A stretch of 64,000 nucleotides of DNA, from contig JAFROT010000034.1 in assembly GCA_017429525.1 (NCBI GenBank), positions 1 through 64,000 on the forward strand, given 5' to 3'. This document shows, piece after piece, positions 1-64,000 of this stretch (positions are counted from its first letter, which is position 1; every line of letters begins with the position of its first letter). The notes under the pieces were generated by a model that saw nothing but the letters and a program-made list of their open reading frames with translations, was not told where the DNA came from and did not search any database. Made by a program: the position numbers and the translations under genes. Source of the stretch: Bacteroidaceae bacterium (GTDB lineage: Bacteria; Bacteroidota; Bacteroidia; Bacteroidales; Bacteroidaceae).

Positions 1-311
1 CACGTGCTTAACGCCAACTGCTTCGACTAGGATAAACCGTCTCGCATTTGTCGAGCACTGTGAAGTCCGCTTTGGCCAAGACACTCAGTCTTGACCTCGC
101 GACCACCCTACAGGGCTCATGTTTTTGGCTGTCATGGAGCAGGGGTTCTTCGATGTGTCGAAGCGACCAAAGGTCGAGCGCCGTTTTACTACACCCCTGC
201 CTAATATCCATCGCCCCTACGGGGCTAATTCTTAACATATTCATTACTTCCGAAACTTCAATTGCCTGAAAAAAGTGCCCCTCCGCGCACCCTCACTATT
301 TTCAGAAACGC
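1..311. other. Non-coding stretch with small GC hairpins
   Basis: I see no convincing gene here. The minus strand carries short open frames without a recognisable domain. Two short palindromic patches are visible: one around 210-226 (AGCCCCGTAGGGGC read on the minus strand) and one near 108-116 (CCCTGTAGGG on the minus strand). The GTAGGGGC type of hairpin resembles dispersed intergenic repeats of Bacteroidales, but only related hairpins, not a second copy, are visible in this window. Confidence 0.35.
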
Positions 312-342
312 TTGCACAGGTCGCGGAAATGTTGTACCTTTG
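312..342 (+). promoter_or_regulatory. Bacteroidetes-type promoter
   Basis: TTG at 312-314 is followed at the usual distance by TACCTTTG at 335-342, matching the -33/-7 pattern of the Bacteroidetes primary sigma factor. No open reading frame with family resemblance follows, so the promoter points to a short non-coding transcript. Confidence 0.5.
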
Positions 343-348
343 TAGCAG

Positions 349-505
349 AAATCGAAGGGCGCTGGCCGATGCGGAAAGTCGTAGTCGCGAATACGAATGG
401 ACGCGGAGGCACGCGCGACGAGTTGTAGTGCGCAATGCAATGGGTTGTATAAGACTCTCTGAATGAACGAACAAGCCCACACGACGGGTCGTGCAGGCTT
501 GAACG
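349..505 (+). ncRNA. Candidate small RNA of unknown class
   Basis: A transcript starting a few bases after the TACCTTTG box at 335-342 would cover a GC-rich region that can fold on itself (GTCGCG near 385 with CGCGAC near 416) and would end at the hairpin 473-500. No protein of recognisable family is encoded on this strand. The segment does not match any RNA family I can name, and the hairpin lacks a clear T run, so this is a candidate only. It could also be an unrelated promoter facing the 3' end of the convergent nuclease gene. Confidence 0.3.
473..500. terminator. Hairpin, possible terminator
   Basis: AAGCC and CACGAC pair with GTCGTG and GGCTT, giving a stem of about 11 pairs with a small internal loop. 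It lies 50 bp beyond the stop of the minus-strand nuclease gene and could end that transcript or the candidate small RNA. There is no strong T run on either strand. Confidence 0.35.
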
Positions 506-550
506 GATGAAAGTGATCTTTGAATTGTTAGTTGTAGTATAGACAGGTCC

Positions 551-3397
551 TCAGTCGGTTTTCCCGAGAATCAGGTTGACGAGGGCGGTGACGTCGGCAA
601 TGGTGATGGTGCCGTCGTCGTTGACGTCGGCAGCGTCGTGGTTGTAGAGCTGCTGGTCATCCTTGCCGAGGATTATGTTGACGAGGGCGGTGACGTCGGC
701 TATGGTGATGGCCTTGTCGTCGTTGACGTCGCCGATGATGACGGCTGGCGGCTCCACGCGCAGGAAGAGGCTGACGGCTTGCTGTCCGCTGGCGTAGCAG
801 GAGAAGAGGTTGCCGTTGCTGGCCGAATTGTTGTACCTGAGCAGGTTCCTCGAGTTGCTGCCTTGTGCCTTGATGGTGGCGGTGCCGTCGGAGGCGATGG
901 TGATGCTCCAGGTGCCGTTGGCGTCGTTCGTGGTCTGCGTGCGCAGATAGTTGCTGCTGCTGCTTGCCGCATACAGGTAACCGCTTTTCGCGGAGTCGTA
1001 GAACGTCCAGGCTCCGGCAGAGCCGCCCAGCGTAAGCTCGCAGGCATCGCCAGGTTGCTTGATGATGCCGTCGGCGATGTCGACGTTGGCTGCAGCGCGG
1101 TTGTTGGCGTTCTGCGTCTTGCTGAGCGCCTTGGAGGCAGCCGTGTTTACGATCAGGTAGGTCTTGCCCGCCTGAAGCTGGCTGGCAGAGGTCACGAGCT
1201 CGTAGTAGGCTTCGCCTGACGGCGCGACGGCGACGAATGTTGCCGTGACGGTGACGTCGCTGGCAGGCATGGTGAATCGGTCGTCGAACACTTCTACGGT
1301 CTCGCCCGCCTCGGCGGTGACGGTCCAGTGGTGGAGCTGGTAGCCCTCGTCGGGCGTGGCGGTGAGCTCGATGGTTAAATCTTCAGTGGCCGTGGTGGCG
1401 CTGGCGCTGATGGTGCCGTGAGCGGGCTGCACGAGGGTGATGTCGAACAGTTCGTTCCACAGCGGGTAGAGGGTGATGTCGTCGAGCAGCGTCACCGTAG
1501 CGCCGTCGGCATAGAAGTTGCGGTCGTCGTCCAGCCAGCCGTCGAACTCATAGCCTTCGCGTGTGAAGGTGTTGGGGATGAGTGCCGTGGGCTTGAACTC
1601 CTCGACTTCCTGCGTGTAGAAGCTGCCATCGTTGTTCTGGAAGGTGATGGTGTGCATCACAGCAGGGGCGGCAGGGGTGGAGCGCTTGTAGAGCTGGATG
1701 GGTTGTAGATTGGATGTAGAACTATAAGAGCGAAGTCCGCCAGCAGAGTTATATTTTAGGACATAGCCGCCATTAGAGATGTTCACGTTGCCGCCACTAA
1801 ACGAAATCGAATAGGAGGTTGCGCTAGTACCTTCTGAGAATTTCTTCTCACCTATCCAGTTCATATAATTCCCGCTTGGCAAAAGAATCTTGTATCCGCT
1901 TCCACTCGGGCTGATGGTCACAGCATAGCCGTTTGTCGTAGCATTGGCTTCAATGGTCCCGTTGCTGATGTTGACACCACTGCAAAGTCCCCAATTGTTG
2001 TTGATTGAACCGTTGAACGCCACCTTACCTCCTTCATAGACGATCAAGTACTCACCACTCCAGTCCGTGGGTTCGCTGGTCACCTTGACGAAGTCGCCTG
2101 TGCCTCCTGCACTGCCTTCTTCGACGAAGGTTGCGCTGACGGTGACGTTGTAGGATGGCATCACGAACGCGTTGTCCGTGACGGTCACGACGGTGCTGAT
2201 GTCGCCCGTCTTGTAGACGTAGACGGCTTGCAGGACGTAGCCTTCGGCAGGCGTGGGGGTGAGGGTGATCGGCGTGCCTGAGAGAGCCGATGTGGCGCTG
2301 GCGCTAATGGTGCCGTTGGTCGTGCTGGAAAGCGTAATGGTGTATTGCGTGGCGTCGCGCTCGAAGGTGGCACTGACCGTAACGGGGTAGCCTGGCATGG
2401 TGAAGGTGCCGTTGGAGGAGACGGTGACCGGCGTGGACGTGTCGCCCGTCTTCCAGGCGCTGTAGCCGGTGATTATGTACCCCGCTTTGGGCGTGGCTGT
2501 GATGGCCACGGTGGTGCCCTCGGGTGCGGAGTAGGGTGCAGAGACGGTGCCTCCGCTGAGGTTGGTGGCGCTCGTGATGTTGTAGGTCGTGGCCTCCTGC
2601 CAGTTCTCGTCCCAGATCATCTCGGCATACTCGGGATGGTCGATGAAGGGATTGCGGTTGTGCTGGTAGCTGGCGTAGATGACGTTGTTGCGGTCGATTT
2701 CCTTCTGGCTGACGGGGTCTTGCTTGTGCCATCGCAGCAGCATCTTCAGTGCCCATTCCTTGATCTCGCACTTCGTGGTCATTTTGCTCGAATCCCAGCC
2801 GCTGTCCTCGGTGTAGTAGCGGGTGCTCATGTAGAAGAAGCCGCGTGCGATGTCGCCCTTGTACTCGTCGATGGGCTCGAAAACGGTGCCGCTGTAGCCA
2901 CTGGTCTTACACGTGCCGAGCTTCGAGCCGTTACCAGAGGTGTAGGAGGCACTGCCTACTTCGCCAAAGGGGTAGCTCGAGCGGCGGTTGTTCACGTAGC
3001 CATCAGTGGGCAGGACGTGGAAGAGGTCGCTCTTGGGTGTTCCACTGCCAAACCAACTCTGCGGCCAGGTGTGCTCGCGGTTCCAGCAGTCGCCTTCCCC
3101 TCCGTAGTTGCCGCAGACCTCGCCGGAGGTCCAATGATAGTTGGAATAGATGTCCCAGAGCTTGCCGTCGGGGTAGGCGTCGGTGTAGAAATAGGCGGCT
3201 TTGAGGCCGTCGTAGCTGACAACGGTATGACCTTTAATAATCTCGTGCAGGGCAGCTCTCAATTCCTGTCCCGTCTTGCCTGCGGCTCTATCGTAGTAGC
3301 CACTGGGAATCTGTGCCCAGAGGCTACTGCTGACGAACAGAGCTACGAACTGCATGAAATGCTTGAATCGCATTGCTAATTTTGTTTTCTGAATCAC
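551..3397 (-). CDS. Secreted endonuclease I with InlB-type repeats and dockerin-like C-terminus
   Basis: This 948-residue protein begins with a signal peptide ending near the Ala-Gln at residues 28-29. An alternative ATG lies 8 codons downstream. Residues 30 to about 270 form an endonuclease I (EndA/NucM) domain: the metal and catalytic motif NREHTWPQSW is at 106-115 (His109), followed by DLFHVLPTDG and the Asn pair at 136-137. The middle contains several InlB/bacterial-repeat modules (GYxxxW, then YADGATVTL). The last 60 residues hold two dockerin-like EF-hand repeats, each with DVNDDxxITIADVTALVN. It probably degrades extracellular DNA or RNA outside the cell or on its surface. It is the third gene of a likely operon with the GH92 and fusion genes, 52 bp after GH92. 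The role of the dockerin-like module is uncertain. Confidence 0.9.
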   Translation of the reverse strand: MIQKTKLAMRFKHFMQFVALFVSSSLWAQIPSGYYDRAAGKTGQELRAALHEIIKGHTVVSYDGLKAAYFYTDAYPDGKLWDIYSNYHWTSGEVCGNYGGEGDCWNREHTWPQSWFGSGTPKSDLFHVLPTDGYVNNRRSSYPFGEVGSASYTSGNGSKLGTCKTSGYSGTVFEPIDEYKGDIARGFFYMSTRYYTEDSGWDSSKMTTKCEIKEWALKMLLRWHKQDPVSQKEIDRNNVIYASYQHNRNPFIDHPEYAEMIWDENWQEATTYNITSATNLSGGTVSAPYSAPEGTTVAITATPKAGYIITGYSAWKTGDTSTPVTVSSNGTFTMPGYPVTVSATFERDATQYTITLSSTTNGTISASATSALSGTPITLTPTPAEGYVLQAVYVYKTGDISTVVTVTDNAFVMPSYNVTVSATFVEEGSAGGTGDFVKVTSEPTDWSGEYLIVYEGGKVAFNGSINNNWGLCSGVNISNGTIEANATTNGYAVTISPSGSGYKILLPSGNYMNWIGEKKFSEGTSATSYSISFSGGNVNISNGGYVLKYNSAGGLRSYSSTSNLQPIQLYKRSTPAAPAVMHTITFQNNDGSFYTQEVEEFKPTALIPNTFTREGYEFDGWLDDDRNFYADGATVTLLDDITLYPLWNELFDITLVQPAHGTISASATTATEDLTIELTATPDEGYQLHHWTVTAEAGETVEVFDDRFTMPASDVTVTATFVAVAPSGEAYYELVTSASQLQAGKTYLIVNTAASKALSKTQNANNRAAANVDIADGIIKQPGDACELTLGGSAGAWTFYDSAKSGYLYAASSSSNYLRTQTTNDANGTWSITIASDGTATIKAQGSNSRNLLRYNNSASNGNLFSCYASGQQAVSLFLRVEPPAVIIGDVNDDKAITIADVTALVNIILGKDDQQLYNHDAADVNDDGTITIADVTALVNLILGKTD

Positions 3398-3449
3398 AGC
3401 TAATTTTTATGATTTTTAGTTCTTTCCAGAGTGATTTGATTTGTTGAAT

Positions 3450-5714
3450 TTACTTCGTCATGTAGACGTCAAGCGTACCGCCACGCATGATGTCCTCGTG
3501 GTTGAGAATGAGTGCACCCTCCTCGCCGCGACGAGGCTTGTCGACAGCCTGGCGCTTGATGGGCTTGCCGTTCAAGAGGGCTTTCTTGATGTAGAACGCT
3601 TTCTCCGAGAGGCCATGGGTGCGGATGGTGAAGGTATTGCCGCCGCCCACCTTGAGCACGGCTTCCCTGACGAGCGGAGAGCCCAGGACATAGCGCCCGC
3701 CACAAGGCTCAACCTGATAGAAGCCGAGGGCCGAGAGGACGTACCAGGCCGACATCTGGCCGACATCCTCGTTGCCGCAGAGGCCGGCGGGCTGGTCGGT
3801 GTAGAGCTCTCGCTGAATCTGCTTGACGAGAGCCGCCGTCTTTCTGGGCTGCCCCATGAGCGCGTAGAGATAGACGATATGGTGGCTGGGCTCGTTGCCG
3901 TGGGCATACTGACCGATGAGACCGCTGATGTCGGGCTGTGCCTCCTCGTTCAGCTGGCTGTCGGCCACGAAGAGGCTGTCCAGACGCTTGAGCGCAATCT
4001 CGCGGCCGCCGAGCAGGTTGACGAGACCTTCGACATCGTGAGGCACGAGCCACAGGTACTGCCAGGCGTTGCCTTCGGTGAAGGGGCGTGTCTGGTGGTT
4101 GGGGTTGAAGCCTTCGAGGCTCTCAAAAGAGCCGTCGGCGTTCTTGCCGCGGAAGAAGCCTACGCGCTTGTCGTAGAGCTGTGGATAGCTGTGGCAGCGC
4201 TTGTCCAGGAAGTCGATGGTCTTGCTGAGCGCTTCGGCCTCTTCTTCCTTCAGGGTCGCACGCTGGGCTTTGAGCACTGCCTTAGCCGCTTGTACAGCCG
4301 ACCAGTCGGCTAGATAATATTCTAATGTACGCGAGAGGCTCTCACCATGGTTGTCATTGCAGACGTAGCCATACTTCTTCATGTCGTCCAATCCGCGTTC
4401 GTCCATGAGCAGGCTCGAAGTCATGGCTTTCACGGCTTCGAGGGAGTCCTTGACATAACCCTTCAACAAGGCATCGGCCAGAATGGGTACGGCGGGGCAG
4501 CCCACCATGCAATTCGTCTCCTGCGACATCAGGTGCCACACGGGCAGTTTGCCTTGCTCGCGGAAGATGCGCAGGTAGGTCTCGGCGATAGCCGGCATCA
4601 TCTCGGGCAGGATGATGGTGGAGAGGGGCGCTGCAGCGCGATAGGTGTCCCAGAGCGAAAGGGTGGTGAGGTACTTGGAACTGCCTACGGGCGAGTCGGA
4701 CGTAGCGTTTATGGGCCGCGTCGCGCGATAGACCTTGTTGTCGGCACCACGCCAGTCGCCATTGGCGTCGTCCCACGTCTGGGGAGCTACCATGAAGTGG
4801 TACATGGCGGTGTAGAAGATGCGGCGGTCGCGGTCGGTCTGGAAGGTGGCGTTGATGCGACCGAGTTCGCGGTTCCAGGCGGCATCGGCAGCCGCACGAA
4901 CGGCTTCGAAATCCCACAGCTGTGCGCTGTTGCCCTTCGTCTCGGCATTGAGGTTGGCCAGAGCATTAGCCTCCGACACCGGACTCAAGGCTATGCGTAC
5001 GAGCAAGGGCTCGTCTGTGCTGGCCACTTGCAGGTGATAGATGGGCGAAGGGTCTCCGGTGAGTTCGCTCTTCAGCGTGGATTGCTCGTAGAGGCGGGCT
5101 TTCTGGTTGAGGCGCATCACGAAGTAGCAGTGCTGCATGTAGGCCCATCCGTGGCTGATGCGATAGCCCGCGAAGGTGTAGGGGTCGATCTGCGTCAGAC
5201 GTCCCCAGTAGACGCGGTCGCCGACGCCGTTCTCGAGGTCGACATACAGGTGGCGCTGCGCCCCTTCGGGATAGGTGATGCGATAGAGCGACGTGCGTTG
5301 TGTGGCCGTGACCTCAGTGCGGATGCCGCTCTCGTGAAGCAGCACGCTGTAGTAGCCAGGGCGCACCTGCTCGTTGTCGTGGCTGTAAGGCGTGGCCAAC
5401 CCTTCGCGCGAAAGTGGCAGGTCCTTGACCGCGGGCATGATGGATACGTCGCCAAGGTCGGAGCAGCCTGTGCCGCTGAGGTGGGTCTGAGCGAAGCCGA
5501 TGATCTTGGTGCCGCTCTCGTGGTAGCCTGAGCACCAGTCCCAGCCCTCTTCAATCTGTGTAGGGCCGGCATTGACCATTCCAAAAGGCACGTTGGCCCC
5601 CAGGAATACATGGCCGTGATCGCCCGTGCCGATGCGTGGGTCTACGTACTGCGTGAAGTTCTGAGCTGCTACTGCCATTGGCAGGAGGGCAGCGAGTAAA
5701 AGCTTGATTCTCAT
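3450..5714 (-). CDS. GH92 family alpha-mannosidase
   Basis: 754 residues with an N-terminal signal peptide (cleavage near residue 17). The start of the mature protein, YVDPRIGTGDHGHVFLGA, and FAQTHLSGTGCSDLGD at about 74-89 are hallmarks of family GH92, calcium-dependent exo-alpha-mannosidases. The C-terminal half keeps SQETNCMVGCPA, GNEPSHH and GNEDVGQMSAWY. The last carries the Asp expected to act as catalytic base by family knowledge. The length is normal for the family. The start codon is 2 bp from the stop of the upstream fusion gene, so the two are probably co-transcribed and translationally coupled. A role in trimming mannose from host or yeast N-glycans in the periplasm is inferred; linkage specificity cannot be read from sequence. 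Confidence 0.95.
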   Translation of the reverse strand: MRIKLLLAALLPMAVAAQNFTQYVDPRIGTGDHGHVFLGANVPFGMVNAGPTQIEEGWDWCSGYHESGTKIIGFAQTHLSGTGCSDLGDVSIMPAVKDLPLSREGLATPYSHDNEQVRPGYYSVLLHESGIRTEVTATQRTSLYRITYPEGAQRHLYVDLENGVGDRVYWGRLTQIDPYTFAGYRISHGWAYMQHCYFVMRLNQKARLYEQSTLKSELTGDPSPIYHLQVASTDEPLLVRIALSPVSEANALANLNAETKGNSAQLWDFEAVRAAADAAWNRELGRINATFQTDRDRRIFYTAMYHFMVAPQTWDDANGDWRGADNKVYRATRPINATSDSPVGSSKYLTTLSLWDTYRAAAPLSTIILPEMMPAIAETYLRIFREQGKLPVWHLMSQETNCMVGCPAVPILADALLKGYVKDSLEAVKAMTSSLLMDERGLDDMKKYGYVCNDNHGESLSRTLEYYLADWSAVQAAKAVLKAQRATLKEEEAEALSKTIDFLDKRCHSYPQLYDKRVGFFRGKNADGSFESLEGFNPNHQTRPFTEGNAWQYLWLVPHDVEGLVNLLGGREIALKRLDSLFVADSQLNEEAQPDISGLIGQYAHGNEPSHHIVYLYALMGQPRKTAALVKQIQRELYTDQPAGLCGNEDVGQMSAWYVLSALGFYQVEPCGGRYVLGSPLVREAVLKVGGGNTFTIRTHGLSEKAFYIKKALLNGKPIKRQAVDKPRRGEEGALILNHEDIMRGGTLDVYMTK

Positions 5715-5716
5715 AT

Positions 5717-8700
5717 TCAGTAGATGCTTGTTAGGTTAGTATTCTTGTAGTAGTGCTGTAGGATTTGCTCGTACGTGTAGCCCTGTTCGCCCATCACGGC
5801 AGCACCTATTTGGCACAACCCTACACCGTGCCCCCAGCCGCGACCCTGCAGGACGAAACGTTCTGGCAGGCCGTTCTCGTCAATTCCTTCGCGCTCAACG
5901 TCGAAGGCTGCGCTCTTGAGGTGCGTTGGCGAGAGGGCTCGGCGGATCTCCAGTTCCTTGCCGATGGTGAAGGTGCGCTCAGTGCCCACGATCTTCAACT
6001 TGATGATGCGATACCCGGGACCGCGCTCTACGGGGATGAGGTCCACAATGTCGCCAAGGTCCATCTTCAGGTGCTGGCTGATGAGTTCGCGTGCCTCCTG
6101 CTGTGAGAGAGTCACCGTCCAGCGGTAGAAATCGAGCGTCTCGCGATCGTAGTCGTTCAGCACTTGATGGATGATGTGCTCATCGGTGGTGTTGCAGAAG
6201 TGGTCTTCTACACTCTCCAGGTACGGCCGATGCTCGTTCTCCCAACAAGTCTCGAACGTCTCAGTTCGGCCGCCGCAGCACTTCGAGAAGCGAGTGTCGC
6301 AGACGTGACCCTCCGATGTGAGAACCTGCCCGCGGGTGGCCTCGACGGCAGCGTGAACCTCTGGGCGTGTGGCTCGTGTGATGCCTTGATAGCGCTGGCA
6401 GTGGTCGTCGGCGCAGACATCGAAGATGGTATGATCCTCGCGATCGTGCCAGCGGATGAGCTCGCTGTCTGTCTTGCTGAAGGCGAAGAACCCCTGCCCG
6501 CTGTGGCTGAGGCGCTGGCGCTTCTCCATCTGCGCGTAGAGCCAACTGCGGCTGATGACTGCCGATGCCTTCAGAAATTCGGTGGAGCAGGTGGCGTTCA
6601 TCTCGCTGCTGATGACGCTCTCGAGGTATTGCTCAACGTCGATGTCGTTGATGCACACGATGTTGTCCTCGTCGACCACCAGCCTGAGTGCGCCACGGAA
6701 GGTCTGCCGCTCGCGTCGTTCCCAGTGGAAGTTCTTGCCGATGACGATGTCCTCCATCGTGAAGTTGGAAGTCTCGGTAGCAGGCGTGAATGTCAGCTGA
6801 CGATAGACCTGCCCGTTCCACAGGAGGCCGCCATCGTTGTAGGCCACTTCCTGCTCGCCCTGCAGCGTACTGCCCTTGGCGCTGTAGTTGCCGTTGAGGG
6901 TGAAGCGTACGCGCTGGGCTGAGAGGAGCCCGACGGACAGCGTACCGCCAGAATCTCCGCTTCTCCCCCCGGGAGCCGCAGCCTTCGAGGATGAGGCGAG
7001 CGTGCCTTCCGACGATTCCGCCCCTTCTCTCTCGGCTTGAGCGGAGGATGTCTCGGGAGTCGGCTTATCCGTCACTTTCTCGATGACCTCCTTCACCTCG
7101 TCTTTGGTCATCGTCACCTCGCAAAGGATCTCGGCTGCCCATTCGGGCGTAATCTTCTTGAAGTCTTCTTCGCGAGGCGTGATGATGAGTCCGCCCATAT
7201 CGAGTGCGCCAGGGCTGACCATGAGCGTGGTATTGTAGCAATCGGGGCGATGTTTTTTGCGTGGGAAGATGAGCGTCACGATTTCGTCCGAACGGCTCTC
7301 GTCGCCAGCTTGGCGCCAGCAGATGACGTTAAGGCGTGGCTCGGTCTCGCCCTCGGATACAGGCAGTGCACGATAGAGTCGTTGGCAAAGCAGGCTGTCA
7401 GTCTCCTCAGGCAACGAGCGGATGACGAAGACTGGGCAGACGTAATTCTTCAGCAGGAACAGTCCACAGCGCTGGCTGATGTTGCCGGCATCCATCATCT
7501 CCTGCGTCTCACTACCTGTTAAGGGGTAGAGCTTCTCGAGCTGGTTCTCAAAGAGTTCCCAGTCGCGCTCGATGGGCACAATGCCGCGTGAACCCGCTTG
7601 AAGGTGCATGTGGTCGGGGCATGAGGCGCCGCATAGCGGACCATTGTAGAACACGATGTGATTGGGCATCGTCCATGCCAGGTGGCGCATCGTGCCGAAG
7701 TGCTCCCAGATGTTTTGTGGCTTGTGGCGTCGTGTAGGAATGGTGAAGTGGCGAGGTAGGATGGGGAAGGGGTTCACCAGCACTTGATAGTGGTGCTCGA
7801 TCATCAGGGCATGCTGCTCGCTCGGACGATTCTCGTCGCAGAGGAAACATGGGCGTGCCTCGATGCTGGCTTTATCAATCTTGGCGCCAGTCGACACGAT
7901 GCGTGCGGGATTGTATTGTGCTACGAGCGTGATGTCGGAGGTGGCAGCATCGGTGGGCAAGGCACCTTCAAGGTCTGTTGGCGCAGTCAGTGTGAGGTCG
8001 CGCTGTTGCACTTGAGCACGCAGGTCGTCATAGCGTTGGCGCGCTGTCGGCCACTCGCTGAGTTCTTGCTCGAAGAAGGCTTCAACCTCATCCTCGGTCA
8101 CCTCGCGGCGCCACTTGCAGTTGAGTGCCTGGCGTGCGCGTATCTCTGTCGTGCGCAGCTGGTCCTTGTAGAGATTGTTCTTATTGACCTTTTCTGTGGA
8201 AAGAGCCGCGTCGCTGTTGCCTTCCCACCGACGACAGAGGTAAAGTTCGTCGAAGATGCGCCCGATGCGATAGCGACGCCCTATCATGAGTCCTAAGGCA
8301 TAGTCTTCGCCGTAGCTGGTGTTGGGAATCTGAATCTTGCGCAAGACAGGCGTGAAGAACGCTCGAGGCGCTCCGAGTCCATTGATGCGTAGGGCGTTGT
8401 TGCGCCCATTCTGGGGCGTCCATTCGCGATGGTCAATGAGTCCGGGCGGCAATGTCTCCAACTGGAAATTCGTCATGCGATATGACCCGATGACCATGGC
8501 AGCCCGTTGCTCACGGAAGGCATCGACGATGCGTTGCAGGGTGTCGGTGCCGCTGTAGAGGTCGTCAGAGTCCAACTGAACGACGAAGCGACCGCACATC
8601 GGGTGGTGAACAGCCAGGTTCCAGCAACCGCCGATGCCGAGGTCGTCGCGCGAGGGAACTAAATGAATTAAAGGACAATGGACAGTGGACATTGAGGAAG

Positions 8701-9631
8701 CTGCAGTGGAGATTTGCCCACTGTCCATTTCCCATTTTCCATTTTCCATTGTCCATTTCCCATTCTCCATTGTCCATTCTCCATTTTCCATTATGCTGTC
8801 TATGACAGCAGACGTCCCGTCATCGCTATGATTGTCTACCACGATCAAGTTGAACGGAAATGTCGTCTCTTGTTTCAACACACTACGAATGGCATCCTCA
8901 ATCGTCCGGACGCGGTTGCGCACAGGTATCACTACAGTTGCCTCGACAGGGAAGTCCTCCGTGTCGAATTTAATCTCATCGAACTCGTCAGGAGCCAGTA
9001 GCGCACCTATTGCCTTGAGATGTCGCGTGCACGCGCGTTCCATTTCTATCTGTCGAGCTCGGTTGCGGGGGTCTACATAGTCAAACTGCTTCTCTCCTGA
9101 AAGGCGCATGTCCGTTTCGACCTCCGTGTAAAGAGGCTCAGAGACATGCACGGGCAGCATCCGACGAGAGAGGAACAGTCGCAAGTCGTAAAGCCCAGCA
9201 TATTGGTACTCACGTTGGCGCTCTTGTTCGAAGTAGGCTTGTACGTCGGAAGTGCGCAGGAGCAAGAGCGAACCGAAATCGAAATCGTCGCGAACCGATC
9301 CCAGCTGATAGTCGATGAGTGGACGAGCCTGGATCTCACCCGTAGGCAATTGTTGGCGGTGGTCGGCATACACCATTGAGGCACCCGTGTCCTCAGCTAC
9401 TGTCAGGAGGCGTGTCAGCGCATGATAGCCGAGCGAGAGTTCAAATCGTTTCGTGTAAAGGAGGATGTATGGGGTAACGATTCGTTCCCCCATCTGTCGG
9501 AGTGCCTTCGTTTGGAATGGGTTCTCTATGAGTTGGACGCTGGCTACATTGGCATCGGCGTTCAACGATTCTATTGTCATTTGCCCTTCCTTCTCATTGG
9601 CAAAAGGCACAAAACAACTGATTTTTGGCAT
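5717..9631 (-). CDS. Tandem GT2 glycosyltransferase - DUF4922 - SpoIID/LytB fusion protein
   Basis: 1304 residues with three kinds of domain. Residues 1 to about 210 form a GT-A-like domain. Residues about 225-540 form a clear GT2 domain ([21 protein letters not shown], then [10 protein letters not shown] with the DxD metal site). Residues about 580-860 form a DUF4922 domain, similar to ADP/GDP-sugar phosphorylases of the HIT superfamily ([25 protein letters not shown]). A Ser/Gly/Pro-rich linker follows, then a SpoIID/LytB domain at about 910-1304 ([26 protein letters not shown]). No signal peptide is seen, which is odd for SpoIID. Residues 281-321 are a repeat-derived insertion in the GT2 domain. 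The gene is first in an operon with GH92. Substrates are unknown; a link between nucleotide-sugar metabolism and cell-wall glycan processing is inferred. Confidence 0.88.
8670..8794. repeat. Heptanucleotide repeat tract inside the GT2 coding region
   Basis: Ten consecutive 7-mers of the form CCATTNN tile 8725-8794 on the plus strand. Three related GGACANT units lie on the other side at about 8672-8693, so the tract is an imperfect inverted repeat. On the coding strand 21 bp (three 7-mers) make one 7-residue protein repeat ([21 protein letters not shown]). The tract is 123 bp, a multiple of three, and keeps the frame open. Confidence 0.85.
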
Positions 9632-9661
9632 TTGAGGAGACTTTTTTCAAAAATTTTGCCA

Positions 9662-9669
9662 CAAAGATA
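9662..9669 (-). promoter_or_regulatory. -7 promoter box for the fusion-GH92-nuclease operon
   Basis: Read on the minus strand this is TATCTTTG, about 30 bp before the ATG at 9631. It lies back to back with the plus-strand box at 9692-9699, so the 110-bp gap holds divergent promoters. Confidence 0.5.
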
Positions 9670-9691
9670 CGCAAATTTCATCTTTTCATAC

Positions 9692-9699
9692 TATCTTTG
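9692..9699 (+). promoter_or_regulatory. -7 promoter box for the GH109 gene
   Basis: TATCTTTG lies 43 bp before the chosen ATG at 9743. A clear TTTG at the ideal -33 distance is not seen. Confidence 0.5.
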
Positions 9700-9742
9700 C
9701 ACCAAAATCATCAAAAAAAATTCAACTAACACATTTTTTATC

Positions 9743-11329
9743 ATGAAGAAACTAATCACTTTCGTTGCCACTGCTTGCTTTGCGCTCGCAGCTGGCGCAC
9801 AATCTCTCTCCGTGACACCCGATGATTGGCATTGGGATAAAGGCACAATCGTCGTTAATACGCCTCAGCGCCCTGCTGGTCAGTCAGATGTGATCGGATT
9901 GACGGCTCCCAAACTCGAGACGGTCCGAGTCGCTTTCGTCGGCTTGGGTATGCGTGGACCTGGAGCCGTAGCTCGCTGGACGTATATCCCTGGTGTGCAG
10001 ATTGTTGCCCTTTGTGATTACGAAGAAGCTCGTGCCGAAGCTTGCCAGAAGTACCTGCGCGAAGCTGGCCTGCCCCCTGCTGCCATCTATTATGGCGAAA
10101 AAGGCTACGAGGAAGTGTGCAAGCGCCCTGATGTTGACATCGTCTACGTAGCCACCGACTGGGATCACCATTTCCCCGTTGCCAAATGTGCCCTCGAGAA
10201 TGGGAAGCACACCGCCATCGAAGTCCCCTCTGCCATGAACCTCGCACAGTGCTGGGAACTCATTGAACTTTCTGAGCGCACGCGCAAGCATTGCATGATC
10301 CTCGAGAACTGCTGCTACGACTGGTATGAACTCAATGCCATGAATATGGCACAGCATGGCGTATTCGGCGAAGTCCTTCGTGGCGAAGGCGCCTACATCC
10401 ACAATCTCGACGACTTCTGGGATTACTACTGGAAGAATCCCGATGGCTCTGATCCCGACAAGCTCGGTTGGCGAATGAAGTACAATATGGAGAACCGCGG
10501 CGATGTCTACGCCACCCATGGATTAGGCCCTGTGGCTCTGACGATGAACATCCATCGTGGCGACCGCTTCACCACCCTCGTCGCTATGGATACGAAGGCC
10601 GTTCATGGTCCTGACTACGTTGAGGCCAAGACGGGCAAGCGCCCCACCAATTATCGCAACGGCGACCAGACTACCACGCTCATGCGCACCGCCGAGGGTA
10701 AGGTCGTAGAGATTCAGCACAACGTCATGAATCCTCAGCCTTACAACCGACTCTTCAAGCTCACGGGCACCAAAGGCTATGCAACCAAATATCCCGAACA
10801 GCACTTCGCTCTTGATAAGAGTCAACTCAGTGCCAGTGGCGTAGCTCCAAAGGTCGACGACCTCTCGAGCCATGGTTTCCTGCCGAAGGCAGAGCACGAC
10901 GCTCTCGTGGCTAAGTACACGCACCCCATTATTAAGAAGTATGGCGAGATGGCTCAGAAAGTGGGCGGACACGGTGGAATGGACTTCTTCATGGACGCTC
11001 GTCTTGTCTACTGCCTCCAGAACGGACTTCCCCTTGACATGGACGTCTACGACCTTGCCGAGTGGTGCTGCCTTGCTGAGCTTGGTGCCCTCTCGATGGA
11101 CAACAACTGCGCCAGCGTAGCCTTCCCCGATTTCACACGTGGTGCTTGGAACAAGGTGCAGGGCTATCAGTTTGCTTGGGCTACGCCCGAGGCTGAGGCT
11201 GCATCCGAGGCTGCTGCCCTCAAGAGCACTCAGGCACAGAAGGAGCTCTGTGCAAAGAAGAAGCTCTGGGAAAAGTATGACAAAGAGAAAATCAAGAAGA
11301 CCAAGAAGATTCATCCCAAGAAGCGCTAA
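9743..11329 (+). CDS. GH109 family NAD-dependent glycosidase (alpha-N-acetylgalactosaminidase-like)
   Basis: 528 residues from the ATG at 9743. A longer open frame runs upstream through the divergent promoter region, but MKKLITFVATACFALAAGAQ is a good signal peptide and the TATCTTTG box lies just before it. Near residue 55 VAFVGLGMRGPGAVARW is the NAD-binding Rossmann motif of the Gfo/Idh/MocA fold. VPSAMNLAQCWEL and THGLGPVALTMN are typical of GH109, which removes sugars by an NAD-assisted oxidation-elimination mechanism. The family is known for alpha-N-acetylgalactosaminidase activity on blood-group A antigen and mucin-type glycans; the exact substrate here is inferred. The C-terminus is unusually lysine-rich. 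Confidence 0.93.
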   Translation: MKKLITFVATACFALAAGAQSLSVTPDDWHWDKGTIVVNTPQRPAGQSDVIGLTAPKLETVRVAFVGLGMRGPGAVARWTYIPGVQIVALCDYEEARAEACQKYLREAGLPPAAIYYGEKGYEEVCKRPDVDIVYVATDWDHHFPVAKCALENGKHTAIEVPSAMNLAQCWELIELSERTRKHCMILENCCYDWYELNAMNMAQHGVFGEVLRGEGAYIHNLDDFWDYYWKNPDGSDPDKLGWRMKYNMENRGDVYATHGLGPVALTMNIHRGDRFTTLVAMDTKAVHGPDYVEAKTGKRPTNYRNGDQTTTLMRTAEGKVVEIQHNVMNPQPYNRLFKLTGTKGYATKYPEQHFALDKSQLSASGVAPKVDDLSSHGFLPKAEHDALVAKYTHPIIKKYGEMAQKVGGHGGMDFFMDARLVYCLQNGLPLDMDVYDLAEWCCLAELGALSMDNNCASVAFPDFTRGAWNKVQGYQFAWATPEAEAASEAAALKSTQAQKELCAKKKLWEKYDKEKIKKTKKIHPKKR

Positions 11330-11429
11330 TGTTCGCGCATCGTCGTGCCATTCTGGCTTAGGATGTAGTGCATGAGCACGTGACTTTTCCTTCGCTTGGC
11401 CTCTCTGGCACACTTCTTGCTTACCTCAT

Positions 11430-11459
11430 AGTAGGGCGCGGCTCTGTCGCGCCTTACTC
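11430..11459. repeat. GC-rich hairpin repeat
   Basis: AGTAGGGCGCG pairs with CGCGCCTTACT around a GCTCTGT loop. It lies between GH109 and the BI-1 gene. It is similar in design to the hairpin at 15755-15778 (GTA, G/C arm, GGCT, complementary arm), suggesting copies of one dispersed family. It could also act as a terminator for GH109, but no T run follows. Confidence 0.5.
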
Positions 11460-11481
11460 ACTTAAAAAAGAATTGACAACA

Positions 11482-12225
11482 ATGAACGATTACATCGAAG
11501 TACACGACAATTACGACCGCGGTAATTACGTCCGCACGACGGCCGACTCCCGCGTCTCGTTCTTCACAGGTGTCATGACACGTGTCTACGCCTGGATGAC
11601 AGCCGCCCTGCTCATCACGGCAGGCGTGGCCATTTACACAGCTCATAGCCCAGCCCTGCTCAATCTCATTTTTGGTAATGGAGTTTCTCTGCTTGTCCTT
11701 TGTGTGGTAGAACTGGCGCTGGTCATCGGTGTCACTTGGGGGATTAATCGTCTCTCGCCAGCGATGGCTACGACCCTCTTCCTCGTCTATTCGGCCATCA
11801 ATGGTCTGACGCTCGCCAGCATCTTCTTCGCCTACTCCTTGGGCACAATCTATCAGGCGTTTGCTGCTTCGGCACTTACCTTTGGCGCTATGAGCCTGTT
11901 CGGCTATACGACCAAGCGTGATCTCTCGGGGCTCGGAGGCATCCTCTTCATGGCGCTCATCGGACTCATCATTGCCAGCGTCATCAACATCTTCTGGGCC
12001 AATTCCACGATGGATGCCATCATTACCTACATTGGTGTCTTCATCTTCGTTGGCCTTACTGCCTACGACACACAGAAGATTAAAGCCATGAGCGCCGCTG
12101 CTGAGCAGTATGGCGATGCTGCAGCTCCTGGGCGAGTGGCTGTGATGGGAGCACTCTCTCTCTACCTCGATTTCATCAACCTCTTCCTGTATATCCTCCG
12201 TCTTTTCGGACGCAGTAGAGACTAA
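11482..12225 (+). CDS. Bax inhibitor-1/YccA family membrane protein
   Basis: 247 residues from the ATG at 11482. Upstream codons in the same frame run through a hairpin repeat and are unlikely to be translated. After a soluble start (about 25 residues) there are seven hydrophobic segments, with the family motif YDTQKIKAM near the C-terminal third and a final segment containing ALSLYLDFINLFLYILRLFG. The conserved Asp residues of the di-aspartyl pH sensor seem present (YDTQK and LDFINLF). Members are inner-membrane proteins with proposed calcium or ion leak activity and a role in membrane protein quality control. The gene seems to stand alone. Confidence 0.92.
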   Translation: MNDYIEVHDNYDRGNYVRTTADSRVSFFTGVMTRVYAWMTAALLITAGVAIYTAHSPALLNLIFGNGVSLLVLCVVELALVIGVTWGINRLSPAMATTLFLVYSAINGLTLASIFFAYSLGTIYQAFAASALTFGAMSLFGYTTKRDLSGLGGILFMALIGLIIASVINIFWANSTMDAIITYIGVFIFVGLTAYDTQKIKAMSAAAEQYGDAAAPGRVAVMGALSLYLDFINLFLYILRLFGRSRD

Positions 12226-12260
12226 AATGCTGCCATTTTGGCATAAAAAAGATTAAATGC

Positions 12261-12291
12261 TTGGCCGTTCGCTCGGCTTTATGTAATTTTG
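12261..12291 (+). promoter_or_regulatory. Promoter for rlmN
   Basis: TTGG at 12261-12264 and TAATTTTG at 12284-12291 have the 23-bp register seen in other promoters of this window. A hairpin starts right after the -7 box, so the transcript would begin with it. Confidence 0.5.
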
Positions 12292-12337
12292 CAGCGCAGT
12301 AGCAGCCCCTTGGCCGTCTGCTGCGCTGATATTTTTT
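12292..12337 (+). terminator. Leader hairpin with T run before rlmN (possible attenuator)
   Basis: CAGCGCAG (12292-12299) pairs with CTGCGCTG (12321-12328), with an inner CAG/CTG pair in the loop, followed closely by six T residues (12332-12337). It sits between the promoter at 12284-12291 and the rlmN start at 12388, so it would be the first structure in the mRNA and could stop transcription early. It could instead be a terminator for the upstream BI-1 gene. Confidence 0.5.
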
Positions 12338-12387
12338 ATAAAAAAGGTACGCGCGTGCGAGAAGTGCAGGCGCAGATATCTGGGCAT

Positions 12388-13437
12388 ATGACAACAGAGA
12401 CCAACCATAGTAACCCCGTTCTGCTGGGCCTCACGCCTGAGCAACTGCGCGATATCGTAGCCGAGGAGGGCTTGCCCGCCTTTGCGGCTAAGCAGCTTGC
12501 CCAATGGATTTACCAGAAAGGCGTCGGCGATTTCCTCGGGATGAGCAATATTAGCATTGCCGCGCGCAAGAAGCTGGCTGAGCATTACGACGTGGGATTC
12601 ATGGCTCCCGTGGCCGAGCAGCATAGCGTGGACGGCACTGCCAAATATCTCTTTCCTACCCACAGCGGACAGTTCGTTGAGACCGTCTTTATCCCCGATG
12701 ACGACCGTGGGACTGTCTGTGTCAGTTGCCAGGTGGGTTGCAAGATGGCTTGTCAGTTCTGCATGACGGGGCGTCAGGGCTTTCAGGGGCAACTTACTGT
12801 GGCTGACATACTCAACCAAATTTATTCCCTGCCTGAGCGTGAGCGCCTGACGAATATCGTGTTTATGGGGCAGGGCGAGCCGCTTGACAATTTGGATGCC
12901 GTTCTTGCAGCCACACGTTTCCTCATGGCCGACTATGGCTGGGCTTGGAGCCCGCGTCGCATCACGGTGTCCACGGTGGGGTTGCGCAAAGGGCTGAAAC
13001 GCTTCCTCGACGAGAGCCCCTGTCATTTGGCAGTCAGCCTGCACAATCCTTTCCCCGAAGAACGTGCTGCCATCATGCCTGCTGAACGCAGCTATTCAGT
13101 TGCTGAGATGCTTGAACTCTTGCGGCAGTACGACTGGACTGGTCAGCGACGTCTCTCGTTTGAGTACATCGTTTTCGGAGGGCAGAACGACAGCAATCGT
13201 TATGCTCGCGAACTCGTACGTTTGCTGGATGGGTTGGAGTGTCGGGTTAACCTTATTCGCTGGCATGCATTGCCCGATGAGGCTCGCTTCCATGAGGCTG
13301 ACGCTACGCGAATGGTTGCCTTCCGCGACTATCTGACGCACCGCAATATCCGTTGCACGATCCGTGCTTCGCGCGGACAAGATATTGATGCTGCATGTGG
13401 ACTATTGAATACAAAAGAAAAACAAGTGCTATCATGA
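12388..13437 (+). CDS. rlmN: 23S rRNA (adenine-2503-C2)-methyltransferase RlmN
   Basis: 349 residues starting at the ATG 12388. The in-frame ATG at 12289 lies within the promoter/hairpin region and is less likely. RlmN is a radical SAM enzyme that methylates C2 of A2503 in 23S rRNA and A37 in some tRNAs. The 4Fe-4S cluster motif CxxxCxxC is at Cys118, Cys122 and Cys125, preceded by VCVSCQVGC. The segment GQGEPLDN is the SAM-contacting motif, and the C-terminal DAACGLL holds the second catalytic cysteine. The C-terminal codons overlap the start of the DUF4837 gene (ATGA), so the two are translationally coupled. Confidence 0.97.
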   Translation: MTTETNHSNPVLLGLTPEQLRDIVAEEGLPAFAAKQLAQWIYQKGVGDFLGMSNISIAARKKLAEHYDVGFMAPVAEQHSVDGTAKYLFPTHSGQFVETVFIPDDDRGTVCVSCQVGCKMACQFCMTGRQGFQGQLTVADILNQIYSLPERERLTNIVFMGQGEPLDNLDAVLAATRFLMADYGWAWSPRRITVSTVGLRKGLKRFLDESPCHLAVSLHNPFPEERAAIMPAERSYSVAEMLELLRQYDWTGQRRLSFEYIVFGGQNDSNRYARELVRLLDGLECRVNLIRWHALPDEARFHEADATRMVAFRDYLTHRNIRCTIRASRGQDIDAACGLLNTKEKQVLS

Positions 13438-14492
13438 AGAAATCTCTTTTTCTCATCCTCACGGCGACACTGCTGTTAGCAGCGTGCAAGAAGGAGTTTG
13501 TTATCCCACGCGCCAGTGGGCGGCCCTATGAAGTGATGGTCGTGATGAGCGATCAAGCCTGGCAGGCTACCCAAGGGCGGGCCCTCTTTGCTGTGCTTGA
13601 CACCGATATTCCCGGATTGCCTCAACCCGAGCGCTCATTCCATATCTCGCAGGTTGACCCAAAGCATTTCGATCATGTGCTCAACATCTTCCGCAACATC
13701 ATCATTGTGGATATCAACAAGCAGATCTACTCGAAGACTTCGATGAAATTCACGCGCGACAAGTATGCCATCGATCAGATCGTGCTGACCATTCAGAGTC
13801 CCACGCCCAATGAGTTTGCCGATTTCTGTTTTGAGCACGGACAGGACATCATTGATTTCTTGACGAAGATGGAGATGAACCGCTTGGTCAAGGAGCTGAA
13901 GGACAAGTACTCGAAGAAGACTGCCGAACTGGCTCGTGAACTCTTCGACTGCGAATTCCATGCCCCCGATGAGATTAAGAGCTACAAGAAGGGCAAGGAC
14001 TTTTTCTGGACCTCAAGCAATGGTGCTTCAGGCATGGTCAATATCTGCATGTACAGCTATCCTTACGAGGGCCCCGAGACCTTCAATAAGCAATACGTCC
14101 TGGCCAAGCGCGATAGCGTTATGGCCGAGAACATCCCGGGCACACTGCCTACGATGCACATGGCTACGGATACCCTCTGTACTACAGTCAAGCCCATTGT
14201 CGTTCACAATCAATATGCCCTCGAGGCACGTGGACTCTGGTATATGGAGAATGATGGTATGGGTGGGCCCTTCGTCAGCCATTCGCGTGTCGACACGACT
14301 CGCAATCTGGTCATTGTCGTTGAAGGTTTTGTCTTTGCACCTGAGAAGATGAAGCGCGGACTCATGCGCCGTCTTGAGGGGTCGCTCTACACCCTCAACC
14401 TGCCCGATGAACAGACGTCACCCATTGTCACCACGATGGAGGAAGTCGCTGTAACCGCCGAAGACCGCAAGGCGGCAAGGCAGAGGAAATAG
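13434..14492 (+). CDS. DUF4837 family lipoprotein
   Basis: 352 residues from the ATG that overlaps the rlmN stop. The N-terminus is a lipoprotein signal peptide (LLLAAC, lipid-modified Cys near residue 17). The rest is the DUF4837 fold found across Bacteroidales. Recognisable parts are YEVMVVMSD near the start, FFWTSSNGASGMVNICMYSYPY in the middle and GLWYMENDGMGGPFVSHSRVD followed by VEGFVFAPEKMKRGLMRRLE at the end. A paralogue is at 30480-31610, sharing the same order of motifs. Function is unknown; location in the periplasm or at a membrane surface is inferred from the lipobox. Confidence 0.88.
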   Translation: MKKSLFLILTATLLLAACKKEFVIPRASGRPYEVMVVMSDQAWQATQGRALFAVLDTDIPGLPQPERSFHISQVDPKHFDHVLNIFRNIIIVDINKQIYSKTSMKFTRDKYAIDQIVLTIQSPTPNEFADFCFEHGQDIIDFLTKMEMNRLVKELKDKYSKKTAELARELFDCEFHAPDEIKSYKKGKDFFWTSSNGASGMVNICMYSYPYEGPETFNKQYVLAKRDSVMAENIPGTLPTMHMATDTLCTTVKPIVVHNQYALEARGLWYMENDGMGGPFVSHSRVDTTRNLVIVVEGFVFAPEKMKRGLMRRLEGSLYTLNLPDEQTSPIVTTMEEVAVTAEDRKAARQRK

Positions 14493-14609
14493 GCATTCTG
14501 TTCTCAACCTAAGGAACGACTCTCATTGAGAGAAGCAAATATAAACCGATAACTCACCATAAATGTTCAGTAAGATGCTGTCTCACAGCATCTCTAAGCA
14601 CACACGAAT

Positions 14610-15677
14610 ATGAGCAAAATTAAAGTAGGCATCACTCATGGCGACCCTAATGGCATTGGCTATGAGGTTATACTGAAGACATTCGCAGATCCTGCTATGA
14701 TGGATTTGTGCACCCCCATTATCTATGGCTCTCCTAAGGTGGCCAGCTACCATCGCAAGAGTCTTGATCTCCAGACTAATTTCGCAACGGTCAATTCGGC
14801 TAACGACGTGCGCGAGGACAGCCTTAATCTCATTCACTGTTGCGCTGATGAGGTCAAAATCGACCTGGGACAGCCAACTGAGGAGGCTGGCAAGGCGGCT
14901 TATGATGCACTGGAGCGTGCAGTGAAAGACTGGCGCGATGGTCTCATCGACGTCATCGTGACTGCCCCCATCAACAAAAGCTCCATTCAGGGTGATGCAT
15001 TCCATTTTCCGGGTCACACCGAATACATTCAGGATCGGGTGGGAAGAGAAGGCCAGAAGGCGCTGATGATTCTGATGAACGAGCGCATACGCGTAGCCCT
15101 CGTCACCACTCACCTGCCTATCAGCAAGGTAGCTGCAGCCGTCACTGAGGAGGCTGTACTTGAGCGTCTGCGCACATTCCACCACTCCTTACAAGCTGAC
15201 TTCGGTATCTCCAATCCTCGTATTGCCGTTCTCTCCTTGAACCCTCATGCAGGCGAGGATGGTTTGTTGGGCAGCGAGGAAAACGACGCTATACGCCCAG
15301 CCTGCGAGAAGGCTGAGGCAGAGGATATCATTGCCTATGGCCCCTTCGCAGCCGATGGCTTCTTTGGCACACGCGCCTATGAGCACTACGATGGTGTGCT
15401 GGCCATGTACCACGATCAGGGATTGGCACCTTTCAAACTTCTGGCTATGGATGATGGCGTCAATGTCACGGCAGGGCTGGACATCGTACGCACCAGCCCC
15501 GACCATGGAACGGGCTATGACATCGCAGGCAAGGGTGTGGCCAGCGAGAACTCCTTCCGTCAGGCCATCTATGCGGCGATAGACATCTTCCGTAATCGCC
15601 AGGCATGGAATGAGGCCCATCAGAATCCGTTGCAGAAGCTATATGTCGACAAGCGCGACAAGAGCGAGCGTGGCTGA
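14610..15677 (+). CDS. pdxA: 4-hydroxythreonine-4-phosphate dehydrogenase PdxA
   Basis: 355 residues. PdxA oxidises 4-phospho-hydroxy-L-threonine with NAD in the DXP-dependent route to pyridoxal phosphate. Family motifs are visible: GDPNGIGYEV at the start, TAPINKSS, FPGHTEYI and HDQGLAPFKLL, which carry metal-binding histidines, and TSPDHGTGYDIAGKG near the end. It is first in a cluster with the sigma-54 activator, lptE, a TPR-like gene and secG, an arrangement I recall from other Bacteroidales. The gap to the next gene is about 115 bp and contains a hairpin repeat. Confidence 0.96.
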   Translation: MSKIKVGITHGDPNGIGYEVILKTFADPAMMDLCTPIIYGSPKVASYHRKSLDLQTNFATVNSANDVREDSLNLIHCCADEVKIDLGQPTEEAGKAAYDALERAVKDWRDGLIDVIVTAPINKSSIQGDAFHFPGHTEYIQDRVGREGQKALMILMNERIRVALVTTHLPISKVAAAVTEEAVLERLRTFHHSLQADFGISNPRIAVLSLNPHAGEDGLLGSEENDAIRPACEKAEAEDIIAYGPFAADGFFGTRAYEHYDGVLAMYHDQGLAPFKLLAMDDGVNVTAGLDIVRTSPDHGTGYDIAGKGVASENSFRQAIYAAIDIFRNRQAWNEAHQNPLQKLYVDKRDKSERG

Positions 15678-15754
15678 ATCGTCAGTCCATCCCTTCTGTC
15701 TATACGATCCATTTATCCGTCAGTCTATCTATTCTGTCATCCGTCTTCTTTTGT

Positions 15755-15778
15755 GTAAGTCGTGGCTTAGCCACGACC
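15755..15778. repeat. GC hairpin repeat between pdxA and the sigma-54 activator
   Basis: GTCGTGGC pairs with GCCACGAC around a TTA loop at 15759-15777. The design is like that at 11430-11459. It lies just before the ATG at 15792, so it may also affect translation of that gene. Confidence 0.45.
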
Positions 15779-15791
15779 AATAGCAATTGAT

Positions 15792-17066
15792 ATGAACGCC
15801 AAAGATCTGCAACCCATCAAGCAACGCTACAATATCGTAGGCAACTGCGAAGCGCTGAATCATGCGCTCGACACAGCCCTGCAGGTAGCTAAGACCGACC
15901 TCTCAGTGCTCATTACGGGCGAGAGTGGCGTCGGTAAGGAAATCATTCCACGCTTGATCCACGATAACAGCCTCCGCCGATTGCGTAAGTACTTTGCCAT
16001 CAACTGCGGAAGCATTCCCGAGGGAACCATTGACAGCGAACTCTTCGGACATGAGAAAGGGGCCTTTACCGGAGCCATTGGCGAGCACGAGGGGTATTTC
16101 GGCGCCGCTGATGGCGGCACGCTCTTCCTCGATGAGGTGGGCGAACTACCCCTGAGCACACAGGCTCGCCTCCTTCGCGTGCTCGAGTCGGGCGAGTATA
16201 TTCGTGTCGGCTCAAGCGAAGTGAGGAAAACCAATGTACGAATAGTCGCGGCGACCAACGTGAATATTCAAGCAGCTATACGCGACGGCAAGTTCCGCGA
16301 AGACCTATTCTATCGTCTGAACACGATTCCCATTAAGATGCCTCCGCTTCGCGAACGTGGCGATGACATCATCCTCCTGTTCAAGAAGTTCGCGATGGAG
16401 ATTGCTGCCAAGTATCAGATGCCGGAGCGCATCACCCTCTCGCCTGATGCCGAGGAGGTGATGAAGCGCTACAAGTGGCCTGGCAATATTCGTCAGCTCA
16501 AGAACCTCACTGAGCAGATGTCTATCCTCATGCGCGACACGCGAGTGGTCACGCCCGAGGTGCTCTCCGAATACGAGATCTGGCCTACCATCGAAGAGAA
16601 AGGGGGCTTGGTTCGTGTCGGGCGCATGGGAGCCGATGATCACAACTATGCCTCCGAACGCGAGTTGCTCTTTCAGATGATCAACGCCCTCCACCGTGAG
16701 GTCAGCGACCTCAAACAGCAGCTTTCTTCCATGTCTGTGCCTCATACCTATCCGTCCTCCCATGGCATCACACGCCCTGCGGTTGTGCCCATGGATGTAA
16801 CGGATGCACCGTCTGCGTCGCCAACGACTGCTACACCCTATATCACTCCTCAGCGTCCGGCAGAGCCAATTGCTCATCATGACGCGACGCCCTTTGCCGA
16901 GGAATATGTCGAAGAGACGCTGTCCATTGAGGAACAGGAGAAGCGACTGATCATCAAGGCGCTTGAGAAAAATCATGGCCGTCGCAAGAAGGCTGCCGAA
17001 GAACTTCACATCAGTGAGCGTACGCTTTATCGTAAGATTAAAGAGTACGGACTTGAAGAGATGTAA
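15792..17066 (+). CDS. Sigma-54 interacting transcriptional activator without receiver domain
   Basis: 424 residues. The AAA+ sigma-54 activation domain starts almost at the N-terminus: Walker A GESGVGKE at 43-50, GAFTGA loop at 90-95, Walker B FLDEVGELP at about 112-120, and the arginine-finger region FREDLFYRLN. A variable Pro/Thr-rich segment (about 300-365) follows, then a C-terminal Fis-type helix-turn-helix (KAAEELHISERTLYRKIKEYGL). There is no N-terminal receiver or other sensory domain, as with PspF-type activators, so activity may be set by partner proteins or expression level. It should activate RNA polymerase-RpoN promoters; targets are not visible here. Confidence 0.93.
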   Translation: MNAKDLQPIKQRYNIVGNCEALNHALDTALQVAKTDLSVLITGESGVGKEIIPRLIHDNSLRRLRKYFAINCGSIPEGTIDSELFGHEKGAFTGAIGEHEGYFGAADGGTLFLDEVGELPLSTQARLLRVLESGEYIRVGSSEVRKTNVRIVAATNVNIQAAIRDGKFREDLFYRLNTIPIKMPPLRERGDDIILLFKKFAMEIAAKYQMPERITLSPDAEEVMKRYKWPGNIRQLKNLTEQMSILMRDTRVVTPEVLSEYEIWPTIEEKGGLVRVGRMGADDHNYASERELLFQMINALHREVSDLKQQLSSMSVPHTYPSSHGITRPAVVPMDVTDAPSASPTTATPYITPQRPAEPIAHHDATPFAEEYVEETLSIEEQEKRLIIKALEKNHGRRKKAAEELHISERTLYRKIKEYGLEEM

Positions 17067-17085
17067 TTAATCCGAAACGCGAGAA

Positions 17086-17646
17086 ATGAATTTAAATCAA
17101 TTGAATCGCAGGTTTGCCCATGCATGTGAGGGTGGGGGAAGAAGCATTTTGCGCTGCTCGCTTCTCCTTCTGTTAGTCTGCCTTACCTCCTGTGCCATCA
17201 GCTACAAGTTCAATGGTGCCAGCATCGACTACACCAAGACCAAGACCATTCAACTTGATCCGTTCCCGATTCGTTCGGCATACGTCTGGGCGCCCATGCA
17301 AGCGATTTTCAACAATCGACTGACAGATATCTTTGCCCAGCAGACTAAGTTGAGGCAGGTGAAACGCGGTGGCGATCTCGTTATCGCAGGCGAGATTACG
17401 GGCTTTGACCAGTTCAACAAAGGCGTGGGCAGCGATGGCTACAGCTCCCAGGTGCAGCTGAAGATGACGGTCAACGTACGCTTTACGAACAACAAGAACC
17501 ACAAGGAAGACTTCGAACGCCAGTTTACAGCCACTACAGAGTATGATGCCACGCAGCAACTCATCAACGTTCAAGAGGAATTGGTCACCCAGATGACTAA
17601 GGACATCACCGACCAGATCTTCAATGCCACGGTGGCCAACTGGTAA
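17086..17646 (+). CDS. lptE: LptE-family LPS assembly lipoprotein
   Basis: 186 residues with a lipoprotein signal (hydrophobic stretch then LTSC). It resembles the Bacteroidetes LptE-like family: CAISYKFNGASIDY near the mature N-terminus, then a two-layer fold with GEITGFDQFN and a closing helix EELVTQMTKDITDQIFN. LptE plugs the LptD outer-membrane barrel that inserts LPS. The gene lies 19 bp after the sigma-54 activator and 35 bp before the next gene, consistent with one transcript. Confidence 0.85.
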   Translation: MNLNQLNRRFAHACEGGGRSILRCSLLLLLVCLTSCAISYKFNGASIDYTKTKTIQLDPFPIRSAYVWAPMQAIFNNRLTDIFAQQTKLRQVKRGGDLVIAGEITGFDQFNKGVGSDGYSSQVQLKMTVNVRFTNNKNHKEDFERQFTATTEYDATQQLINVQEELVTQMTKDITDQIFNATVANW

Positions 17647-17681
17647 GCTACACTCGCCATTCGTGGCCATCCATTATCGCT

Positions 17682-18497
17682 ATGCAACCCCTATCGACTT
17701 ACATCCAACATCCCGAACTGCTTGACGCCGAGGCTGTCAAGGATTTGCAGTCGCTACTCGAACAGCACCCGGCGTTCCAGACGGCGCGCCTGCTCATGCT
17801 GCGAGGACTCTTTCAGCTGCAGGACGAGCGCTTCGGCCTCGAACTGCGTAAGGCAGCCATCTCTATGCCTGATCGTCGCCGCCTGTTCGAACTCTTTGAG
17901 GGTAATCACTTCCTCAGTGGCGACCCGTCGACTGCCTCGCCAGTTGCAGAGGAGGCATCGCCCGATTTGCCCGCCACCGACCGCACACTCTCGCTCATCG
18001 ACAGCTTCCTCCAGCAGCGCCCTGAGACCACTACGACCAGGCGTATGCATCCCGCTGATGCTACGGTCGACTACACCTCCTACCTGCTCCAGCTCGACGA
18101 TGCTGTGGTTGATGACGAAGCTCCACGAGAGCCTCTCGACACAAAGCCTGCCGCTGAGGTTACTGCATCCACAGAGCCTTCGATAGGCAGCGAAACGCTC
18201 AAGGCCGTCAAGGCAAGAGAAAATGTTTTACAACCTTCGCCTGCTCAAGCGGTTCCCGCAAACGGCGATGCTGAAGCCGACGACGAAGTCGTAGATGAAC
18301 ACGAAATAGAGCCTTCGGAAGCCTATTTTACCGAGACTTTGGCACGAATTTACATCAAACAGGGCAAATATGCTAAGGCAATTGAAATTATTCGGCGAAT
18401 AAGTTTGCTTTATCCACAAAAAAACCGTTACTTTGCAGACCAAATCCGATTCCTCGAGAAAATACTCATTAACGAACGGAACCAAAACAGAGAATAA
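17682..18497 (+). CDS. Conserved TPR-like protein between lptE and secG
   Basis: 271 residues, no signal peptide or membrane segment. The N-terminal 80 residues are helical with repeat-like spacing (HPAFQTARLLMLRGLFQL). The middle (about 95-210) is Pro/Thr/Glu-rich and probably disordered. The C-terminal helix pair AYFTETLARIYIKQGKYAKAI looks like a single tetratricopeptide repeat. The gene keeps this place between lptE and secG in related genomes by my recollection. Function unknown. Confidence 0.75.
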   Translation: MQPLSTYIQHPELLDAEAVKDLQSLLEQHPAFQTARLLMLRGLFQLQDERFGLELRKAAISMPDRRRLFELFEGNHFLSGDPSTASPVAEEASPDLPATDRTLSLIDSFLQQRPETTTTRRMHPADATVDYTSYLLQLDDAVVDDEAPREPLDTKPAAEVTASTEPSIGSETLKAVKARENVLQPSPAQAVPANGDAEADDEVVDEHEIEPSEAYFTETLARIYIKQGKYAKAIEIIRRISLLYPQKNRYFADQIRFLEKILINERNQNRE

Positions 18498-18521
18498 TAA
18501 CAAATAAAAATATTAAACAAA

Positions 18522-18905
18522 ATGTACAACTTATTAGTTATCCTTGTAGTCATTGCATCCATCTTCATGTGTCTCATCGTGCTCATTCAGGAGTCTAAGG
18601 GAGGCGGTCTTGCCAGCGGTTTTGCCAGCGGTAATCAGGTGATGGGTGTTCGCAAGACTACTGATGTCATTGAGAAGCTCACTTGGGGCTTGGCCGCTGC
18701 TATGGTCATCTTCAGTGTCCTCTCCGTGTTCTTTATCCCGCGTGCAGCCAGCGAGTCGTCCGTCATGGAAGGCATCGCCACTGAGCAGAAGGCTACAGCA
18801 CCCACCAATCTTCCCGGCATTCCTGCTACGGATGTTCAGGAGACACCGGCTGCTGATGCTCCCGCAGCTCCTGCTGAGGCACCTGCTGAGGCTCCCGCGA
18901 ACTAA
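18522..18905 (+). CDS. secG: Preprotein translocase subunit SecG
   Basis: 127 residues with the SecG layout: a first membrane helix (LLVILVVIASIFMCLIVLIQ), the loop ESKGGGLASGFASGNQVMG, and a second helix ending in FFIPR. SecG associates with SecYE and helps SecA-driven export. The C-terminal 45 residues are Ala/Pro-rich low complexity beyond the usual SecG length, common in Bacteroidetes members. It is 24 bp after the TPR-like gene. Confidence 0.94.
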   Translation: MYNLLVILVVIASIFMCLIVLIQESKGGGLASGFASGNQVMGVRKTTDVIEKLTWGLAAAMVIFSVLSVFFIPRAASESSVMEGIATEQKATAPTNLPGIPATDVQETPAADAPAAPAEAPAEAPAN

Positions 18906-18917
18906 GCACCGCGCTTC

Positions 18918-21338
18918 ATGATCGGACTTGACATCAAACGTACAGCCTCGACGTTCGTCTTGGCCATGATAGCGCTGACCCTGCAGGCCAGCGCTTTCGT
19001 TTTACCGTCCCATGCGTCGGTGGCCCTGTCGGTCGATTCGCATGAGGACGAAGTTGTGCTGACAGCCGTCTCGCTCTTGCAGACGGATGTCATGCGCGTT
19101 CTTGGCTCTACGCTCACCGTTGAGGAGCGTGGCGCGCAAATTCTTGTGGGCAGTGTCAACGGCCCCTCTGCCAAGCGGCTGGCGCGTACGGATGTCGACC
19201 TTTCATGGCTGCGCGATCGTGCGCAAGCCTTCGTCCTGGCGGTTGCTCCGTCAGGGCAGCTGGTCATCGCGGGAAGCGACCCAGCTGGTACGGCCTATGG
19301 TGTCATCGAACTTTCGCGCCTTTTGGGCGTCTCGCCATGGGAATGGTGGGCTGATGTGGATCCTGAGCCGAGGTCACAGCTACTCCTGCAGGAAGGCTTT
19401 GTCACGCGCCAAGAGCCGTATGTCCCCTTCCGTGGCATCTTCATCAACGACGAGGATTGGGGGCTTCAACCCTGGGCCTCGATCACCTATGAGCCCAATC
19501 CGTTGCATGCCATCGGCCCGAAGACGACCGAGCGCATCTTCGAACTCATGTTGCGTCTGCGCGCCAATCTCTATTGGCCGCCCATGCATGAGTGCACGCG
19601 CCCGTTCTTCCTCACTGAGGGGTGCCGCGAGTTGGCTGCGCGTTATGGCATCTATCTGGGTTCCAGCCACTGCGAACCCTTGGCATGTAATGCAGCAGGC
19701 GAGTGGGCTGTGCGCGGTCAGGGCGACTACAACTGGATGACCAATCGTCAGCGAGTGCTCGATTTCTGGGAGGAGCGTGTCAGCCAGACCTCTCATCAGC
19801 CGATGGTCTACACCCTGGGCATGCGAGGACTCCACGACGGTTCCATGCAAGGCGTCACGGGTGTCGACGAGCAGCGCGAGGCGCTCCAAGATGTCATCAC
19901 CGCCCAACGTTCGCTCTTGGGCAAGTATCTCGGCAAGTCGCTCTATACGATTCCGCAGGTGTTCATTCCCTACAAGGAGGTCCTCGATGCCTACAAGTCG
20001 GGTCTTCACGTTCCCGATGACGTCACGCTCATGTGGACTGATGACAACTATGGCTACATCCGTCATTTCCCCGATGAGCGCGAGCGTGCCCGTTCGGGGG
20101 GCAACGGCGTCTACTATCATGTCTCCTATTGGGGGCGTCCTCACGATTATCTCTGGTTGGGCACGGCTAGTCCGTTCCTCATGTTCCAGCAACTGTCTGA
20201 AGCTTACTACCACGGTGCTAATCGCATGTGGGTGCTCAATGTAGGCGACATCAAACCTGCCGAGTACCAGCTTTCACTCTTCATGGATATGGCTTGGAAC
20301 CTCGACAGCGTGCGCCTCATGAGTGTAGGACGGCACATTGAAGAGTTCATTGCACAGAATGTCAGTCGCGACATCGCACGTCTGGCCTCCATCTATCTCA
20401 AGGAGCACTATCATCTGGCTTTCCAACGCAAGCCCGAGCACATGGCCGTCACACGTGTCGAGGAGCCGCAGTCGGACAACTATAATTGGAATATCGTTCA
20501 CGACCTGCCTTGGAGCGAGGCGCGTATTCGCCATCGCCTCACGCGCTACGACAAACTACAGCACAACGTCCAGTGGATAGCCGACAGCGTTCGCAAGGCT
20601 CATCCTACTCGCTACGACGCCTTCTTCCAACTTGTTGAGTATCCTATCATGGCAGCTGCCTTGCAGAGTGAGAAGTATCTCTGTGCGCAACTTGCCCGCC
20701 ATGGTAAGTCCTACCTCTCGCGCGAAAACGTCCTGCAGACGTGGCGTCGCAGCGATGCCGCTCACAACCGCATTCAGGCACTCACGCTTCAGTACAACGC
20801 ACAGCGAGGAGGCAAGTGGCAGGGTATCATGAATTCCAATCCCCGCCAACTCACCGTGTTCCAGCCCGTCATGCGCACGCAGACCACGGAACCCCTGATG
20901 GCTGACATCCCCAATATAGCCACTTTCTATGGTGCCAGCTACAACACGTCCTCCTTCTCGGGCTCTACGGTTCTCGATCCCGTGCTCGGCCTTGGTGCCA
21001 GCATCCGGGCCATGCCTGTGCCCAAGAACTGCCACGTGTCCTATAACTTCGCCTACAACTTCGGAACACAGAAGAGTGTGACGGTGGTCATACACATGCT
21101 TCCCACGCATCCCATCAACGAGCAGCAACGTTTCACGCTCTCGCTCGACGGCTCTCAGCCTCAGACTTTTACGTATGCTACAGTGGGGCGTAGCGAGCAG
21201 TGGAAACAAAATGTGCTACAGAATTATGCTGTCGTGACGGCCACGCTGCCCATCAGTCGCGTTGCGGGGCAGCACGAACTCCGTTTCGAAGCTCTCGACG
21301 ATGGCGTTGTCGTCGACGAGATCTTCGTCAGGAAGTAG
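18918..21338 (+). CDS. GH115 family glycoside hydrolase (alpha-glucuronidase-like)
   Basis: 806 residues beginning with a signal peptide. GH115 enzymes remove 4-O-methyl-glucuronic acid from xylan side chains or related polysaccharides. Support: GTAYGVIELSRLLGVSPWEWWADV, PFRGIFINDEDWGLQPWA, LRLRANLYWPPMHE and WTDDNYGYIRHFPD, all characteristic stretches of the family. The C-terminal part has a beta-sandwich-like region. The start lies 12 bp after secG, so it may be co-transcribed, though its function is unrelated. The nearest paralogue-free context (no SusC/D pair beside it) means the target glycan cannot be inferred. Confidence 0.92.
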   Translation: MIGLDIKRTASTFVLAMIALTLQASAFVLPSHASVALSVDSHEDEVVLTAVSLLQTDVMRVLGSTLTVEERGAQILVGSVNGPSAKRLARTDVDLSWLRDRAQAFVLAVAPSGQLVIAGSDPAGTAYGVIELSRLLGVSPWEWWADVDPEPRSQLLLQEGFVTRQEPYVPFRGIFINDEDWGLQPWASITYEPNPLHAIGPKTTERIFELMLRLRANLYWPPMHECTRPFFLTEGCRELAARYGIYLGSSHCEPLACNAAGEWAVRGQGDYNWMTNRQRVLDFWEERVSQTSHQPMVYTLGMRGLHDGSMQGVTGVDEQREALQDVITAQRSLLGKYLGKSLYTIPQVFIPYKEVLDAYKSGLHVPDDVTLMWTDDNYGYIRHFPDERERARSGGNGVYYHVSYWGRPHDYLWLGTASPFLMFQQLSEAYYHGANRMWVLNVGDIKPAEYQLSLFMDMAWNLDSVRLMSVGRHIEEFIAQNVSRDIARLASIYLKEHYHLAFQRKPEHMAVTRVEEPQSDNYNWNIVHDLPWSEARIRHRLTRYDKLQHNVQWIADSVRKAHPTRYDAFFQLVEYPIMAAALQSEKYLCAQLARHGKSYLSRENVLQTWRRSDAAHNRIQALTLQYNAQRGGKWQGIMNSNPRQLTVFQPVMRTQTTEPLMADIPNIATFYGASYNTSSFSGSTVLDPVLGLGASIRAMPVPKNCHVSYNFAYNFGTQKSVTVVIHMLPTHPINEQQRFTLSLDGSQPQTFTYATVGRSEQWKQNVLQNYAVVTATLPISRVAGQHELRFEALDDGVVVDEIFVRK

Positions 21339-21378
21339 TTCTTAATATCGTTAAATCATTAAATCATTCCATACAATC

Positions 21379-22704
21379 GTGTTTGAAAATCTATCAGAAC
21401 GCCTCGAACGATCCTTCAAGATATTGAAGGGCGAAGGCAAGATTACAGAAATCAACGTCGCCGAGACCCTCAAGGACGTTCGTCGTGCCCTCCTCGACGC
21501 CGACGTCAACTATAAGGTAGCCAAGCAGTTCACTGACACGGTCAAGCAGAAAGCCCTTGGCCAGAACGTGCTCACGGCCGTCAAGCCGCAGCAGATGATG
21601 GTCAAGATTGTCCACGACGAGCTGGCACTCCTCATGGGCGGCGAGACCTCTGAGCTCGAACTCAAAGGCCATCCCGCTGTCATCCTCATGGCAGGTCTCA
21701 ATGGCGCAGGTAAGACCACTTTTGCCGGCAAGCTTGCCAATATGCTCAAGACCAAGCGCCAGCGCCATCCGTTGCTTGCTGCCTGCGACGTCTATCGCCC
21801 CGCAGCTGTCGAGCAGTTGCGTGTCCTTGGCGAGCAGATCGGTGTACCCGTCTACATGGAACTTGACTCTCAGGATCCTGTTCAGATCGCTCTCAATGCC
21901 ATCCATGAGGCTAAGGCCAAGAGCTATGACACGGTCATCGTCGATACGGCTGGTCGACTGGCTATTGACGAGAAACTCATGCAGGAGATTGCGGCCATCA
22001 AGGCTGCCATTAATCCCGACGAGACGCTCTTCGTCGTGGACGCGATGACGGGTCAGGATGCCGTCAACACGGCTAAGGAATTCAACGACCGTCTCGATTT
22101 CACGGGTGTAGTCCTCACCAAACTCGATGGCGACACCCGCGGTGGCGCTGCCCTCTCCATCCGTACTGTGGTCGACAAGCCCATCAAGTTTGTCGGCACA
22201 GGCGAGAAGATGGAGGCCATCGATCCCTTCCATCCTGCACGTATGGCCGACCGCATCCTCGGCATGGGCGATATCGTCAGCCTTGTTGAGCGTGCCCAGG
22301 AGCAGTACGACGAGGAGGAAGCACGTCGCCTGCAGAAGAAGATCCAGAAGAATCAGTTCGACTTCAACGACTTCTACAGCCAGATTCAGCAGATCAAGAA
22401 GATGGGTAACATCAAGGATCTCGCTTCGATGATTCCTGGCGTAGGCAAAGCGCTCAAAGACGTCGACATCGATGACGATGCTTTCAAGAGCATCGAAGCC
22501 ATCATCCTCTCTATGACACCCAAGGAGCGCACACATCCCGAGCTGCTCAACACCAGCCGACGTCGCCGCATCGCAGCAGGCTCCGGCACAGACATCGCTG
22601 CCGTCAACCGTCTCATCAAGCAGTTCGACCAGACGCGCAAGATGATGAAGATGGTCACCAATCCCAAGATGGCACAGATGATGGCCAAGATGCCGAGAAG
22701 GTAA
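21379..22704 (+). CDS. ffh: Signal recognition particle protein Ffh
   Basis: 441 residues starting with GTG at 21379, chosen because the next codons read VFENLSERLERSFKILKG, the standard Ffh N-terminus. The GTPase domain shows GLNGAGKTT at 106-114, DTAGRL and TKLDGDTRGGAAL. The methionine-rich M domain that binds 4.5S RNA and signal peptides lies at the end (MMKMVTNPKMAQMMAKMPRR). It acts in co-translational targeting of membrane proteins. The gap downstream holds heptamer repeats. Confidence 0.97.
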   Translation: MFENLSERLERSFKILKGEGKITEINVAETLKDVRRALLDADVNYKVAKQFTDTVKQKALGQNVLTAVKPQQMMVKIVHDELALLMGGETSELELKGHPAVILMAGLNGAGKTTFAGKLANMLKTKRQRHPLLAACDVYRPAAVEQLRVLGEQIGVPVYMELDSQDPVQIALNAIHEAKAKSYDTVIVDTAGRLAIDEKLMQEIAAIKAAINPDETLFVVDAMTGQDAVNTAKEFNDRLDFTGVVLTKLDGDTRGGAALSIRTVVDKPIKFVGTGEKMEAIDPFHPARMADRILGMGDIVSLVERAQEQYDEEEARRLQKKIQKNQFDFNDFYSQIQQIKKMGNIKDLASMIPGVGKALKDVDIDDDAFKSIEAIILSMTPKERTHPELLNTSRRRRIAAGSGTDIAAVNRLIKQFDQTRKMMKMVTNPKMAQMMAKMPRR

Positions 22705-22723
22705 ACAAAGAGAATGACATTTC

Positions 22724-22900
22724 TAATGAAGAATGACGAATGTCGAATGACGAATAAGAATTACCTTCAGGACTTGCAGGTAACTTGTATTCGTCATTCT
22801 CCAAGTGTGGAGCATCCCTTTCTTCAAGTGTGAAGCGTCGCTTTGCGCCGAGCGGGGCCGAGCGCCGAGCGAAGCGAGATTCGTCATTCAATTTGATTCG
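22724..22900. repeat. Heptamer arms in inverted orientation between ffh and folD
   Basis: Five 7-mers (GAATGAC type) tile 22724-22758. The opposite arm, ATTCGTCATTC, appears near 22788 and again near 22880. TTACCT and AGGTAA pair inside the first loop. The rest of the 250-bp gap has short GC palindromes (GCGCCGAGCG) and no gene. Confidence 0.65.
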
Positions 22901-22955
22901 CCACTCGTCATAAAAAGATTTATGATAACAGCATATATATAATTTACTATTTACT

Positions 22956-23897
22956 ATGGAAAAGAATACATCCAGTCAGAAGGATTTTGCTCCCTCCCTA
23001 CAAGGGAGGGCGGGGGGAGGGTCCTCTTTAATCGACGGTAAAGCCACAGCCACAACCATCAAGGCTGAAATCAAGCAGGAAGTGGAGCGTATCGTTGCCG
23101 CTAGCGGCAATCGTCCTCACTTGGCAGCTATCCTCGTGGGGCACGACGGAGGCTCAGAGACCTACGTAGCTAATAAGGTACGCGCGTGCGAGGAGTGCGG
23201 ATTCCGCAGCACCCTCCTCCGCTTCGAGGACGACATCACCGAAGCCGAACTCCTCGAGCAGGTGAACCGCCTGAATGTCGACCCCGATATCGACGGCTTC
23301 ATTGTGCAGCTTCCCCTGCCGCGTCACATCGCCGAGCAGCGCGTCATCGAAGCGATCGACTATCGCAAGGATGTCGACGGCTTCCATCCCATCAACGTCG
23401 GTCGCATGGCCATCGGTCTGCCTGCCTTCATCTCCGCTACGCCCAAGGGCATCCTCGAGTTGCTGCGCCGCTACCATGTCCAGACCTCAGGTGCGAAATG
23501 CGTCATCCTGGGCCGTTCCAACATCGTCGGCAAGCCTATGTCGCAACTGATGATGCAGAAAGGTGTCGACGCTACCGTCACCGTCTGCCACTCCCGTTCC
23601 AAGACATTGAAAGAGGAGTGCCGCGCCGCCGACATCATCATCGCCGCCATCGGGCAGCCCGCCTTCGTCACGGCAGATATGGTTAAGCCTGGCGCCGTCA
23701 TCATCGACGTCGGAACGACGCGTGTGCCCGACGCTACCCGCAAGAGCGGTTTCCGTCTGCAGGGCGACGTCGACTTCCAGGCCGTGGCACCCCTCGCCTC
23801 GCAGATCACTCCCGTTCCCGGTGGCGTAGGTCCCATGACCATTTGCATGCTCATGCAGAACACGCTGGCAGCCGCTAAGCACGAATATTACGATTAA
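22956..23897 (+). CDS. folD: Bifunctional methylenetetrahydrofolate dehydrogenase/cyclohydrolase FolD
   Basis: 313 residues. FolD interconverts 5,10-methylene-, methenyl- and 10-formyl-tetrahydrofolate with NADP. Motifs: [13 protein letters not shown] (YxxxK catalytic Lys), [39 protein letters not shown] (cofactor loop) and [15 protein letters not shown]. Typical FolD starts at about LIDGKATA, here residue 25. The 24 extra residues include [11 protein letters not shown] encoded by a GC-rich hairpin at 22991-23025. The extension is in frame with a good ATG; no later ATG precedes the conserved start, so it is probably translated. Confidence 0.95.
22991..23025. repeat. GC-rich hairpin repeat forming the FolD N-terminal extension
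   Basis: CCCTCCCT-ACA-AGGGAGGG, followed by a G-rich tail. Related hairpins occur at 34697-34733 (inside the CPBP gene), 36546-36575 (intergenic) and 46919-46955 (before mgtC). Confidence 0.6.
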
Positions 23898-23919
23898 ACT
23901 GAAAAAAGTGGGGCGAAAG

Positions 23920-23951
23920 TTTGGTCGTTTCAGCAGAAAGCCGTACCTTTG
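23920..23951 (+). promoter_or_regulatory. Promoter of tRNA-His
   Basis: TTTG at 23920-23923 and TACCTTTG at 23944-23951, spacing 24 between starts, about 65 bp before the tRNA. Confidence 0.65.
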
Positions 23952-24018
23952 CACCCGCAAAAGCCGATAAGCAGGCTCGTGAGCCCGCATCCCGGCTGGA
24001 GCGCATAGCTCCAACATG

Positions 24019-24092
24019 GTGACTATAGTTCAGTTGGTTAGAGCGTCAGATTGTGGTTCTGAATGTCGTGGGTTCGAGTCCCACTAGTCACC
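24019..24092 (+). tRNA. tRNA-His (GTG anticodon)
   Basis: The acceptor arm GTGACTA (24019-24025) pairs with TAGTCAC (24085-24091). The D loop AGTTGGTTAGA, the anticodon loop TTGTGGT with anticodon GTG, and the T arm GTGGGTTCGAGTCCCAC are all present. The base before the acceptor (24018) is G and the discriminator is C, so the extra G-1:C73 pair that marks tRNA-His can form. No CCA is encoded directly. Confidence 0.96.
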
Positions 24093-24312
24093 CTCCATCC
24101 TCCCTCCCCGAAATCCCCGCAAGCACCTTTTTAGCTTGTGGGGATTTCACTTTTTTACTGAGAAAAGGTAATGTTTCACACGAAATGTCGGAGCGCTACA
24201 CCATGCTGCTGACATCGTATTCTCTTACATATTGAAGGCGCCGTAGTATTTTGCTTGTTTTTGCCTTCACGCTTTCACTTTACGCCTAATGTATTGGCTA
24301 TTAGCGAGTTAA

Positions 24313-24797
24313 TGGTGAAGGATGGGGTGAAGGATAGGGTGAAGGGTGAAAGCAGAAACGCGGATTTAGGGCTGAGTCTCAGAATTGAATTGGATGGGAA
24401 AACGGGGCGTTTTTCTTGTGTATATTCAAGAGCACAATCGGGCATAGTTGGGCGTTCTCAGCTGACTATTCAACTGTCATCATGTGAGCAGTTGGTAAAG
24501 GCTGTCTCACCAATGAGACTGGGTCACGCGAATATTCGCAAAGGGCTTTACATATAGACGCAAAGGGCTACGCGTATATTCCTTCAGGGCTGCGCGTATG
24601 GTCGTGGGAGATGTCGTGAGTGGGCTTGCCGTCGTGATTGAGAGCTTGTGGGGTAATGCTTGGGTGGGGTGGGATTGGGAGTGCAGGGAGGAGGGTAGAC
24701 ATCGAAAACAGATATAGTCGAGAATCGGGTAATCGGCCCGAAAAGGCGGGTTATCCTTCACCCTTCACCTTGTCTTTCACCGCATCTTTCACCTCTA
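24313..24797. repeat. Inverted heptamer arms around about 400 bp
   Basis: Left arm: GTGAAGG units separated by 5-bp spacers (ATGGG, ATAGG), then two adjacent units. Right arm, inverted: CCTTCAC twice, then CTTTCAC units with 5-bp spacers. The mirror order suggests an element with matching ends, similar to a MITE, although no target duplication was found. Confidence 0.55.
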
Positions 24798-24932
24798 TGC
24801 GGTTGTTTTACAGATGAGTAGACGCGCGGTGAAGGCGTGAAGGATAATTTGTGGTAATTCGTTAGGTAAAATTGGTTTCAGAGGGAGCTGGGCTGAGAAG
24901 TTGATGAACTGGCAGAGGTGCTCGTGAACGAA

Positions 24933-24968
24933 AACTCCCGGCGGTCGGGGAGGTGACCGTCGGGAGTT
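24933..24968 (-). terminator. Hairpin terminator of the OB-fold lipoprotein gene
   Basis: AACTCCCG pairs with CGGGAGTT, and GGTC with GACC inside. On the minus strand the stem is followed by TTTTCGTT. It lies about 80 bp after the stop of the minus-strand gene at 25051. Confidence 0.6.
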
Positions 24969-25050
24969 GTGCGGGAGTGAGCGCTCGGGAGAATGGGCTC
25001 TGAGGAGCGTGCTCGGGTGGAGCGCTCGTGGGATAGCTTAGGCGAATGCT

Positions 25051-26859
25051 TTATTCCTTCTTTCCGTTGAGGGAGTAGATGAAGGTCTTGTTCTGAGCGG
25101 TTTCGGGGATGATGTTGCCGCTCTTGTCCTGATACTTGGTGAGCTTGCCGCAGATGACGACTTGGTCGCCGACTTGGATCTGGGTATCGCCCTCGACCCA
25201 TTTGCGATTGCCGAGGTAGAGGGTGCGATAGACGTAGAACTGGTCGTTGGCGGGGTCTTCGTCGGTGGCAATGTAGAAGGAGGCGTTGCCGTATTGGGCG
25301 TTGAAGAGGTTCTTCTCGGGGTTGTCAATGCGGACAATCTCGCCTTCGATGTAGTAGTCGTCTTCGGTTGTCTGACCGACCTCGAGGTTGTCGTTGATGA
25401 AGGCGATGGCCTCGTCGGCGTTGAAGGGACGGAGACGCGAGCCTGGGCCGGCAGCCTTGCGGGAAACGATGTAGACATTGCCGCTGAACTCGGGCGTGAA
25501 GGAAGCGTTGTCGCGTGTGAAGTTAACCAGCTTACCACAGATGATGACTTCGTCGCCTACGGCAATCTCATCCTCGGAGACGAACTTCTGGTTGTCGAGC
25601 GAGTAGGAACGATAGCAAGTAAGGGCGTTGTCGTCGGAGCCGTCGTCGCTGATGTTGAAGGTGGCGTTGCCATAGCCTGAAGTTGTCCCGTCAGGTCTTG
25701 TTATAAGAGGGCTTACTTCCTTGATACTTGAAATGTAGCCGCGTGCGTAGTAAATGATGCCGTCGGATGTGCTGCCGATTTCCTTACACTTGGCGATGGC
25801 TTCTTCGACGGTGAAGGGATCGTCAGGTGTTTGCCCATGAGGCAGGGTGAAGGCGTCTTGCTTGAGCGTCCAGGCGATGGTGCTCTCGCCGCTGGCGTTG
25901 CTGGAACTGAAGTTGATGACAACCTTGCGACCCTCGCCGGTGTTGGGTGCCACGCGAAGGTGTACGATGGCGGTGTCGGCGGGGTTCGTCTCGTTGAAAG
26001 TAGGTACGCCGGCGACGTAGTCCTCGCCCTGTATGGAAACCCAATCACAGTCAGCGGGCAGTTGTGCGTAAGCGCCGCTTCCCTTGTAGGCGAGCTTGAC
26101 GTCGATGTCAGCACCTTCGATGCCGACAGTCTGCTCGGGAGTGACTACTTTCAGCAGCGATTTTACGACTTTCACCACAGTAGCATCTACCAGTTCAACG
26201 GTGCCGTTGTAGACCTGTTTGGGACCCTCGAGGGTGACGATGTCGCCCATTTCTATGCCCCATCCGGTGGGCCCGTCGAGCGGATTGTTGCCTTTCTTGC
26301 CGTCTTTGTCGAAGATGCCGTAGATGTAGACGGTTCCGGTCTCGTCGGTGATATCGAAGTTGCCGTATTGTGCTCCTGCGATGCGTGTTACGGTACCGGT
26401 CACGCGGTAGGTCTTGCCTTCCGGGCCGTCGATGATGTCCTTGCAGGTAGCGTCAGAGGCTTCCATCGAACCTTGGCGCACGATCAGGAATTGTTTGTCG
26501 ATGCCCGTGCTGATGCGCAGCTCGGTCTCGCGTCTGCCATTGGTGCCCTCTGCGTGGAACGTCACCGTGGTCTCGCCAGCTTCGCCTGCGAGCTTGTCGG
26601 CTGTGAGCCAGGCGGGCAGGGCCGCATAGGTGGTGTCGCGGGTGCCGTCGTCGTTGCGGGTAATGGTCATGAACAAGTCGTCGAAGGCCCAAGCGCCTCG
26701 AGCCTTCACGGTGATGCTTGCATCACCGCCCTCCTGGGGGATACTGACGTAGGTCTGGTCGATGACGATGCTGCCGAGCGGGTCGATGGTGTTCTCGTCG
26801 GAACAACCGATGGCGAGCAATGCGGCCAGCGCCAGATTGAATATATGTCTTAGTTTCAT
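25051..26859 (-). CDS. BACON and OB-fold surface lipoprotein
   Basis: 602 residues with a lipoprotein signal (LLAIGCS, Cys near residue 19). A BACON-like domain covers about 30-130 (VSIPQEGGDASITVKARGAW, LRISTGIDKQFLIVRQGS). Next is an OB-fold-like domain (YRVTGTVTRIAGAQYGNFDITDETG), a second BACON-like region (VSIQGEDYVA), and two more OB-fold repeats (YYARGYISSIKEVS and YYIEGEIVRI), each with YGNA(S/T)F and DQVVICGKL-like ends. OB-fold modules of this YGNASFYI type occur in Bacteroidetes surface proteins that bind glycans or accompany nucleases. The gene follows the Oar-type receptor by 82 bp, so a receptor-lipoprotein pair is likely. Ligand unknown. Confidence 0.82.
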   Translation of the reverse strand: MKLRHIFNLALAALLAIGCSDENTIDPLGSIVIDQTYVSIPQEGGDASITVKARGAWAFDDLFMTITRNDDGTRDTTYAALPAWLTADKLAGEAGETTVTFHAEGTNGRRETELRISTGIDKQFLIVRQGSMEASDATCKDIIDGPEGKTYRVTGTVTRIAGAQYGNFDITDETGTVYIYGIFDKDGKKGNNPLDGPTGWGIEMGDIVTLEGPKQVYNGTVELVDATVVKVVKSLLKVVTPEQTVGIEGADIDVKLAYKGSGAYAQLPADCDWVSIQGEDYVAGVPTFNETNPADTAIVHLRVAPNTGEGRKVVINFSSSNASGESTIAWTLKQDAFTLPHGQTPDDPFTVEEAIAKCKEIGSTSDGIIYYARGYISSIKEVSPLITRPDGTTSGYGNATFNISDDGSDDNALTCYRSYSLDNQKFVSEDEIAVGDEVIICGKLVNFTRDNASFTPEFSGNVYIVSRKAAGPGSRLRPFNADEAIAFINDNLEVGQTTEDDYYIEGEIVRIDNPEKNLFNAQYGNASFYIATDEDPANDQFYVYRTLYLGNRKWVEGDTQIQVGDQVVICGKLTKYQDKSGNIIPETAQNKTFIYSLNGKKE

Positions 26860-26870
26860 AATTGAATTGT

Positions 26871-26940
26871 CGTTTTGCGTTTAACGTTTAGCGCTTAACG
26901 TATGGTGAATTAAGCACTATGAATTATGAATTGATGATGA
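26871..26940. repeat. Heptamer tiling between receptor and lipoprotein genes
   Basis: Ten 7-mers tile this gap without remainder, first of CGTTTNN type (CGTTTTG, CGTTTAA, CGTTTAG, CGCTTAA), then TGAATTA type. The tract ends immediately before the stop codon of the receptor gene. Confidence 0.7.
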
Positions 26941-26941
26941 A

Positions 26942-29900
26942 TTAGTTGAAGATGTAGCGTACACCGATGCTTGCGTACCAGCACTGACCGATATTGCCTC
27001 GATAGGGAATGAAGGTCTTGGTGTCTCTGTTGACAGCTGAAGGGGTAGAGAATACGGGATAGCCCTCGGCATCGGTGGTCTCATACTTGAGTATGCGGCC
27101 GCTGTTGAGTGCGGGGTTCATGTATTTGCTTACGCCCCATGAGGAGTTGAAGAGGTTGAGCACGTTCTTGACGTCGAAGCCGAGCTGGAGGGTGTTCTTG
27201 GTCTTACCGGCCTTGACGGTGAAGTCGTGCTTGTAGCCGATGTCTACGCGGTGTACCCAGGGGCTATACACGCTGTAGCCTTCGGCATACTCGCCCTGGT
27301 GCTTGCTCAGGTAGGAGTCGGCATGTACGAAATCCATGAATCGTGTCTGGTCGTTGAGCGAGGCGAAGCGGAACTGCCCGCTCTGCACTTCCTGGTCGGT
27401 AGGAATGTAGAGCGCATCGTAGCTGTAGCCGTCGCCGTTCATGTCGTTGACCATGAGGTAGGATTCATTGTAGCCTCCGCGCCAAGTCTCGTAGAAGATG
27501 CTGTAGTGGTTGCCGCTCTTGTCGTGCAGCGTAGCGCTGGCGATGAAACGGTCGGGGGTGACGTATTCCGAATTGTGGAGGTGCAGGTTGTTCGGTCCGA
27601 AGGCGTTGGGCACATAGGTGAAGGCGCTCTCGGCATTGGAGCCGGGCAGACCGGTGAGCTCCTTACGCACGGTGTGAGTGTAGGCAGCCATGAGGCTCAT
27701 CCACTTCGTGGGCTCTGCGTTCAGGGTGATATTGGTCATCCAGTGGTAGCCTTTGTGGGTATTCTCCAACACAAAAGCCTTGTTGCCTGTGCGGAAATCG
27801 CTGGGATAGATAGCACGGCTGTCGGCTCCGTTCCATCGTGCGAATCCCTCGACGGGCATAATGCTCCAGTCGGTGAGGGTGACGGCATTGATGGTCTTCT
27901 CAAACAGACCTTCTACGCTCACGGTGAAGGGGAAGCTGACGGGCAGCTGATAGTCGAGTGCGAGTGTGGTCTTCCATACGGAATGCATCTTGAAGTTCTT
28001 GTCTACGCCCTGGATGGTGCTGGGTACCACGCCGTCCTCGGGACGTACGGTCTGCGGGAATCCCATGGCAGCCAGCTTCTGCTGGAGTGCAGCTGTGGTG
28101 GCCTGTCCCTTATCGTTGGTGACCAGTCCGCCGGCGAATTGGTTCATCACGGCTGCCATGTCGGCATAGTTCTCCTTGACGGCATCGGGCAGGTTCTTGT
28201 AGGAAGTGCTTGCGCCGAGATAGGCCTGGTATTGCAGCATACCGCCGTTCGTAGGCATATTGGTGAAGAATACGAGGGGGAGACGGCCAGAGAAGATGCC
28301 TGTACCTCCGCGGAGCTTGAGGCTGTTGTTGCCGAACGCATCCCACGTGAATCCCACGCGAGGCGAGAAGATGATGTTGGCCGACGGCCACTTACCGGTA
28401 TCGATATAGCGGTTGTTGCCGTTCCTGTCAGGGTAGCCGACCTTCTGTATAGCCGCGTTGGTCATGAGGTCTTTGTTGTTGAAGATGAGGTCGTCGATGC
28501 GCAGGCCGTAAGTGAGTTTGAAGCGGTCGGTGATGTTCCAGTCGTCTTGGGCATAGATGCCGAGCTTGTTGTAGCGGACGCGTGAGGCGGGCTTGCTCTC
28601 GCCGTCGTATCCGTAGGTCATGCAAACCACGTCGGGGGTGACGCCGTCCATGAAGTCTTCAATGCTCTTGTAGCGGTAATAGCCCGAACCGAATCGCATG
28701 TATTGGTTGTCGTCCATCTGGTATTCGTAGCTCAGACCGGCCATGATCTTATGGCTGCCTAAGTAGAAGTTCACGTCGTCCTTGACGTTGACCGAAGTGG
28801 AGTGCACGGCATTGTTCCATGTGAAGAGCTCGTAGCCCAGGCTCATGTATTGTGCATTGTTTCCGGTGCCGTCTTGGATGTCGATGAAGGGGAATTCACT
28901 TGAGTTGCTCGAGCGGATGTCGTCTTTCTTGGCAAAGGCTACAAGCAGCTGGTTGGAGATGTTGTCGGTGAGTCGGCTGTTCAGGTCGAGTGAAGCCGAG
29001 TGGACGAGGTTGTCCATGCCGTACATGGAATTGGCGAAGACCATGGAGTATTGCGACGAGCGTCCGTAGGGCGACACAGGTCCTCCGTTCATGGAAGTGG
29101 CGCTGGGCGTGTTCCAGAATCTGTTCTTGGTATAGTTGTAGCGTGCGGCCAGGTGGTGGCGGTCGGTGATGTTCCAGTCGATGCGTGCCAGCACCTTGTA
29201 GTTGTTCTCGTCGGCGGGGAAGTTGGTGTAAGAACCGGTGTCATAGCCGTAGCGTGAACGCACGAAGTCAGAGACGCGCTGCATGTCGTCTTTACTTGTG
29301 CGGGAGATGTAGTTGTCAGGGTCGGCCACGCCGTCATCCGATGCGCGCCAGCGGTTGGCAACAGTAGGCTTCTTCACCACCTCGCCGTTGACGAAGAAGA
29401 AGAGCTTGTCCTTGATGATGGGGCCGCCGAAGGTGAAGCCGTAGGTGGTGGTGCGGTCCTTGTCGCGTGCGGTGGCAATCTGCTCGTGATCCACGGCGCT
29501 GCCTCGCATGTTCTCGTTGCGGTGATAGACGTAGGCCGAGCCCTTGAACGTGTTGGTACCGCTCTTGGTGATGGCGTTGATGCCGCCGCCGATAAAGTTG
29601 GTCTGGCGCACATCGTAGGGCGATACTACGACTTGCAGTTCCTCGATGGCATCAAGGCTGATGGGGTTGTCGCCTCCGGGCAGCTTGTCAGTGAGGCCGA
29701 AGTCGTTGTTGAAGTTGGCACCGTCGACGGTGAAATTGGCCATCTTGCCGTTGCTGCCGGCGAAGCTCATGCCATTGCCGCCGTAGGGCGAGAGGCGTGT
29801 GATGTCGGTGATGGAGCGGCTGATGGTGGGCATGTTCATCAGCTGGTCGTTGCTGATGTTGGTAGAGGCACCCGTGCGCTCGGCCGAGAACTTCGTAGCC

Positions 29901-30274
29901 TTCTCGGTGATGACCACCTCAGAGAGCTCGCTGGCATTCTCCTCGAGCCATACGGTGAGGTTGTACGTCTCGCCCAGCACGAGTTGGATGTTGCTGAGCC
30001 TCTTCGGCTGGAAACCGATGTAGGACACCGTGACGGCGTAGGGACCGCCTGGGCGCATGCCTTGGAGGTTGAATCGTCCGTCGGTGTTGGTCACTGCCTG
30101 GTAGCGCGTGCCCGAGGGCTCGTGTACCACCTGAACGTTGGCGCCGATGACGCTTTCGCCCTTGGCATTGTCGAGCGTCACGCGGCCGCTCATGCCCGAC
30201 GTCGTCACCTGAGCCACAGCACTGGCACACGCCAGCACCACGGCTGCCATCAGGAAGAAAATTCGTTTCTGCAT
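26942..30274 (-). CDS. Oar-type TonB-dependent outer membrane receptor
   Basis: 1110 residues. A signal peptide (cleaved near AQVTTS) is followed by a carboxypeptidase-regulatory-like beta-sandwich (about 28-115: SGRVTLDNAKGESVIGANVQV, GRFNLQGMRPGGPYAVTVSYIGF). A TonB-dependent plug follows (about 120-260: DQLMNMPTISRSITDITRLSP, FTVDGANFNNDFGL, NAITKSGTNTFKG), then a large barrel ending in an aromatic C-terminal residue pattern (GVRYIFN). The Oar-like group differs from SusC and includes receptors for peptides or other ligands. It is first in a likely operon with the BACON/OB-fold lipoprotein; ligand import is inferred, not shown. Confidence 0.92.
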   Translation of the reverse strand: MQKRIFFLMAAVVLACASAVAQVTTSGMSGRVTLDNAKGESVIGANVQVVHEPSGTRYQAVTNTDGRFNLQGMRPGGPYAVTVSYIGFQPKRLSNIQLVLGETYNLTVWLEENASELSEVVITEKATKFSAERTGASTNISNDQLMNMPTISRSITDITRLSPYGGNGMSFAGSNGKMANFTVDGANFNNDFGLTDKLPGGDNPISLDAIEELQVVVSPYDVRQTNFIGGGINAITKSGTNTFKGSAYVYHRNENMRGSAVDHEQIATARDKDRTTTYGFTFGGPIIKDKLFFFVNGEVVKKPTVANRWRASDDGVADPDNYISRTSKDDMQRVSDFVRSRYGYDTGSYTNFPADENNYKVLARIDWNITDRHHLAARYNYTKNRFWNTPSATSMNGGPVSPYGRSSQYSMVFANSMYGMDNLVHSASLDLNSRLTDNISNQLLVAFAKKDDIRSSNSSEFPFIDIQDGTGNNAQYMSLGYELFTWNNAVHSTSVNVKDDVNFYLGSHKIMAGLSYEYQMDDNQYMRFGSGYYRYKSIEDFMDGVTPDVVCMTYGYDGESKPASRVRYNKLGIYAQDDWNITDRFKLTYGLRIDDLIFNNKDLMTNAAIQKVGYPDRNGNNRYIDTGKWPSANIIFSPRVGFTWDAFGNNSLKLRGGTGIFSGRLPLVFFTNMPTNGGMLQYQAYLGASTSYKNLPDAVKENYADMAAVMNQFAGGLVTNDKGQATTAALQQKLAAMGFPQTVRPEDGVVPSTIQGVDKNFKMHSVWKTTLALDYQLPVSFPFTVSVEGLFEKTINAVTLTDWSIMPVEGFARWNGADSRAIYPSDFRTGNKAFVLENTHKGYHWMTNITLNAEPTKWMSLMAAYTHTVRKELTGLPGSNAESAFTYVPNAFGPNNLHLHNSEYVTPDRFIASATLHDKSGNHYSIFYETWRGGYNESYLMVNDMNGDGYSYDALYIPTDQEVQSGQFRFASLNDQTRFMDFVHADSYLSKHQGEYAEGYSVYSPWVHRVDIGYKHDFTVKAGKTKNTLQLGFDVKNVLNLFNSSWGVSKYMNPALNSGRILKYETTDAEGYPVFSTPSAVNRDTKTFIPYRGNIGQCWYASIGVRYIFN

Positions 30275-30386
30275 AATGATGTGATAAGGGGTTAATGATT
30301 AGGAATTGTGTATAAAGATCTGATTTGAAGTCGTCTATGGGCTCGTCTGGAGCCTCGGTAAGTGTGAATATATGTTTTCTCGGAGG

Positions 30387-30394
30387 CAAAGATA
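30387..30394 (-). promoter_or_regulatory. -7 promoter box for the Oar-type receptor
   Basis: Reads TATCTTTG on the minus strand, about 110 bp before the ATG at 30274. The -33 element is not clear. Confidence 0.45.
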
Positions 30395-30448
30395 CATAAA
30401 AGAGTTCAAACTTTTTGTGCTTTCCGTGAATATTTTTAAAAAAAGGTT

Positions 30449-30456
30449 TACCTTTG
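30449..30456 (+). promoter_or_regulatory. -7 promoter box for the second DUF4837 gene
   Basis: TACCTTTG, about 24 bp before the ATG at 30480, leaving a very short leader. It is divergent from the box at 30387-30394. Confidence 0.5.
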
Positions 30457-30479
30457 TGCCCGCAAACATTGAACGCCTT

Positions 30480-31610
30480 ATGAATCGGATACTGAAACTG
30501 ATGACTGCGAAGCCAGCTCGACAGGTGTTGGCGGCCTCATGTGTGTTCCTGCTGGCGTGCATGGCCTGTACGTCGCGAGGAGGTGGCGACGGCGATGAGG
30601 TAGGGCACAAGCCTGCGTCGAAGGGACAGCCCTTCGAGATGGTCGTCATCATCCCCGAACAACTTTATGCGGGCGAGGTCAAGGACTCGCTCGACGAGGT
30701 GCTGCGCTGCTCCACGCCTGTGCTGCCGCAGCATGAGCCGCTGTTCCGCCTGAACATGGTGTGGAGCGACGGCAACCTGACGACGTGGCGGACCTTCCGT
30801 GAGCGTTTCGTCGTCGAATTGAATCGTCGTGCTGCGCGTCCCGACATCGGCGTGGCCCGCAATGCGATAGCCATTCCGCAGTTGGAGGTGAGGGTCGTGG
30901 CACGTTCTACACACGAGTTGGCCCTCCTGCTCGGGCAGCAGAAGGAGCGCCTGCGCGACCTCTTCGTGGAGCAAGAGCTCGACTACATGGCAGCCAACCT
31001 GCGGCGTAAGTACAGCCGATCGACGGCCGAGGCGCTGCAGGCACTGGCCAATCACACCATCTGCGTGCCTCCCGGCTTGAAAGCCTCGAAGCAAGCTAAG
31101 GATTTCCTCTGGACGGGAACCAACCTCAACGACCGCGACCAGAACTTCGTCTTCTACACCTATCCGTGGGATGGCCGTCCGCTCTCGTCCGAACAGTTCG
31201 TGCAGAAGCGCGACAGTGCGCTCCGTGCCAACATCCCCGGCTCACGGCCCGACCAGTGGATGCAGACATCGCGGATGCCAGCCGGTGCCGGCGCATCGCC
31301 AGGAGCAGATGGCGTGTCGGCGGATGAGGCTGCTTCCTCGTCAGTTCCAGCTTCTTCTGCTGCCAAATCAACGGCCTCTCGTCCGCTCATCCTTGCGCGC
31401 ACGCGTACCTTAAATGATTGCGTCGTCCAGGAAGTCCATGGGCTTTGGGAACTGCACAACGGAGCCCTCGGCGGCGCTTTCGTCTCGGTGGAGCGCATCG
31501 ACACGGCTGCCCAGCGCGTCCTCGTGACCGAAGGCTTCATCTATTCTCCCCATTCGCCCAAGCGCAACATTATGCGCGAGATGGAAGCCGCCCTCCGCAC
31601 CTTCGAGTAG
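30480..31610 (+). CDS. DUF4837 family lipoprotein, second copy
   Basis: 376 residues from the ATG at 30480. The frame is open further upstream, but the promoter box at 30449-30456 rules out earlier starts. The signal region ends in ACMACTS, a possible lipobox. The order of motifs copies the first DUF4837 gene (13434-14492): FEMVVIIPEQ, KDFLWTGTNLNDRDQNFVFYTYPW and HGLWELHNGALGGAFVSVERID, then VTEGFIYSPHSPKRNIMREME. Between the last two motif blocks there is about 30 residues of Ala/Ser/Gly-rich sequence (31270-31375) absent from the paralogue. Function unknown. Confidence 0.83.
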   Translation: MNRILKLMTAKPARQVLAASCVFLLACMACTSRGGGDGDEVGHKPASKGQPFEMVVIIPEQLYAGEVKDSLDEVLRCSTPVLPQHEPLFRLNMVWSDGNLTTWRTFRERFVVELNRRAARPDIGVARNAIAIPQLEVRVVARSTHELALLLGQQKERLRDLFVEQELDYMAANLRRKYSRSTAEALQALANHTICVPPGLKASKQAKDFLWTGTNLNDRDQNFVFYTYPWDGRPLSSEQFVQKRDSALRANIPGSRPDQWMQTSRMPAGAGASPGADGVSADEAASSSVPASSAAKSTASRPLILARTRTLNDCVVQEVHGLWELHNGALGGAFVSVERIDTAAQRVLVTEGFIYSPHSPKRNIMREMEAALRTFE

Positions 31611-31818
31611 TAGGCCTGCGAAGGCAGAAGGCGACGAATAGCCGCTCCGTCATCGTTCTTGACTTTGAATTTACGTTCAGAGTCGTAGCTCTCGTATCCG
31701 TTATCATTAGCCCTGCACTGCATCGGCCCAGTTCTCATATTCGTTAACGTTATCAAACCCTCTCGTTCTTGATATAGATTAATGCGACTGCACAAAAAAT
31801 AACTTTCTGTGCAATTTG

Positions 31819-31850
31819 TTTGGGGCTTTCACACTTTTGCCGTACCTTTG
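31819..31850 (+). promoter_or_regulatory. Promoter of the FadL-type porin
   Basis: TTTG at 31819-31822 and TACCTTTG at 31843-31850, 24 bp between starts. The leader to the ATG at 31901 is about 45 nt. Confidence 0.65.
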
Positions 31851-31900
31851 CCGGCGATTTACAACAGATTCATCACAGAATCGCACAAATCGAAAAGAAT

Positions 31901-33526
31901 ATGAAGAAAACAAAACTCTTTCTGTTGACCGCCCTCACGATGGCTTCGACCACCGCTTTTGCAGGCGGCTATCTGACCAACACAAACCAGAATGCAGCTT
32001 TCGGCCGTAATCTCTCGCAAGAAGCGATGATCGATGTCATGGCCACGTACGCGAACCCCGCCGGTGTCGGCTTCCTCGCTCCTGGCTGGCACTTCGCCTT
32101 CTCCAACCAGAGTGCGTTCCAGACGCGCACGGCAGAGTCGTGGTTCATTCACCCTGAGCAGGGCCCGTTCACCCAAGGCATCGTCAATGGCGTGCAGAAC
32201 ACTGCCGCAACGAAGAAATATAAAGGTACGGCCAAGGCACCCATCATTCCCTCTATCGACTTGGCCTACGTGCAGGACCGTTGGAGCCTCGCTTTCCACT
32301 TTGGCGTCGTAGGTGGTGGCGGTAAGTGTGAGTTCAAGGACGGCCTCGGCTCCTTTGAGAGTAAGGTGGCGCTGCTGCCCACGGTGATGAACGCTTTTGC
32401 CGGCGGTCAGGCTGCTACGGGCTACGCCATGGAGACTTATATGCGTGGCAAGCAGTACTACTTCGGCGGTCAGATCAACGGCTCGTACAAGGTGACCGAC
32501 AACCTGAACTTGGCCGTGGGACTGCGTGGCGTCTATGCTTCGAGCAACTACTATGGCTACGTTCGCAACATGCAAGTGGTGACACCGCAAGGTGCCCAGG
32601 TACCCGTGAAGGACGCCATGACGCCGATGATCACGCAGCTGGCACAGGCCGTGCCGCAGCTGGCTCCCGTGATGACGAATGTCGCTGGCGTGGCAGGCGA
32701 CGTCAACCTCAACTGCGATCAGAAAGGCTTCGGCCTGACGCCCATCATCGGCATCGACTGGCGCATCAACGACCACTGGAACGTGGCTGCCAAATATGAG
32801 TTCAAGACACGTATGCGCCTCGAGAACGAGAGCGGTGAGAGTGCCAGTGGTTCGGCCTTGGCTCAGCTCGACGAGTACGCCGATGGCAAGAAGGTGGCTG
32901 CCGACCTGCCCGCAATCCTCTACGTGGGTGCGCAGTACAGCCCCATTGAGAAGGTTCGCATCAATGCTGGCGGACACGTCTACTTCGACAAGCAGGCCAC
33001 GCAGTATGGCCATCGAGAGAAATACCTCGACGGTCCCACCTGGGAGATCACCGCAGGTGCCGAATATGACATCAACGACATCGTTACCGTTTCGGCCGGA
33101 TGGCAGACCACCAACTACGGCCTGGGCGACAACAGCCGCTATCTCTCCGACATGAGCTTCGTCTGCAACAGCAACAGCGTAGGCCTCGGCGCACGCTTCC
33201 ACGTGAGCAAGAAAGTGGCCCTCGACGTGTCCTACTTCAAGACACTCTATAAGCACTACGACAAGGCTCAGGCCGACTACAACGGCATCAAGGCCAACTT
33301 TGGAGGGCTGCTTACTGGCGTCAAGACGCAGGTTGAGAGCATCGCTCAGGATATTGTTGCTGAGGACATTGCAGCTGGTATCGACCCCACGATGGATCCC
33401 CGTATGGGCGTCTTCGCTCAGCTTAACAAAGCTGTTGAGGGTATCAGCGCAGCACAGACGCCAGGCCACGACCGTCTGCACCGCACCAACGACGTCTTCT
33501 GTGTCGGCGTCAGCGTCAGCTTCTGA
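31901..33526 (+). CDS. OmpP1/FadL/TodX family outer membrane transport protein
   Basis: 541 residues from the ATG at 31901, which starts a good signal peptide (MKKTKLFLLTALTMASTTAFAGGYL). The mature N-terminus NTNQNAAFGRNLSQEAMIDVMATYANPAGVGFL is the FadL hatch region (NPA motif). The rest has alternating beta strands and ends in FCVGVSVSF with a terminal Phe, as in outer membrane barrels. FadL-family channels take up long-chain fatty acids or other hydrophobic compounds; the substrate here is not known. A long loop (about residues 215-275) is Ala/Gln/Val-rich. Confidence 0.9.
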   Translation: MKKTKLFLLTALTMASTTAFAGGYLTNTNQNAAFGRNLSQEAMIDVMATYANPAGVGFLAPGWHFAFSNQSAFQTRTAESWFIHPEQGPFTQGIVNGVQNTAATKKYKGTAKAPIIPSIDLAYVQDRWSLAFHFGVVGGGGKCEFKDGLGSFESKVALLPTVMNAFAGGQAATGYAMETYMRGKQYYFGGQINGSYKVTDNLNLAVGLRGVYASSNYYGYVRNMQVVTPQGAQVPVKDAMTPMITQLAQAVPQLAPVMTNVAGVAGDVNLNCDQKGFGLTPIIGIDWRINDHWNVAAKYEFKTRMRLENESGESASGSALAQLDEYADGKKVAADLPAILYVGAQYSPIEKVRINAGGHVYFDKQATQYGHREKYLDGPTWEITAGAEYDINDIVTVSAGWQTTNYGLGDNSRYLSDMSFVCNSNSVGLGARFHVSKKVALDVSYFKTLYKHYDKAQADYNGIKANFGGLLTGVKTQVESIAQDIVAEDIAAGIDPTMDPRMGVFAQLNKAVEGISAAQTPGHDRLHRTNDVFCVGVSVSF

Positions 33527-33565
33527 CGTCTTCTCGGCCTTTCAAGTCCCCCCGAATCGCTATAG

Positions 33566-33602
33566 TCTCACATCTTTTTCGCAAAGATGTGAGATTTTTT
33601 TG
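33566..33602 (+). terminator. Rho-independent terminator after the FadL-type porin
   Basis: TCTCACATCTTT pairs with AAAGATGTGAGA around a short TTCGC loop and is followed by a run of T residues. Confidence 0.85.
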
Positions 33603-33622
33603 TCAGGCTCATCGAAAATGCT

Positions 33623-33630
33623 TACCTTTG
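33623..33630 (+). promoter_or_regulatory. -7 promoter box of menA
   Basis: TACCTTTG, about 23 bp before the ATG at 33653, immediately after the preceding terminator. Confidence 0.5.
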
Positions 33631-33652
33631 TGCACATTTAAAGAAACCCTAT

Positions 33653-34543
33653 ATGAAAAAACATTCGTTCAAAGATTGGGTGCTGGCTACGCGCCCTTGG
33701 TCGTTTCCCGCTTCGGCCATGCCCGTGATGGTCACGATAGCATGGGCGTGGGCCAAAGGTATTCAAGTGAATTGGTGGTTCGCCCTGTGGGCACTTGTCA
33801 ACATCATCTTCGTTCATGCCGCGGGCAACGTATGGAGCGACATCGCCGACTATCGCCGTGGCGTAGATGCCGAGGACACCTTTGGCGTCCATACTCTTGT
33901 AGATAAGCAGTTCACGGTGGAGGAATACCACCGTCTGTCGCTCATTCTCAATGCGATAGCTATTGTTGGTGGCCTCGCCCTCGTGGCGCTCACAGGCTGG
34001 CCGCTGCTCGTCATCGGCGCCATAGGTATCGCCCTTTCGCTGCTCTATCCTCGCCTGAAGTACATGGCCCTGGGCGACCTTGTCATCGCGCTGTGCTATG
34101 CCTTCCTGCCCATGACGGGAACGTCATTCATCGTCTCAGGCGCCATCCATTGGAACGTGCTGTGGCTGGCTGTGCCTGTAGGACTCATCACGGTGGCCAT
34201 TCTGCATGCCAACAACGTCCGCGACATCGAGACCGACAACCGTGCTGGCATCTCCACCTTCCCCATGTTCACCGGTCGCCGTTTCGGAGCGCGTCTGTAT
34301 GCCTTCGAGGTCCTCTTCCCCTTCGTGTGGCTGCTCGGTCTCATGGTTTTCGGCATTGAACCTTGGTGGTTGCTCATCGCTTTCGCAGCCCTGCCCGTGG
34401 CGTTCGGTAATGCCCGCACCATCCTCGATTATGAGCGAGGCGGCAAGGAATCGTATGCCAACCTCGACGAGCGCACGGCCAAGCTCCAGCTCCTTTTCAG
34501 CCTTCTCTTGACGATCGCTCTCGTGATTTCAAAGTTCTTCTGA
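33653..34543 (+). CDS. menA: 1,4-dihydroxy-2-naphthoate polyprenyltransferase MenA
   Basis: 296 residues with about eight membrane helices of the UbiA fold. The first Asp-rich motif NVWSDIADYRRGVD and the second NNVRDIETDNRAGI match the MenA subgroup, which attaches the prenyl tail to dihydroxynaphthoate in menaquinone synthesis. The N-terminal ATRPWSFPASAMPVM is also typical. It precedes the CPBP protease gene by about 90 bp. Confidence 0.92.
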   Translation: MKKHSFKDWVLATRPWSFPASAMPVMVTIAWAWAKGIQVNWWFALWALVNIIFVHAAGNVWSDIADYRRGVDAEDTFGVHTLVDKQFTVEEYHRLSLILNAIAIVGGLALVALTGWPLLVIGAIGIALSLLYPRLKYMALGDLVIALCYAFLPMTGTSFIVSGAIHWNVLWLAVPVGLITVAILHANNVRDIETDNRAGISTFPMFTGRRFGARLYAFEVLFPFVWLLGLMVFGIEPWWLLIAFAALPVAFGNARTILDYERGGKESYANLDERTAKLQLLFSLLLTIALVISKFF

Positions 34544-34631
34544 GGCTTACATCTATATTTTTATAATTGAATGAATCGCCTGTCAAACAATGTGTTGAAA
34601 AGGTGGAATCCGTTGTCGTAAAAAGGAATCT

Positions 34632-35348
34632 ATGAAGCGTCTAATATTCTCCGTGCTTCTCGCAGCCGTTTTCTGGTTTGTGATGTTTTTCCCGTTCTCT
34701 CCCTTCCCTATGGGGGATGGGGCAGGGGAGAGGCCTAACTTCTGGCTTCTGATGACCTGCGCCTCGCTCACGCTTACCACGCTCGCCATAGCCTTTGGAG
34801 GCTGGCCGCGCTTGCGTTTCGAAAGGCGCGAGTCGGCGGTTGGCGTAGGCTCACGTCTCGACTGGCGCGAGTTCGTGCTGGGCATTGCCATCGCCGTAGT
34901 GCTGTGGGGTGTCTTTTGGTTGGGCGACAAGTGTTCGCAGTGGCTCTTCGACTTTGCTCGTCCGCAGGTCGACCTCATCTACGGCATCAAGAGCGGCACA
35001 TCGCCTACGCTCATCGCGTTGCTGCTGCTTTTCGTCATCGGTCCGGGCGAGGAGATCTTCTGGCGAGGCTACGTACAGCGCAGTCTGTGCAATTATTTCA
35101 TGGAAGGACCTCAGCGGAAGCCGCTTGCCTTGGTTCGTCGCCACGCCCGTGATGCCGCCTTCGTCCTGGCTACAGCCGCCTACACCCTTATCCACGTCTC
35201 CTCGCTCAACTTCATGCTCGTGATGGCCGCCATGGTATGCGGCATCGCCTGGGGCGGCCTCTATCGCCTGTTCCCCCAGCACTTCACGGCCATCATCGTC
35301 AGCCACGCCCTATGGGACGCTGCAGCCTTCGTCTGGTTTCCCTTCTAG
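34632..35348 (+). CDS. CPBP family intramembrane metalloprotease
   Basis: 238 residues, several membrane helices. The ABI/CPBP motifs are present: GPGEEIFWRGYVQRSL (Glu-Glu and Arg), a His in AAYTLIHVSSLNF and SHALWDAAAF. Members cleave membrane-bound substrates or act in bacteriocin immunity. The segment FSPFPMGDGAGERP at about 22-35, between the first two membrane helices, is encoded by a GC-rich hairpin repeat (34697-34733). The 3' end overlaps the convergent HsdR-N gene by 39 bp. Confidence 0.87.
   Translation: MKRLIFSVLLAAVFWFVMFFPFSPFPMGDGAGERPNFWLLMTCASLTLTTLAIAFGGWPRLRFERRESAVGVGSRLDWREFVLGIAIAVVLWGVFWLGDKCSQWLFDFARPQVDLIYGIKSGTSPTLIALLLLFVIGPGEEIFWRGYVQRSLCNYFMEGPQRKPLALVRRHARDAAFVLATAAYTLIHVSSLNFMLVMAAMVCGIAWGGLYRLFPQHFTAIIVSHALWDAAAFVWFPF
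34697..34733. repeat. GC-rich hairpin repeat inside the CPBP gene
   Basis: CTCTCCCTTCCC pairs with the G-rich copy GGGGCAGGGGAGAG. It is the same type as the hairpin at the folD start and is read in frame. Confidence 0.55.
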
Positions 35349-35813
35349 TGATTGATAGTCAGGCACCTGTGGAAGAAAAACATAGGTGCCTGTTTCTTTG
35401 TTGAGGCGGCATACGATGTGCTTGAGGCCGTTGGAGATGATCATCCATTCCACGCGCAGCACGGTGTTGTAGCGCCACACCTGGTCGAACACCTTCTGCG
35501 TCAGCGCCACCGTGGGAGCCTTGTATTCGATGATCATCCGTGGCTGTCGGTCCAGTCCGTAGAGCACAGTGTCGCAGCGCCTCGACATCCCGTTCAGCGC
35601 TATCGCCACCTCGTTGCCCAGCAGGCCTGCAGGGTAACTTTTCTGCAGGATCAAGTAGGCCGTGAAATGTTGGCGCACCCACTCCTCGGGCGTCAGTCGG
35701 ACGTAGCGCCGCCGTAGTGGGTCGAGCACCATCGTGACGCCGTCCTCCTCCCGCAGTCGCAAGTCGGCCGCAGGAAGGTTCAGCGTAGGGTAGGAGGGAG
35801 CCTCATTCGTCAT
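35310..35813 (-). CDS. Type I restriction enzyme R N-terminal-domain protein (HsdR_N-like nuclease fold)
   Basis: 167 residues. It matches the small Bacteroidetes family with the HsdR N-terminal domain (PD-(D/E)XK fold): RCDTVLYGLDRQPRMIIEYKAP contains the Asp and the Glu-x-Lys expected for the nuclease core. No helicase or methylase genes are near, so it is a stand-alone protein, not a restriction system. Its 5' end (codons for MTNEA) lies in a heptamer tract shared with the greA stop codon, and its 3' end overlaps the convergent CPBP gene. It is downstream of greA, probably in one transcript. Function unknown. Confidence 0.82.
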   Translation of the reverse strand: MTNEAPSYPTLNLPAADLRLREEDGVTMVLDPLRRRYVRLTPEEWVRQHFTAYLILQKSYPAGLLGNEVAIALNGMSRRCDTVLYGLDRQPRMIIEYKAPTVALTQKVFDQVWRYNTVLRVEWMIISNGLKHIVCRLNKETGTYVFLPQVPDYQSLEGKPDEGCSVP

Positions 35814-35831
35814 TCGTCACTCGTCATTCCA
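35804..35831. repeat. Heptamer tract across the greA stop and the next start codon
   Basis: Four 7-mers: CATTCGT, CATTCGT, CACTCGT, CATTCCA. They contain the ATG of the HsdR-N gene (35811-35813) and the TGA of greA (35824-35826), both on the minus strand. Confidence 0.7.
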
Positions 35832-36291
35832 AACTAATGGAGTCGATGCGCAGCTGTAGGATGCCGGCTGGCACGTTCACCTCCACGACGTCGCCCACGT
35901 GTTTGCCCATCAACGCCTCGCCTATGGGCGACTTCAGCGAGATCTTACCCTCGCGCAGGTTAGCCTCGTGAGGGCTTGCTATCGTGTAGTGCATCTGGCT
36001 GTTGTTCTTCAGGTTCGTCATCGTGACATTGCTCAGCAGCTGCACCGTCTCGCCGTCGAGGCGCGACATATCCATGACGCGTGCATGGGCCAGCACGCGC
36101 TGTTTGAAGCGTATTCTGCCCAGCAGACGTCCCTGTTCGCGCTTTGCGGCGTGGTACTCATAGTTCTCGCTGAGGTCGCCTTTGTCGCGCGCCTCTGCTA
36201 TTGCGTCCTTCACCCGTGCCAGTTCCACGGTCTCCAGTTCATGCAGTTCGGCTACGAGCTTGTCGTAGCCCTCTTGTGACATATATTCCAT
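35824..36291 (-). CDS. greA: Transcription elongation factor GreA
   Basis: 155 residues, the normal length. GreA enters the RNA polymerase secondary channel and stimulates cleavage of backtracked transcripts. The N-terminal coiled coil (LVAELHELETVELARVKDAIAEARDKGDLSENYEYHAAK) carries the acidic tip DLSEN. The C-terminal FKBP-like domain has SPIGEALMGKHVGDVVEV. A promoter box (36300-36307) lies just upstream. Confidence 0.97.
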   Translation of the reverse strand: MEYMSQEGYDKLVAELHELETVELARVKDAIAEARDKGDLSENYEYHAAKREQGRLLGRIRFKQRVLAHARVMDMSRLDGETVQLLSNVTMTNLKNNSQMHYTIASPHEANLREGKISLKSPIGEALMGKHVGDVVEVNVPAGILQLRIDSISLE

Positions 36292-36299
36292 AATGGCCG

Positions 36300-36307
36300 C
36301 AAAGGTA
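36300..36307 (-). promoter_or_regulatory. -7 promoter box of greA
   Basis: TACCTTTG on the minus strand, 8 bp before the ATG at 36291. The leader would be almost absent unless another start site is used. Confidence 0.45.
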
Positions 36308-36374
36308 CAACAAAAACTCGATGGGTGTTCCTTTTTTCTCGTTCTTAAGCCCCCTTCTAACTTTATTTAGCACT

Positions 36375-36665
36375 TCGCAGGTCCCTCTTGCCCTCTTCTT
36401 TGCCACTCTCTTGCCCTCTCTCGCCTCTCGCCCTCTCTCGCCCTCTCTTGCCTCTCTTGCCCTCTCTTGCCTCTCGCCTCTCGCCCTTGCGAGCCTCTTT
36501 GCGCCTGTCGCCCCCTCTTTGCGCCTGTCGTCTAATAGCCACTGTTCCCCTCCCATTGGGGAGGGGGCTCCCTCGCCCTTTGCCCCTTGCCTCTCGTCTC
36601 TCGCCTCTTGCCTCTTGCCTCTTGCCTCTCGGCTCTCGCCCCTCTCGCCCCTTGCCCCATTTCCC
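36375..36665. repeat. Polypyrimidine heptamer tract with central GC hairpin
   Basis: Both arms consist of TCTTGCC/TCTCGCC-type 7-mers, for example three TTGCCTC units in a row at 36608-36628. Between them is a CCCCTCCC-ATT-GGGGAGGGG hairpin (36546-36566). The plus strand is almost free of A for 290 bp. No supported gene lies in the 540-bp gap between greA and aldA. Confidence 0.75.
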
Positions 36666-36759
36666 TGCCTCATGGGCTACAAATCACCCCCTTTTAGCGG
36701 CAGCGAGTGGGATTTTCTTCAGAAATGCTATGATTTTAGCTATAATTTTCGCCTATTTT

Positions 36760-36790
36760 TTTGGCGAATGGAATCATTGCGCTATCTTTG
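36760..36790 (+). promoter_or_regulatory. Promoter of the aldA-lutABC operon
   Basis: TTTG at 36760-36763 and TATCTTTG at 36783-36790, 23 bp between starts, with a leader of about 34 nt to the ATG. Confidence 0.65.
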
Positions 36791-36830
36791 CCCTCGAAAC
36801 ACAAACTAACAACCTAAACAAAACAAGCGT

Positions 36831-38273
36831 ATGAAAGACTTACAGATGTACATTAATGGCCGTTTCTGCGAGAGCCGCAGCGGCAAGTGGATTGACGTGC
36901 TGAACCCCTCGACCGAGGAGGTCATCTCGCGTCAGCCAGAAGGCACTATTGAAGACGTCAACGAGGCACTCGATGCCGCACGTGCTGCTCAGAAGGCATG
37001 GGCCAAGACGCCCGCCATCGAGCGTGCGCAGTACCTGCTGAAGTTCGCCCAGGGCATCCGTGAGCGTCAGGACGAGTTCACCGAGATCATCATGCGCGAA
37101 CAGGGCAAGACCCGTGCCTGGGCGTCGATCGAGGTGGGCGCCACCATCAGCTACTTCGAGTACATGGCCACCTTCGCCCGCCACATCGAGGGCGAGATCA
37201 TCCCCAGCGACCGTCCCAACGAGACCATCCTGCTGGCGAAGAAACCCATCGGCGTCGTAGCAGGCATCCTGCCCTGGAACTTCCCCTTCTTCCTTATCGC
37301 ACGCAAGGCTGGCGCGGCCCTCATCGCAGGCTGCACCATCGTCATCAAGCCCTCGCAGCTCACGCCCGAGAACTGCACCGAGTTCGCCAAGGTCGTCCAC
37401 GAGAGCGGACTGCCTGCAGGCGTCATCAACATCGTCACGGGCAAAGGCTCCGTCGTAGGCCACGAGATGGCTGGCAGTCCCAAGATCGACATCGTCAGCG
37501 TGACGGGTTCCGTCGGTGCCGGCGAGAGCATCATGGCAGCCGCCTCCAAGAACATCACGAAGGTAAGCCTCGAGCTGGGCGGCAAAGCCCCTGCCATCGT
37601 CTGCAAGGATGCCGACCTCGAGCGTGCCGCGCAGTGGATCGTCGACAGCCGCATCGGCAACAACGGACAGATCTGCAACAACGCCGAGCGCGTCTACGTC
37701 CAGAAGGAGGTCAAGAAGGCCTTCACCGAGATCCTCGTCGCTAAGATGGCTGCCGTCAAGGTGGGCGACCCCTGCCAGGACGAGAGCGTCGACATGGGAC
37801 CGCTGGTCGAGGCACGTGCCTTGGAGAGCGTCACCGAGAAGGTGGAGCGTGCCATCGCGCAGGGCGCCAAGCTGCTCTGTGGAGGCCATCGCGTAGGCGA
37901 GAAGGGCTACTTCTACGCCGCCACCGTGCTCGACGACTGCCGCCAGGACATGGACATCATCCACGAGGAGACCTTCGGGCCTGTCATCCCCCTCGTCGAG
38001 TTCGACACCATCGACCAGGTCATCGCGTGGGCCAACGACTGCGAGTACGGCCTCGCCTCGAGCATCTTCACCAAGGACCTCAACATCGCCGTCAAGGCTT
38101 GCCGCGAGCTGGAGTTCGGCGAGACCTACATCAACCGCGAACACTTCGAGGCCATCCAGGGCTTCCATGCCGGCATGAAGAAGAGCGGCATCGGAGGTGC
38201 CGACGGCAAGCATGGCGTCGAGGAGTACCTCGTGACGCACGTCACCTATCTCGACACCTACGAGGATATGTAA
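36831..38273 (+). CDS. aldA: Lactaldehyde dehydrogenase AldA
   Basis: 480 residues, aldehyde dehydrogenase superfamily. Similarity to enterobacterial AldA runs along the whole length: MYINGRFCESRSGKWIDVLNP, the cofactor segment PWNFPFFLIARKAGAAL, the general base in LELGGKAPAIV, the nucleophile in GQICNNAERVYVQ, and FHAGMKKSGIGGADGKHG at the end. It would oxidise L-lactaldehyde, a product of fucose or rhamnose breakdown, to lactate with NAD. The lutABC genes directly downstream would take that lactate to pyruvate, which supports the assignment. Confidence 0.92.
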   Translation: MKDLQMYINGRFCESRSGKWIDVLNPSTEEVISRQPEGTIEDVNEALDAARAAQKAWAKTPAIERAQYLLKFAQGIRERQDEFTEIIMREQGKTRAWASIEVGATISYFEYMATFARHIEGEIIPSDRPNETILLAKKPIGVVAGILPWNFPFFLIARKAGAALIAGCTIVIKPSQLTPENCTEFAKVVHESGLPAGVINIVTGKGSVVGHEMAGSPKIDIVSVTGSVGAGESIMAAASKNITKVSLELGGKAPAIVCKDADLERAAQWIVDSRIGNNGQICNNAERVYVQKEVKKAFTEILVAKMAAVKVGDPCQDESVDMGPLVEARALESVTEKVERAIAQGAKLLCGGHRVGEKGYFYAATVLDDCRQDMDIIHEETFGPVIPLVEFDTIDQVIAWANDCEYGLASSIFTKDLNIAVKACRELEFGETYINREHFEAIQGFHAGMKKSGIGGADGKHGVEEYLVTHVTYLDTYEDM

Positions 38274-38292
38274 CGGCGTGAAGCTCAATAAC

Positions 38293-39027
38293 ATGAAGAT
38301 TGGATTATTCGTTCCCTGCTATGTCGATGCGCTCTACCCCGAGGTGGGCGTGTCGACATGGCGCTTACTGCGGTCGCTGGGGCTCGACGTCGACTATCCC
38401 GAGCGTCAGACCTGCTGCGGACAGCCTATGGGCAACGCGGGTTTCGAGCGCCTGGCACGCCCCCTGGCACGTCGGTTCGACCAGCTGTTCGCCCCCTACG
38501 ACTACGTCGTGGCGCCCTCGGCCAGCTGTGCCGCCTATGTGCGCTGCTTCCATCCCGACCTGCTGCGAGGCGAGGCCTGCGAGGCTGCCGGCAAGACCCT
38601 CGACCTGGTCGAGTTCCTCCACGACGTCCTACACGTTACGTCCCTGCCTGTGCGCTTCCCCCACAAGGTGAGCGTCCACAACTCCTGCCACGGCGTGCGC
38701 GAGCTCGGACTCTCCTCGCCGTCGGAGCGCAACGTGCCGCGCTACAACAAGATCATCGACCTCCTGCGGCTGGTCAAGGGCATCGAGGTCTGCGAGCCCG
38801 AGCGCCCCGACGAGTGCTGCGGCTTCGGCGGCATGTTCGCTGTCGAGGAGCAAGCCGTCTCGGCCCGCATGGGCTTGGACAAGGTGCGACGCCACATCGC
38901 CACGGGAGCCGAGTACGTGACAGGTCCCGACTCGTCATGCCTCATGCACATGCAGGGCGTGGCCCAGAAGCAGGGACTCGACATCAAGTTCATTCACGTC
39001 GCAGAGATTCTAACTTCCGGACTATGA
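38293..39027 (+). CDS. lutA: Lactate utilization protein LutA (Fe-S subunit)
   Basis: 244 residues from the ATG at 38293. A GTG five codons earlier (38278) is possible. The two cysteine-rich CCG motifs of this family are present: TCCGQPMGNAG and ECCGFGGMFAVEE, each with an upstream Cys (VPCYVDAL, HNSCHGVRE). LutA, LutB and LutC form an L-lactate oxidising complex giving pyruvate. The stop overlaps the lutB start (ATGA). Confidence 0.92.
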   Translation: MKIGLFVPCYVDALYPEVGVSTWRLLRSLGLDVDYPERQTCCGQPMGNAGFERLARPLARRFDQLFAPYDYVVAPSASCAAYVRCFHPDLLRGEACEAAGKTLDLVEFLHDVLHVTSLPVRFPHKVSVHNSCHGVRELGLSSPSERNVPRYNKIIDLLRLVKGIEVCEPERPDECCGFGGMFAVEEQAVSARMGLDKVRRHIATGAEYVTGPDSSCLMHMQGVAQKQGLDIKFIHVAEILTSGL

Positions 39028-40433
39028 GCACACGACATTCACGAGCGGCCGAGGCCTACCTGAAGGACGACGCCGTGGCCAGCCGCCACGACCAGACCTT
39101 CTTCGCCGTGCGGCAGAAGCGCGACCGCATGGCTGCAGCCCTGCCCGAATGGGAGGACCTCCGCGAAGCCGCCAGTCAGATCAAGAAGCACACCGCCACC
39201 CACCTGGCCGACTACCTCGAGCGCTTCGAACGCAACGCCACCCGCAACGGCGTCAGCGTCCACTGGGCTGAGGATGCCGACGAGTACAACCGCATCGTCG
39301 CGGACATCCTCGCCGCCCACAACGTCAGGAAGGTGGTCAAGAGCAAGAGCATGCTCACCGAGGAGTGCCACCTCAACGAGAACCTGGAGCGACAAGGCAT
39401 CACCGTCGTCGAGACAGACCTCGGAGAGCGCATCCTGCAGATGATGAAGCTCGCCCCCAGCCACATCGTCATGCCCGCCCTCCACGTCCATCGCGAGGAC
39501 ATCGGAGCCTGTTTCCGTCGGCTGATTCCCGACTTCGACGAGATAGCGCGCAGCTACGACCGACCCCACGACGACCCCAACGACCCCACGTTCCTCACCT
39601 ATGTGGCGCGCATGCACCTGCGCCAGCAGTTCGCCGAGGCCGACGCCGGCATGACGGGAGCCAACTTCGGCATCGCAGAGACGGGCGACATCGTCGTCTG
39701 CACCAACGAGGGCAACGCCGACATGTCCACCTCCCTGCCGCGCCTCCACATCGTCTCCATGGGCATCGAGAAACTCATCCCCGACTACGCCTCGATGGGC
39801 GTCTTCCAGCGCTTCGTCGCGCGCTCGGGCACAGGGCAGGAGACCACCGTCTACACCAGCCACTTCCGCGGACCGCGACCCGGAGGCGAGATGCACATCG
39901 TGCTCGTCGACAACGGACGCAGCGACATCCTCGGCGACCCCGAGCACTGGCAGACACTCAAGTGCATGCGATGCGGAGCCTGCATGAACACATGCCCCGT
40001 CTACCGACGCTCGGCCGGCTACAGCTACACCTACTTCATTCCCGGACCCATCGGCATCAACCTGGGCATGCTACGCGACTGCCATCTGTACCACGACAAC
40101 CTCTCGGCCTGCTCGCTCTGCTGCTCCTGCGACAACGTCTGCCCCGTCAAGGTGGACCTCTCCTCGCAGATCTACCGATGGCGCCAGCAGCTCGACGACC
40201 TCGGCCACGCCAGCCGGATGAAGCGCTTGATGTCCAAGGGCATGGCGGCACTCTTCAACCGCCCCAAGCTCTACACCGCCACCCTCCGCTTCGCACCCCT
40301 CATCAACGTCCTACCATCAGCCCTCGTCAGCAACCGGCTGAACCCCTGGACCTATGGCCACACCATGCTGAAGTTCCCACGCAAGTCCTTCCACGAGCAG
40401 TGGAAACAACTCAAAAACGAGGAGAAGAAATGA
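39024..40433 (+). CDS. lutB: Lactate utilization protein LutB (Fe-S oxidoreductase)
   Basis: 469 residues from the ATG overlapping the lutA stop. A longer upstream frame inside lutA is a shadow. The N-terminal LUD domain covers about 60-300 (KVVKSKSMLTEE, GITVVETDLGE, FGIAETGDIVVCTNEGNADM). Two 4Fe-4S motifs follow (CMRCGACMNTCPVYRR and CSLCCSCDNVCPVKVDL). It is the electron-transferring core of the lactate dehydrogenase complex. The stop overlaps lutC by ATGA. Confidence 0.94.
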   Translation: MSTRHSRAAEAYLKDDAVASRHDQTFFAVRQKRDRMAAALPEWEDLREAASQIKKHTATHLADYLERFERNATRNGVSVHWAEDADEYNRIVADILAAHNVRKVVKSKSMLTEECHLNENLERQGITVVETDLGERILQMMKLAPSHIVMPALHVHREDIGACFRRLIPDFDEIARSYDRPHDDPNDPTFLTYVARMHLRQQFAEADAGMTGANFGIAETGDIVVCTNEGNADMSTSLPRLHIVSMGIEKLIPDYASMGVFQRFVARSGTGQETTVYTSHFRGPRPGGEMHIVLVDNGRSDILGDPEHWQTLKCMRCGACMNTCPVYRRSAGYSYTYFIPGPIGINLGMLRDCHLYHDNLSACSLCCSCDNVCPVKVDLSSQIYRWRQQLDDLGHASRMKRLMSKGMAALFNRPKLYTATLRFAPLINVLPSALVSNRLNPWTYGHTMLKFPRKSFHEQWKQLKNEEKK

Positions 40434-41032
40434 GTTCAAGAGAAGAAATACTTTCGCGTCTGCGCCACAACACGCGCGAGACCTTCGACATGCCCGACCT
40501 CGCGGCGCTCACGCCCATCACCTTCGCCGACCCCGTGGCCGAGTTCATCCACAAGACCACCACCACGGCAGGCGCCACCCTCATCGAGATGCAACCCACC
40601 GACCGCCTCGACGACCTCATCCGCCGCGCCTACCCCGAAGCCCGCAGCGTCGCCAGCAACCTGCCCGGCGTGCGAACCGACGTCAACCCCGACACCGTAG
40701 CCGAAGCCCAGGAGCTGATGCACGTCGACGTGGGCGTCGTCCAGGGCTGCATCGGAGTGGCCGAGAACGCCTGCATCTGGATTCCCCAGCAGACGAAGGA
40801 GAAAGCCGTCTGCTTCGCCGTCCAGCAGCTCGTCATCCTCCTTCCGCGCGACGCCATCGTCAGCAACATGCACCAGGCCTACGCCCTCATCCAAACCTCC
40901 ACCGACTACTTCAGCCGCTACCCCTTCGGCACCTTCATCAGCGGCCCCAGCAAGACCGCCGACATCGAGTCGGCCCTCGTCTACGGCGCCCAGGCTGCCC
41001 GAGCCGTCACCGTCATCCTCACCCCTCCCTGA
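40430..41032 (+). CDS. lutC: Lactate utilization protein LutC
   Basis: 200 residues, LUD domain protein. Typical features: MSSREEILSRLR at the start, VVQGCIGVAENACIW and FISGPSKTADIESALVYGAQAARAVTVIL at the end. Start chosen from the ATGA overlap with lutB. It is the third subunit of the lactate oxidising complex and closes the aldA-lutABC unit. Confidence 0.92.
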   Translation: MSSREEILSRLRHNTRETFDMPDLAALTPITFADPVAEFIHKTTTTAGATLIEMQPTDRLDDLIRRAYPEARSVASNLPGVRTDVNPDTVAEAQELMHVDVGVVQGCIGVAENACIWIPQQTKEKAVCFAVQQLVILLPRDAIVSNMHQAYALIQTSTDYFSRYPFGTFISGPSKTADIESALVYGAQAARAVTVILTPP

Positions 41033-41097
41033 GCCTTAAGCCTCGTCGCTCGACCTTAGGTAGCTTCAACATTCCAAAAGCACAGTCACCTATCCTG

Positions 41098-41451
41098 ATG
41101 ATTAAGAACAAGTGTGAAGTCTTCTACTTGCGGGCAGACAATATCTTGTATGTAGAGGCCGACGGCAACTATTGCAACATCCGCCTCGTCGATGGCGGTC
41201 TCTTGCAGACGCTTTCCTATCAGCGGGCTGAAATCGTTCGTATGATGGACGAGCAATTGCCGTTTGAGTGGCGACGGCAGTTCGTGTTGCTCGGCAAGTC
41301 CTATCTGATTAACAAAGCCTACGTTATGCGCATTCAGCCGAGCAAATGCCGTCTCACTTTCAGCGTCAACATCTTTGGTACGACGGAGAAATGCTCAATT
41401 AGGGCAACGTCAACAGCTTTGAGTAATCTGATGAATAACATGGTCGATTGA
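41098..41451 (+). CDS. Stand-alone LytTR DNA-binding protein
   Basis: 117 residues, almost all LytTR domain: ILYVEADGNYCNIRLVDGG, QFVLLGKSYLINKAYVMRI, and a C-terminal Ser/Thr-rich end. There is no receiver domain and no kinase next door, so it may be a one-component regulator or the remnant of a larger response regulator. It follows lutC by 65 bp on the same strand; regulation of the lactate genes is possible but only inferred. Confidence 0.82.
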   Translation: MIKNKCEVFYLRADNILYVEADGNYCNIRLVDGGLLQTLSYQRAEIVRMMDEQLPFEWRRQFVLLGKSYLINKAYVMRIQPSKCRLTFSVNIFGTTEKCSIRATSTALSNLMNNMVD

Positions 41452-41522
41452 ATGCATAATAGGGGCAGGAGAGGGAACCTTGGGAGTTGACAGAGTGCGT
41501 TTCAGCAAAATAAAGTGGTCTT

Positions 41523-41556
41523 TCTTTGGTGGTGAATGGGAAATAATGTGTATCTT
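41523..41556 (+). promoter_or_regulatory. Promoter of the AMP nucleosidase gene
   Basis: TTTG at 41523-41526 and TATCTTTG at 41549-41556. The spacing (26) is slightly longer than in the other promoters here. The leader to the ATG is about 20 nt. Confidence 0.5.
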
Positions 41557-41582
41557 TGCGGCAAGAATAAACGAAAAGACAC

Positions 41583-42359
41583 ATGAAAACGAAGCAAGAA
41601 ATCGTTGAAAACTGGTTGCCGCGCTACACGAAGCACCCGCTGGAGGACTTCACTAAGCTGGTGCTGCTGACCAATTTCAACAACTACGTAGACATCTTCT
41701 GTGAGCATTTCGGTATCGAGGCTCCCAACTACGAGGCCAATATGCGCATGGCTACCGCCGACGGCATCACAATCATCAACTTCGGTATGGGGTCGCCTAA
41801 CGCAGCCATCATCATGGACCTGCTGAGCGCCATCGATCCTCGTGCCTGCCTTTTCTTGGGCAAGTGCGGCGGCATTCCGGCCAAGGTGAAGATGGGAGAT
41901 CTCATCCTGCCGCTGGCTGGCATTCGCGGCGAAGGTACGTCGAACGACTACTATCCGCCCGAGGTGCCAGCACTGCCTGCCTTCATGCTGCAGCGTGCCG
42001 TCAGTTCTGCTATCCGTGATGCCGGGCTCGACTATTGGACGGGTACCGTCTACACCACTAACCGTCGCATCTGGGAACACGACGAGCGGTTCAAGGACTA
42101 CCTGCGCACGACGCGGGCGATGGCCGTAGACATGGAGACGGCAACGCTCTTCACTACGGGCTTTGCCAATCATATCCCTACGGGAGCGCTGCTGCTCGTC
42201 TCGGACAATCCGATGACTCCAGAGGGTGTCAAGACGGCAGAGAGCGACCAGAAGGTCACGACCAACTTCGTCCACAACCACGTCATTATCGGCATCCAGA
42301 GTCTGGAGAAGATCAAGAAGGAGGATAAGACCGTCCGCCACTTGAAGTTCGACTGGTAG
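41583..42359 (+). CDS. amn: AMP nucleosidase
   Basis: 258 residues, the short Bacteroidetes form. Hydrolyses AMP to adenine and ribose 5-phosphate. It has the nucleoside phosphorylase fold: LGKCGGIPAKVKMGDLILPLAGIRGEGTSNDYY, AVDMETATLFTTGF (purine-binding Glu in DMET) and LLLVSDNPMTPEGVKT. Uridine phosphorylase is a less likely alternative. It stands between its own promoter and a heptamer tract. Confidence 0.87.
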   Translation: MKTKQEIVENWLPRYTKHPLEDFTKLVLLTNFNNYVDIFCEHFGIEAPNYEANMRMATADGITIINFGMGSPNAAIIMDLLSAIDPRACLFLGKCGGIPAKVKMGDLILPLAGIRGEGTSNDYYPPEVPALPAFMLQRAVSSAIRDAGLDYWTGTVYTTNRRIWEHDERFKDYLRTTRAMAVDMETATLFTTGFANHIPTGALLLVSDNPMTPEGVKTAESDQKVTTNFVHNHVIIGIQSLEKIKKEDKTVRHLKFDW

Positions 42360-42360
42360 A

Positions 42361-42444
42361 GCGTTTGGCGTTTTCCGTTTGGCATTTATCGGTCAGCGTT
42401 CAGCGCTTGGCATTCAGTGCTTAGCGTTTTTCGTTCAGTGTTTA
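42361..42444. repeat. Twelve-unit heptamer tiling between amn and holA
   Basis: Twelve adjacent 7-mers fill the gap exactly, for example GCGTTTG, GCGTTTT, CCGTTTG, GCATTTA, GCGTTCA, GTGCTTA, GCGTTTT and GTGTTTA. It begins one base after the amn stop codon. Confidence 0.8.
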
Positions 42445-42457
42445 ATCCCCAAAAACA

Positions 42458-43480
42458 ATGGCAAAGAAAGCAACCGGCATTTCATACGAGGATATCGTGC
42501 GGCAGGTTCGTGCGGGTGACTTCAAGCCCATTTATTACCTGATGGGCGAGGAGTCTTATTACATCGATCGCGTCTCTGACTACATTGTCGAGCAAGCGCT
42601 CACCGAGGACGAGCGCGACTTCAACCTGACCATCCTCTATGGCCCTCAGACGGTGGGCGAGGAGGTCGTCAACGCAGCCAAGCGCTATCCCATGATGGCG
42701 GAGCGTCAGGTGGTGGTCGTGCGCGAGGCGCAGGGACTGCCAAACAAGGATGCTCTCACTTTCTACGCCCAGCGGCCGATGCCTTCCACGATTCTCATCC
42801 TGTGCCACAAAAATGGCACGCTCGACCGTCGTACCAACCTGGCAAAGGAGATTCAGAAGGCTGGAATTGTGTTTGAATCGCCCAAACTTAAAGACTATCA
42901 ACTGCCTGGTTTCGTGAATGGTTATGTCCGCCGTAAGGGCCTTGAGATTGAGCCAGACGCTTGCCAAGTCCTCTGTGAACACGTAGGGACGGATCTCAAC
43001 CGCCTTGCAAGTGAGCTGGACAAACTCGTCGTTGCGTTGGGTGAGCATGGGCGCATTACCACGCAGTCCATTCAGGACAACATCGGCATCAGCAAGGAGT
43101 ACAACAGCTTTGAGCTCGTAGCGGCGCTTGCAGAGAAAAATGTACTGAAGGCAAACCGTATAGTGAAATACTTTGACAGCAATCCAAAGAACTTCGCCTT
43201 GCAACCGACACTCGCTACGTTGTTCAAATTCTATTCCGAACTATTGCTTGCATACTATGCTCCCAATCGTTCGGAAGAGGGGATAGCAGCATGGTTGGAA
43301 CAGAGCACGTGGCAGGTGCGCAGGAACATCTTGCCCGCCATGCGTGTCTACACTGCAATGAAGGTGTATACGATAATCGGTGAAATACGTCGAACAGATG
43401 GCGCTTCAAAGGGGGTAGGCGGGCAAAAAACGTCGGATGGCGACCTCCTGAAAGAACTCGTCTTTATGATTCTCCATTAA
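42458..43480 (+). CDS. holA: DNA polymerase III delta subunit HolA
   Basis: 340 residues. Domain I has PIYYLMGEESYYIDR near the start and FNLTILYGPQTVGEEVVNAAKRYPMMAERQVVVVREAQ. Further on are LAKEIQKAGIVFESPKL, QVLCEHVGTDLNRLASELDKLV, and a C-terminal helical collar domain. It is the clamp-loader subunit that opens the beta clamp. A strong terminator follows. Confidence 0.95.
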   Translation: MAKKATGISYEDIVRQVRAGDFKPIYYLMGEESYYIDRVSDYIVEQALTEDERDFNLTILYGPQTVGEEVVNAAKRYPMMAERQVVVVREAQGLPNKDALTFYAQRPMPSTILILCHKNGTLDRRTNLAKEIQKAGIVFESPKLKDYQLPGFVNGYVRRKGLEIEPDACQVLCEHVGTDLNRLASELDKLVVALGEHGRITTQSIQDNIGISKEYNSFELVAALAEKNVLKANRIVKYFDSNPKNFALQPTLATLFKFYSELLLAYYAPNRSEEGIAAWLEQSTWQVRRNILPAMRVYTAMKVYTIIGEIRRTDGASKGVGGQKTSDGDLLKELVFMILH

Positions 43481-43521
43481 TTTTGTAGCTATTTCCCGTC
43501 AATCTGGAAACAGAATTTTCT

Positions 43522-43563
43522 GGCCCTATTGTGTTTGGTTAAAACACTTTAGGGCCTTTTTTT
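43522..43563 (+). terminator. Rho-independent terminator of holA
   Basis: GGCCCTA pairs with TAGGGCC, with an inner GTGTTT/AAACAC stem, followed by seven T residues. Confidence 0.92.
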
Positions 43564-44143
43564 GTGTTGTGAGAATCGCGTGAAAAGAAGTGATCGTCCA
43601 CCTCTTTTCCTCCGCGTGAATTACAAAAATCTCAGCATCCGGAATTCGGGCTTTACATAATTTAAGATTCGTAAGTCAGAATAGTTTTGAATTTAGGATT
43701 CAGAACACTAAATAGATGGATGTCCAAAAAGCTGAATTCATCAATATGAATATATGTTTAGAATCCGTGAATTCGGCATTTTGATTTATAAATCCACCTA
43801 TTTGAATATGCGAATTAATGGATATTTATTATTGTGTATAGTCATTTATCATCTAATAATCAGTCAAATATAATAAGTTCTATGTTTAAGGGATGTCGTG
43901 CATTGTCAAAGATCGAGAAAAATAACCTCTCGGGAATCGAATCGGTTTAGATTTTGTATTATAGTGATATACAAACCAAATGTTTATGGGATTTGCTTAA
44001 AGTGAAAACATCAACTATTTGGAAATGCGTTCCTCTAAATTTGTGTTTACGAATCCGAATCTTTATCTTCTTGAATTTTGATTTCTAAAGTTCATACTTG
44101 CAAACGGGTCAAGAAGATAAATTTGAAGATTTTTCTTTAAAAA
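43564..44143. other. AT-rich intergenic island
   Basis: No gene is supported in 580 bp. The base composition is clearly more AT-rich than the surrounding genes and contains many GAATTC/ATTCGG-like words (GAATTCATCAATATGAATAT, GAATCCGTGAATTCGGC). It may be a former mobile-element site or a regulatory region for the following XRE gene. Confidence 0.5.
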
Positions 44144-44175
44144 TTTGCACGTTTAAATTCTTTTTTCTTACTTTG
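44144..44175 (+). promoter_or_regulatory. Promoter of the XRE-family gene
   Basis: TTTG at 44144-44147 and TTACTTTG at 44168-44175, 24 bp between starts. Confidence 0.55.
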
Positions 44176-44235
44176 CAGCGTCAAATCGCTATGGCGGTAT
44201 TATCAGACCTATTTTAGAGAGCAAAAAATCGACCG

Positions 44236-44706
44236 ATGAAAGAACGCATCTATCAGATCATGCAGAGTCAGAATATGACGCAGCGCGAGTTTGCTACTGC
44301 GCTTGGGATTTCCCCTTCATCGCTCTCGAGCATCTTTAATGGTCATACCTCACCGACCAACAACACAGTTCAGGCCATCCACCGCCGCTTTCCAGAAGTG
44401 AGCATCACGTGGCTAATGTTTGGTGAGGGCGAGATGACAGCCTCGGGCACTCCCGAGGACTCTAACGGTGTTAAGCAGCAGCCTGCTCAGGACGATGGCG
44501 ATCGTTCCACCTACGACCTTGCTGCTGTAGCCTCAAAAGCCGATGCCGATACTCTGAATCCAACGCAGCTTAGCGGCGATTCGCCAGCTCAGGTAATTAT
44601 TCGTGAGACGGTGAAATATATTGACAAGCCGCAACGCCGTATTACAGAGATTCACGTCTTCTATGACGACGGCACTTTCGAGACCTTCTCGGGTCGGCGT
44701 GACTGA
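44236..44706 (+). CDS. XRE-family helix-turn-helix regulator
   Basis: 156 residues. An N-terminal XRE domain covers about 1-65 (MTQREFATALGISPSSLSSIFNGHTSPTNNTVQAIHRRFP), followed by a low-complexity linker and a C-terminal ITEIHVFYDDGTFETF. The same layout is common in small Bacteroidales regulators next to mobile or accessory regions. The binding target is unknown. Confidence 0.85.
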   Translation: MKERIYQIMQSQNMTQREFATALGISPSSLSSIFNGHTSPTNNTVQAIHRRFPEVSITWLMFGEGEMTASGTPEDSNGVKQQPAQDDGDRSTYDLAAVASKADADTLNPTQLSGDSPAQVIIRETVKYIDKPQRRITEIHVFYDDGTFETFSGRRD

Positions 44707-45074
44707 GGCAGCGCTTTTCTATGCTTTTGATATCTGTAAAATAAGCATATCATATATCACTTTTACCCAAGAATGCTGGCCGCGATCCTCTTTTCTACTC
44801 CTTATTTTCTTTAGCGGCCAAAAGGGGGGCTCCCACCCGCGAGGGCATGAGCCTCCCCTTTTTTTACTCTTTTCTATTCAGTTTTCCCTCGTGTTGCTTG
44901 CTCCTCTTCTCTTTCTTGTTCCTCTTCCCTTTTTGCGCTGACATTCTCTATTCCCCGCTTGTTCCTCGTTCAGGCGTTTCGCTTTGTCTGGTAGCGTAAG
45001 ACGTTTTCAAGAACTTTCTCTTCCCCTTCCTGCTTGCTTTTCTGGTGGTTCTATTCACATTTCTGCTTGTTTTC
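44707..45074. other. Intergenic region after the XRE gene
   Basis: No gene supported. It holds the terminator at 44822-44867, then a T/C-rich stretch (44870-45060) with no further features that I can name. Confidence 0.4.
44822..44867 (+). terminator. Rho-independent terminator after the XRE gene
   Basis: AAGGGGGGCTC pairs with GAGCCTCCCCTT (one mismatch) and is followed by seven or more T residues. Confidence 0.88.
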
Positions 45075-45105
45075 TTTCGCGTATGGCAGAAAATGCCTAT
45101 CTTTG
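45075..45105 (+). promoter_or_regulatory. Promoter of pyrK-pyrD
   Basis: TTTC at 45075-45078 and TATCTTTG at 45098-45105. The -33 box is imperfect. The leader to the ATG at 45141 is about 30 nt. Confidence 0.5.
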
Positions 45106-45140
45106 CTCACGCAAAAGCAATTAATCACATATTTTTTGGC

Positions 45141-45989
45141 ATGAAGAAATATATTCTCGACCTCATCGTGCGTCAGTCGCAACAACCGCGCCCAGGTTAT
45201 GTGCTGCTGCGGCTTACCGATCCGTCGCATCCGTTGCCGGCGATGCTGCCTGGACAGTTCGTTGAAGTGCGTGTTGATGGCTCTCCGTCCACGTTCCTGC
45301 GACGTCCTATCAGCATTAATCTCGTGGACAAAAGTAGCAACGAGCTTTGGTTGCTCGTTCACGCCATAGGCGCTGGTACGCGCGCGCTCGCGAACCTTAA
45401 AGAAGGTGACCCGCTCAACGTCGTTCTGCCGCTTGGCAATGGTTTCACGCTGCCCGCCGCCGCTGACGGTGAAGGAGCTGGGGCATCATTACGGGCTTCA
45501 GCGGTTGGAGCTTCAGCCGTTTCGGCTTCTCCGCGCCGCTACCTTCTCGTGGGCGGAGGAGTAGGCACGGCACCGTTGCTCTATCTGGGGCAGGAACTGG
45601 TGGCTTGCGGTTGGCAGCCCGTATTCCTGTTGGGTGGACGCAGTGCAGGCGACCTTCTGCAACTCGATGATTTTCGTGCGTTGGGCGAGGTTCATGTGAC
45701 AACTGAGGATGGCACGCTTGGCGAGCAAGGGTTCGTGACGCAGCACAGCCTTTGGCTGCGGGCAGATGCTGACGGCTTTGCGCGCGTCTGCACCTGTGGC
45801 CCTAAACCGATGATGGTGGCTGTGGCACGTTTGGCTCGCGAGAAGGGCATTCCCTGCGAGGCTTCGCTCGAGAACCTGATGGCCTGCGGTCTTGGCGCCT
45901 GTCTCTGCTGCGTTGAGGACACGGTCGACGGACATGTCTGCGTGTGCAAGGAAGGTCCTGTGTTTAACATCGAAAAACTCAAATGGTAA
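45141..45989 (+). CDS. pyrK: Dihydroorotate dehydrogenase electron transfer subunit PyrK
   Basis: 282 residues from the ATG at 45141. FAD-binding barrel: [15 protein letters not shown]-binding segment: [19 protein letters not shown]-terminal 2Fe-2S cysteines: [20 protein letters not shown]. It passes electrons from PyrD to NAD. Between GNGFTLPAA and RYLLVGGG there are about 25 extra low-complexity residues ([20 protein letters not shown]) not expected in PyrK. The stop shares bases with the pyrD start (TAATG). Confidence 0.94.
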
Positions 45990-46903
45990 TGGCAGATCTA
46001 CGTACAAACATAGGCTCATTAGCCCTCAAGAACCCAGTGATGACTGCCTCTGGCACCTTCGGCTACGGCTTGGAGTTTGCCGATTTCGTCGACCTCTCGT
46101 CGCTCGGCGGCATCATCGTCAAAGGCACTACGCTTGAACCTCGTCAAGGTAATCCCTATCCCCGCATGGCTGAGACCGCTCAGGGCATGCTCAATTGCGT
46201 GGGCTTGCAAAACAAGGGTGTCGACTATTTCTGCGAGCATATCTACCCCGAGGTGCGACGGATAGACACCGCTGTGCTCGTCAACGTCAGCGGCAACAGC
46301 CCCGAGACGTATGCCGAGTGTGCGCGTCGCATTGCAGCGCTCGATGACATTCCTGCTATCGAGTTGAACATCTCATGTCCCAACGTGCGCCAGGGCGGCA
46401 TGGCTTTCGGCGTCACTTGCGAGGGCGCTGCCAGTGTCGTGAAGGCGGTGCGTGCAGCCTATCCCAAGACGCTCATTGTCAAACTCTCGCCCAACGTCAC
46501 CAGTATAGCTGACATCGCTCGTGCGGTGGAGGCTGAGGGTGCAGATGCCGTCTCGCTCATCAACACGCTTATGGGCATGGCCATCGATGCCGAGCGCCGT
46601 CGCCCCATTCTCAGCATCGGCACCGGAGGCCTCTCAGGTCCCGCTGTGAAACCTGTGGCGCTGCGTATGGTGTGGCAGGTGTATGATGCCGTCAAGATTC
46701 CCATTGTGGGGCTCGGAGGCATCATGAATGCTACGGATGCTGTGGAGTTCATGCTGGCAGGTGCCTCTGCCATCGAGATAGGTACGGCCAACTTCATTGA
46801 TCCCGCTGTTACCACGAAGGTTGTCAGCGGCATCGATGACTACCTCAGCCGTCACGGCTTCAGCAGCGTTCGCGAGATTATTGGCGCTGCGCATAATGGG
46901 TAA
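45989..46903 (+). CDS. pyrD: Dihydroorotate dehydrogenase PyrD, class 1B
   Basis: 304 residues from the ATG at 45989, which overlaps the pyrK stop; an ATG two codons upstream (45983) is the alternative. It oxidises dihydroorotate to orotate in pyrimidine synthesis, using FMN. Motifs: [35 protein letters not shown] (catalytic Cys region of class 1B), [10 protein letters not shown]-like [10 protein letters not shown], and [29 protein letters not shown]. It works with PyrK as a heterotetramer. Confidence 0.96.
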
Positions 46904-46918
46904 GCCCCCTTGACCGTT

Positions 46919-47012
46919 CCCTCACCTGACGGCGAGGGCACAGTGGCTGAGGGGCAATTCGTTATTCTCCATTCTTCATTCATCATTCATCATTCTTCAT
47001 TCATCATTCACA
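46919..47012. repeat. GC hairpin plus heptamer tract before mgtC
   Basis: A GC-rich hairpin-like repeat (46919-46955, CCCTCACC and GGCGAGGG) is followed by seven ATTCNNC-type 7-mers (46964-47012) that end 2 bp before the mgtC ATG. The open frame reaches back through them, but the conserved protein starts after the repeat. Confidence 0.7.
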
Positions 47013-47014
47013 AT

Positions 47015-47695
47015 ATGCCCTATATACTTCATATCCTTGTGGCAGCCCTGCTGGGTGGTGCCATCGGCTTAGAGCGCGGCTATCGCGCAAAGGAAGCAGG
47101 TTTCCGCACCCATTTTCTCGTGGCTCTTGGAGCGGCTTTGTTCATGATTCTGTCAGCCCATGGCTTCGACGGCGTGCTTGTGAGCGAGAACCATCGACTT
47201 GACGTCTCGCGCATCGCCGCGCAAGTGGTCTCTGGTATCGGCTTCATCGGCGCTGGCACAATCATCTTCCAGCGTCACGCCGTCCATGGGCTCACGACGG
47301 CAGCCGGTCTCTGGGTCACGGCGGCTATTGGCATGGCAGCTGGTGCGGGTTTGTACGTGTTGGCTACCTTCACCACCGTCCTCGTGCTCATCGGTCTCGA
47401 GGTGCTCAATTCGCTGCTGCCGCACGTCAGCCAACGTACGGCCACCCTTGCCTTCACCACCAGCGAGCGCACAGCCCTGCAGAACGTCCTCGATCACCTG
47501 CGCACGACTGGCGCCACGGTCATCAGTTTCTCGCAGTCCGACCCCGATGCGGCTGTTGATGCCGATGCGGAACGGGCACTCACGAAGCCTCGGCACGTCA
47601 AGATAGAAGTGCGCATTCCCAACAAACGTTATGGGCAGGAGCTCCTGCGCTTCCTCACCGAGCAGGAAGGGATTCACATCGAGAGCGTGGAGTAG
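47015..47695 (+). CDS. MgtC/SapB family membrane protein
   Basis: 226 residues from the ATG at 47015. Upstream in-frame codons are encoded by repeats and are probably leader. The N-terminal half has four or five membrane segments with the MgtC motifs GGAIGLERGYRAKEAGFRTH and GIGFIGAGTIIF. The C-terminal half is a soluble ACT-like domain (TTGATVISFSQSD). MgtC proteins affect growth in low magnesium and membrane potential; here the role is inferred from family only. Confidence 0.9.
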   Translation: MPYILHILVAALLGGAIGLERGYRAKEAGFRTHFLVALGAALFMILSAHGFDGVLVSENHRLDVSRIAAQVVSGIGFIGAGTIIFQRHAVHGLTTAAGLWVTAAIGMAAGAGLYVLATFTTVLVLIGLEVLNSLLPHVSQRTATLAFTTSERTALQNVLDHLRTTGATVISFSQSDPDAAVDADAERALTKPRHVKIEVRIPNKRYGQELLRFLTEQEGIHIESVE

Positions 47696-47730
47696 CGTGG
47701 AGTTGAGGGGGCTTCGAGAACAAGGAGTTT

Positions 47731-47771
47731 AAAAAAGAATAGCCAGCCGCAGTCGGCTGGCTATTTCTTTA
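47731..47771. terminator. Bidirectional terminator between mgtC and the Omp28-like gene
   Basis: AATAGCCAGCCG pairs with CGGCTGGCTATT around CAGT, with six A before and a TTTCTTT after, so it can end both convergent transcripts. Confidence 0.9.
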
Positions 47772-47794
47772 TGGTTCTTTATGGATGGCTACCC

Positions 47795-49642
47795 TCACTT
47801 CTTCACGACCTTGCGGCCGTTGATGACGTAGATGCCTTTGGGCAGCGCGTGCTGCGAGGTTGTCGTGAGGCGAGTGCCATCAAGGCGGTAGATGGCGCCG
47901 TCGGTGGTCGTGGCAGGCGTCGTGGGGGCGCTGATGGCCGTTACGATGGGCCCGGTGCCTACGGTGGTCACGGCTGCATTCTCGATGACGCAGTTGGTCG
48001 GGTCTTTCGAATCGTAGCCGCTGATGAAGGCGATTACCTTCAGGTCGTCCGTCTTCCACGCATCTTCGAGGGTGAACGTGTAGTCGTAGCCTGCTGTGTT
48101 CTTGCTCCATGCGAGCTCTTTGCCCCAAGTGGCATTGACGGCGCGCAGCACGTGCTGGTGCGTGAACGAGCCGCTGGCACCAGCCTGCGATTGTGCTTTG
48201 ATGTTGTCCTCGGTCAGGAACAGCGTGATGCGAGCGGGCGTTGAGGCGAAGTCATAAGCCTGGAAACAGTCGGCGCGCACGATGACCGTCTTCTTGTCGT
48301 CCCCGAAGGTGGCCTGCAGCTCGATATTCGCGTGTGCGGGCACGTTCAGGCGCTCGTCCACGTACCATTTCATATAGGCTGCGTTGCTGGGCTGCCCGTT
48401 CACGGGCGTGCGGCCTTCGTAGACGGCGCGGTCATACATGAAGGCCGGCGCGTAAGTGCCGTTGCTGTTGTAGAACCATTCGTAGGCCCTGTCAGCCGCC
48501 GTCGTCAGCCAGTCGTAGTAGTAGCCCGAGTGGTGGCAGACCACCGCTACGCGCTCCTGTAGTTCGGGATAGTTGCTGAACATGCTGTTCATCGTCTGCG
48601 TAGCGCCTGGGCAATAGCCACAGTACTCCGTGGTGAACTCCTCAAGGAGCACCGTGCGCGGCCATTCCTTCATCTCGGCCACCGTCTGCAGCGCGATGCT
48701 TGCTGTGCGTTCAGCAGCCTGGTTGGCCTTGCCGTTGACGCTCGTCAGCGTCAGCGTGAGCGTCTGCTTGCCAGCTTGAGCGGCTGCGGGAATCTTCACC
48801 ACCACGATGCCCTTGGCGTTGTAGGGGATAGGCTCTGCGGGTGCGGCTGTCATCTCGGCACTCGTCTGCCCATCTGCGGTCAGCGTGTAGCCCACCTCCG
48901 TGATCGTTGAGCGTCCGTTGTTGGTCATAGCGATGGCCACCTCAGCCGTGCCGCCCAGCTCCACACCTACGGGGCCTGCGTCTTCAGGCGTCGCCGAGGC
49001 AGCGGGTATAGAGGTGTTCTCCACCAGCAGCTGCAGCGCCAGGCGTCCGAAGCTCGACTGCTCGCCCCAGTCCGTGACCGTCTGCGACGAGCGCAGGAAA
49101 AGTCCGTTCTTGATGTAGTCGCCCCCCTGCATGATGGTGTAGGCCGCCTTTGTCAGCGTGTAGGTGTAGCCGGCATAGAAGCCGCTGGCGTTCTTGTAGG
49201 GTGTTGTCAGGGCGATGTCGTTGGCATCAGCCTCGAGCGTCGAAGCGTCTACGGCTTGCACGTAGTCAGCCGCATCGATGTCGTCGGGCAGCGATGCTGA
49301 GAACCACACCTTCACGTCCTTCACGATCGACGGGTCGGCCATGTAGATGCGCATAGCCGAGATCTTCTTGTCGCTCGCCATCGCATGTCCTGCGGGGATG
49401 TAGATGGCCATGTCGAACGTCTCGGCGCGTCCCGTTCCGAGCGTGCTGACGTCCTCGTTGCCGGCGAAGTAGCCCCACCAGATCTGGTCGTCGGCGGGTG
49501 TAATCTGTGCCTTATGCAGCGTCGTGCTGCGGGCGATGAGGGTAGGAGAGGGCTGCTGCAGGCGTGGAGCCTTCTGCAAACCTTGGGCCATAGCCGCGAT
49601 GGCCATCGTCAGGGCCACCAATGAAAGTAAAATTTTCTTCAT
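47795..49642 (-). CDS. Secreted Omp28-like protein with thioredoxin motif and type IX sorting-like C-terminus
   Basis: 615 residues with a signal peptide (cleaved near MAQG). N-terminal beta-rich half. An Omp28/thioredoxin-like region lies at about 325-480 with TVLLEEFTTEYCGYCPGAT (CxxC). The C-terminal 80 residues resemble a Bacteroidetes type IX secretion sorting domain (AIYRLDGTRL, LPKGIYVINGRKVVKK), ending in lysines. It is probably exported and attached to or released from the cell surface. Its target or partner is not visible. Confidence 0.85.
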   Translation of the reverse strand: MKKILLSLVALTMAIAAMAQGLQKAPRLQQPSPTLIARSTTLHKAQITPADDQIWWGYFAGNEDVSTLGTGRAETFDMAIYIPAGHAMASDKKISAMRIYMADPSIVKDVKVWFSASLPDDIDAADYVQAVDASTLEADANDIALTTPYKNASGFYAGYTYTLTKAAYTIMQGGDYIKNGLFLRSSQTVTDWGEQSSFGRLALQLLVENTSIPAASATPEDAGPVGVELGGTAEVAIAMTNNGRSTITEVGYTLTADGQTSAEMTAAPAEPIPYNAKGIVVVKIPAAAQAGKQTLTLTLTSVNGKANQAAERTASIALQTVAEMKEWPRTVLLEEFTTEYCGYCPGATQTMNSMFSNYPELQERVAVVCHHSGYYYDWLTTAADRAYEWFYNSNGTYAPAFMYDRAVYEGRTPVNGQPSNAAYMKWYVDERLNVPAHANIELQATFGDDKKTVIVRADCFQAYDFASTPARITLFLTEDNIKAQSQAGASGSFTHQHVLRAVNATWGKELAWSKNTAGYDYTFTLEDAWKTDDLKVIAFISGYDSKDPTNCVIENAAVTTVGTGPIVTAISAPTTPATTTDGAIYRLDGTRLTTTSQHALPKGIYVINGRKVVKK

Positions 49643-50048
49643 GAGCGATTAAAGTATTTTGGTAGGATAATGATCTCTTAATTCTAAACTCTTTCTTGTT
49701 CTTTAACGGACATTGCCGAGGAGTTGCCATTTTCATGAATCAATAGCATTCGCCAGTTCTTTCAATGACTTCTCATCTCAGCAACTTGTTGCAAAGAACG
49801 GAATAATAATTGAGATGAGCAAATAATCATGTGAAAATATGGTGGTATGGGGTCCATATAGTTCATTTTAGAGTTCTTTGCTCCTTCTGTTGTGAACCTT
49901 TGGGAATATTGTTCTCAGTCTTTTGAATCGCTATTTGGGCGTTTCACCTTATTTTTTTAGCTTTTCGCACCCTTTTTTTCCCGTTTCGTCCTCTTTCCTA
50001 TTTCGCGTGAGCAAGAAAGGCGTTACCTTTGCAGTGATCAAGAACTCC
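49643..50048. other. Intergenic region before the two-component locus
   Basis: No domain-bearing gene. T-rich tracts at 49950-50010 and a promoter box at 50024-50031. Nothing else recognised. Confidence 0.4.
50024..50031 (+). promoter_or_regulatory. -7 promoter box before a small open frame
   Basis: TACCTTTG, 17 bp before the ATG at 50049. A TTTCG lies at the -33 distance. Confidence 0.4.
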
Positions 50049-50270
50049 ATGGAAACACGCATTTTTCTGCCTCTAAGCGGTGCTTTTGCTTCGGCAAAAG
50101 CGCCGTTTTCTGCAAATAAGCATTCACATCTTAGTGTTCAAATTGATGAAAAGAATGGTGACTTTTGCACGATGAATGACGAAATAGACATGATTAATAA
50201 GGAAAAATGGCCCTTGAACTATGAAAAACTACGAAGAATTATAGAAAAACGGGGAAAAAGGGAAAAATAG
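50049..50270 (+). CDS. Possible small protein, 73 residues
   Basis: The frame starts at the first ATG after a TACCTTTG box and ends 50 bp before the LytS-type kinase gene. The C-terminal half is charged (EKWPLNYEKLRRIIEKRGKREK). No family resemblance. It may be a leader peptide for the kinase operon or not a gene. Confidence 0.3.
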   Translation: METRIFLPLSGAFASAKAPFSANKHSHLSVQIDEKNGDFCTMNDEIDMINKEKWPLNYEKLRRIIEKRGKREK

Positions 50271-50304
50271 TTGTTGTCGGTATGCTCGTTTAAGTATTTT
50301 TCTT

Positions 50305-50312
50305 TATCTTTG
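50305..50312 (+). promoter_or_regulatory. -7 promoter box of the LytS-type kinase gene
   Basis: TATCTTTG ends 7 bp before the ATG at 50320. A transcript from here would have almost no leader. Confidence 0.45.
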
Positions 50313-50319
50313 CACGCAA

Positions 50320-51105
50320 ATGAGGACAAAACGAATTTTATACGACTTGTTGTTGGTGCTTGGTCTGGCGCTCTTGGCTCAGGTGGTCTACTATGCGCTT
50401 CTGATTGTTTCCGACACGTTCGAGTATTTCTGGGAGGACCTGAAGGCTTGGCCGCGTTGGTTGCTGGTGGACTTCGCATGGTGCTTTCTGGTCGTGGCGG
50501 CTGTTGCTATGCTCTTTTTCTGGCGACGCACAATCTTGGAACATGAGCGCAACAAGTACCACTTACAGGCCTTGGACAACCAGCTGAGTCCTCACTTCGT
50601 CTTTAATAATTTCAGTATTTTGGCAGACCTGATAGAGGTGGACCCTCAGCGAGCTTCTTCGTACCTGATGAACCTGACGAAGGTGTACCGTTACGCACTG
50701 TCACATCTCGACCACGACACCGTCACGCTTCAGGAAGAACTGGAGTTCATGCAGCGCTATTTGGCCCTGCTGAAGCAGCGCTTCGGCGACAGCATCGACG
50801 TTCGAATCGCAGATGACGTGTCTGCCCACAAAGGCTCCATCCCGCCAGCGGCCCTTCAGATTCTGATAGAAAATGCCATCAAACACAATGAGCACACGGA
50901 AACTCGCCCCCTCGTTATCAATGTGACGGCCGACGACCACCACGTCTTTGTCAGCAATAACAAGCAACCTATGACAGCTGCCGACTCGGTCCATCTGGGA
51001 CAGCAGAACCTCGTGGAGCGCTATCGGCTGTTGACCTGGAAGAAAGTCTCTATAAGCGATACCCCCGACAACTATTGTGTAACGATTCCGCTGATTACAA
51101 CATGA
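50320..51105 (+). CDS. LytS-type sensor histidine kinase, short form
   Basis: 261 residues. Two membrane helices (about 5-27 and 48-68) are followed by the His_kinase domain: ALDNQLSPHFVFNNFSILADLI with the phospho-acceptor His, and an ATPase part with PPAALQILIENAIKHNEH (N box). There is no extracellular sensor domain. The stop overlaps the response-regulator start (ATGA). Confidence 0.93.
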   Translation: MRTKRILYDLLLVLGLALLAQVVYYALLIVSDTFEYFWEDLKAWPRWLLVDFAWCFLVVAAVAMLFFWRRTILEHERNKYHLQALDNQLSPHFVFNNFSILADLIEVDPQRASSYLMNLTKVYRYALSHLDHDTVTLQEELEFMQRYLALLKQRFGDSIDVRIADDVSAHKGSIPPAALQILIENAIKHNEHTETRPLVINVTADDHHVFVSNNKQPMTAADSVHLGQQNLVERYRLLTWKKVSISDTPDNYCVTIPLITT

Positions 51106-51860
51106 GAATTCTGATTATCGAAGACGAGCAGAATAGTGCCAACCTCCTACGCCGCATGCTGGGCAGCGAGCATGAGGTGGTGGGCGTATGTGCCAGTAAT
51201 GCCGAGGTCAAAGCGTTCTTCGCCGGCGCAGCGCAGTCCGAGGTGGACTTAATCCTCTCAGACATACAACTGGGCGACGGCCTGAGTTTCGAGTCGTTGT
51301 GCACGGTTCCGAGAGACATTCCCCTCGTGTTCACCACCGCCTACGACCATTATGCTGTGCAGGCCTTCCGTTTCAACAGCATCGATTATCTGCTCAAGCC
51401 CATCGACCGAACCGAATTACAGGCTGCGCTGACGAAGGTGGGCGAAGTGCGCCGCTCGTACTCGACGACCGAGACCATCGCTCGGCTTTTGGACTCAATG
51501 AACGGCCAAAGCATCCATTATCGTGAGCGGTTCCTCATCCCGCATCGGGCTGACGAGTATTTGCTTGTGCCCGTAGCAGACGTCAGCCATCTCACCATCC
51601 GCGACGGCGTCGTCCGCCTCTGCACTCTGCAAGGCGCAACCCATGTCCTGAGCATGTCTCTCGAGGAGGCGGAGCACGAGCTTGACCCTCAGCGATTCAT
51701 GCGCGTCAACCGCCAGTTCATCGTGAATGCCTCTGCCGTCGCCAAACTCTCCACCCATTTCTTGGGCAAGATGCGCATTCATGTGTCTGCCTTCCCCAAC
51801 ACCGAGATTATCGTTGGCAAGGATAAGGTAGCAGCCGTCAAGCGCTGGTTGGATTCCTAA
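51102..51860 (+). CDS. LytTR response regulator
   Basis: 252 residues from the ATG overlapping the kinase stop. Receiver domain (1-120): IIEDEQNSANLL, phospho-acceptor Asp in VDLILSDIQLGDG, TTAYDHYAVQAF. LytTR DNA-binding domain (about 145-250): RADEYLLVPVADVSHL, FMRVNRQFIVNASAV. It works with the adjacent kinase. Target genes are unknown. Confidence 0.95.
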   Translation: MRILIIEDEQNSANLLRRMLGSEHEVVGVCASNAEVKAFFAGAAQSEVDLILSDIQLGDGLSFESLCTVPRDIPLVFTTAYDHYAVQAFRFNSIDYLLKPIDRTELQAALTKVGEVRRSYSTTETIARLLDSMNGQSIHYRERFLIPHRADEYLLVPVADVSHLTIRDGVVRLCTLQGATHVLSMSLEEAEHELDPQRFMRVNRQFIVNASAVAKLSTHFLGKMRIHVSAFPNTEIIVGKDKVAAVKRWLDS

Positions 51861-51862
51861 GG

Positions 51863-52234
51863 CTATTTCAGTTCCGCTCGGACGGCGGTCACCATGTCTT
51901 TGTGGTTCTCGTCGGGTTGGGTGAGTTGAGATGTCAGCTCAATCGTACCTGCTTTGTCCGTTGTCGAGAACGACCCCGTGTAAATGATCGTACTGGCATT
52001 GAAAAGCGTGGCTTCGACGCGCACCCTGTACGTTCCTTTCCTCACTGTTTTGCCGGTTTGATCCTTGAAGTCCCATGTGAACGTCTGCCTTCCGCTTGCC
52101 TGCGGAGTGGCCCCTGTGACGGCGTCCAACTGTTGGTCGGTCAGTTCGTTAGCTTTGGCTGCTTTGACCCATGTCGGCACGCAAGCAGGTCGTTTGACAT
52201 AGCCGCGCATGGGCTGTTCGTCTGTCACAGGCAA
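51863..52234 (-). pseudogene. Truncated DUF2271-like gene
   Basis: 123 codons matching the C-terminal part of DUF2271 periplasmic proteins (LDAVTGATPQASGRQTFTWDFKDQTGK, KGTYRVRVEATLFN). The signal peptide and N-terminal half are missing, and the frame ends upstream at the 22-bp repeat array. It lies tail-to-tail with the response regulator, 2 bp apart. The truncation marks a rearrangement at the border of the accessory region. A short intact gene is less likely. Confidence 0.55.
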
Positions 52235-52267
52235 CTTTTACGTATGGCCTCTTTTTAAAAGGTGAAG

Positions 52268-52575
52268 CAGGGCCATCGCCTGTTTACATAGCCTTTGTTG
52301 TCTTTACGCAAAGCCTTTATTGTCTCTACTATTCGCTTTTGTTGCCTATATGAAATGCCTTTGTCATCCATATCTAAGCCCTTTGTCATCTATGTGTGTA
52401 GCCCTTTTCGTCTATATATATCCGTTATTCGGTCGCGACCGAATAACGTTTTCGACTATATGTATCGGCTTCTACGACCGTTCCTTCAGGCCTTCACGAC
52501 CGTTCCTTCAGGCTGCAACGACCAGTCCTCTTGGTCGTCACGACCATTTCTTCGTTTTCATCCACCTTTATCGTT
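52268..52575. repeat. Degenerate tandem array with 22-bp period
   Basis: Fourteen consecutive 22-bp units can be laid in register, e.g. AGCCTTTGTTGTCTTTACGC at the start of unit 52290 and AGCCTTTATTGTCTCTACTA at 52312. In the 13 units from 52290 the base at position 13 is always C, and position 16 is T in most. Units 466, 488, 510 and 532 share ACGACC. The array is non-coding and contains a 26-bp palindrome (52423-52448). Confidence 0.75.
52423..52448. repeat. 26-bp perfect palindrome
   Basis: CGTTATTCGGTCG followed immediately by its exact reverse complement. It falls within the 22-bp array and could extrude as a cruciform or be a dimer binding site. Confidence 0.9.
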
Positions 52576-52635
52576 GAATATCCTGACGTGGAAAGTCCCT
52601 CGCGCACGCGCGCAGGTAAAACTTTTATAGAGCAC

Positions 52636-52741
52636 CTACACTTTAGCACTCTTCGATGCGTAGCCGTCAGATTATCAGCTGTTAAAGGTGCCTCAAAACG
52701 GTGTAGTTTGGGTGTAGTTTAGGGTGCTAAAGTGTAGTTTT
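52636..52741. repeat. Left 106-bp inverted repeat
   Basis: Contains CTACACTTTAGCAC (52636-52649) and, in the other orientation, GTGCTAAAGTGTAG (52724-52737), plus two GGTGTAGTTT units. The gene's promoter starts 43 bp further in. Confidence 0.85.
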
Positions 52742-52783
52742 GAAGAGAAATCAACTGAAATCACATGAAATCTCATCAAAAAG

Positions 52784-52814
52784 TTGCAAAACCGAAAAAA
52801 ATGTTGTATCTTTG
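52784..52814 (+). promoter_or_regulatory. Promoter of the VirE_N/VapE gene
   Basis: TTGC at 52784-52787 and TATCTTTG at 52807-52814, 23 bp between starts. The leader of about 100 nt can form an ATCGCAG/CTGCGAT hairpin (52853-52870). Confidence 0.65.
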
Positions 52815-52920
52815 CAACGTTAAAACAGCCCCCTAATCGGAGGCGTTGAGACAATCGCAGAGCGCTGCGATTCCTTGAATCATGCCATCGATTATTTACT
52901 CATTTTTAAACACTTGTTTT

Positions 52921-55128
52921 ATGGTAAAAATTCAACAATCAAAAAACACACCACTGAAAAGCCGCACCTGGAAAGCACCAACAACGGCAAACATGATGTT
53001 CACGATCGAGAAGCCCTATGGCGCCAACCGCACTTCGCTGCGCGGTATTACGCTCGACGACTTCTTCGCTCTGTTGCACGACGGCCCGCATCGCGAGGCA
53101 GTCGAGACGCTACGCAGCGAGCTGCCCACCTCGCGTGGCCTCACCAGCGAGCACCCCGAGATTTGGCGCGTCGGGCGCATCATCCCCTCGTGCTTCGTGC
53201 GCAACCAGCAAGGCAAGCGTTCGGCACGCATCTTCAACGGCGTCGTCCTGCTCGACATCCAGGACGTCTATTCGCCCGAGGAGGTGGCACGTCTCAAGCA
53301 AGCAGCCTCCTCGCTGCCCACCACCCTCGCCGCCTTCGTCGGTTCCAGCGGCATGAGCCTCAAGGTGCTTGTGCGCTACTGGTCAGCTGATGGAGTGCTG
53401 TCGCGCGAGTGGAGCGAGGTCGAGGCCTTACACGCCGCCGCCTATGAGCAGGCACGCCGTCTCTATGCCGCCGTCCTGGAGCGTACGATTAAAGAACCCG
53501 CGAAGGTGTCGATGTTCAACAGCTTCCGAATGACCATCGACCCCAATCCCTACTGGGCTCCCGGGGCTGTGCCCCTGAAGGTGGTGGCGGGCGGACCTGC
53601 ACGCCCCACCCCTGTCGAGCCCTCGCAGGTCCCTCCTACCGACAGCCGCCACTATCGCTACTACAGCCAGCGCTTTGACAAAGCCTACTCCGAGGTGCTG
53701 CAGCGATTCCGTCAGGAAGGGCGTGACGCCTCCATCGAGGCCGATGCCTTCATGCAAGCCGTCACACAGCGATGCTTCGAACTGCAGCTGCCCTTGGCCG
53801 AGACACGTATGCGCATCGTCCGTGGCGAACCCGAGGAACGTGCGCGCGAGTGGACCTACTATGTCAACGACTATTACGCCCGTCACGCCTCAACGGATGC
53901 TGACGATGCCGACGACCCCGTTGGCGCACGCGCCATGGTGCGCATGATCAGTTCGTCCTACGAGCTCTTCCGCAACCCCATCGACGGTGCCACCTACTTC
54001 AGGCCCCGCACCACCACAGGCCGTTGGCAGCTCCTCGACAAGAGCGCCCAGGCCTCCATTGAGTTCGAGGTCCTGGAGGCCGGCCTGGTCAAGTCCGTTC
54101 GCCTCGTGCGTACCTATCTGCAGAGCGGACACATCCCTATGCGCAACCCCTTGAGCGAGTTCCTCGGCAGCGTGCGCGGGCAGTGGGATGGGCAAGACCG
54201 CATCACTCAGCTCGCACGTTGCGTCGCTACGGGCAATCCCCTCTGGGAGCGTGCCTTCTACATCTGGTTCCTCGCGATGGTGCAGCAGTGGCTGGGCCTC
54301 CACCCCGAGCACGGCAATGCCGTAGCCCCTCTCCTCTGCGGAGCGCAGGGCACGGGCAAGAGCACCTTCTGTCGCGCACTCCTCCCCGACATGCTTCGCT
54401 GGGGCTACCTCGACCATATCGACCTCACGCGCACCACGCAGCTCATGCGTTTCATGTCGCAGACGTTGCTCATCAATATCGATGAGTTCGACCAGTACCG
54501 AGGCAATGCCCAGCGCGGGCCGCTCAAGAATCTCTTCCAGCAAGCGGACATTCGCACGACGCGTCCTTGGGGACAACACCTCGAGGTGCGGCCTCGCCTG
54601 GCCTCGTTCATCGCCACCTGCAACCCTACCGAAGTGCTCTTCGACGAGACCGGCACGCGTCGCTTCATCTGCGTGCGTGTCGACGCCCCTATCGTCTTGC
54701 CTGCTTACATCGACTACGAGCAACTCTACGCCCAGGCTGTCGATCAGATCTACGACCGCCGCAACAGCCCCGGCAGCTATGCCGACGACGACCCTACGGG
54801 CCGATGCTACTTCACCGTCGAAGAGCAAGACGACATCGAGCGCAACAACAGCCATTTCCGCATCTACAGCTATGCCATCGAGCGATTCCGCGATGCTTTC
54901 GAACCGCAGGCCGACCAACGGCGCCGTGGGGCCGACACCGTGGAGCTGTCGTTTGCCGGCATCATCGACTACATCGACCGCCACTCCCAAAACCGCCTCT
55001 CGCGTGAGGAACGACAGCAGTTGCGCGCTCACATCACGCGACTCGTCAACGAGGGACAGCTCGCTCGCCGACGCTCCAACAAAGGTGTTGTCTACCATCT
55101 TGCGCGCCGTTCTTTGCCCGTCATTTGA
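52921..55128 (+). CDS. VirE_N (BT4734-like) and VapE-type primase-helicase
   Basis: 735 residues from the ATG at 52921. An ATG at 52882 is possible. The N-terminal third (about 35-220) is the BT4734-like VirE_N domain: VLLDIQDVYSPEEVARLKQ, FVGSSGMSLKVLVRY, FNSFRMTIDPNPYW, related to primase folds. The C-terminal half is the VapE-like P-loop domain: LLCGAQGTGKSTFCRALL (Walker A), LLINIDEFDQYR (Walker B) and SFIATCNPTEVLFDETGTRRF (sensor-like). The end looks like a winged-helix tail. Such proteins serve replication of phage satellites, plasmids and integrated elements. Here it is alone within two inverted repeats, next to an HU-HIG gene. Confidence 0.9.
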   Translation: MVKIQQSKNTPLKSRTWKAPTTANMMFTIEKPYGANRTSLRGITLDDFFALLHDGPHREAVETLRSELPTSRGLTSEHPEIWRVGRIIPSCFVRNQQGKRSARIFNGVVLLDIQDVYSPEEVARLKQAASSLPTTLAAFVGSSGMSLKVLVRYWSADGVLSREWSEVEALHAAAYEQARRLYAAVLERTIKEPAKVSMFNSFRMTIDPNPYWAPGAVPLKVVAGGPARPTPVEPSQVPPTDSRHYRYYSQRFDKAYSEVLQRFRQEGRDASIEADAFMQAVTQRCFELQLPLAETRMRIVRGEPEERAREWTYYVNDYYARHASTDADDADDPVGARAMVRMISSSYELFRNPIDGATYFRPRTTTGRWQLLDKSAQASIEFEVLEAGLVKSVRLVRTYLQSGHIPMRNPLSEFLGSVRGQWDGQDRITQLARCVATGNPLWERAFYIWFLAMVQQWLGLHPEHGNAVAPLLCGAQGTGKSTFCRALLPDMLRWGYLDHIDLTRTTQLMRFMSQTLLINIDEFDQYRGNAQRGPLKNLFQQADIRTTRPWGQHLEVRPRLASFIATCNPTEVLFDETGTRRFICVRVDAPIVLPAYIDYEQLYAQAVDQIYDRRNSPGSYADDDPTGRCYFTVEEQDDIERNNSHFRIYSYAIERFRDAFEPQADQRRRGADTVELSFAGIIDYIDRHSQNRLSREERQQLRAHITRLVNEGQLARRRSNKGVVYHLARRSLPVI

Positions 55129-55185
55129 ACGACTTTTGCTCATAACAATAGCATTTTGACACCAAAAATCAACAGTTTTCACCCT

Positions 55186-55291
55186 AAAACTACACTTTAG
55201 CACCCTAAACTACACCCAAACTACACCGCTTTTGCGATGCCTAAGCATTTGAGAACCATAGTGATGAATGAAAAAGAGTGCTAAAGTGTAG
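55186..55291. repeat. Right 106-bp inverted repeat
   Basis: Mirror copy of the left repeat. CTACACTTTAGCAC at 55190-55203 and GTGCTAAAGTGTAG at 55278-55291. It ends 29 bp before the HU-HIG start codon, so it could also regulate that gene. Confidence 0.85.
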
Positions 55292-55320
55292 TTACAAAAC
55301 AATTTTTTTCTCACGCGAAT

Positions 55321-55959
55321 ATGTCTAACTTCAGTAAAATCCACTTTTCAGTTGCCAACCACGCCTCCGTCACCGGAGAGCATAACCTTGTACCCCGTCT
55401 GCATGCGGGCAGCCCTGAGAACCTCGCCGAGCGCTACGACGACCTCCCTTGGCAGACGCCTCTCACGAAGGGAACCCTCTATGTGAGTCTCGACGAGATA
55501 CGTCGTACCCTTCTGCATCTCATGGCCAACGGTTCCCCCGTGACCATCCCTTTCCTCGGCACCTTCACCCTCACGCTCGGTGGTGACGTCCATATCGAGA
55601 ATGGCCACTATCAGGGGCACGACGTCCACGTCGACGGCATCCGCTTCACGCCCGATGCAGACTTCCTACGTGAACTGCGCGCCCTGAGCGTCGACCAGGA
55701 TCCCCTGCCACTCACCCCCTACGTTGACGATGAACGCCTCAACGCTGTCCTCGACGGGCTTTTCGGCGACGCAGCCGCCTCGGACACAACCTCATCTGAC
55801 GAATCTCGCACCATCACCCATGCCGACCTCTATCGTGCCTTCGACGGAACCCTCTCTCATCACCGTATCTTCGACATCCTCAACCGCCTCGTCGCCGAGC
55901 ACCGCCTCACACGCGAAGGCTCCCGCAACCAAACCCGCTATCGCCGCTACACAAGTTAA
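55321..55959 (+). CDS. HU-HIG domain DNA-binding protein
   Basis: 212 residues. N-terminal HU-like domain (about 15-125): DLPWQTPLTKGTLYVSLDEIRRTLLHLM, TIPFLGTFTLTLGG, HVDGIRFTPDADFLRELR. This is the Bacteroidetes HU-HIG type. The C-terminal part (about 150-212) looks like a winged-helix (HADLYRAFDGTLSHHRIFDILNRLV). Typically a neighbour of BT4734-like genes by my recollection. Its start is 29 bp after the right inverted repeat. Role: DNA binding, perhaps with the primase; inferred. Confidence 0.82.
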   Translation: MSNFSKIHFSVANHASVTGEHNLVPRLHAGSPENLAERYDDLPWQTPLTKGTLYVSLDEIRRTLLHLMANGSPVTIPFLGTFTLTLGGDVHIENGHYQGHDVHVDGIRFTPDADFLRELRALSVDQDPLPLTPYVDDERLNAVLDGLFGDAAASDTTSSDESRTITHADLYRAFDGTLSHHRIFDILNRLVAEHRLTREGSRNQTRYRRYTS

Positions 55960-55983
55960 TAAGTATAAAAACTCCCTCCATTT

Positions 55984-56014
55984 TTTGCCACTCTGCAGAG
56001 TTTCCGTATCTTTG
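55984..56014 (+). promoter_or_regulatory. Promoter reading into the CRISPR array
   Basis: TTTG at 55984-55987 and TATCTTTG at 56007-56014, 23 bp between starts. Transcription would begin about 40 nt before the first repeat and run in the crRNA direction. Confidence 0.6.
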
Positions 56015-56057
56015 TGCCCAGTTAACAGAGATCTTTGACATTTTAGCTATTATGGAA

Positions 56058-58333
56058 GAAAGATATTGCTTGAAATTCTTCATCTTTGAACCATCATAAA
56101 CACCATAAGTGAGCATATAGCCCTTCACAGCCTTGTTGTGAATTGCTTGAAATTCTTCATCTTTGAACCATCATAAACACCTCTATCGTCCCTTATACCA
56201 ACAAGCAGGGCGTTGTGAATTGCTTGAAATTCTTCATCTTTGAACCATCATAAACACCTCCTATTTGAATTGCCGAGATGCGGAGCACGTTGTGAATTGC
56301 TTGAAATTCTTCATCTTTGAACCATCATAAACACCCCTTTGCCCTCGAGAACCCGACAGCCCGACGTTGTGAATTGCTTGAAATTCTTCATCTTTGAACC
56401 ATCATAAACACCGCGATTGTGCAGAGTATGATGAACTCATTGGTTGTGAATTGCTTGAAATTCTTCATCTTTGAACCATCATAAACACCTCACCAGTCGG
56501 CTGCTATTGTTGGTGAAGTGTTGTGAATTGCTTGAAATTCTTCATCTTTGAACCATCATAAACACCGCAGTCGGTGATGCGCTTCGCCACCTGTAGGTTG
56601 TGAATTGCTTGAAATTCTTCATCTTTGAACCATCATAAACACCTAACGACATAATGATTACGAAGATGAAGAAGTTGTGAATTGCTTGAAATTCTTCATC
56701 TTTGAACCATCATAAACACCTTGACGCCTAACTTGCCGCCGAGCTGGTCCGTTGTGAATTGCTTGAAATTCTTCATCTTTGAACCATCATAAACACCAAC
56801 GTCGGCTCTTCATTCAGGTGCTTGGTCGTTGTGAATTGCTTGAAATTCTTCATCTTTGAACCATCATAAACACCGGATTGCCCATTTGAGATAATGGATG
56901 GCCCGTTGTGAATTGCTTGAAATTCTTCATCTTTGAACCATCATAAACACCCCTCAAAAAATTAAATGTTATGTTACTTAGTTGTGAATTGCTTGAAATT
57001 CTTCATCTTTGAACCATCATAAACACCGTTCGATCCCCACGAAAACGAATAAAAACTGTTGTGAATTGCTTGAAATTCTTCATCTTTGAACCATCATAAA
57101 CACCTTTCCTCGTAATGGCAACCGAAGTTGAGCATGTTGTGAATTGCTTGAAATTCTTCATCTTTGAACCATCATAAACACCGAATTACACGAATTTACA
57201 CGAATTGATAGGTTGTGAATTGCTTGAAATTCTTCATCTTTGAACCATCATAAACACCAACTCAGTCTGCATGGCTCAGCACAGGCCGGTTGTGAATTGC
57301 TTGAAATTCTTCATCTTTGAACCATCATAAACACCCGTTATCGCAACAGCGATACCGACACATTGTTGTGAATTGCTTGAAATTCTTCATCTTTGAACCA
57401 TCATAAACACCCCAGGCGTGCATCGAGACACCGGGCACAGAGTTGTGAATTGCTTGAAATTCTTCATCTTTGAACCATCATAAACACCGCCGTGCCAAGA
57501 ATGCCTACAAATGGACACGTTGTGAATTGCTTGAAATTCTTCATCTTTGAACCATCATAAACACCACGGCTACGCAGACCCTCTCCACAATGCTGTTGTG
57601 AATTGCTTGAAATTCTTCATCTTTGAACCATCATAAACACCCCCCGAACATTGCACCCAAGGCATCCGCACGTTGTGAATTGCTTGAAATTCTTCATCTT
57701 TGAACCATCATAAACACCGTTCAACCGCGTGTTCTGCAACATCGAACTGTTGTGAATTGCTTGAAATTCTTCATCTTTGAACCATCATAAACACCAAATT
57801 CCTATCTTGTGCAAATATAGCATAAGTTGTGAATTGCTTGAAATTCTTCATCTTTGAACCATCATAAACACCATGACCGCCACCGCAAACGTGGCCAGTA
57901 TTGTTGTGAATTGCTTGAAATTCTTCATCTTTGAACCATCATAAACACCAATGAGGTAGGAGTTAACAAGGGGGGTAGTGTTGTGAATTGCTTGAAATTC
58001 TTCATCTTTGAACCATCATAAACACCAGGACGCGGGAGGCAATTCGACTTACCTCGTTGTGAATTGCTTGAAATTCTTCATCTTTGAACCATCATAAACA
58101 CCCCAGTTCGGACTGAGGAATTTTACATGGATGTTGTGAATTGCTTGAAATTCTTCATCTTTGAACCATCATAAACACCCTGACCACAAACAACCCAAAC
58201 AATAACCCTGTTGTGAATTGCTTGAAATTCTTCATCTTTGAACCATCATAAACACCGCCTGCAGCGCAGAGCGCAAAGGTTTTAAAGTTGTGAATTGCTT
58301 GAAATTCTTCATCTTTGAACCATCATAAACACC
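56058..58333 (+). CRISPR. Type II-C CRISPR array, 30 repeats and 29 spacers
   Basis: Repeat of 47 bp beginning GTTGTGAATTGCTTGAAATT and ending AACCATCATAAACACC. Units start at 56058, 56135, 56212 and so on every 77 bp, with four 29-bp exceptions among 30-bp spacers (before 56981, 57365, 57595 and 58056). All repeats from 56135 onward appear identical. The first (56058-56104) differs in its first eight bases. Each repeat contains CATCTTTG at positions 24-31 and GTTG at 1-4, a promoter-like arrangement. The array lies downstream of cas2 on the opposite strand. Orientation is set by analogy to other type II-C repeats that begin GTTGT. The tracrRNA was not found in the window. Confidence 0.98.
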
Positions 58334-58404
58334 ACGATGTTGGTAAGATGGTATTAATCAAAGATTTAATGCGAAAATTAAGATTAAAAAAACTGTTTAT
58401 GATT
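58334..58404. other. AT-rich region between array and cas2
   Basis: Contains CTGTTTATGATTG at 58393-58405, which matches most of the complement of the repeat end. It could be a leader, a repeat remnant, or neither. Confidence 0.35.
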
Positions 58405-58442
58405 GATAGCGGATTTCTACCTTTGTGGTGAAATCCGCTATC
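58405..58442 (-). terminator. Hairpin after cas2
   Basis: GATAGCGGATTTC pairs with GAAATCCGCTATC around a 12-base loop, 14 bp after the cas2 stop. On the minus strand seven T residues follow about 14 bases later. Probable terminator for the cas operon. Confidence 0.6.
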
Positions 58443-58456
58443 GCAAAGATGGTTGT

Positions 58457-58804
58457 TCAGAAGAGTTCAAGTTGCTGGCCAGGTGTTGATGGTGCCGTCT
58501 CTTTCTTTCCATAAAAGAGCTTGATGTCAGCAAATTGTTTGTCAGTTATACCCAATATACCAACATTGCCATATTCGGGAAGTGCAGATTGGACACGCTT
58601 AATGTGAACGTCCATGTTCTCACGGCTGGCACAATGTCGGATGTAGATGGAGAATTGGAACATCGTGAAGCCGTCGCCCATGATGTCCTTTCGGAATTTT
58701 GCAGCAGCTTTGCGCTCTTTCTTGGTGTCGGTGGGGAGGTCAAAGAATACGAGAATCCACATTACACGGTACTGGCTGAAACGTGAAGAGTCTGAGACAA
58801 TCAT
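58457..58804 (-). CDS. cas2: CRISPR-associated endonuclease Cas2
   Basis: 115 residues, ferredoxin-like fold. MWILVFFDLPTDTKKERKAAAKFRKDIMGDGFTMFQFSIYIRHC is the family N-terminus, with the Asp after FF. The 14 residues before Met15 may or may not be translated. With Cas1 it forms the spacer-acquisition complex. It begins 4 bp after the cas1 stop. Confidence 0.95.
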   Translation of the reverse strand: MIVSDSSRFSQYRVMWILVFFDLPTDTKKERKAAAKFRKDIMGDGFTMFQFSIYIRHCASRENMDVHIKRVQSALPEYGNVGILGITDKQFADIKLFYGKKETAPSTPGQQLELF

Positions 58805-58808
58805 AACT

Positions 58809-59747
58809 TTATCCTTCCATTTGTGGATAACTCACTTTGCGTAACTCTCCGCTAAAGCACTTGTATAGTGAGGCCGTGGTCTGCGTAGCGGCTATCAGCA
58901 GAGGGCTGCGCTTGCCGTCGATGATGACGTCCAAGACGGGGATGTTCAGAAGTTCGGCCTTCAGCTCTTTGGTGAGCTCTGAATAGTCGGCATACTTGTG
59001 GATGATTTTGATGACGAGCTCATCCACATAAGGACGATAAGGTTCCATAACGTCATCTGCGAGGCAATAGGCGTTGTAGCGATTGTGGTGGTGGATTCCT
59101 AATGTTGGCAATAATCCACTTCCAACGAGTGCACGTGCGATAACGGCTCGAAGGATGGCATAACCATAGTTCAGGAGGTTGTTGGGCGGTTCGCCGTCGC
59201 GTCCGCGCACGAAGTTGGGAATCTGTGGGAAGAGGTTTCGCCAATAGTAAGCCGCGGCCCTTGCTTCGAGGTTGTCGGCATCGCCGCTGCGCACCTCATC
59301 CACCCATACTTGCATACAACGTGTCTCAGCCTCAGTATGACGACGCAGCACAACCTCCTGGTTGGCTATTTTCTGTCGGATGGTCTGCTGCCAAAGTTGT
59401 TTGCGTAAAGGCAGAGAGGCATCAAGTTGGTCGCGAAAGCGTTCATTTTGGAGCGTGTTGCCATAGAGTGGCAGCATCAATCCCGTGGGCATATTGCGGC
59501 TGTCGCAGGTGATGAGGGCTGCGTTGTTCTCCAGCAGTGCTTCCATGACTCCCGTTGTGATGGTAATGCGTTTGTTGTCGAGAACAACTACGCCAATGTC
59601 TTCAATCGGGATGGTACGCTCGTTCATACGCTTGAACTCAGGCGTCAAGGTGTCATTATTTTCCACATCTGGAATCTGAATGACTAATTGTTTGTTGCGC
59701 AGGCTAAGGTAAGCCGGATTGGAGAAGCAAAGCGTTTTCTTGATCAT
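58809..59747 (-). CDS. cas1: CRISPR-associated endonuclease Cas1, type II
   Basis: 312 residues from the ATG at 59747 (MIKKTLCFSNPAYLS). An upstream TTG would add 10 residues and overlap a hairpin, so it is rejected. The metal-binding residues are in NYGYAILRAVIARALVGSGLLPTLGIHHHN (Glu/His region) and LADDVMEPYRPYVDELV. It integrates new spacers with Cas2. Confidence 0.96.
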   Translation of the reverse strand: MIKKTLCFSNPAYLSLRNKQLVIQIPDVENNDTLTPEFKRMNERTIPIEDIGVVVLDNKRITITTGVMEALLENNAALITCDSRNMPTGLMLPLYGNTLQNERFRDQLDASLPLRKQLWQQTIRQKIANQEVVLRRHTEAETRCMQVWVDEVRSGDADNLEARAAAYYWRNLFPQIPNFVRGRDGEPPNNLLNYGYAILRAVIARALVGSGLLPTLGIHHHNRYNAYCLADDVMEPYRPYVDELVIKIIHKYADYSELTKELKAELLNIPVLDVIIDGKRSPLLIAATQTTASLYKCFSGELRKVSYPQMEG

Positions 59748-59767
59748 AGCATGTTGGAAAAAGTAAA

Positions 59768-59791
59768 GAGCCTGCAAAAGTATGCAGGCTC
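59768..59791 (-). terminator. Terminator-like hairpin between cas9 and cas1
   Basis: GAGCCTGCA pairs with TGCAGGCTC around a six-base loop. On the minus strand it is followed by TTTACTTTTT. It lies in the 56-bp gap after the cas9 stop, so it could reduce expression of cas1-cas2. Confidence 0.6.
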
Positions 59792-59803
59792 AAAAGATTA
59801 TGG

Positions 59804-62800
59804 TTATGATTCTTTAGATGGGAGGATATTACCGAGATGATTGACGCGGACTTTAACGATTCCTTCGAGGGCTTGTAGCGAATTAATTCGTTTAAACGAT
59901 AAACCCTTGAGCTCTTTATTGTCATCCACGGTCGTTTCTAGATGATGTCTAAAGAAATAATCTCTTCCACCTTCTGTCTTTGACATCTTCTGCACCCTAT
60001 ACAAATGCTTACTAATCTCCGCCTTATTATTCGGATCGAACAAATCAATCGCTTTCGGGTCGAAACCATGTTCAATATCAGGGAAGATGAAGTATTCGTT
60101 CTGTTTCATGGAGAAAAGGAACTTCCAACCTTCAGCAGCATTGTATTCAGTGTCAACTACGGGGATACCAAGTGCCTTGCGCGTAGTTGCTTCCAAGAAT
60201 GAAACGGCATCGTCTTGTAAATTACCCTCAGCATCCCGATACACGGCAATATGATGGGTGCTGGCTGTTTGCACAAAATCTACAGGTCGTTTCTTTCCCT
60301 CGCTGTCCGTGATCACTTTCCCGAAGTGGTCTTTGGCTTCATGCAAAGAAATGGCGCTGAGAACTCCACGGATGCGGACACTCTTGATGGTGATGCCTTT
60401 TTCTTTATTCAGGTAGATGGGATTCTCGTCAAGGTTAGCGAATGCTTTCTTTGGGTCACCACCGAACTCGTCGAGGCGTGCTTGCAGAATTCGATGTACA
60501 CCCGCGTCGATGACCTTGTCCAGCTTGAGATCTGGAGAAACAGGTTTGCGGATGGGGTAGTAGTCCTCGAAATAGACGAGTTTCACGCGTAATGGTACTT
60601 GCTCGGCGTGTTGCTCGTTGAGCCAGATGGGATTCTTCTCGGGTGAATTCTTGCCCGTGAATGCTTTCTTGGGGTCGTTGCCGAATTGTGCTAAGCGGGC
60701 AATGACGGCATCGCGATACATCTTCTTGGCAATCAGCGTGGCGCGGTCTGGAGTCATTTTACCATCTACTTTTACCTTTTCCGAGATACGATGCAGCGTG
60801 TGGCCATAGATGGTTTCGTTGTGTAGTTGTCCACGGGGTGTTAGTTGGATTTTCTTATTGGTGCCACCTTTTGTCTTAAACTTGTTGACATTCTGGGTCA
60901 TCACCTTGTTCTTGGCTTTGATGGAGATGAGGATGTCTTCGAGTTGGCGCTTAGCTTCTGCCCGGAACACGTCAAGGGGCATTGGAGCGCGGAAACGCAA
61001 TTTGCCATGGCTGTCGCGATAGAGGTATTTCTGCTCAATGCCATAGATGCTGCTGCTTTTATCACTCCGCGCATTGAGGTTGTTGAGGTACTGAATGAAG
61101 GCAGGATGGGTGAAGGCAATGGTCAGTGCATCCATGGCATGGTGGCGATGGTCGTTTCGTTTGGTCCAATCTTTGATGCGTCGGATCTCACGTCCATCCT
61201 TGTCTTTATAGGTTTCAGTAAGGCCAAGACGATTATATTTGTCCCAGTTGAGCTCCTGCATGACATCTACGAGTTGCCAGTCTTCGCGCAGGCGGTCGGT
61301 GATACTGCCGATGGTGGGAATGACCTGTGGCACCATGTCCTCCAGAATCTCACGTGCTTTCTTGGCAATGTACTGCGAGTTGCGCAAGTCGCGATCGATG
61401 AAGCCGTCGGGAATGTCGGCTTCGCGCATGAGCAATTTATCGTGCTTGGCTTTGCCGATGATGCCTTGCTTGTAGAGATTGTCAATTTTCGTTTTGTACT
61501 CGGACGCTTTCTCCTCACCCCATTTGCCAAGGATGTAGTCGTAGGCGGTGGCGTTGCTCTTTTCGATATTGATGCCACGTGCTTCCAAAGTCTTATTAGA
61601 GAAGGAATCATCGAAAAGTCGAGCCTGCGGAATGATGTGCTCTATGTCGAAGTTCTTGCTGAAAAGTTGGTCGCGAGGGATATAAGTGTCAGAGTAAAGC
61701 GTTTTGAAGCCGTTGTCCTTCAGCTCCATATAAAGCTTATATCGAATGATGTCATTGCGGCTGACGTGTTGGATGCCGAACTCTGATTCAAGCTCTTCAC
61801 GATATTTCTCATTCATGAGGTTTGCCGCGTTGATGTCTGAAGTTGTTTTTTCGCGTTCCTTGGCACTCTGTTTCAAGTCGCGTGCCAACTCAATTCGGAT
61901 TTCATCTGGCTTCCCATATTCTTCAACGACAGCATTGACGACATTGATCATCTGATTGAGAATTTTTTCTACGACGGGATTGCGGAGGGCATTGCGAGGC
62001 AACAGTTCGAGGCGGTCTAAGTAGTTGCGGTTGGCGAGTTCCTCCTTGGTACGTGAGCGTTCGGAGTGGCGATAACCTGCATACTCACATGCTATGCTAT
62101 AATCATTACCTGCTTTCATGAACGGCAGAATCTTGCGCATGGCTTTGGCGCTGAGGCTTCCGTAATCCTCTTGGAACGTGACATTTGCCAGCACTTGAGC
62201 ATATTCGCGGTCGCAATGACAGAGGCTTTGCAGCTTGGCAATCAATGCATCCGTGCCAGTTTTGGAATTGTCGCCTTCGTAGGAATACAACAGATGCCAA
62301 AGTTGGTAAAGGGGCTGTTGGTCAAAGGCATGGCCCTCAAGTTCTGCATCGAAATGAAGAATGTCTGTGTTAATACCAATAGCCTTGAAGACCAATCCTG
62401 TCACTTCTTCAATCTCTATAGCCTTCAATTTCTTGATGTCGTACTCTTCGTGTCCGGAGAGTGCGATAATGCTGAAGAAGGCTTGGTAAAGTGCAGACAA
62501 AGTGCGGTTGCCCTCTACTTCCTTATAGTTGAGGTCATATTTCTTGGCTGCTTTTCCAAAGAGTATGTTAAGTACTTCGCGCTTGGATAGCTTCTCTTTA
62601 TATTGTAGTTCGCGCGCGAGCGATTCTTTCTCTTCGAGGTCGAGGAAACGTCTTTTCTCGGTGGCGGAGAAGAGGTCTTCACCTGCATCTTCGAATTCTA
62701 CTTGCAGGTTGTTGAGTACTTGCCAGACCTTAAACTCCTGAAACAGAGGTGAGGACTTGGGGCAAACCTTGAGGCCTACTGTCTTATTACGTGTCTTTCC

Positions 62801-63964
62801 ATCTTCTTGGACTTCCACCTGACGGCGCTCAAATGTGCAAATGTCCAGCATCGCCTTTTTGCTCTTGAGAGGTCGCTGATAGAAGATGATCTCATCGCGA
62901 ATTTTCTTTTTTAATTCAGGTGTCAGCTCTTTGTGGAAACGAGCCTGAGTATTCCATATCTGCTCAAATTCATCGAGATAATCCTGCCTGTAGAAAGTCG
63001 CGTTCTTCAGGCTGTAATGTGGATTGGCTTCAATTTTTTTTACGATGTATTGCCCAATAGTCTGATGATTGAAATAAAGTTCCTTGGAGCGGTCGCTGAT
63101 GGCACCGAGGTAGCCGCTATTATTGTTGATAGCCCCATTGATATCGGCAATGACAAAGGCCAATTCTTCGGGCGTGAGTTGGCGTTGCAAAGCCTCTGCA
63201 CGCCATCTATACTGCTGAAGACGGCGGTCGGTGCCTTTGTTGTCGGCTGTATAGATGCCATATTTCCCCAAGAATATCTTGGTCGTATTCGTCTTGGATT
63301 TTCCTTGTAGTTGATGATAGAAATCTTCGGTCAGGATGTCAGCATGGAATGTACGTTGGAAAGCCCAGACAGCATCAAGCTCAGTCACTAAGTCAGAGCG
63401 ATAGAAGTCGGGAATATATTTTTTGCCAGCTTGCAGGAGGTCATAGCAGTATTGACCAGGTGTGAGGCATTGGTCATGGAGCTGCTTGGCTATTTCCATG
63501 CCATCGATGAGCGTTCCGTCCTCTGTAGATTGGGCTTTACGGCTGCTCTTGTACCCTCGCTTTTTGTTTATCATCAATAAAATGCGAGCCAGTTCCTGTA
63601 AAGAAACCTCTTGCGTTGCCGCTTTGGCACGGGAATAAAGTGTAGCGAATGTGGTTCGGGGACCATTCTCGGTAAGTATGGTTTCATCTTGGATGATTTT
63701 AGCAGCTTTCAGAGAAGTTATTAGGTTATCTCTGCGTTGTTTGAAGCGTTGCAGGTTGCGCCGCATACTACGTTTTAGCGTACGGTCAGCATTAGTCGTT
63801 ATACTTTTGCCTTTCTCGAAATTTGTCTGCTCGTCAACGGTTAGCGGAACTACTCTAACACCTAAGCGTGTAATAGAAGATAGCTCGTTGTTATTCTCTG
63901 CTTCGTTGACTAATGCCCAACCGATGCTGGTTGTTCCTAAATCTAATCCTAATATACGTTTCAT
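59804..63964 (-). CDS. cas9: CRISPR-associated endonuclease Cas9, type II-C
   Basis: 1386 residues. RuvC-I: ILGLDLGTTSIGWALV with catalytic Asp8. Arg-rich bridge helix: RTLKRSMRRNLQRFKQRRDN at about 61-80. RuvC-II: DEIRIELARDLK. HNH: FDIEHIIPQARLFDDSFSN with His776. RuvC-III: RNDHRHHAMDALTIAF with Asp945. The C-terminal region (from about 1000) contains the PAM-interacting part. The operon order cas9-cas1-cas2 without csn2 or cas4 indicates type II-C. Nothing looks broken. The PAM cannot be predicted from sequence alone here. Confidence 0.98.
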   Translation of the reverse strand: MKRILGLDLGTTSIGWALVNEAENNNELSSITRLGVRVVPLTVDEQTNFEKGKSITTNADRTLKRSMRRNLQRFKQRRDNLITSLKAAKIIQDETILTENGPRTTFATLYSRAKAATQEVSLQELARILLMINKKRGYKSSRKAQSTEDGTLIDGMEIAKQLHDQCLTPGQYCYDLLQAGKKYIPDFYRSDLVTELDAVWAFQRTFHADILTEDFYHQLQGKSKTNTTKIFLGKYGIYTADNKGTDRRLQQYRWRAEALQRQLTPEELAFVIADINGAINNNSGYLGAISDRSKELYFNHQTIGQYIVKKIEANPHYSLKNATFYRQDYLDEFEQIWNTQARFHKELTPELKKKIRDEIIFYQRPLKSKKAMLDICTFERRQVEVQEDGKTRNKTVGLKVCPKSSPLFQEFKVWQVLNNLQVEFEDAGEDLFSATEKRRFLDLEEKESLARELQYKEKLSKREVLNILFGKAAKKYDLNYKEVEGNRTLSALYQAFFSIIALSGHEEYDIKKLKAIEIEEVTGLVFKAIGINTDILHFDAELEGHAFDQQPLYQLWHLLYSYEGDNSKTGTDALIAKLQSLCHCDREYAQVLANVTFQEDYGSLSAKAMRKILPFMKAGNDYSIACEYAGYRHSERSRTKEELANRNYLDRLELLPRNALRNPVVEKILNQMINVVNAVVEEYGKPDEIRIELARDLKQSAKEREKTTSDINAANLMNEKYREELESEFGIQHVSRNDIIRYKLYMELKDNGFKTLYSDTYIPRDQLFSKNFDIEHIIPQARLFDDSFSNKTLEARGINIEKSNATAYDYILGKWGEEKASEYKTKIDNLYKQGIIGKAKHDKLLMREADIPDGFIDRDLRNSQYIAKKAREILEDMVPQVIPTIGSITDRLREDWQLVDVMQELNWDKYNRLGLTETYKDKDGREIRRIKDWTKRNDHRHHAMDALTIAFTHPAFIQYLNNLNARSDKSSSIYGIEQKYLYRDSHGKLRFRAPMPLDVFRAEAKRQLEDILISIKAKNKVMTQNVNKFKTKGGTNKKIQLTPRGQLHNETIYGHTLHRISEKVKVDGKMTPDRATLIAKKMYRDAVIARLAQFGNDPKKAFTGKNSPEKNPIWLNEQHAEQVPLRVKLVYFEDYYPIRKPVSPDLKLDKVIDAGVHRILQARLDEFGGDPKKAFANLDENPIYLNKEKGITIKSVRIRGVLSAISLHEAKDHFGKVITDSEGKKRPVDFVQTASTHHIAVYRDAEGNLQDDAVSFLEATTRKALGIPVVDTEYNAAEGWKFLFSMKQNEYFIFPDIEHGFDPKAIDLFDPNNKAEISKHLYRVQKMSKTEGGRDYFFRHHLETTVDDNKELKGLSFKRINSLQALEGIVKVRVNHLGNILPSKES

Positions 63965-63990
63965 AAGGTAAATCAGTTATATTTTGAGGG

Positions 63991-63998
63991 CAAAAATA
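63991..63998 (-). promoter_or_regulatory. -7 promoter box of the cas operon
   Basis: TATTTTTG on the minus strand, 27 bp before the cas9 ATG. The -33 element would lie beyond the window edge. Confidence 0.4.
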
Positions 63999-64000
63999 GA

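Follow-up and report, generated by a model that had tools for sequence, protein, structure and literature searches.

Inward-facing iteron-type modules around a VapE-like primase-helicase gene point to an undescribed kind of gene-linked dispersed repeat system in Bacteroidales

The vapE unit of the window

The window, that is, the whole stretch of 64,000 nucleotides of a Bacteroidaceae genome that was analysed, contains a gene for a VapE-like primase-helicase enclosed by two 106-bp arms, inverted copies of each other (Table 1). The original prediction of symmetrical inverted repeats, with 18 bp outside, 43 bp inside and spacers of 45 bp on each side, proves exact: the outer 18 bp are 100% complementary, the inner 43 bp are identical, and the inverted-repeat (IR) alignment scores 94, whereas none of 50 shuffles exceeds 24. 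In control genes (n = 85) this score is at most 28 in 84 cases, the remaining one reaching 53. That a single VirE_N/VapE gene lies within the repeats is confirmed by profile searches, where the protein matches BT4734-like_N (PF08800) and VapE-like (PF05272, E 1.5e-25). Each arm is also inverted internally, and makes one copy of a module that is dispersed in the genome. From the outside towards vapE, this module consists of two inverted iterons, an AT-rich spacer and three to four direct iterons, the latter spaced about one helical turn; in the window the iterons are GTGTAG/GTGCTA. No transposase was seen between the arms, either in the window or in the L023 pair (Table 1).

Table 1. Coordinates of the unit in the window and of inward pair L023 in the same genome
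Feature	Position	Strand	Remarks
26-bp perfect palindrome CGTTATTCGGTCGCGACCGAATAACG	52423..52448	.	Outer side of left module
CG-rich tract	52599..52614	.	Beyond left module
Left module	52636..52741	+	Outer inverted iterons, 45-bp spacer, direct iterons directed at vapE
Candidate Bacteroidota-type vapE promoter TATCTTTG	52783..52814	+	Between left module and gene; read from sequence
VapE-like primase-helicase gene, 748 aa	52882..55128	+	PF08800 + PF05272; a later ATG may be the true start
Right module	55186..55291	-	Inverted copy of left module; direct iterons directed at vapE
HU-HIG gene, 212 aa	55321..55959	+	PF18291; beyond right module
L023 inward module pair	L023:5809-8507		ATPase stop codon inside right module

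The promoter in the table is a candidate only, assigned to the Bacteroidota type by its consensus. Degenerate 22-bp tandem units flank the palindrome (52287-52330 and 52467-52510). Directly past HU-HIG (56045-63964), a CRISPR-type repeat of 47 bp recurs at least 25 times, and beyond it come minus-strand ORFs that are presumably cas2, cas1 and a large cas9. The idea of a structured RNA was dropped, as Rfam gave nothing at gathering score in 4 loci.

Related units and their arms

Relatives of the gene were collected by a profile search of 139 genomes of the genus. With a cut-off of our own choosing (E ≤ 1e-150), this gave 15 close vapE genes in 12 of the 139 genomes. Five members, those known at the time, are included in a tree of 38 proteins, where they group with full support; the other ten are outside this tree. 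In a first IR test (43 loci, 500-bp flanks) the window, L084, L085, L087, L108 and L112 clearly stand out. The flank windows were widened after this test had missed an inverted repeat, the control genes being scored with the same widened windows, and a score of at least 35 is then reached in 13 of 15 units versus 1 of 85 control genes. Two of the 13 are weak – L188 (35, at a contig edge) and L190 (the best stretch being a simple repeat) – and their scores derive from AT-rich or simple-repeat stretches. Neither L086, where the iterons are degenerate, nor L186, where the right arm is apparently lost, has a scored IR.

The iterons differ from genome to genome: GGTGTAAT in G042, GGTGACGA in G018, AGTGCAAA in G432, GGTGTATC in G357 and ATGTGAAG in contig G359:C131. 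When arms are compared across units, an arm finds its best match in its own partner in 13 of the 15 rows, with a median of 56 on the diagonal and a mean of 23 off it. The arms of one unit thus change together, while the type usually differs between units; the closest pairs of units, such as L189 and L190, have a common module type. Similarity of arms follows identity of proteins (rho 0.36, 0/2000 permutations), with the highest correlation for the C-terminus (0.43, three segments tried). As far as sequences can tell, the comparison shows a layout that is kept while the module changes from unit to unit. In a sister branch of VapE proteins, 7 of 11 scorable loci also reach 35 (L089, L102, L105, L107, L108, L116 and L117), with arms that display, by eye, the same layout and other iterons. 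In six of these seven, L108 being the one left aside, a like small ORF stands between the left module and vapE; that of L102, the one tested, is DUF6078 (PF19555). In a third branch none of 11 scorable loci reaches 35. These counts leave out L120 (35, direct 41) and L178 (36), and six vapE loci with a short flank were unscored in the widened test, among them L112, which had 50 in the first.

A gene for an HU-HIG protein, an HU/IHF relative by profile, follows 12 of the 15 vapE genes on the same strand, 103-296 bp downstream (the window, L084-L087, L182-L185 and L188-L190; the profile was built from five of these 12, and the ORF of L182 is short). It was not found beside L181, L186 and L187, a remnant of its start being readable at L186. 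Among 42 other vapE-like loci none has HU-HIG in that position and strand, and five have a match elsewhere or reversed. Within the stretches fetched, the 15 units have no other neighbour in common, and therefore stand in different chromosomal surroundings. This, with the many unrelated loci that carry the repeats (see below), speaks for the part of the original prediction which saw here a possible cassette moved in trans. Against it, HU-HIG occurs with vapE although – as in the window – it sits beyond the right arm and not between the arms.

The protein itself combines a PrimPol-type N-terminal domain with a VapE helicase. The profile of the 15 members matches PDB entry 7pds ('Similar to D. 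nodosus vapE') over the helicase part (E 7.9e-11), and all 15 members keep the Walker A/B and arginine residues unchanged. The primase metal motif, defined as hhhDhD/E (PMC5862659), is incomplete in the five members examined, with motif I reading D-x-Q in four and K-x-E in one, so that the ability to prime may be lost. Our reading of the alignments suggests a winged-helix-like segment at the C-terminus of both VapE and HU-HIG.

The arrangement also appears in a named species. Six BT4734-family places of Bacteroides or Parabacteroides were tested, out of 31 records of the plasmid collection with a match. Bacteroides finegoldii (NZ_OY725909.1) has the layout, with an IR score of 72 versus at most 29 in shuffles, and its module has iterons of its own, CTGACAATA. 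The scores of the five other records are not above shuffles, L248 equalling them; for L249, an unannotated record, the ORF ends were estimated. Among 72,556 records searched, the B. finegoldii module is found at 6 places in 4 records, all from strain TSDC17.2-1.1, and the three places outside the record of the unit lie between annotated genes. Plasmid or phage homologues were considered as a source and set aside, the relatives in 92 phage and 31 plasmid records being all below 60% identity; viral contigs gave at most 32% identity, in 23 loci.

Dispersed modules and inward pairs

In the genome of the window (G000; a 3.3-Mb assembly, 86% complete) the 14-mer GTGCTAAAGTGTAG has 40 exact sites at 24 places, while the reversed string used as a control has 0. 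Inverted pairs, at a distance of 88 bp or, in two cases, 76 bp, make up 16 of these places; the other 8 are single exact sites. Two of the 24 are the arms of the window and 22 are elsewhere. The finding that the original prediction had named as fatal to itself, repeats occurring always at BT4734/HU loci, is therefore not what is observed, since copies stand at unrelated loci. Convergent genes flank 10 of 20 dispersed copies, versus 4 of 33 other gaps of at least 150 bp, and divergent genes 2 of 20; these counts rest on crude ORF calls, with two contig-edge copies dropped and the 33 obtained by subtraction from 53 gaps. The change in GC skew at single copies is positive in 14 of 17; it was left unused because the copies are often between convergent genes, a situation giving such a change without an origin. 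In L022, L023 and L027, small genes near modules begin alike (MEKKxYSKPxxxAExFxPQE) and resemble a peptide precursor family.

The exact motif is missing from 79 of 80 relatives, and the only one to have it, G041, does so on a single contig; the paired motif occurs likewise in one contig of the genome_contigs collection (RUG14845 assembly), with the same coordinates as in G041. This contig (L035, G041:C203, CADCOX010000203.1), the sole one from a relative with the exact module, has a gene order common with L019, and could therefore belong to the species of the window and have been binned wrongly. A search with a 155-bp consensus found matches in 5 of 61 genomes of the genus, three of them weak or partial; one partial match, in G042, stands immediately ahead of the gene for the closest homologue of this VapE. 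The left arm of the window had no match in the plasmid collection.

Constraint is uneven along the module. In 19 aligned copies of the window family, the left iteron block has 1.73 bits per column versus 0.85 for the spacer (this leaves out the right motif, with which the copies were retrieved; the CTACAC that opens the left block had itself served as a filter). The spacer is AT-rich, 68% in the 19 dispersed copies versus 46% for the loci, the arms of the window having 55% and 61%. With at most one mismatch, TGATWATCA is present in 26 of 52 modules, against 1.2 expected from shuffling (G000 15/23, G018 5/12, G042 2/5, G432 0/7, B. finegoldii 4/5); by eye this core looks like an IHF site, a likeness that we do not put forward as a claim. 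A loosely defined CG-rich pattern is found at most 60 bp outside the module in 20 of 23 cases in G000 and 6 of 12 in G018, and is rare or missing elsewhere (G042 0/5, G432 1/7, B. finegoldii 0/5). An alternating CG-rich tract (e.g. CGCGCGCACGCGCAC) is seen tens of bases beyond the outer iterons in L087, L108, L182, L183 and L187.

Other genomes have dispersed copies of their own type. G042 has 9 motif sites, 5 of them outside the unit, with 0 in five other genomes; G018 has 17, 15 of them outside, with 1 in three other genomes. A degenerate pattern run over 11 genomes (27 true hits versus 3 in reversed controls) gave 11 sites of its own motif in G432, 9 outside the unit, and 2 in G357, both in its own arms and none elsewhere. 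Dispersed copies match best the arms of their own genome in G000 (22/22), G018 (10/10), G042 (3/3) and G432 (5/6). As copies were retrieved with the units' own motifs this likeness is partly built in, the control being that each motif is nearly absent from the other genomes searched. In G359, 0 of 5 tested modules (of 9 sites) match either of its two units, which leaves modules without a matching unit in this 84%-complete assembly, and contig G018:C124 carries a module of the G432-like type. For G086, the pattern with which its dispersed copies were sought did not fit the arms of its own unit.

Where two modules lie at most 3 kb apart they face inward, in 4 of 4 vapE units and 7 of 7 other pairs (loci scanned in four genomes). 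Six of these seven are doublets that are nearly empty, only 52-135 bp separating their modules. The seventh, in the genome of the window (L023; Table 1), has an AAA_14/DUF4143 ATPase where vapE would be, together with a gene for a small peptide; this ATPase has a match to TniB that is sub-threshold only. Three doublets of G018, on three contigs, are about 80% identical over 419-488 bp, and for this reason are not independent evidence on orientation. Their homology breaks off exactly where the right module ends outwards; at the opposite end it stops a little short of a 26-bp palindrome. This palindrome is also present upstream of the vapE unit of G018 and in 6 of the 7 dispersed loci of that genome. 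Its counterpart in the genome of the window, CGTTATTCGGTCGCGACCGAATAACG, accompanies the module in 13 of 20 other loci (strict pattern). As a raw count, 10 of 15 units have an even palindrome of at least 20 bp on the upstream side, at a distance of up to 1.2 kb, and none has one downstream. Inward pairs that are nearly empty or carry another cargo again speak for a cassette moved in trans, as the original prediction had it; against this, neither an empty site nor a target duplication was found among the loci examined, the G018 doublets having been inspected by eye for the latter.

An origin-like reading and its rivals

What is at hand is a real, conserved, gene-linked dispersed repeat system. 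For each known kind considered, a defining feature that was tested is missing here, and no description of such a system was found in the open-access literature, subscription papers and preprints being outside the scope of that search; the sequences point to a kind that is still undescribed. The origin of phage-inducible chromosomal islands (PICI) suggests what the modules may be: it is described (PMC6092414, Fig. 2 legend) as an AT-rich region with a set of iterons on either side, and it lies beside the rep gene. The layout of the module is the same, and VapE is therefore taken as an initiator-helicase that would be guided to the modules. In our preferred reading, to which we give a probability of about 0.6, the arms would be two inward copies of a compound, iteron-type recognition module, proper to the VapE-like protein encoded between them and to its partner HU-HIG, origin-like and copied in trans.

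VapE, probably via its C-terminal winged-helix-like region, would read the iterons and the spacer, as HU-HIG, with its HU/IHF body and winged-helix-like end, is also likely to do. The two may bind the modules as an initiator complex, HU-HIG being the putative bending partner. We are less sure that this complex would open the AT-rich spacer and load the VapE helicase, as at the origin of a phage satellite, and likewise that copying begun at the modules would duplicate them, together with the DNA between inward pairs, for reinsertion elsewhere. Near-empty doublets, cargo-bearing pairs and single copies, all depending on one vapE in trans, would be the outcome. A broader view, tentative and somewhat short of even odds, is that of a transposase-free mobile DNA of the chromosome that would spread by initiation of replication, with satellite-type origins recognized in trans by a co-evolving primase-helicase and its HU-type partner; it would occur in Bacteroides as well as in several species of a single Bacteroidales genus. 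The observations connect the BT4734-like/VapE family, accompanied by HU-HIG or DUF6078, with a genome-wide repeat family and with a DNA target that can be seen in the sequence, and B. finegoldii is a named species with the arrangement. Should the modules work as origins, a single gene would control tens of ectopic initiation sites on one chromosome; should they move, DNA would be spread without a transposase.

There are differences from the PICI and the SaPI, even though these and the present units have in common a VapE-type helicase and, next to its gene, an AT-rich region between two iteron sets, known here from the layout of the sequence. Here two inverted origin-like modules surround the gene and many more are on the chromosome, HU-HIG is a partner, and the 15 units have in common, within the stretches fetched, no integrase, repressor, interference or packaging gene.

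It could also be that the modules are fixed sites, regulatory or organizing the chromosome, with VapE, HU-HIG or both as regulator or nucleoid protein and the copies as a regulon or as anchors, without replication or movement. This we find unlikely. Operators controlling the two genes had been the second possibility of the original prediction, and indeed the right module immediately precedes HU-HIG, the left one lies ahead of the candidate promoter of vapE, the iterons are conserved while the spacers drift, and the HU/IHF kinship of HU-HIG would suit a nucleoid protein. Yet, in all four units scanned, the two modules are oriented oppositely, not alike, with respect to the two genes, dispersed copies lie more often between convergent than between divergent genes, and near-empty doublets are copied as units, all of which weakens the operator reading.

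Improbable, in our opinion, is a device for defence against phages or satellites, in which decoy origins with VapE and HU-HIG would trap or misdirect the replication proteins of invaders sharing the iterons: the modules do resemble satellite origins, fast turnover of iterons would fit a conflict, and 2 of 15 units are beside an array of one CRISPR repeat, that of the window, but with PADLOC a CRISPR-associated PrimPol model is all that VapE matches and HU-HIG has no match, the right arm of B. finegoldii is unmatched in 50,697 phage records, and adjacency to CRISPR is not general in the stretches examined, where the 13 other units were scanned for spaced repeats only. A CRISPR link as a general feature was dropped on the same count of 2/15. 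The class B of CRISPR-associated Prim-Pol, as PMC8211822 presents it, likewise has a VirE_N primase domain, is found in Bacteroidetes and may be near CRISPR; here the domain is fused to a VapE helicase. In G018:C38, the unit is near an array with a repeat almost identical to that of the window.

Finally, we give little credit to an ordinary MITE or REP family with its transposase elsewhere, vapE merely bearing its arms. Short intergenic inverted modules in tens of copies, with doublets and a palindrome on one side, do recall REPINs or BrickBuilt. But the module type changes along with the vapE unit, the gene enclosed is that of a primase-helicase and not that of an IS element, and a Y1 (REP-type) transposase is missing from G018 despite its dispersed copies. 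The search for PF01797 in 4 genomes found none in G018, one each at about the cut-off in G000 and G042, and a strong one in G086, so that REP/RAYT as a driver is unsupported. The REPIN-RAYT system, in the account of PMC3116915, also has intergenic, species-specific inverted doublets and singlets tied to one cognate gene; unlike it, the cognate gene here codes for a primase-helicase instead of a tyrosine transposase, and the module is of about 106 bp with iterons instead of a REP hairpin. The BrickBuilt MITE of Porphyromonas gingivalis (PMC4596501) is again from Bacteroidota, intergenic, in about 20 copies and with inverted ends; a linked vapE is not mentioned in its abstract. BrickBuilt has tandem 23-nt units, and here degenerate 22-bp units are near the palindrome; similar-looking units of this type also stand beside some of the dispersed copies.
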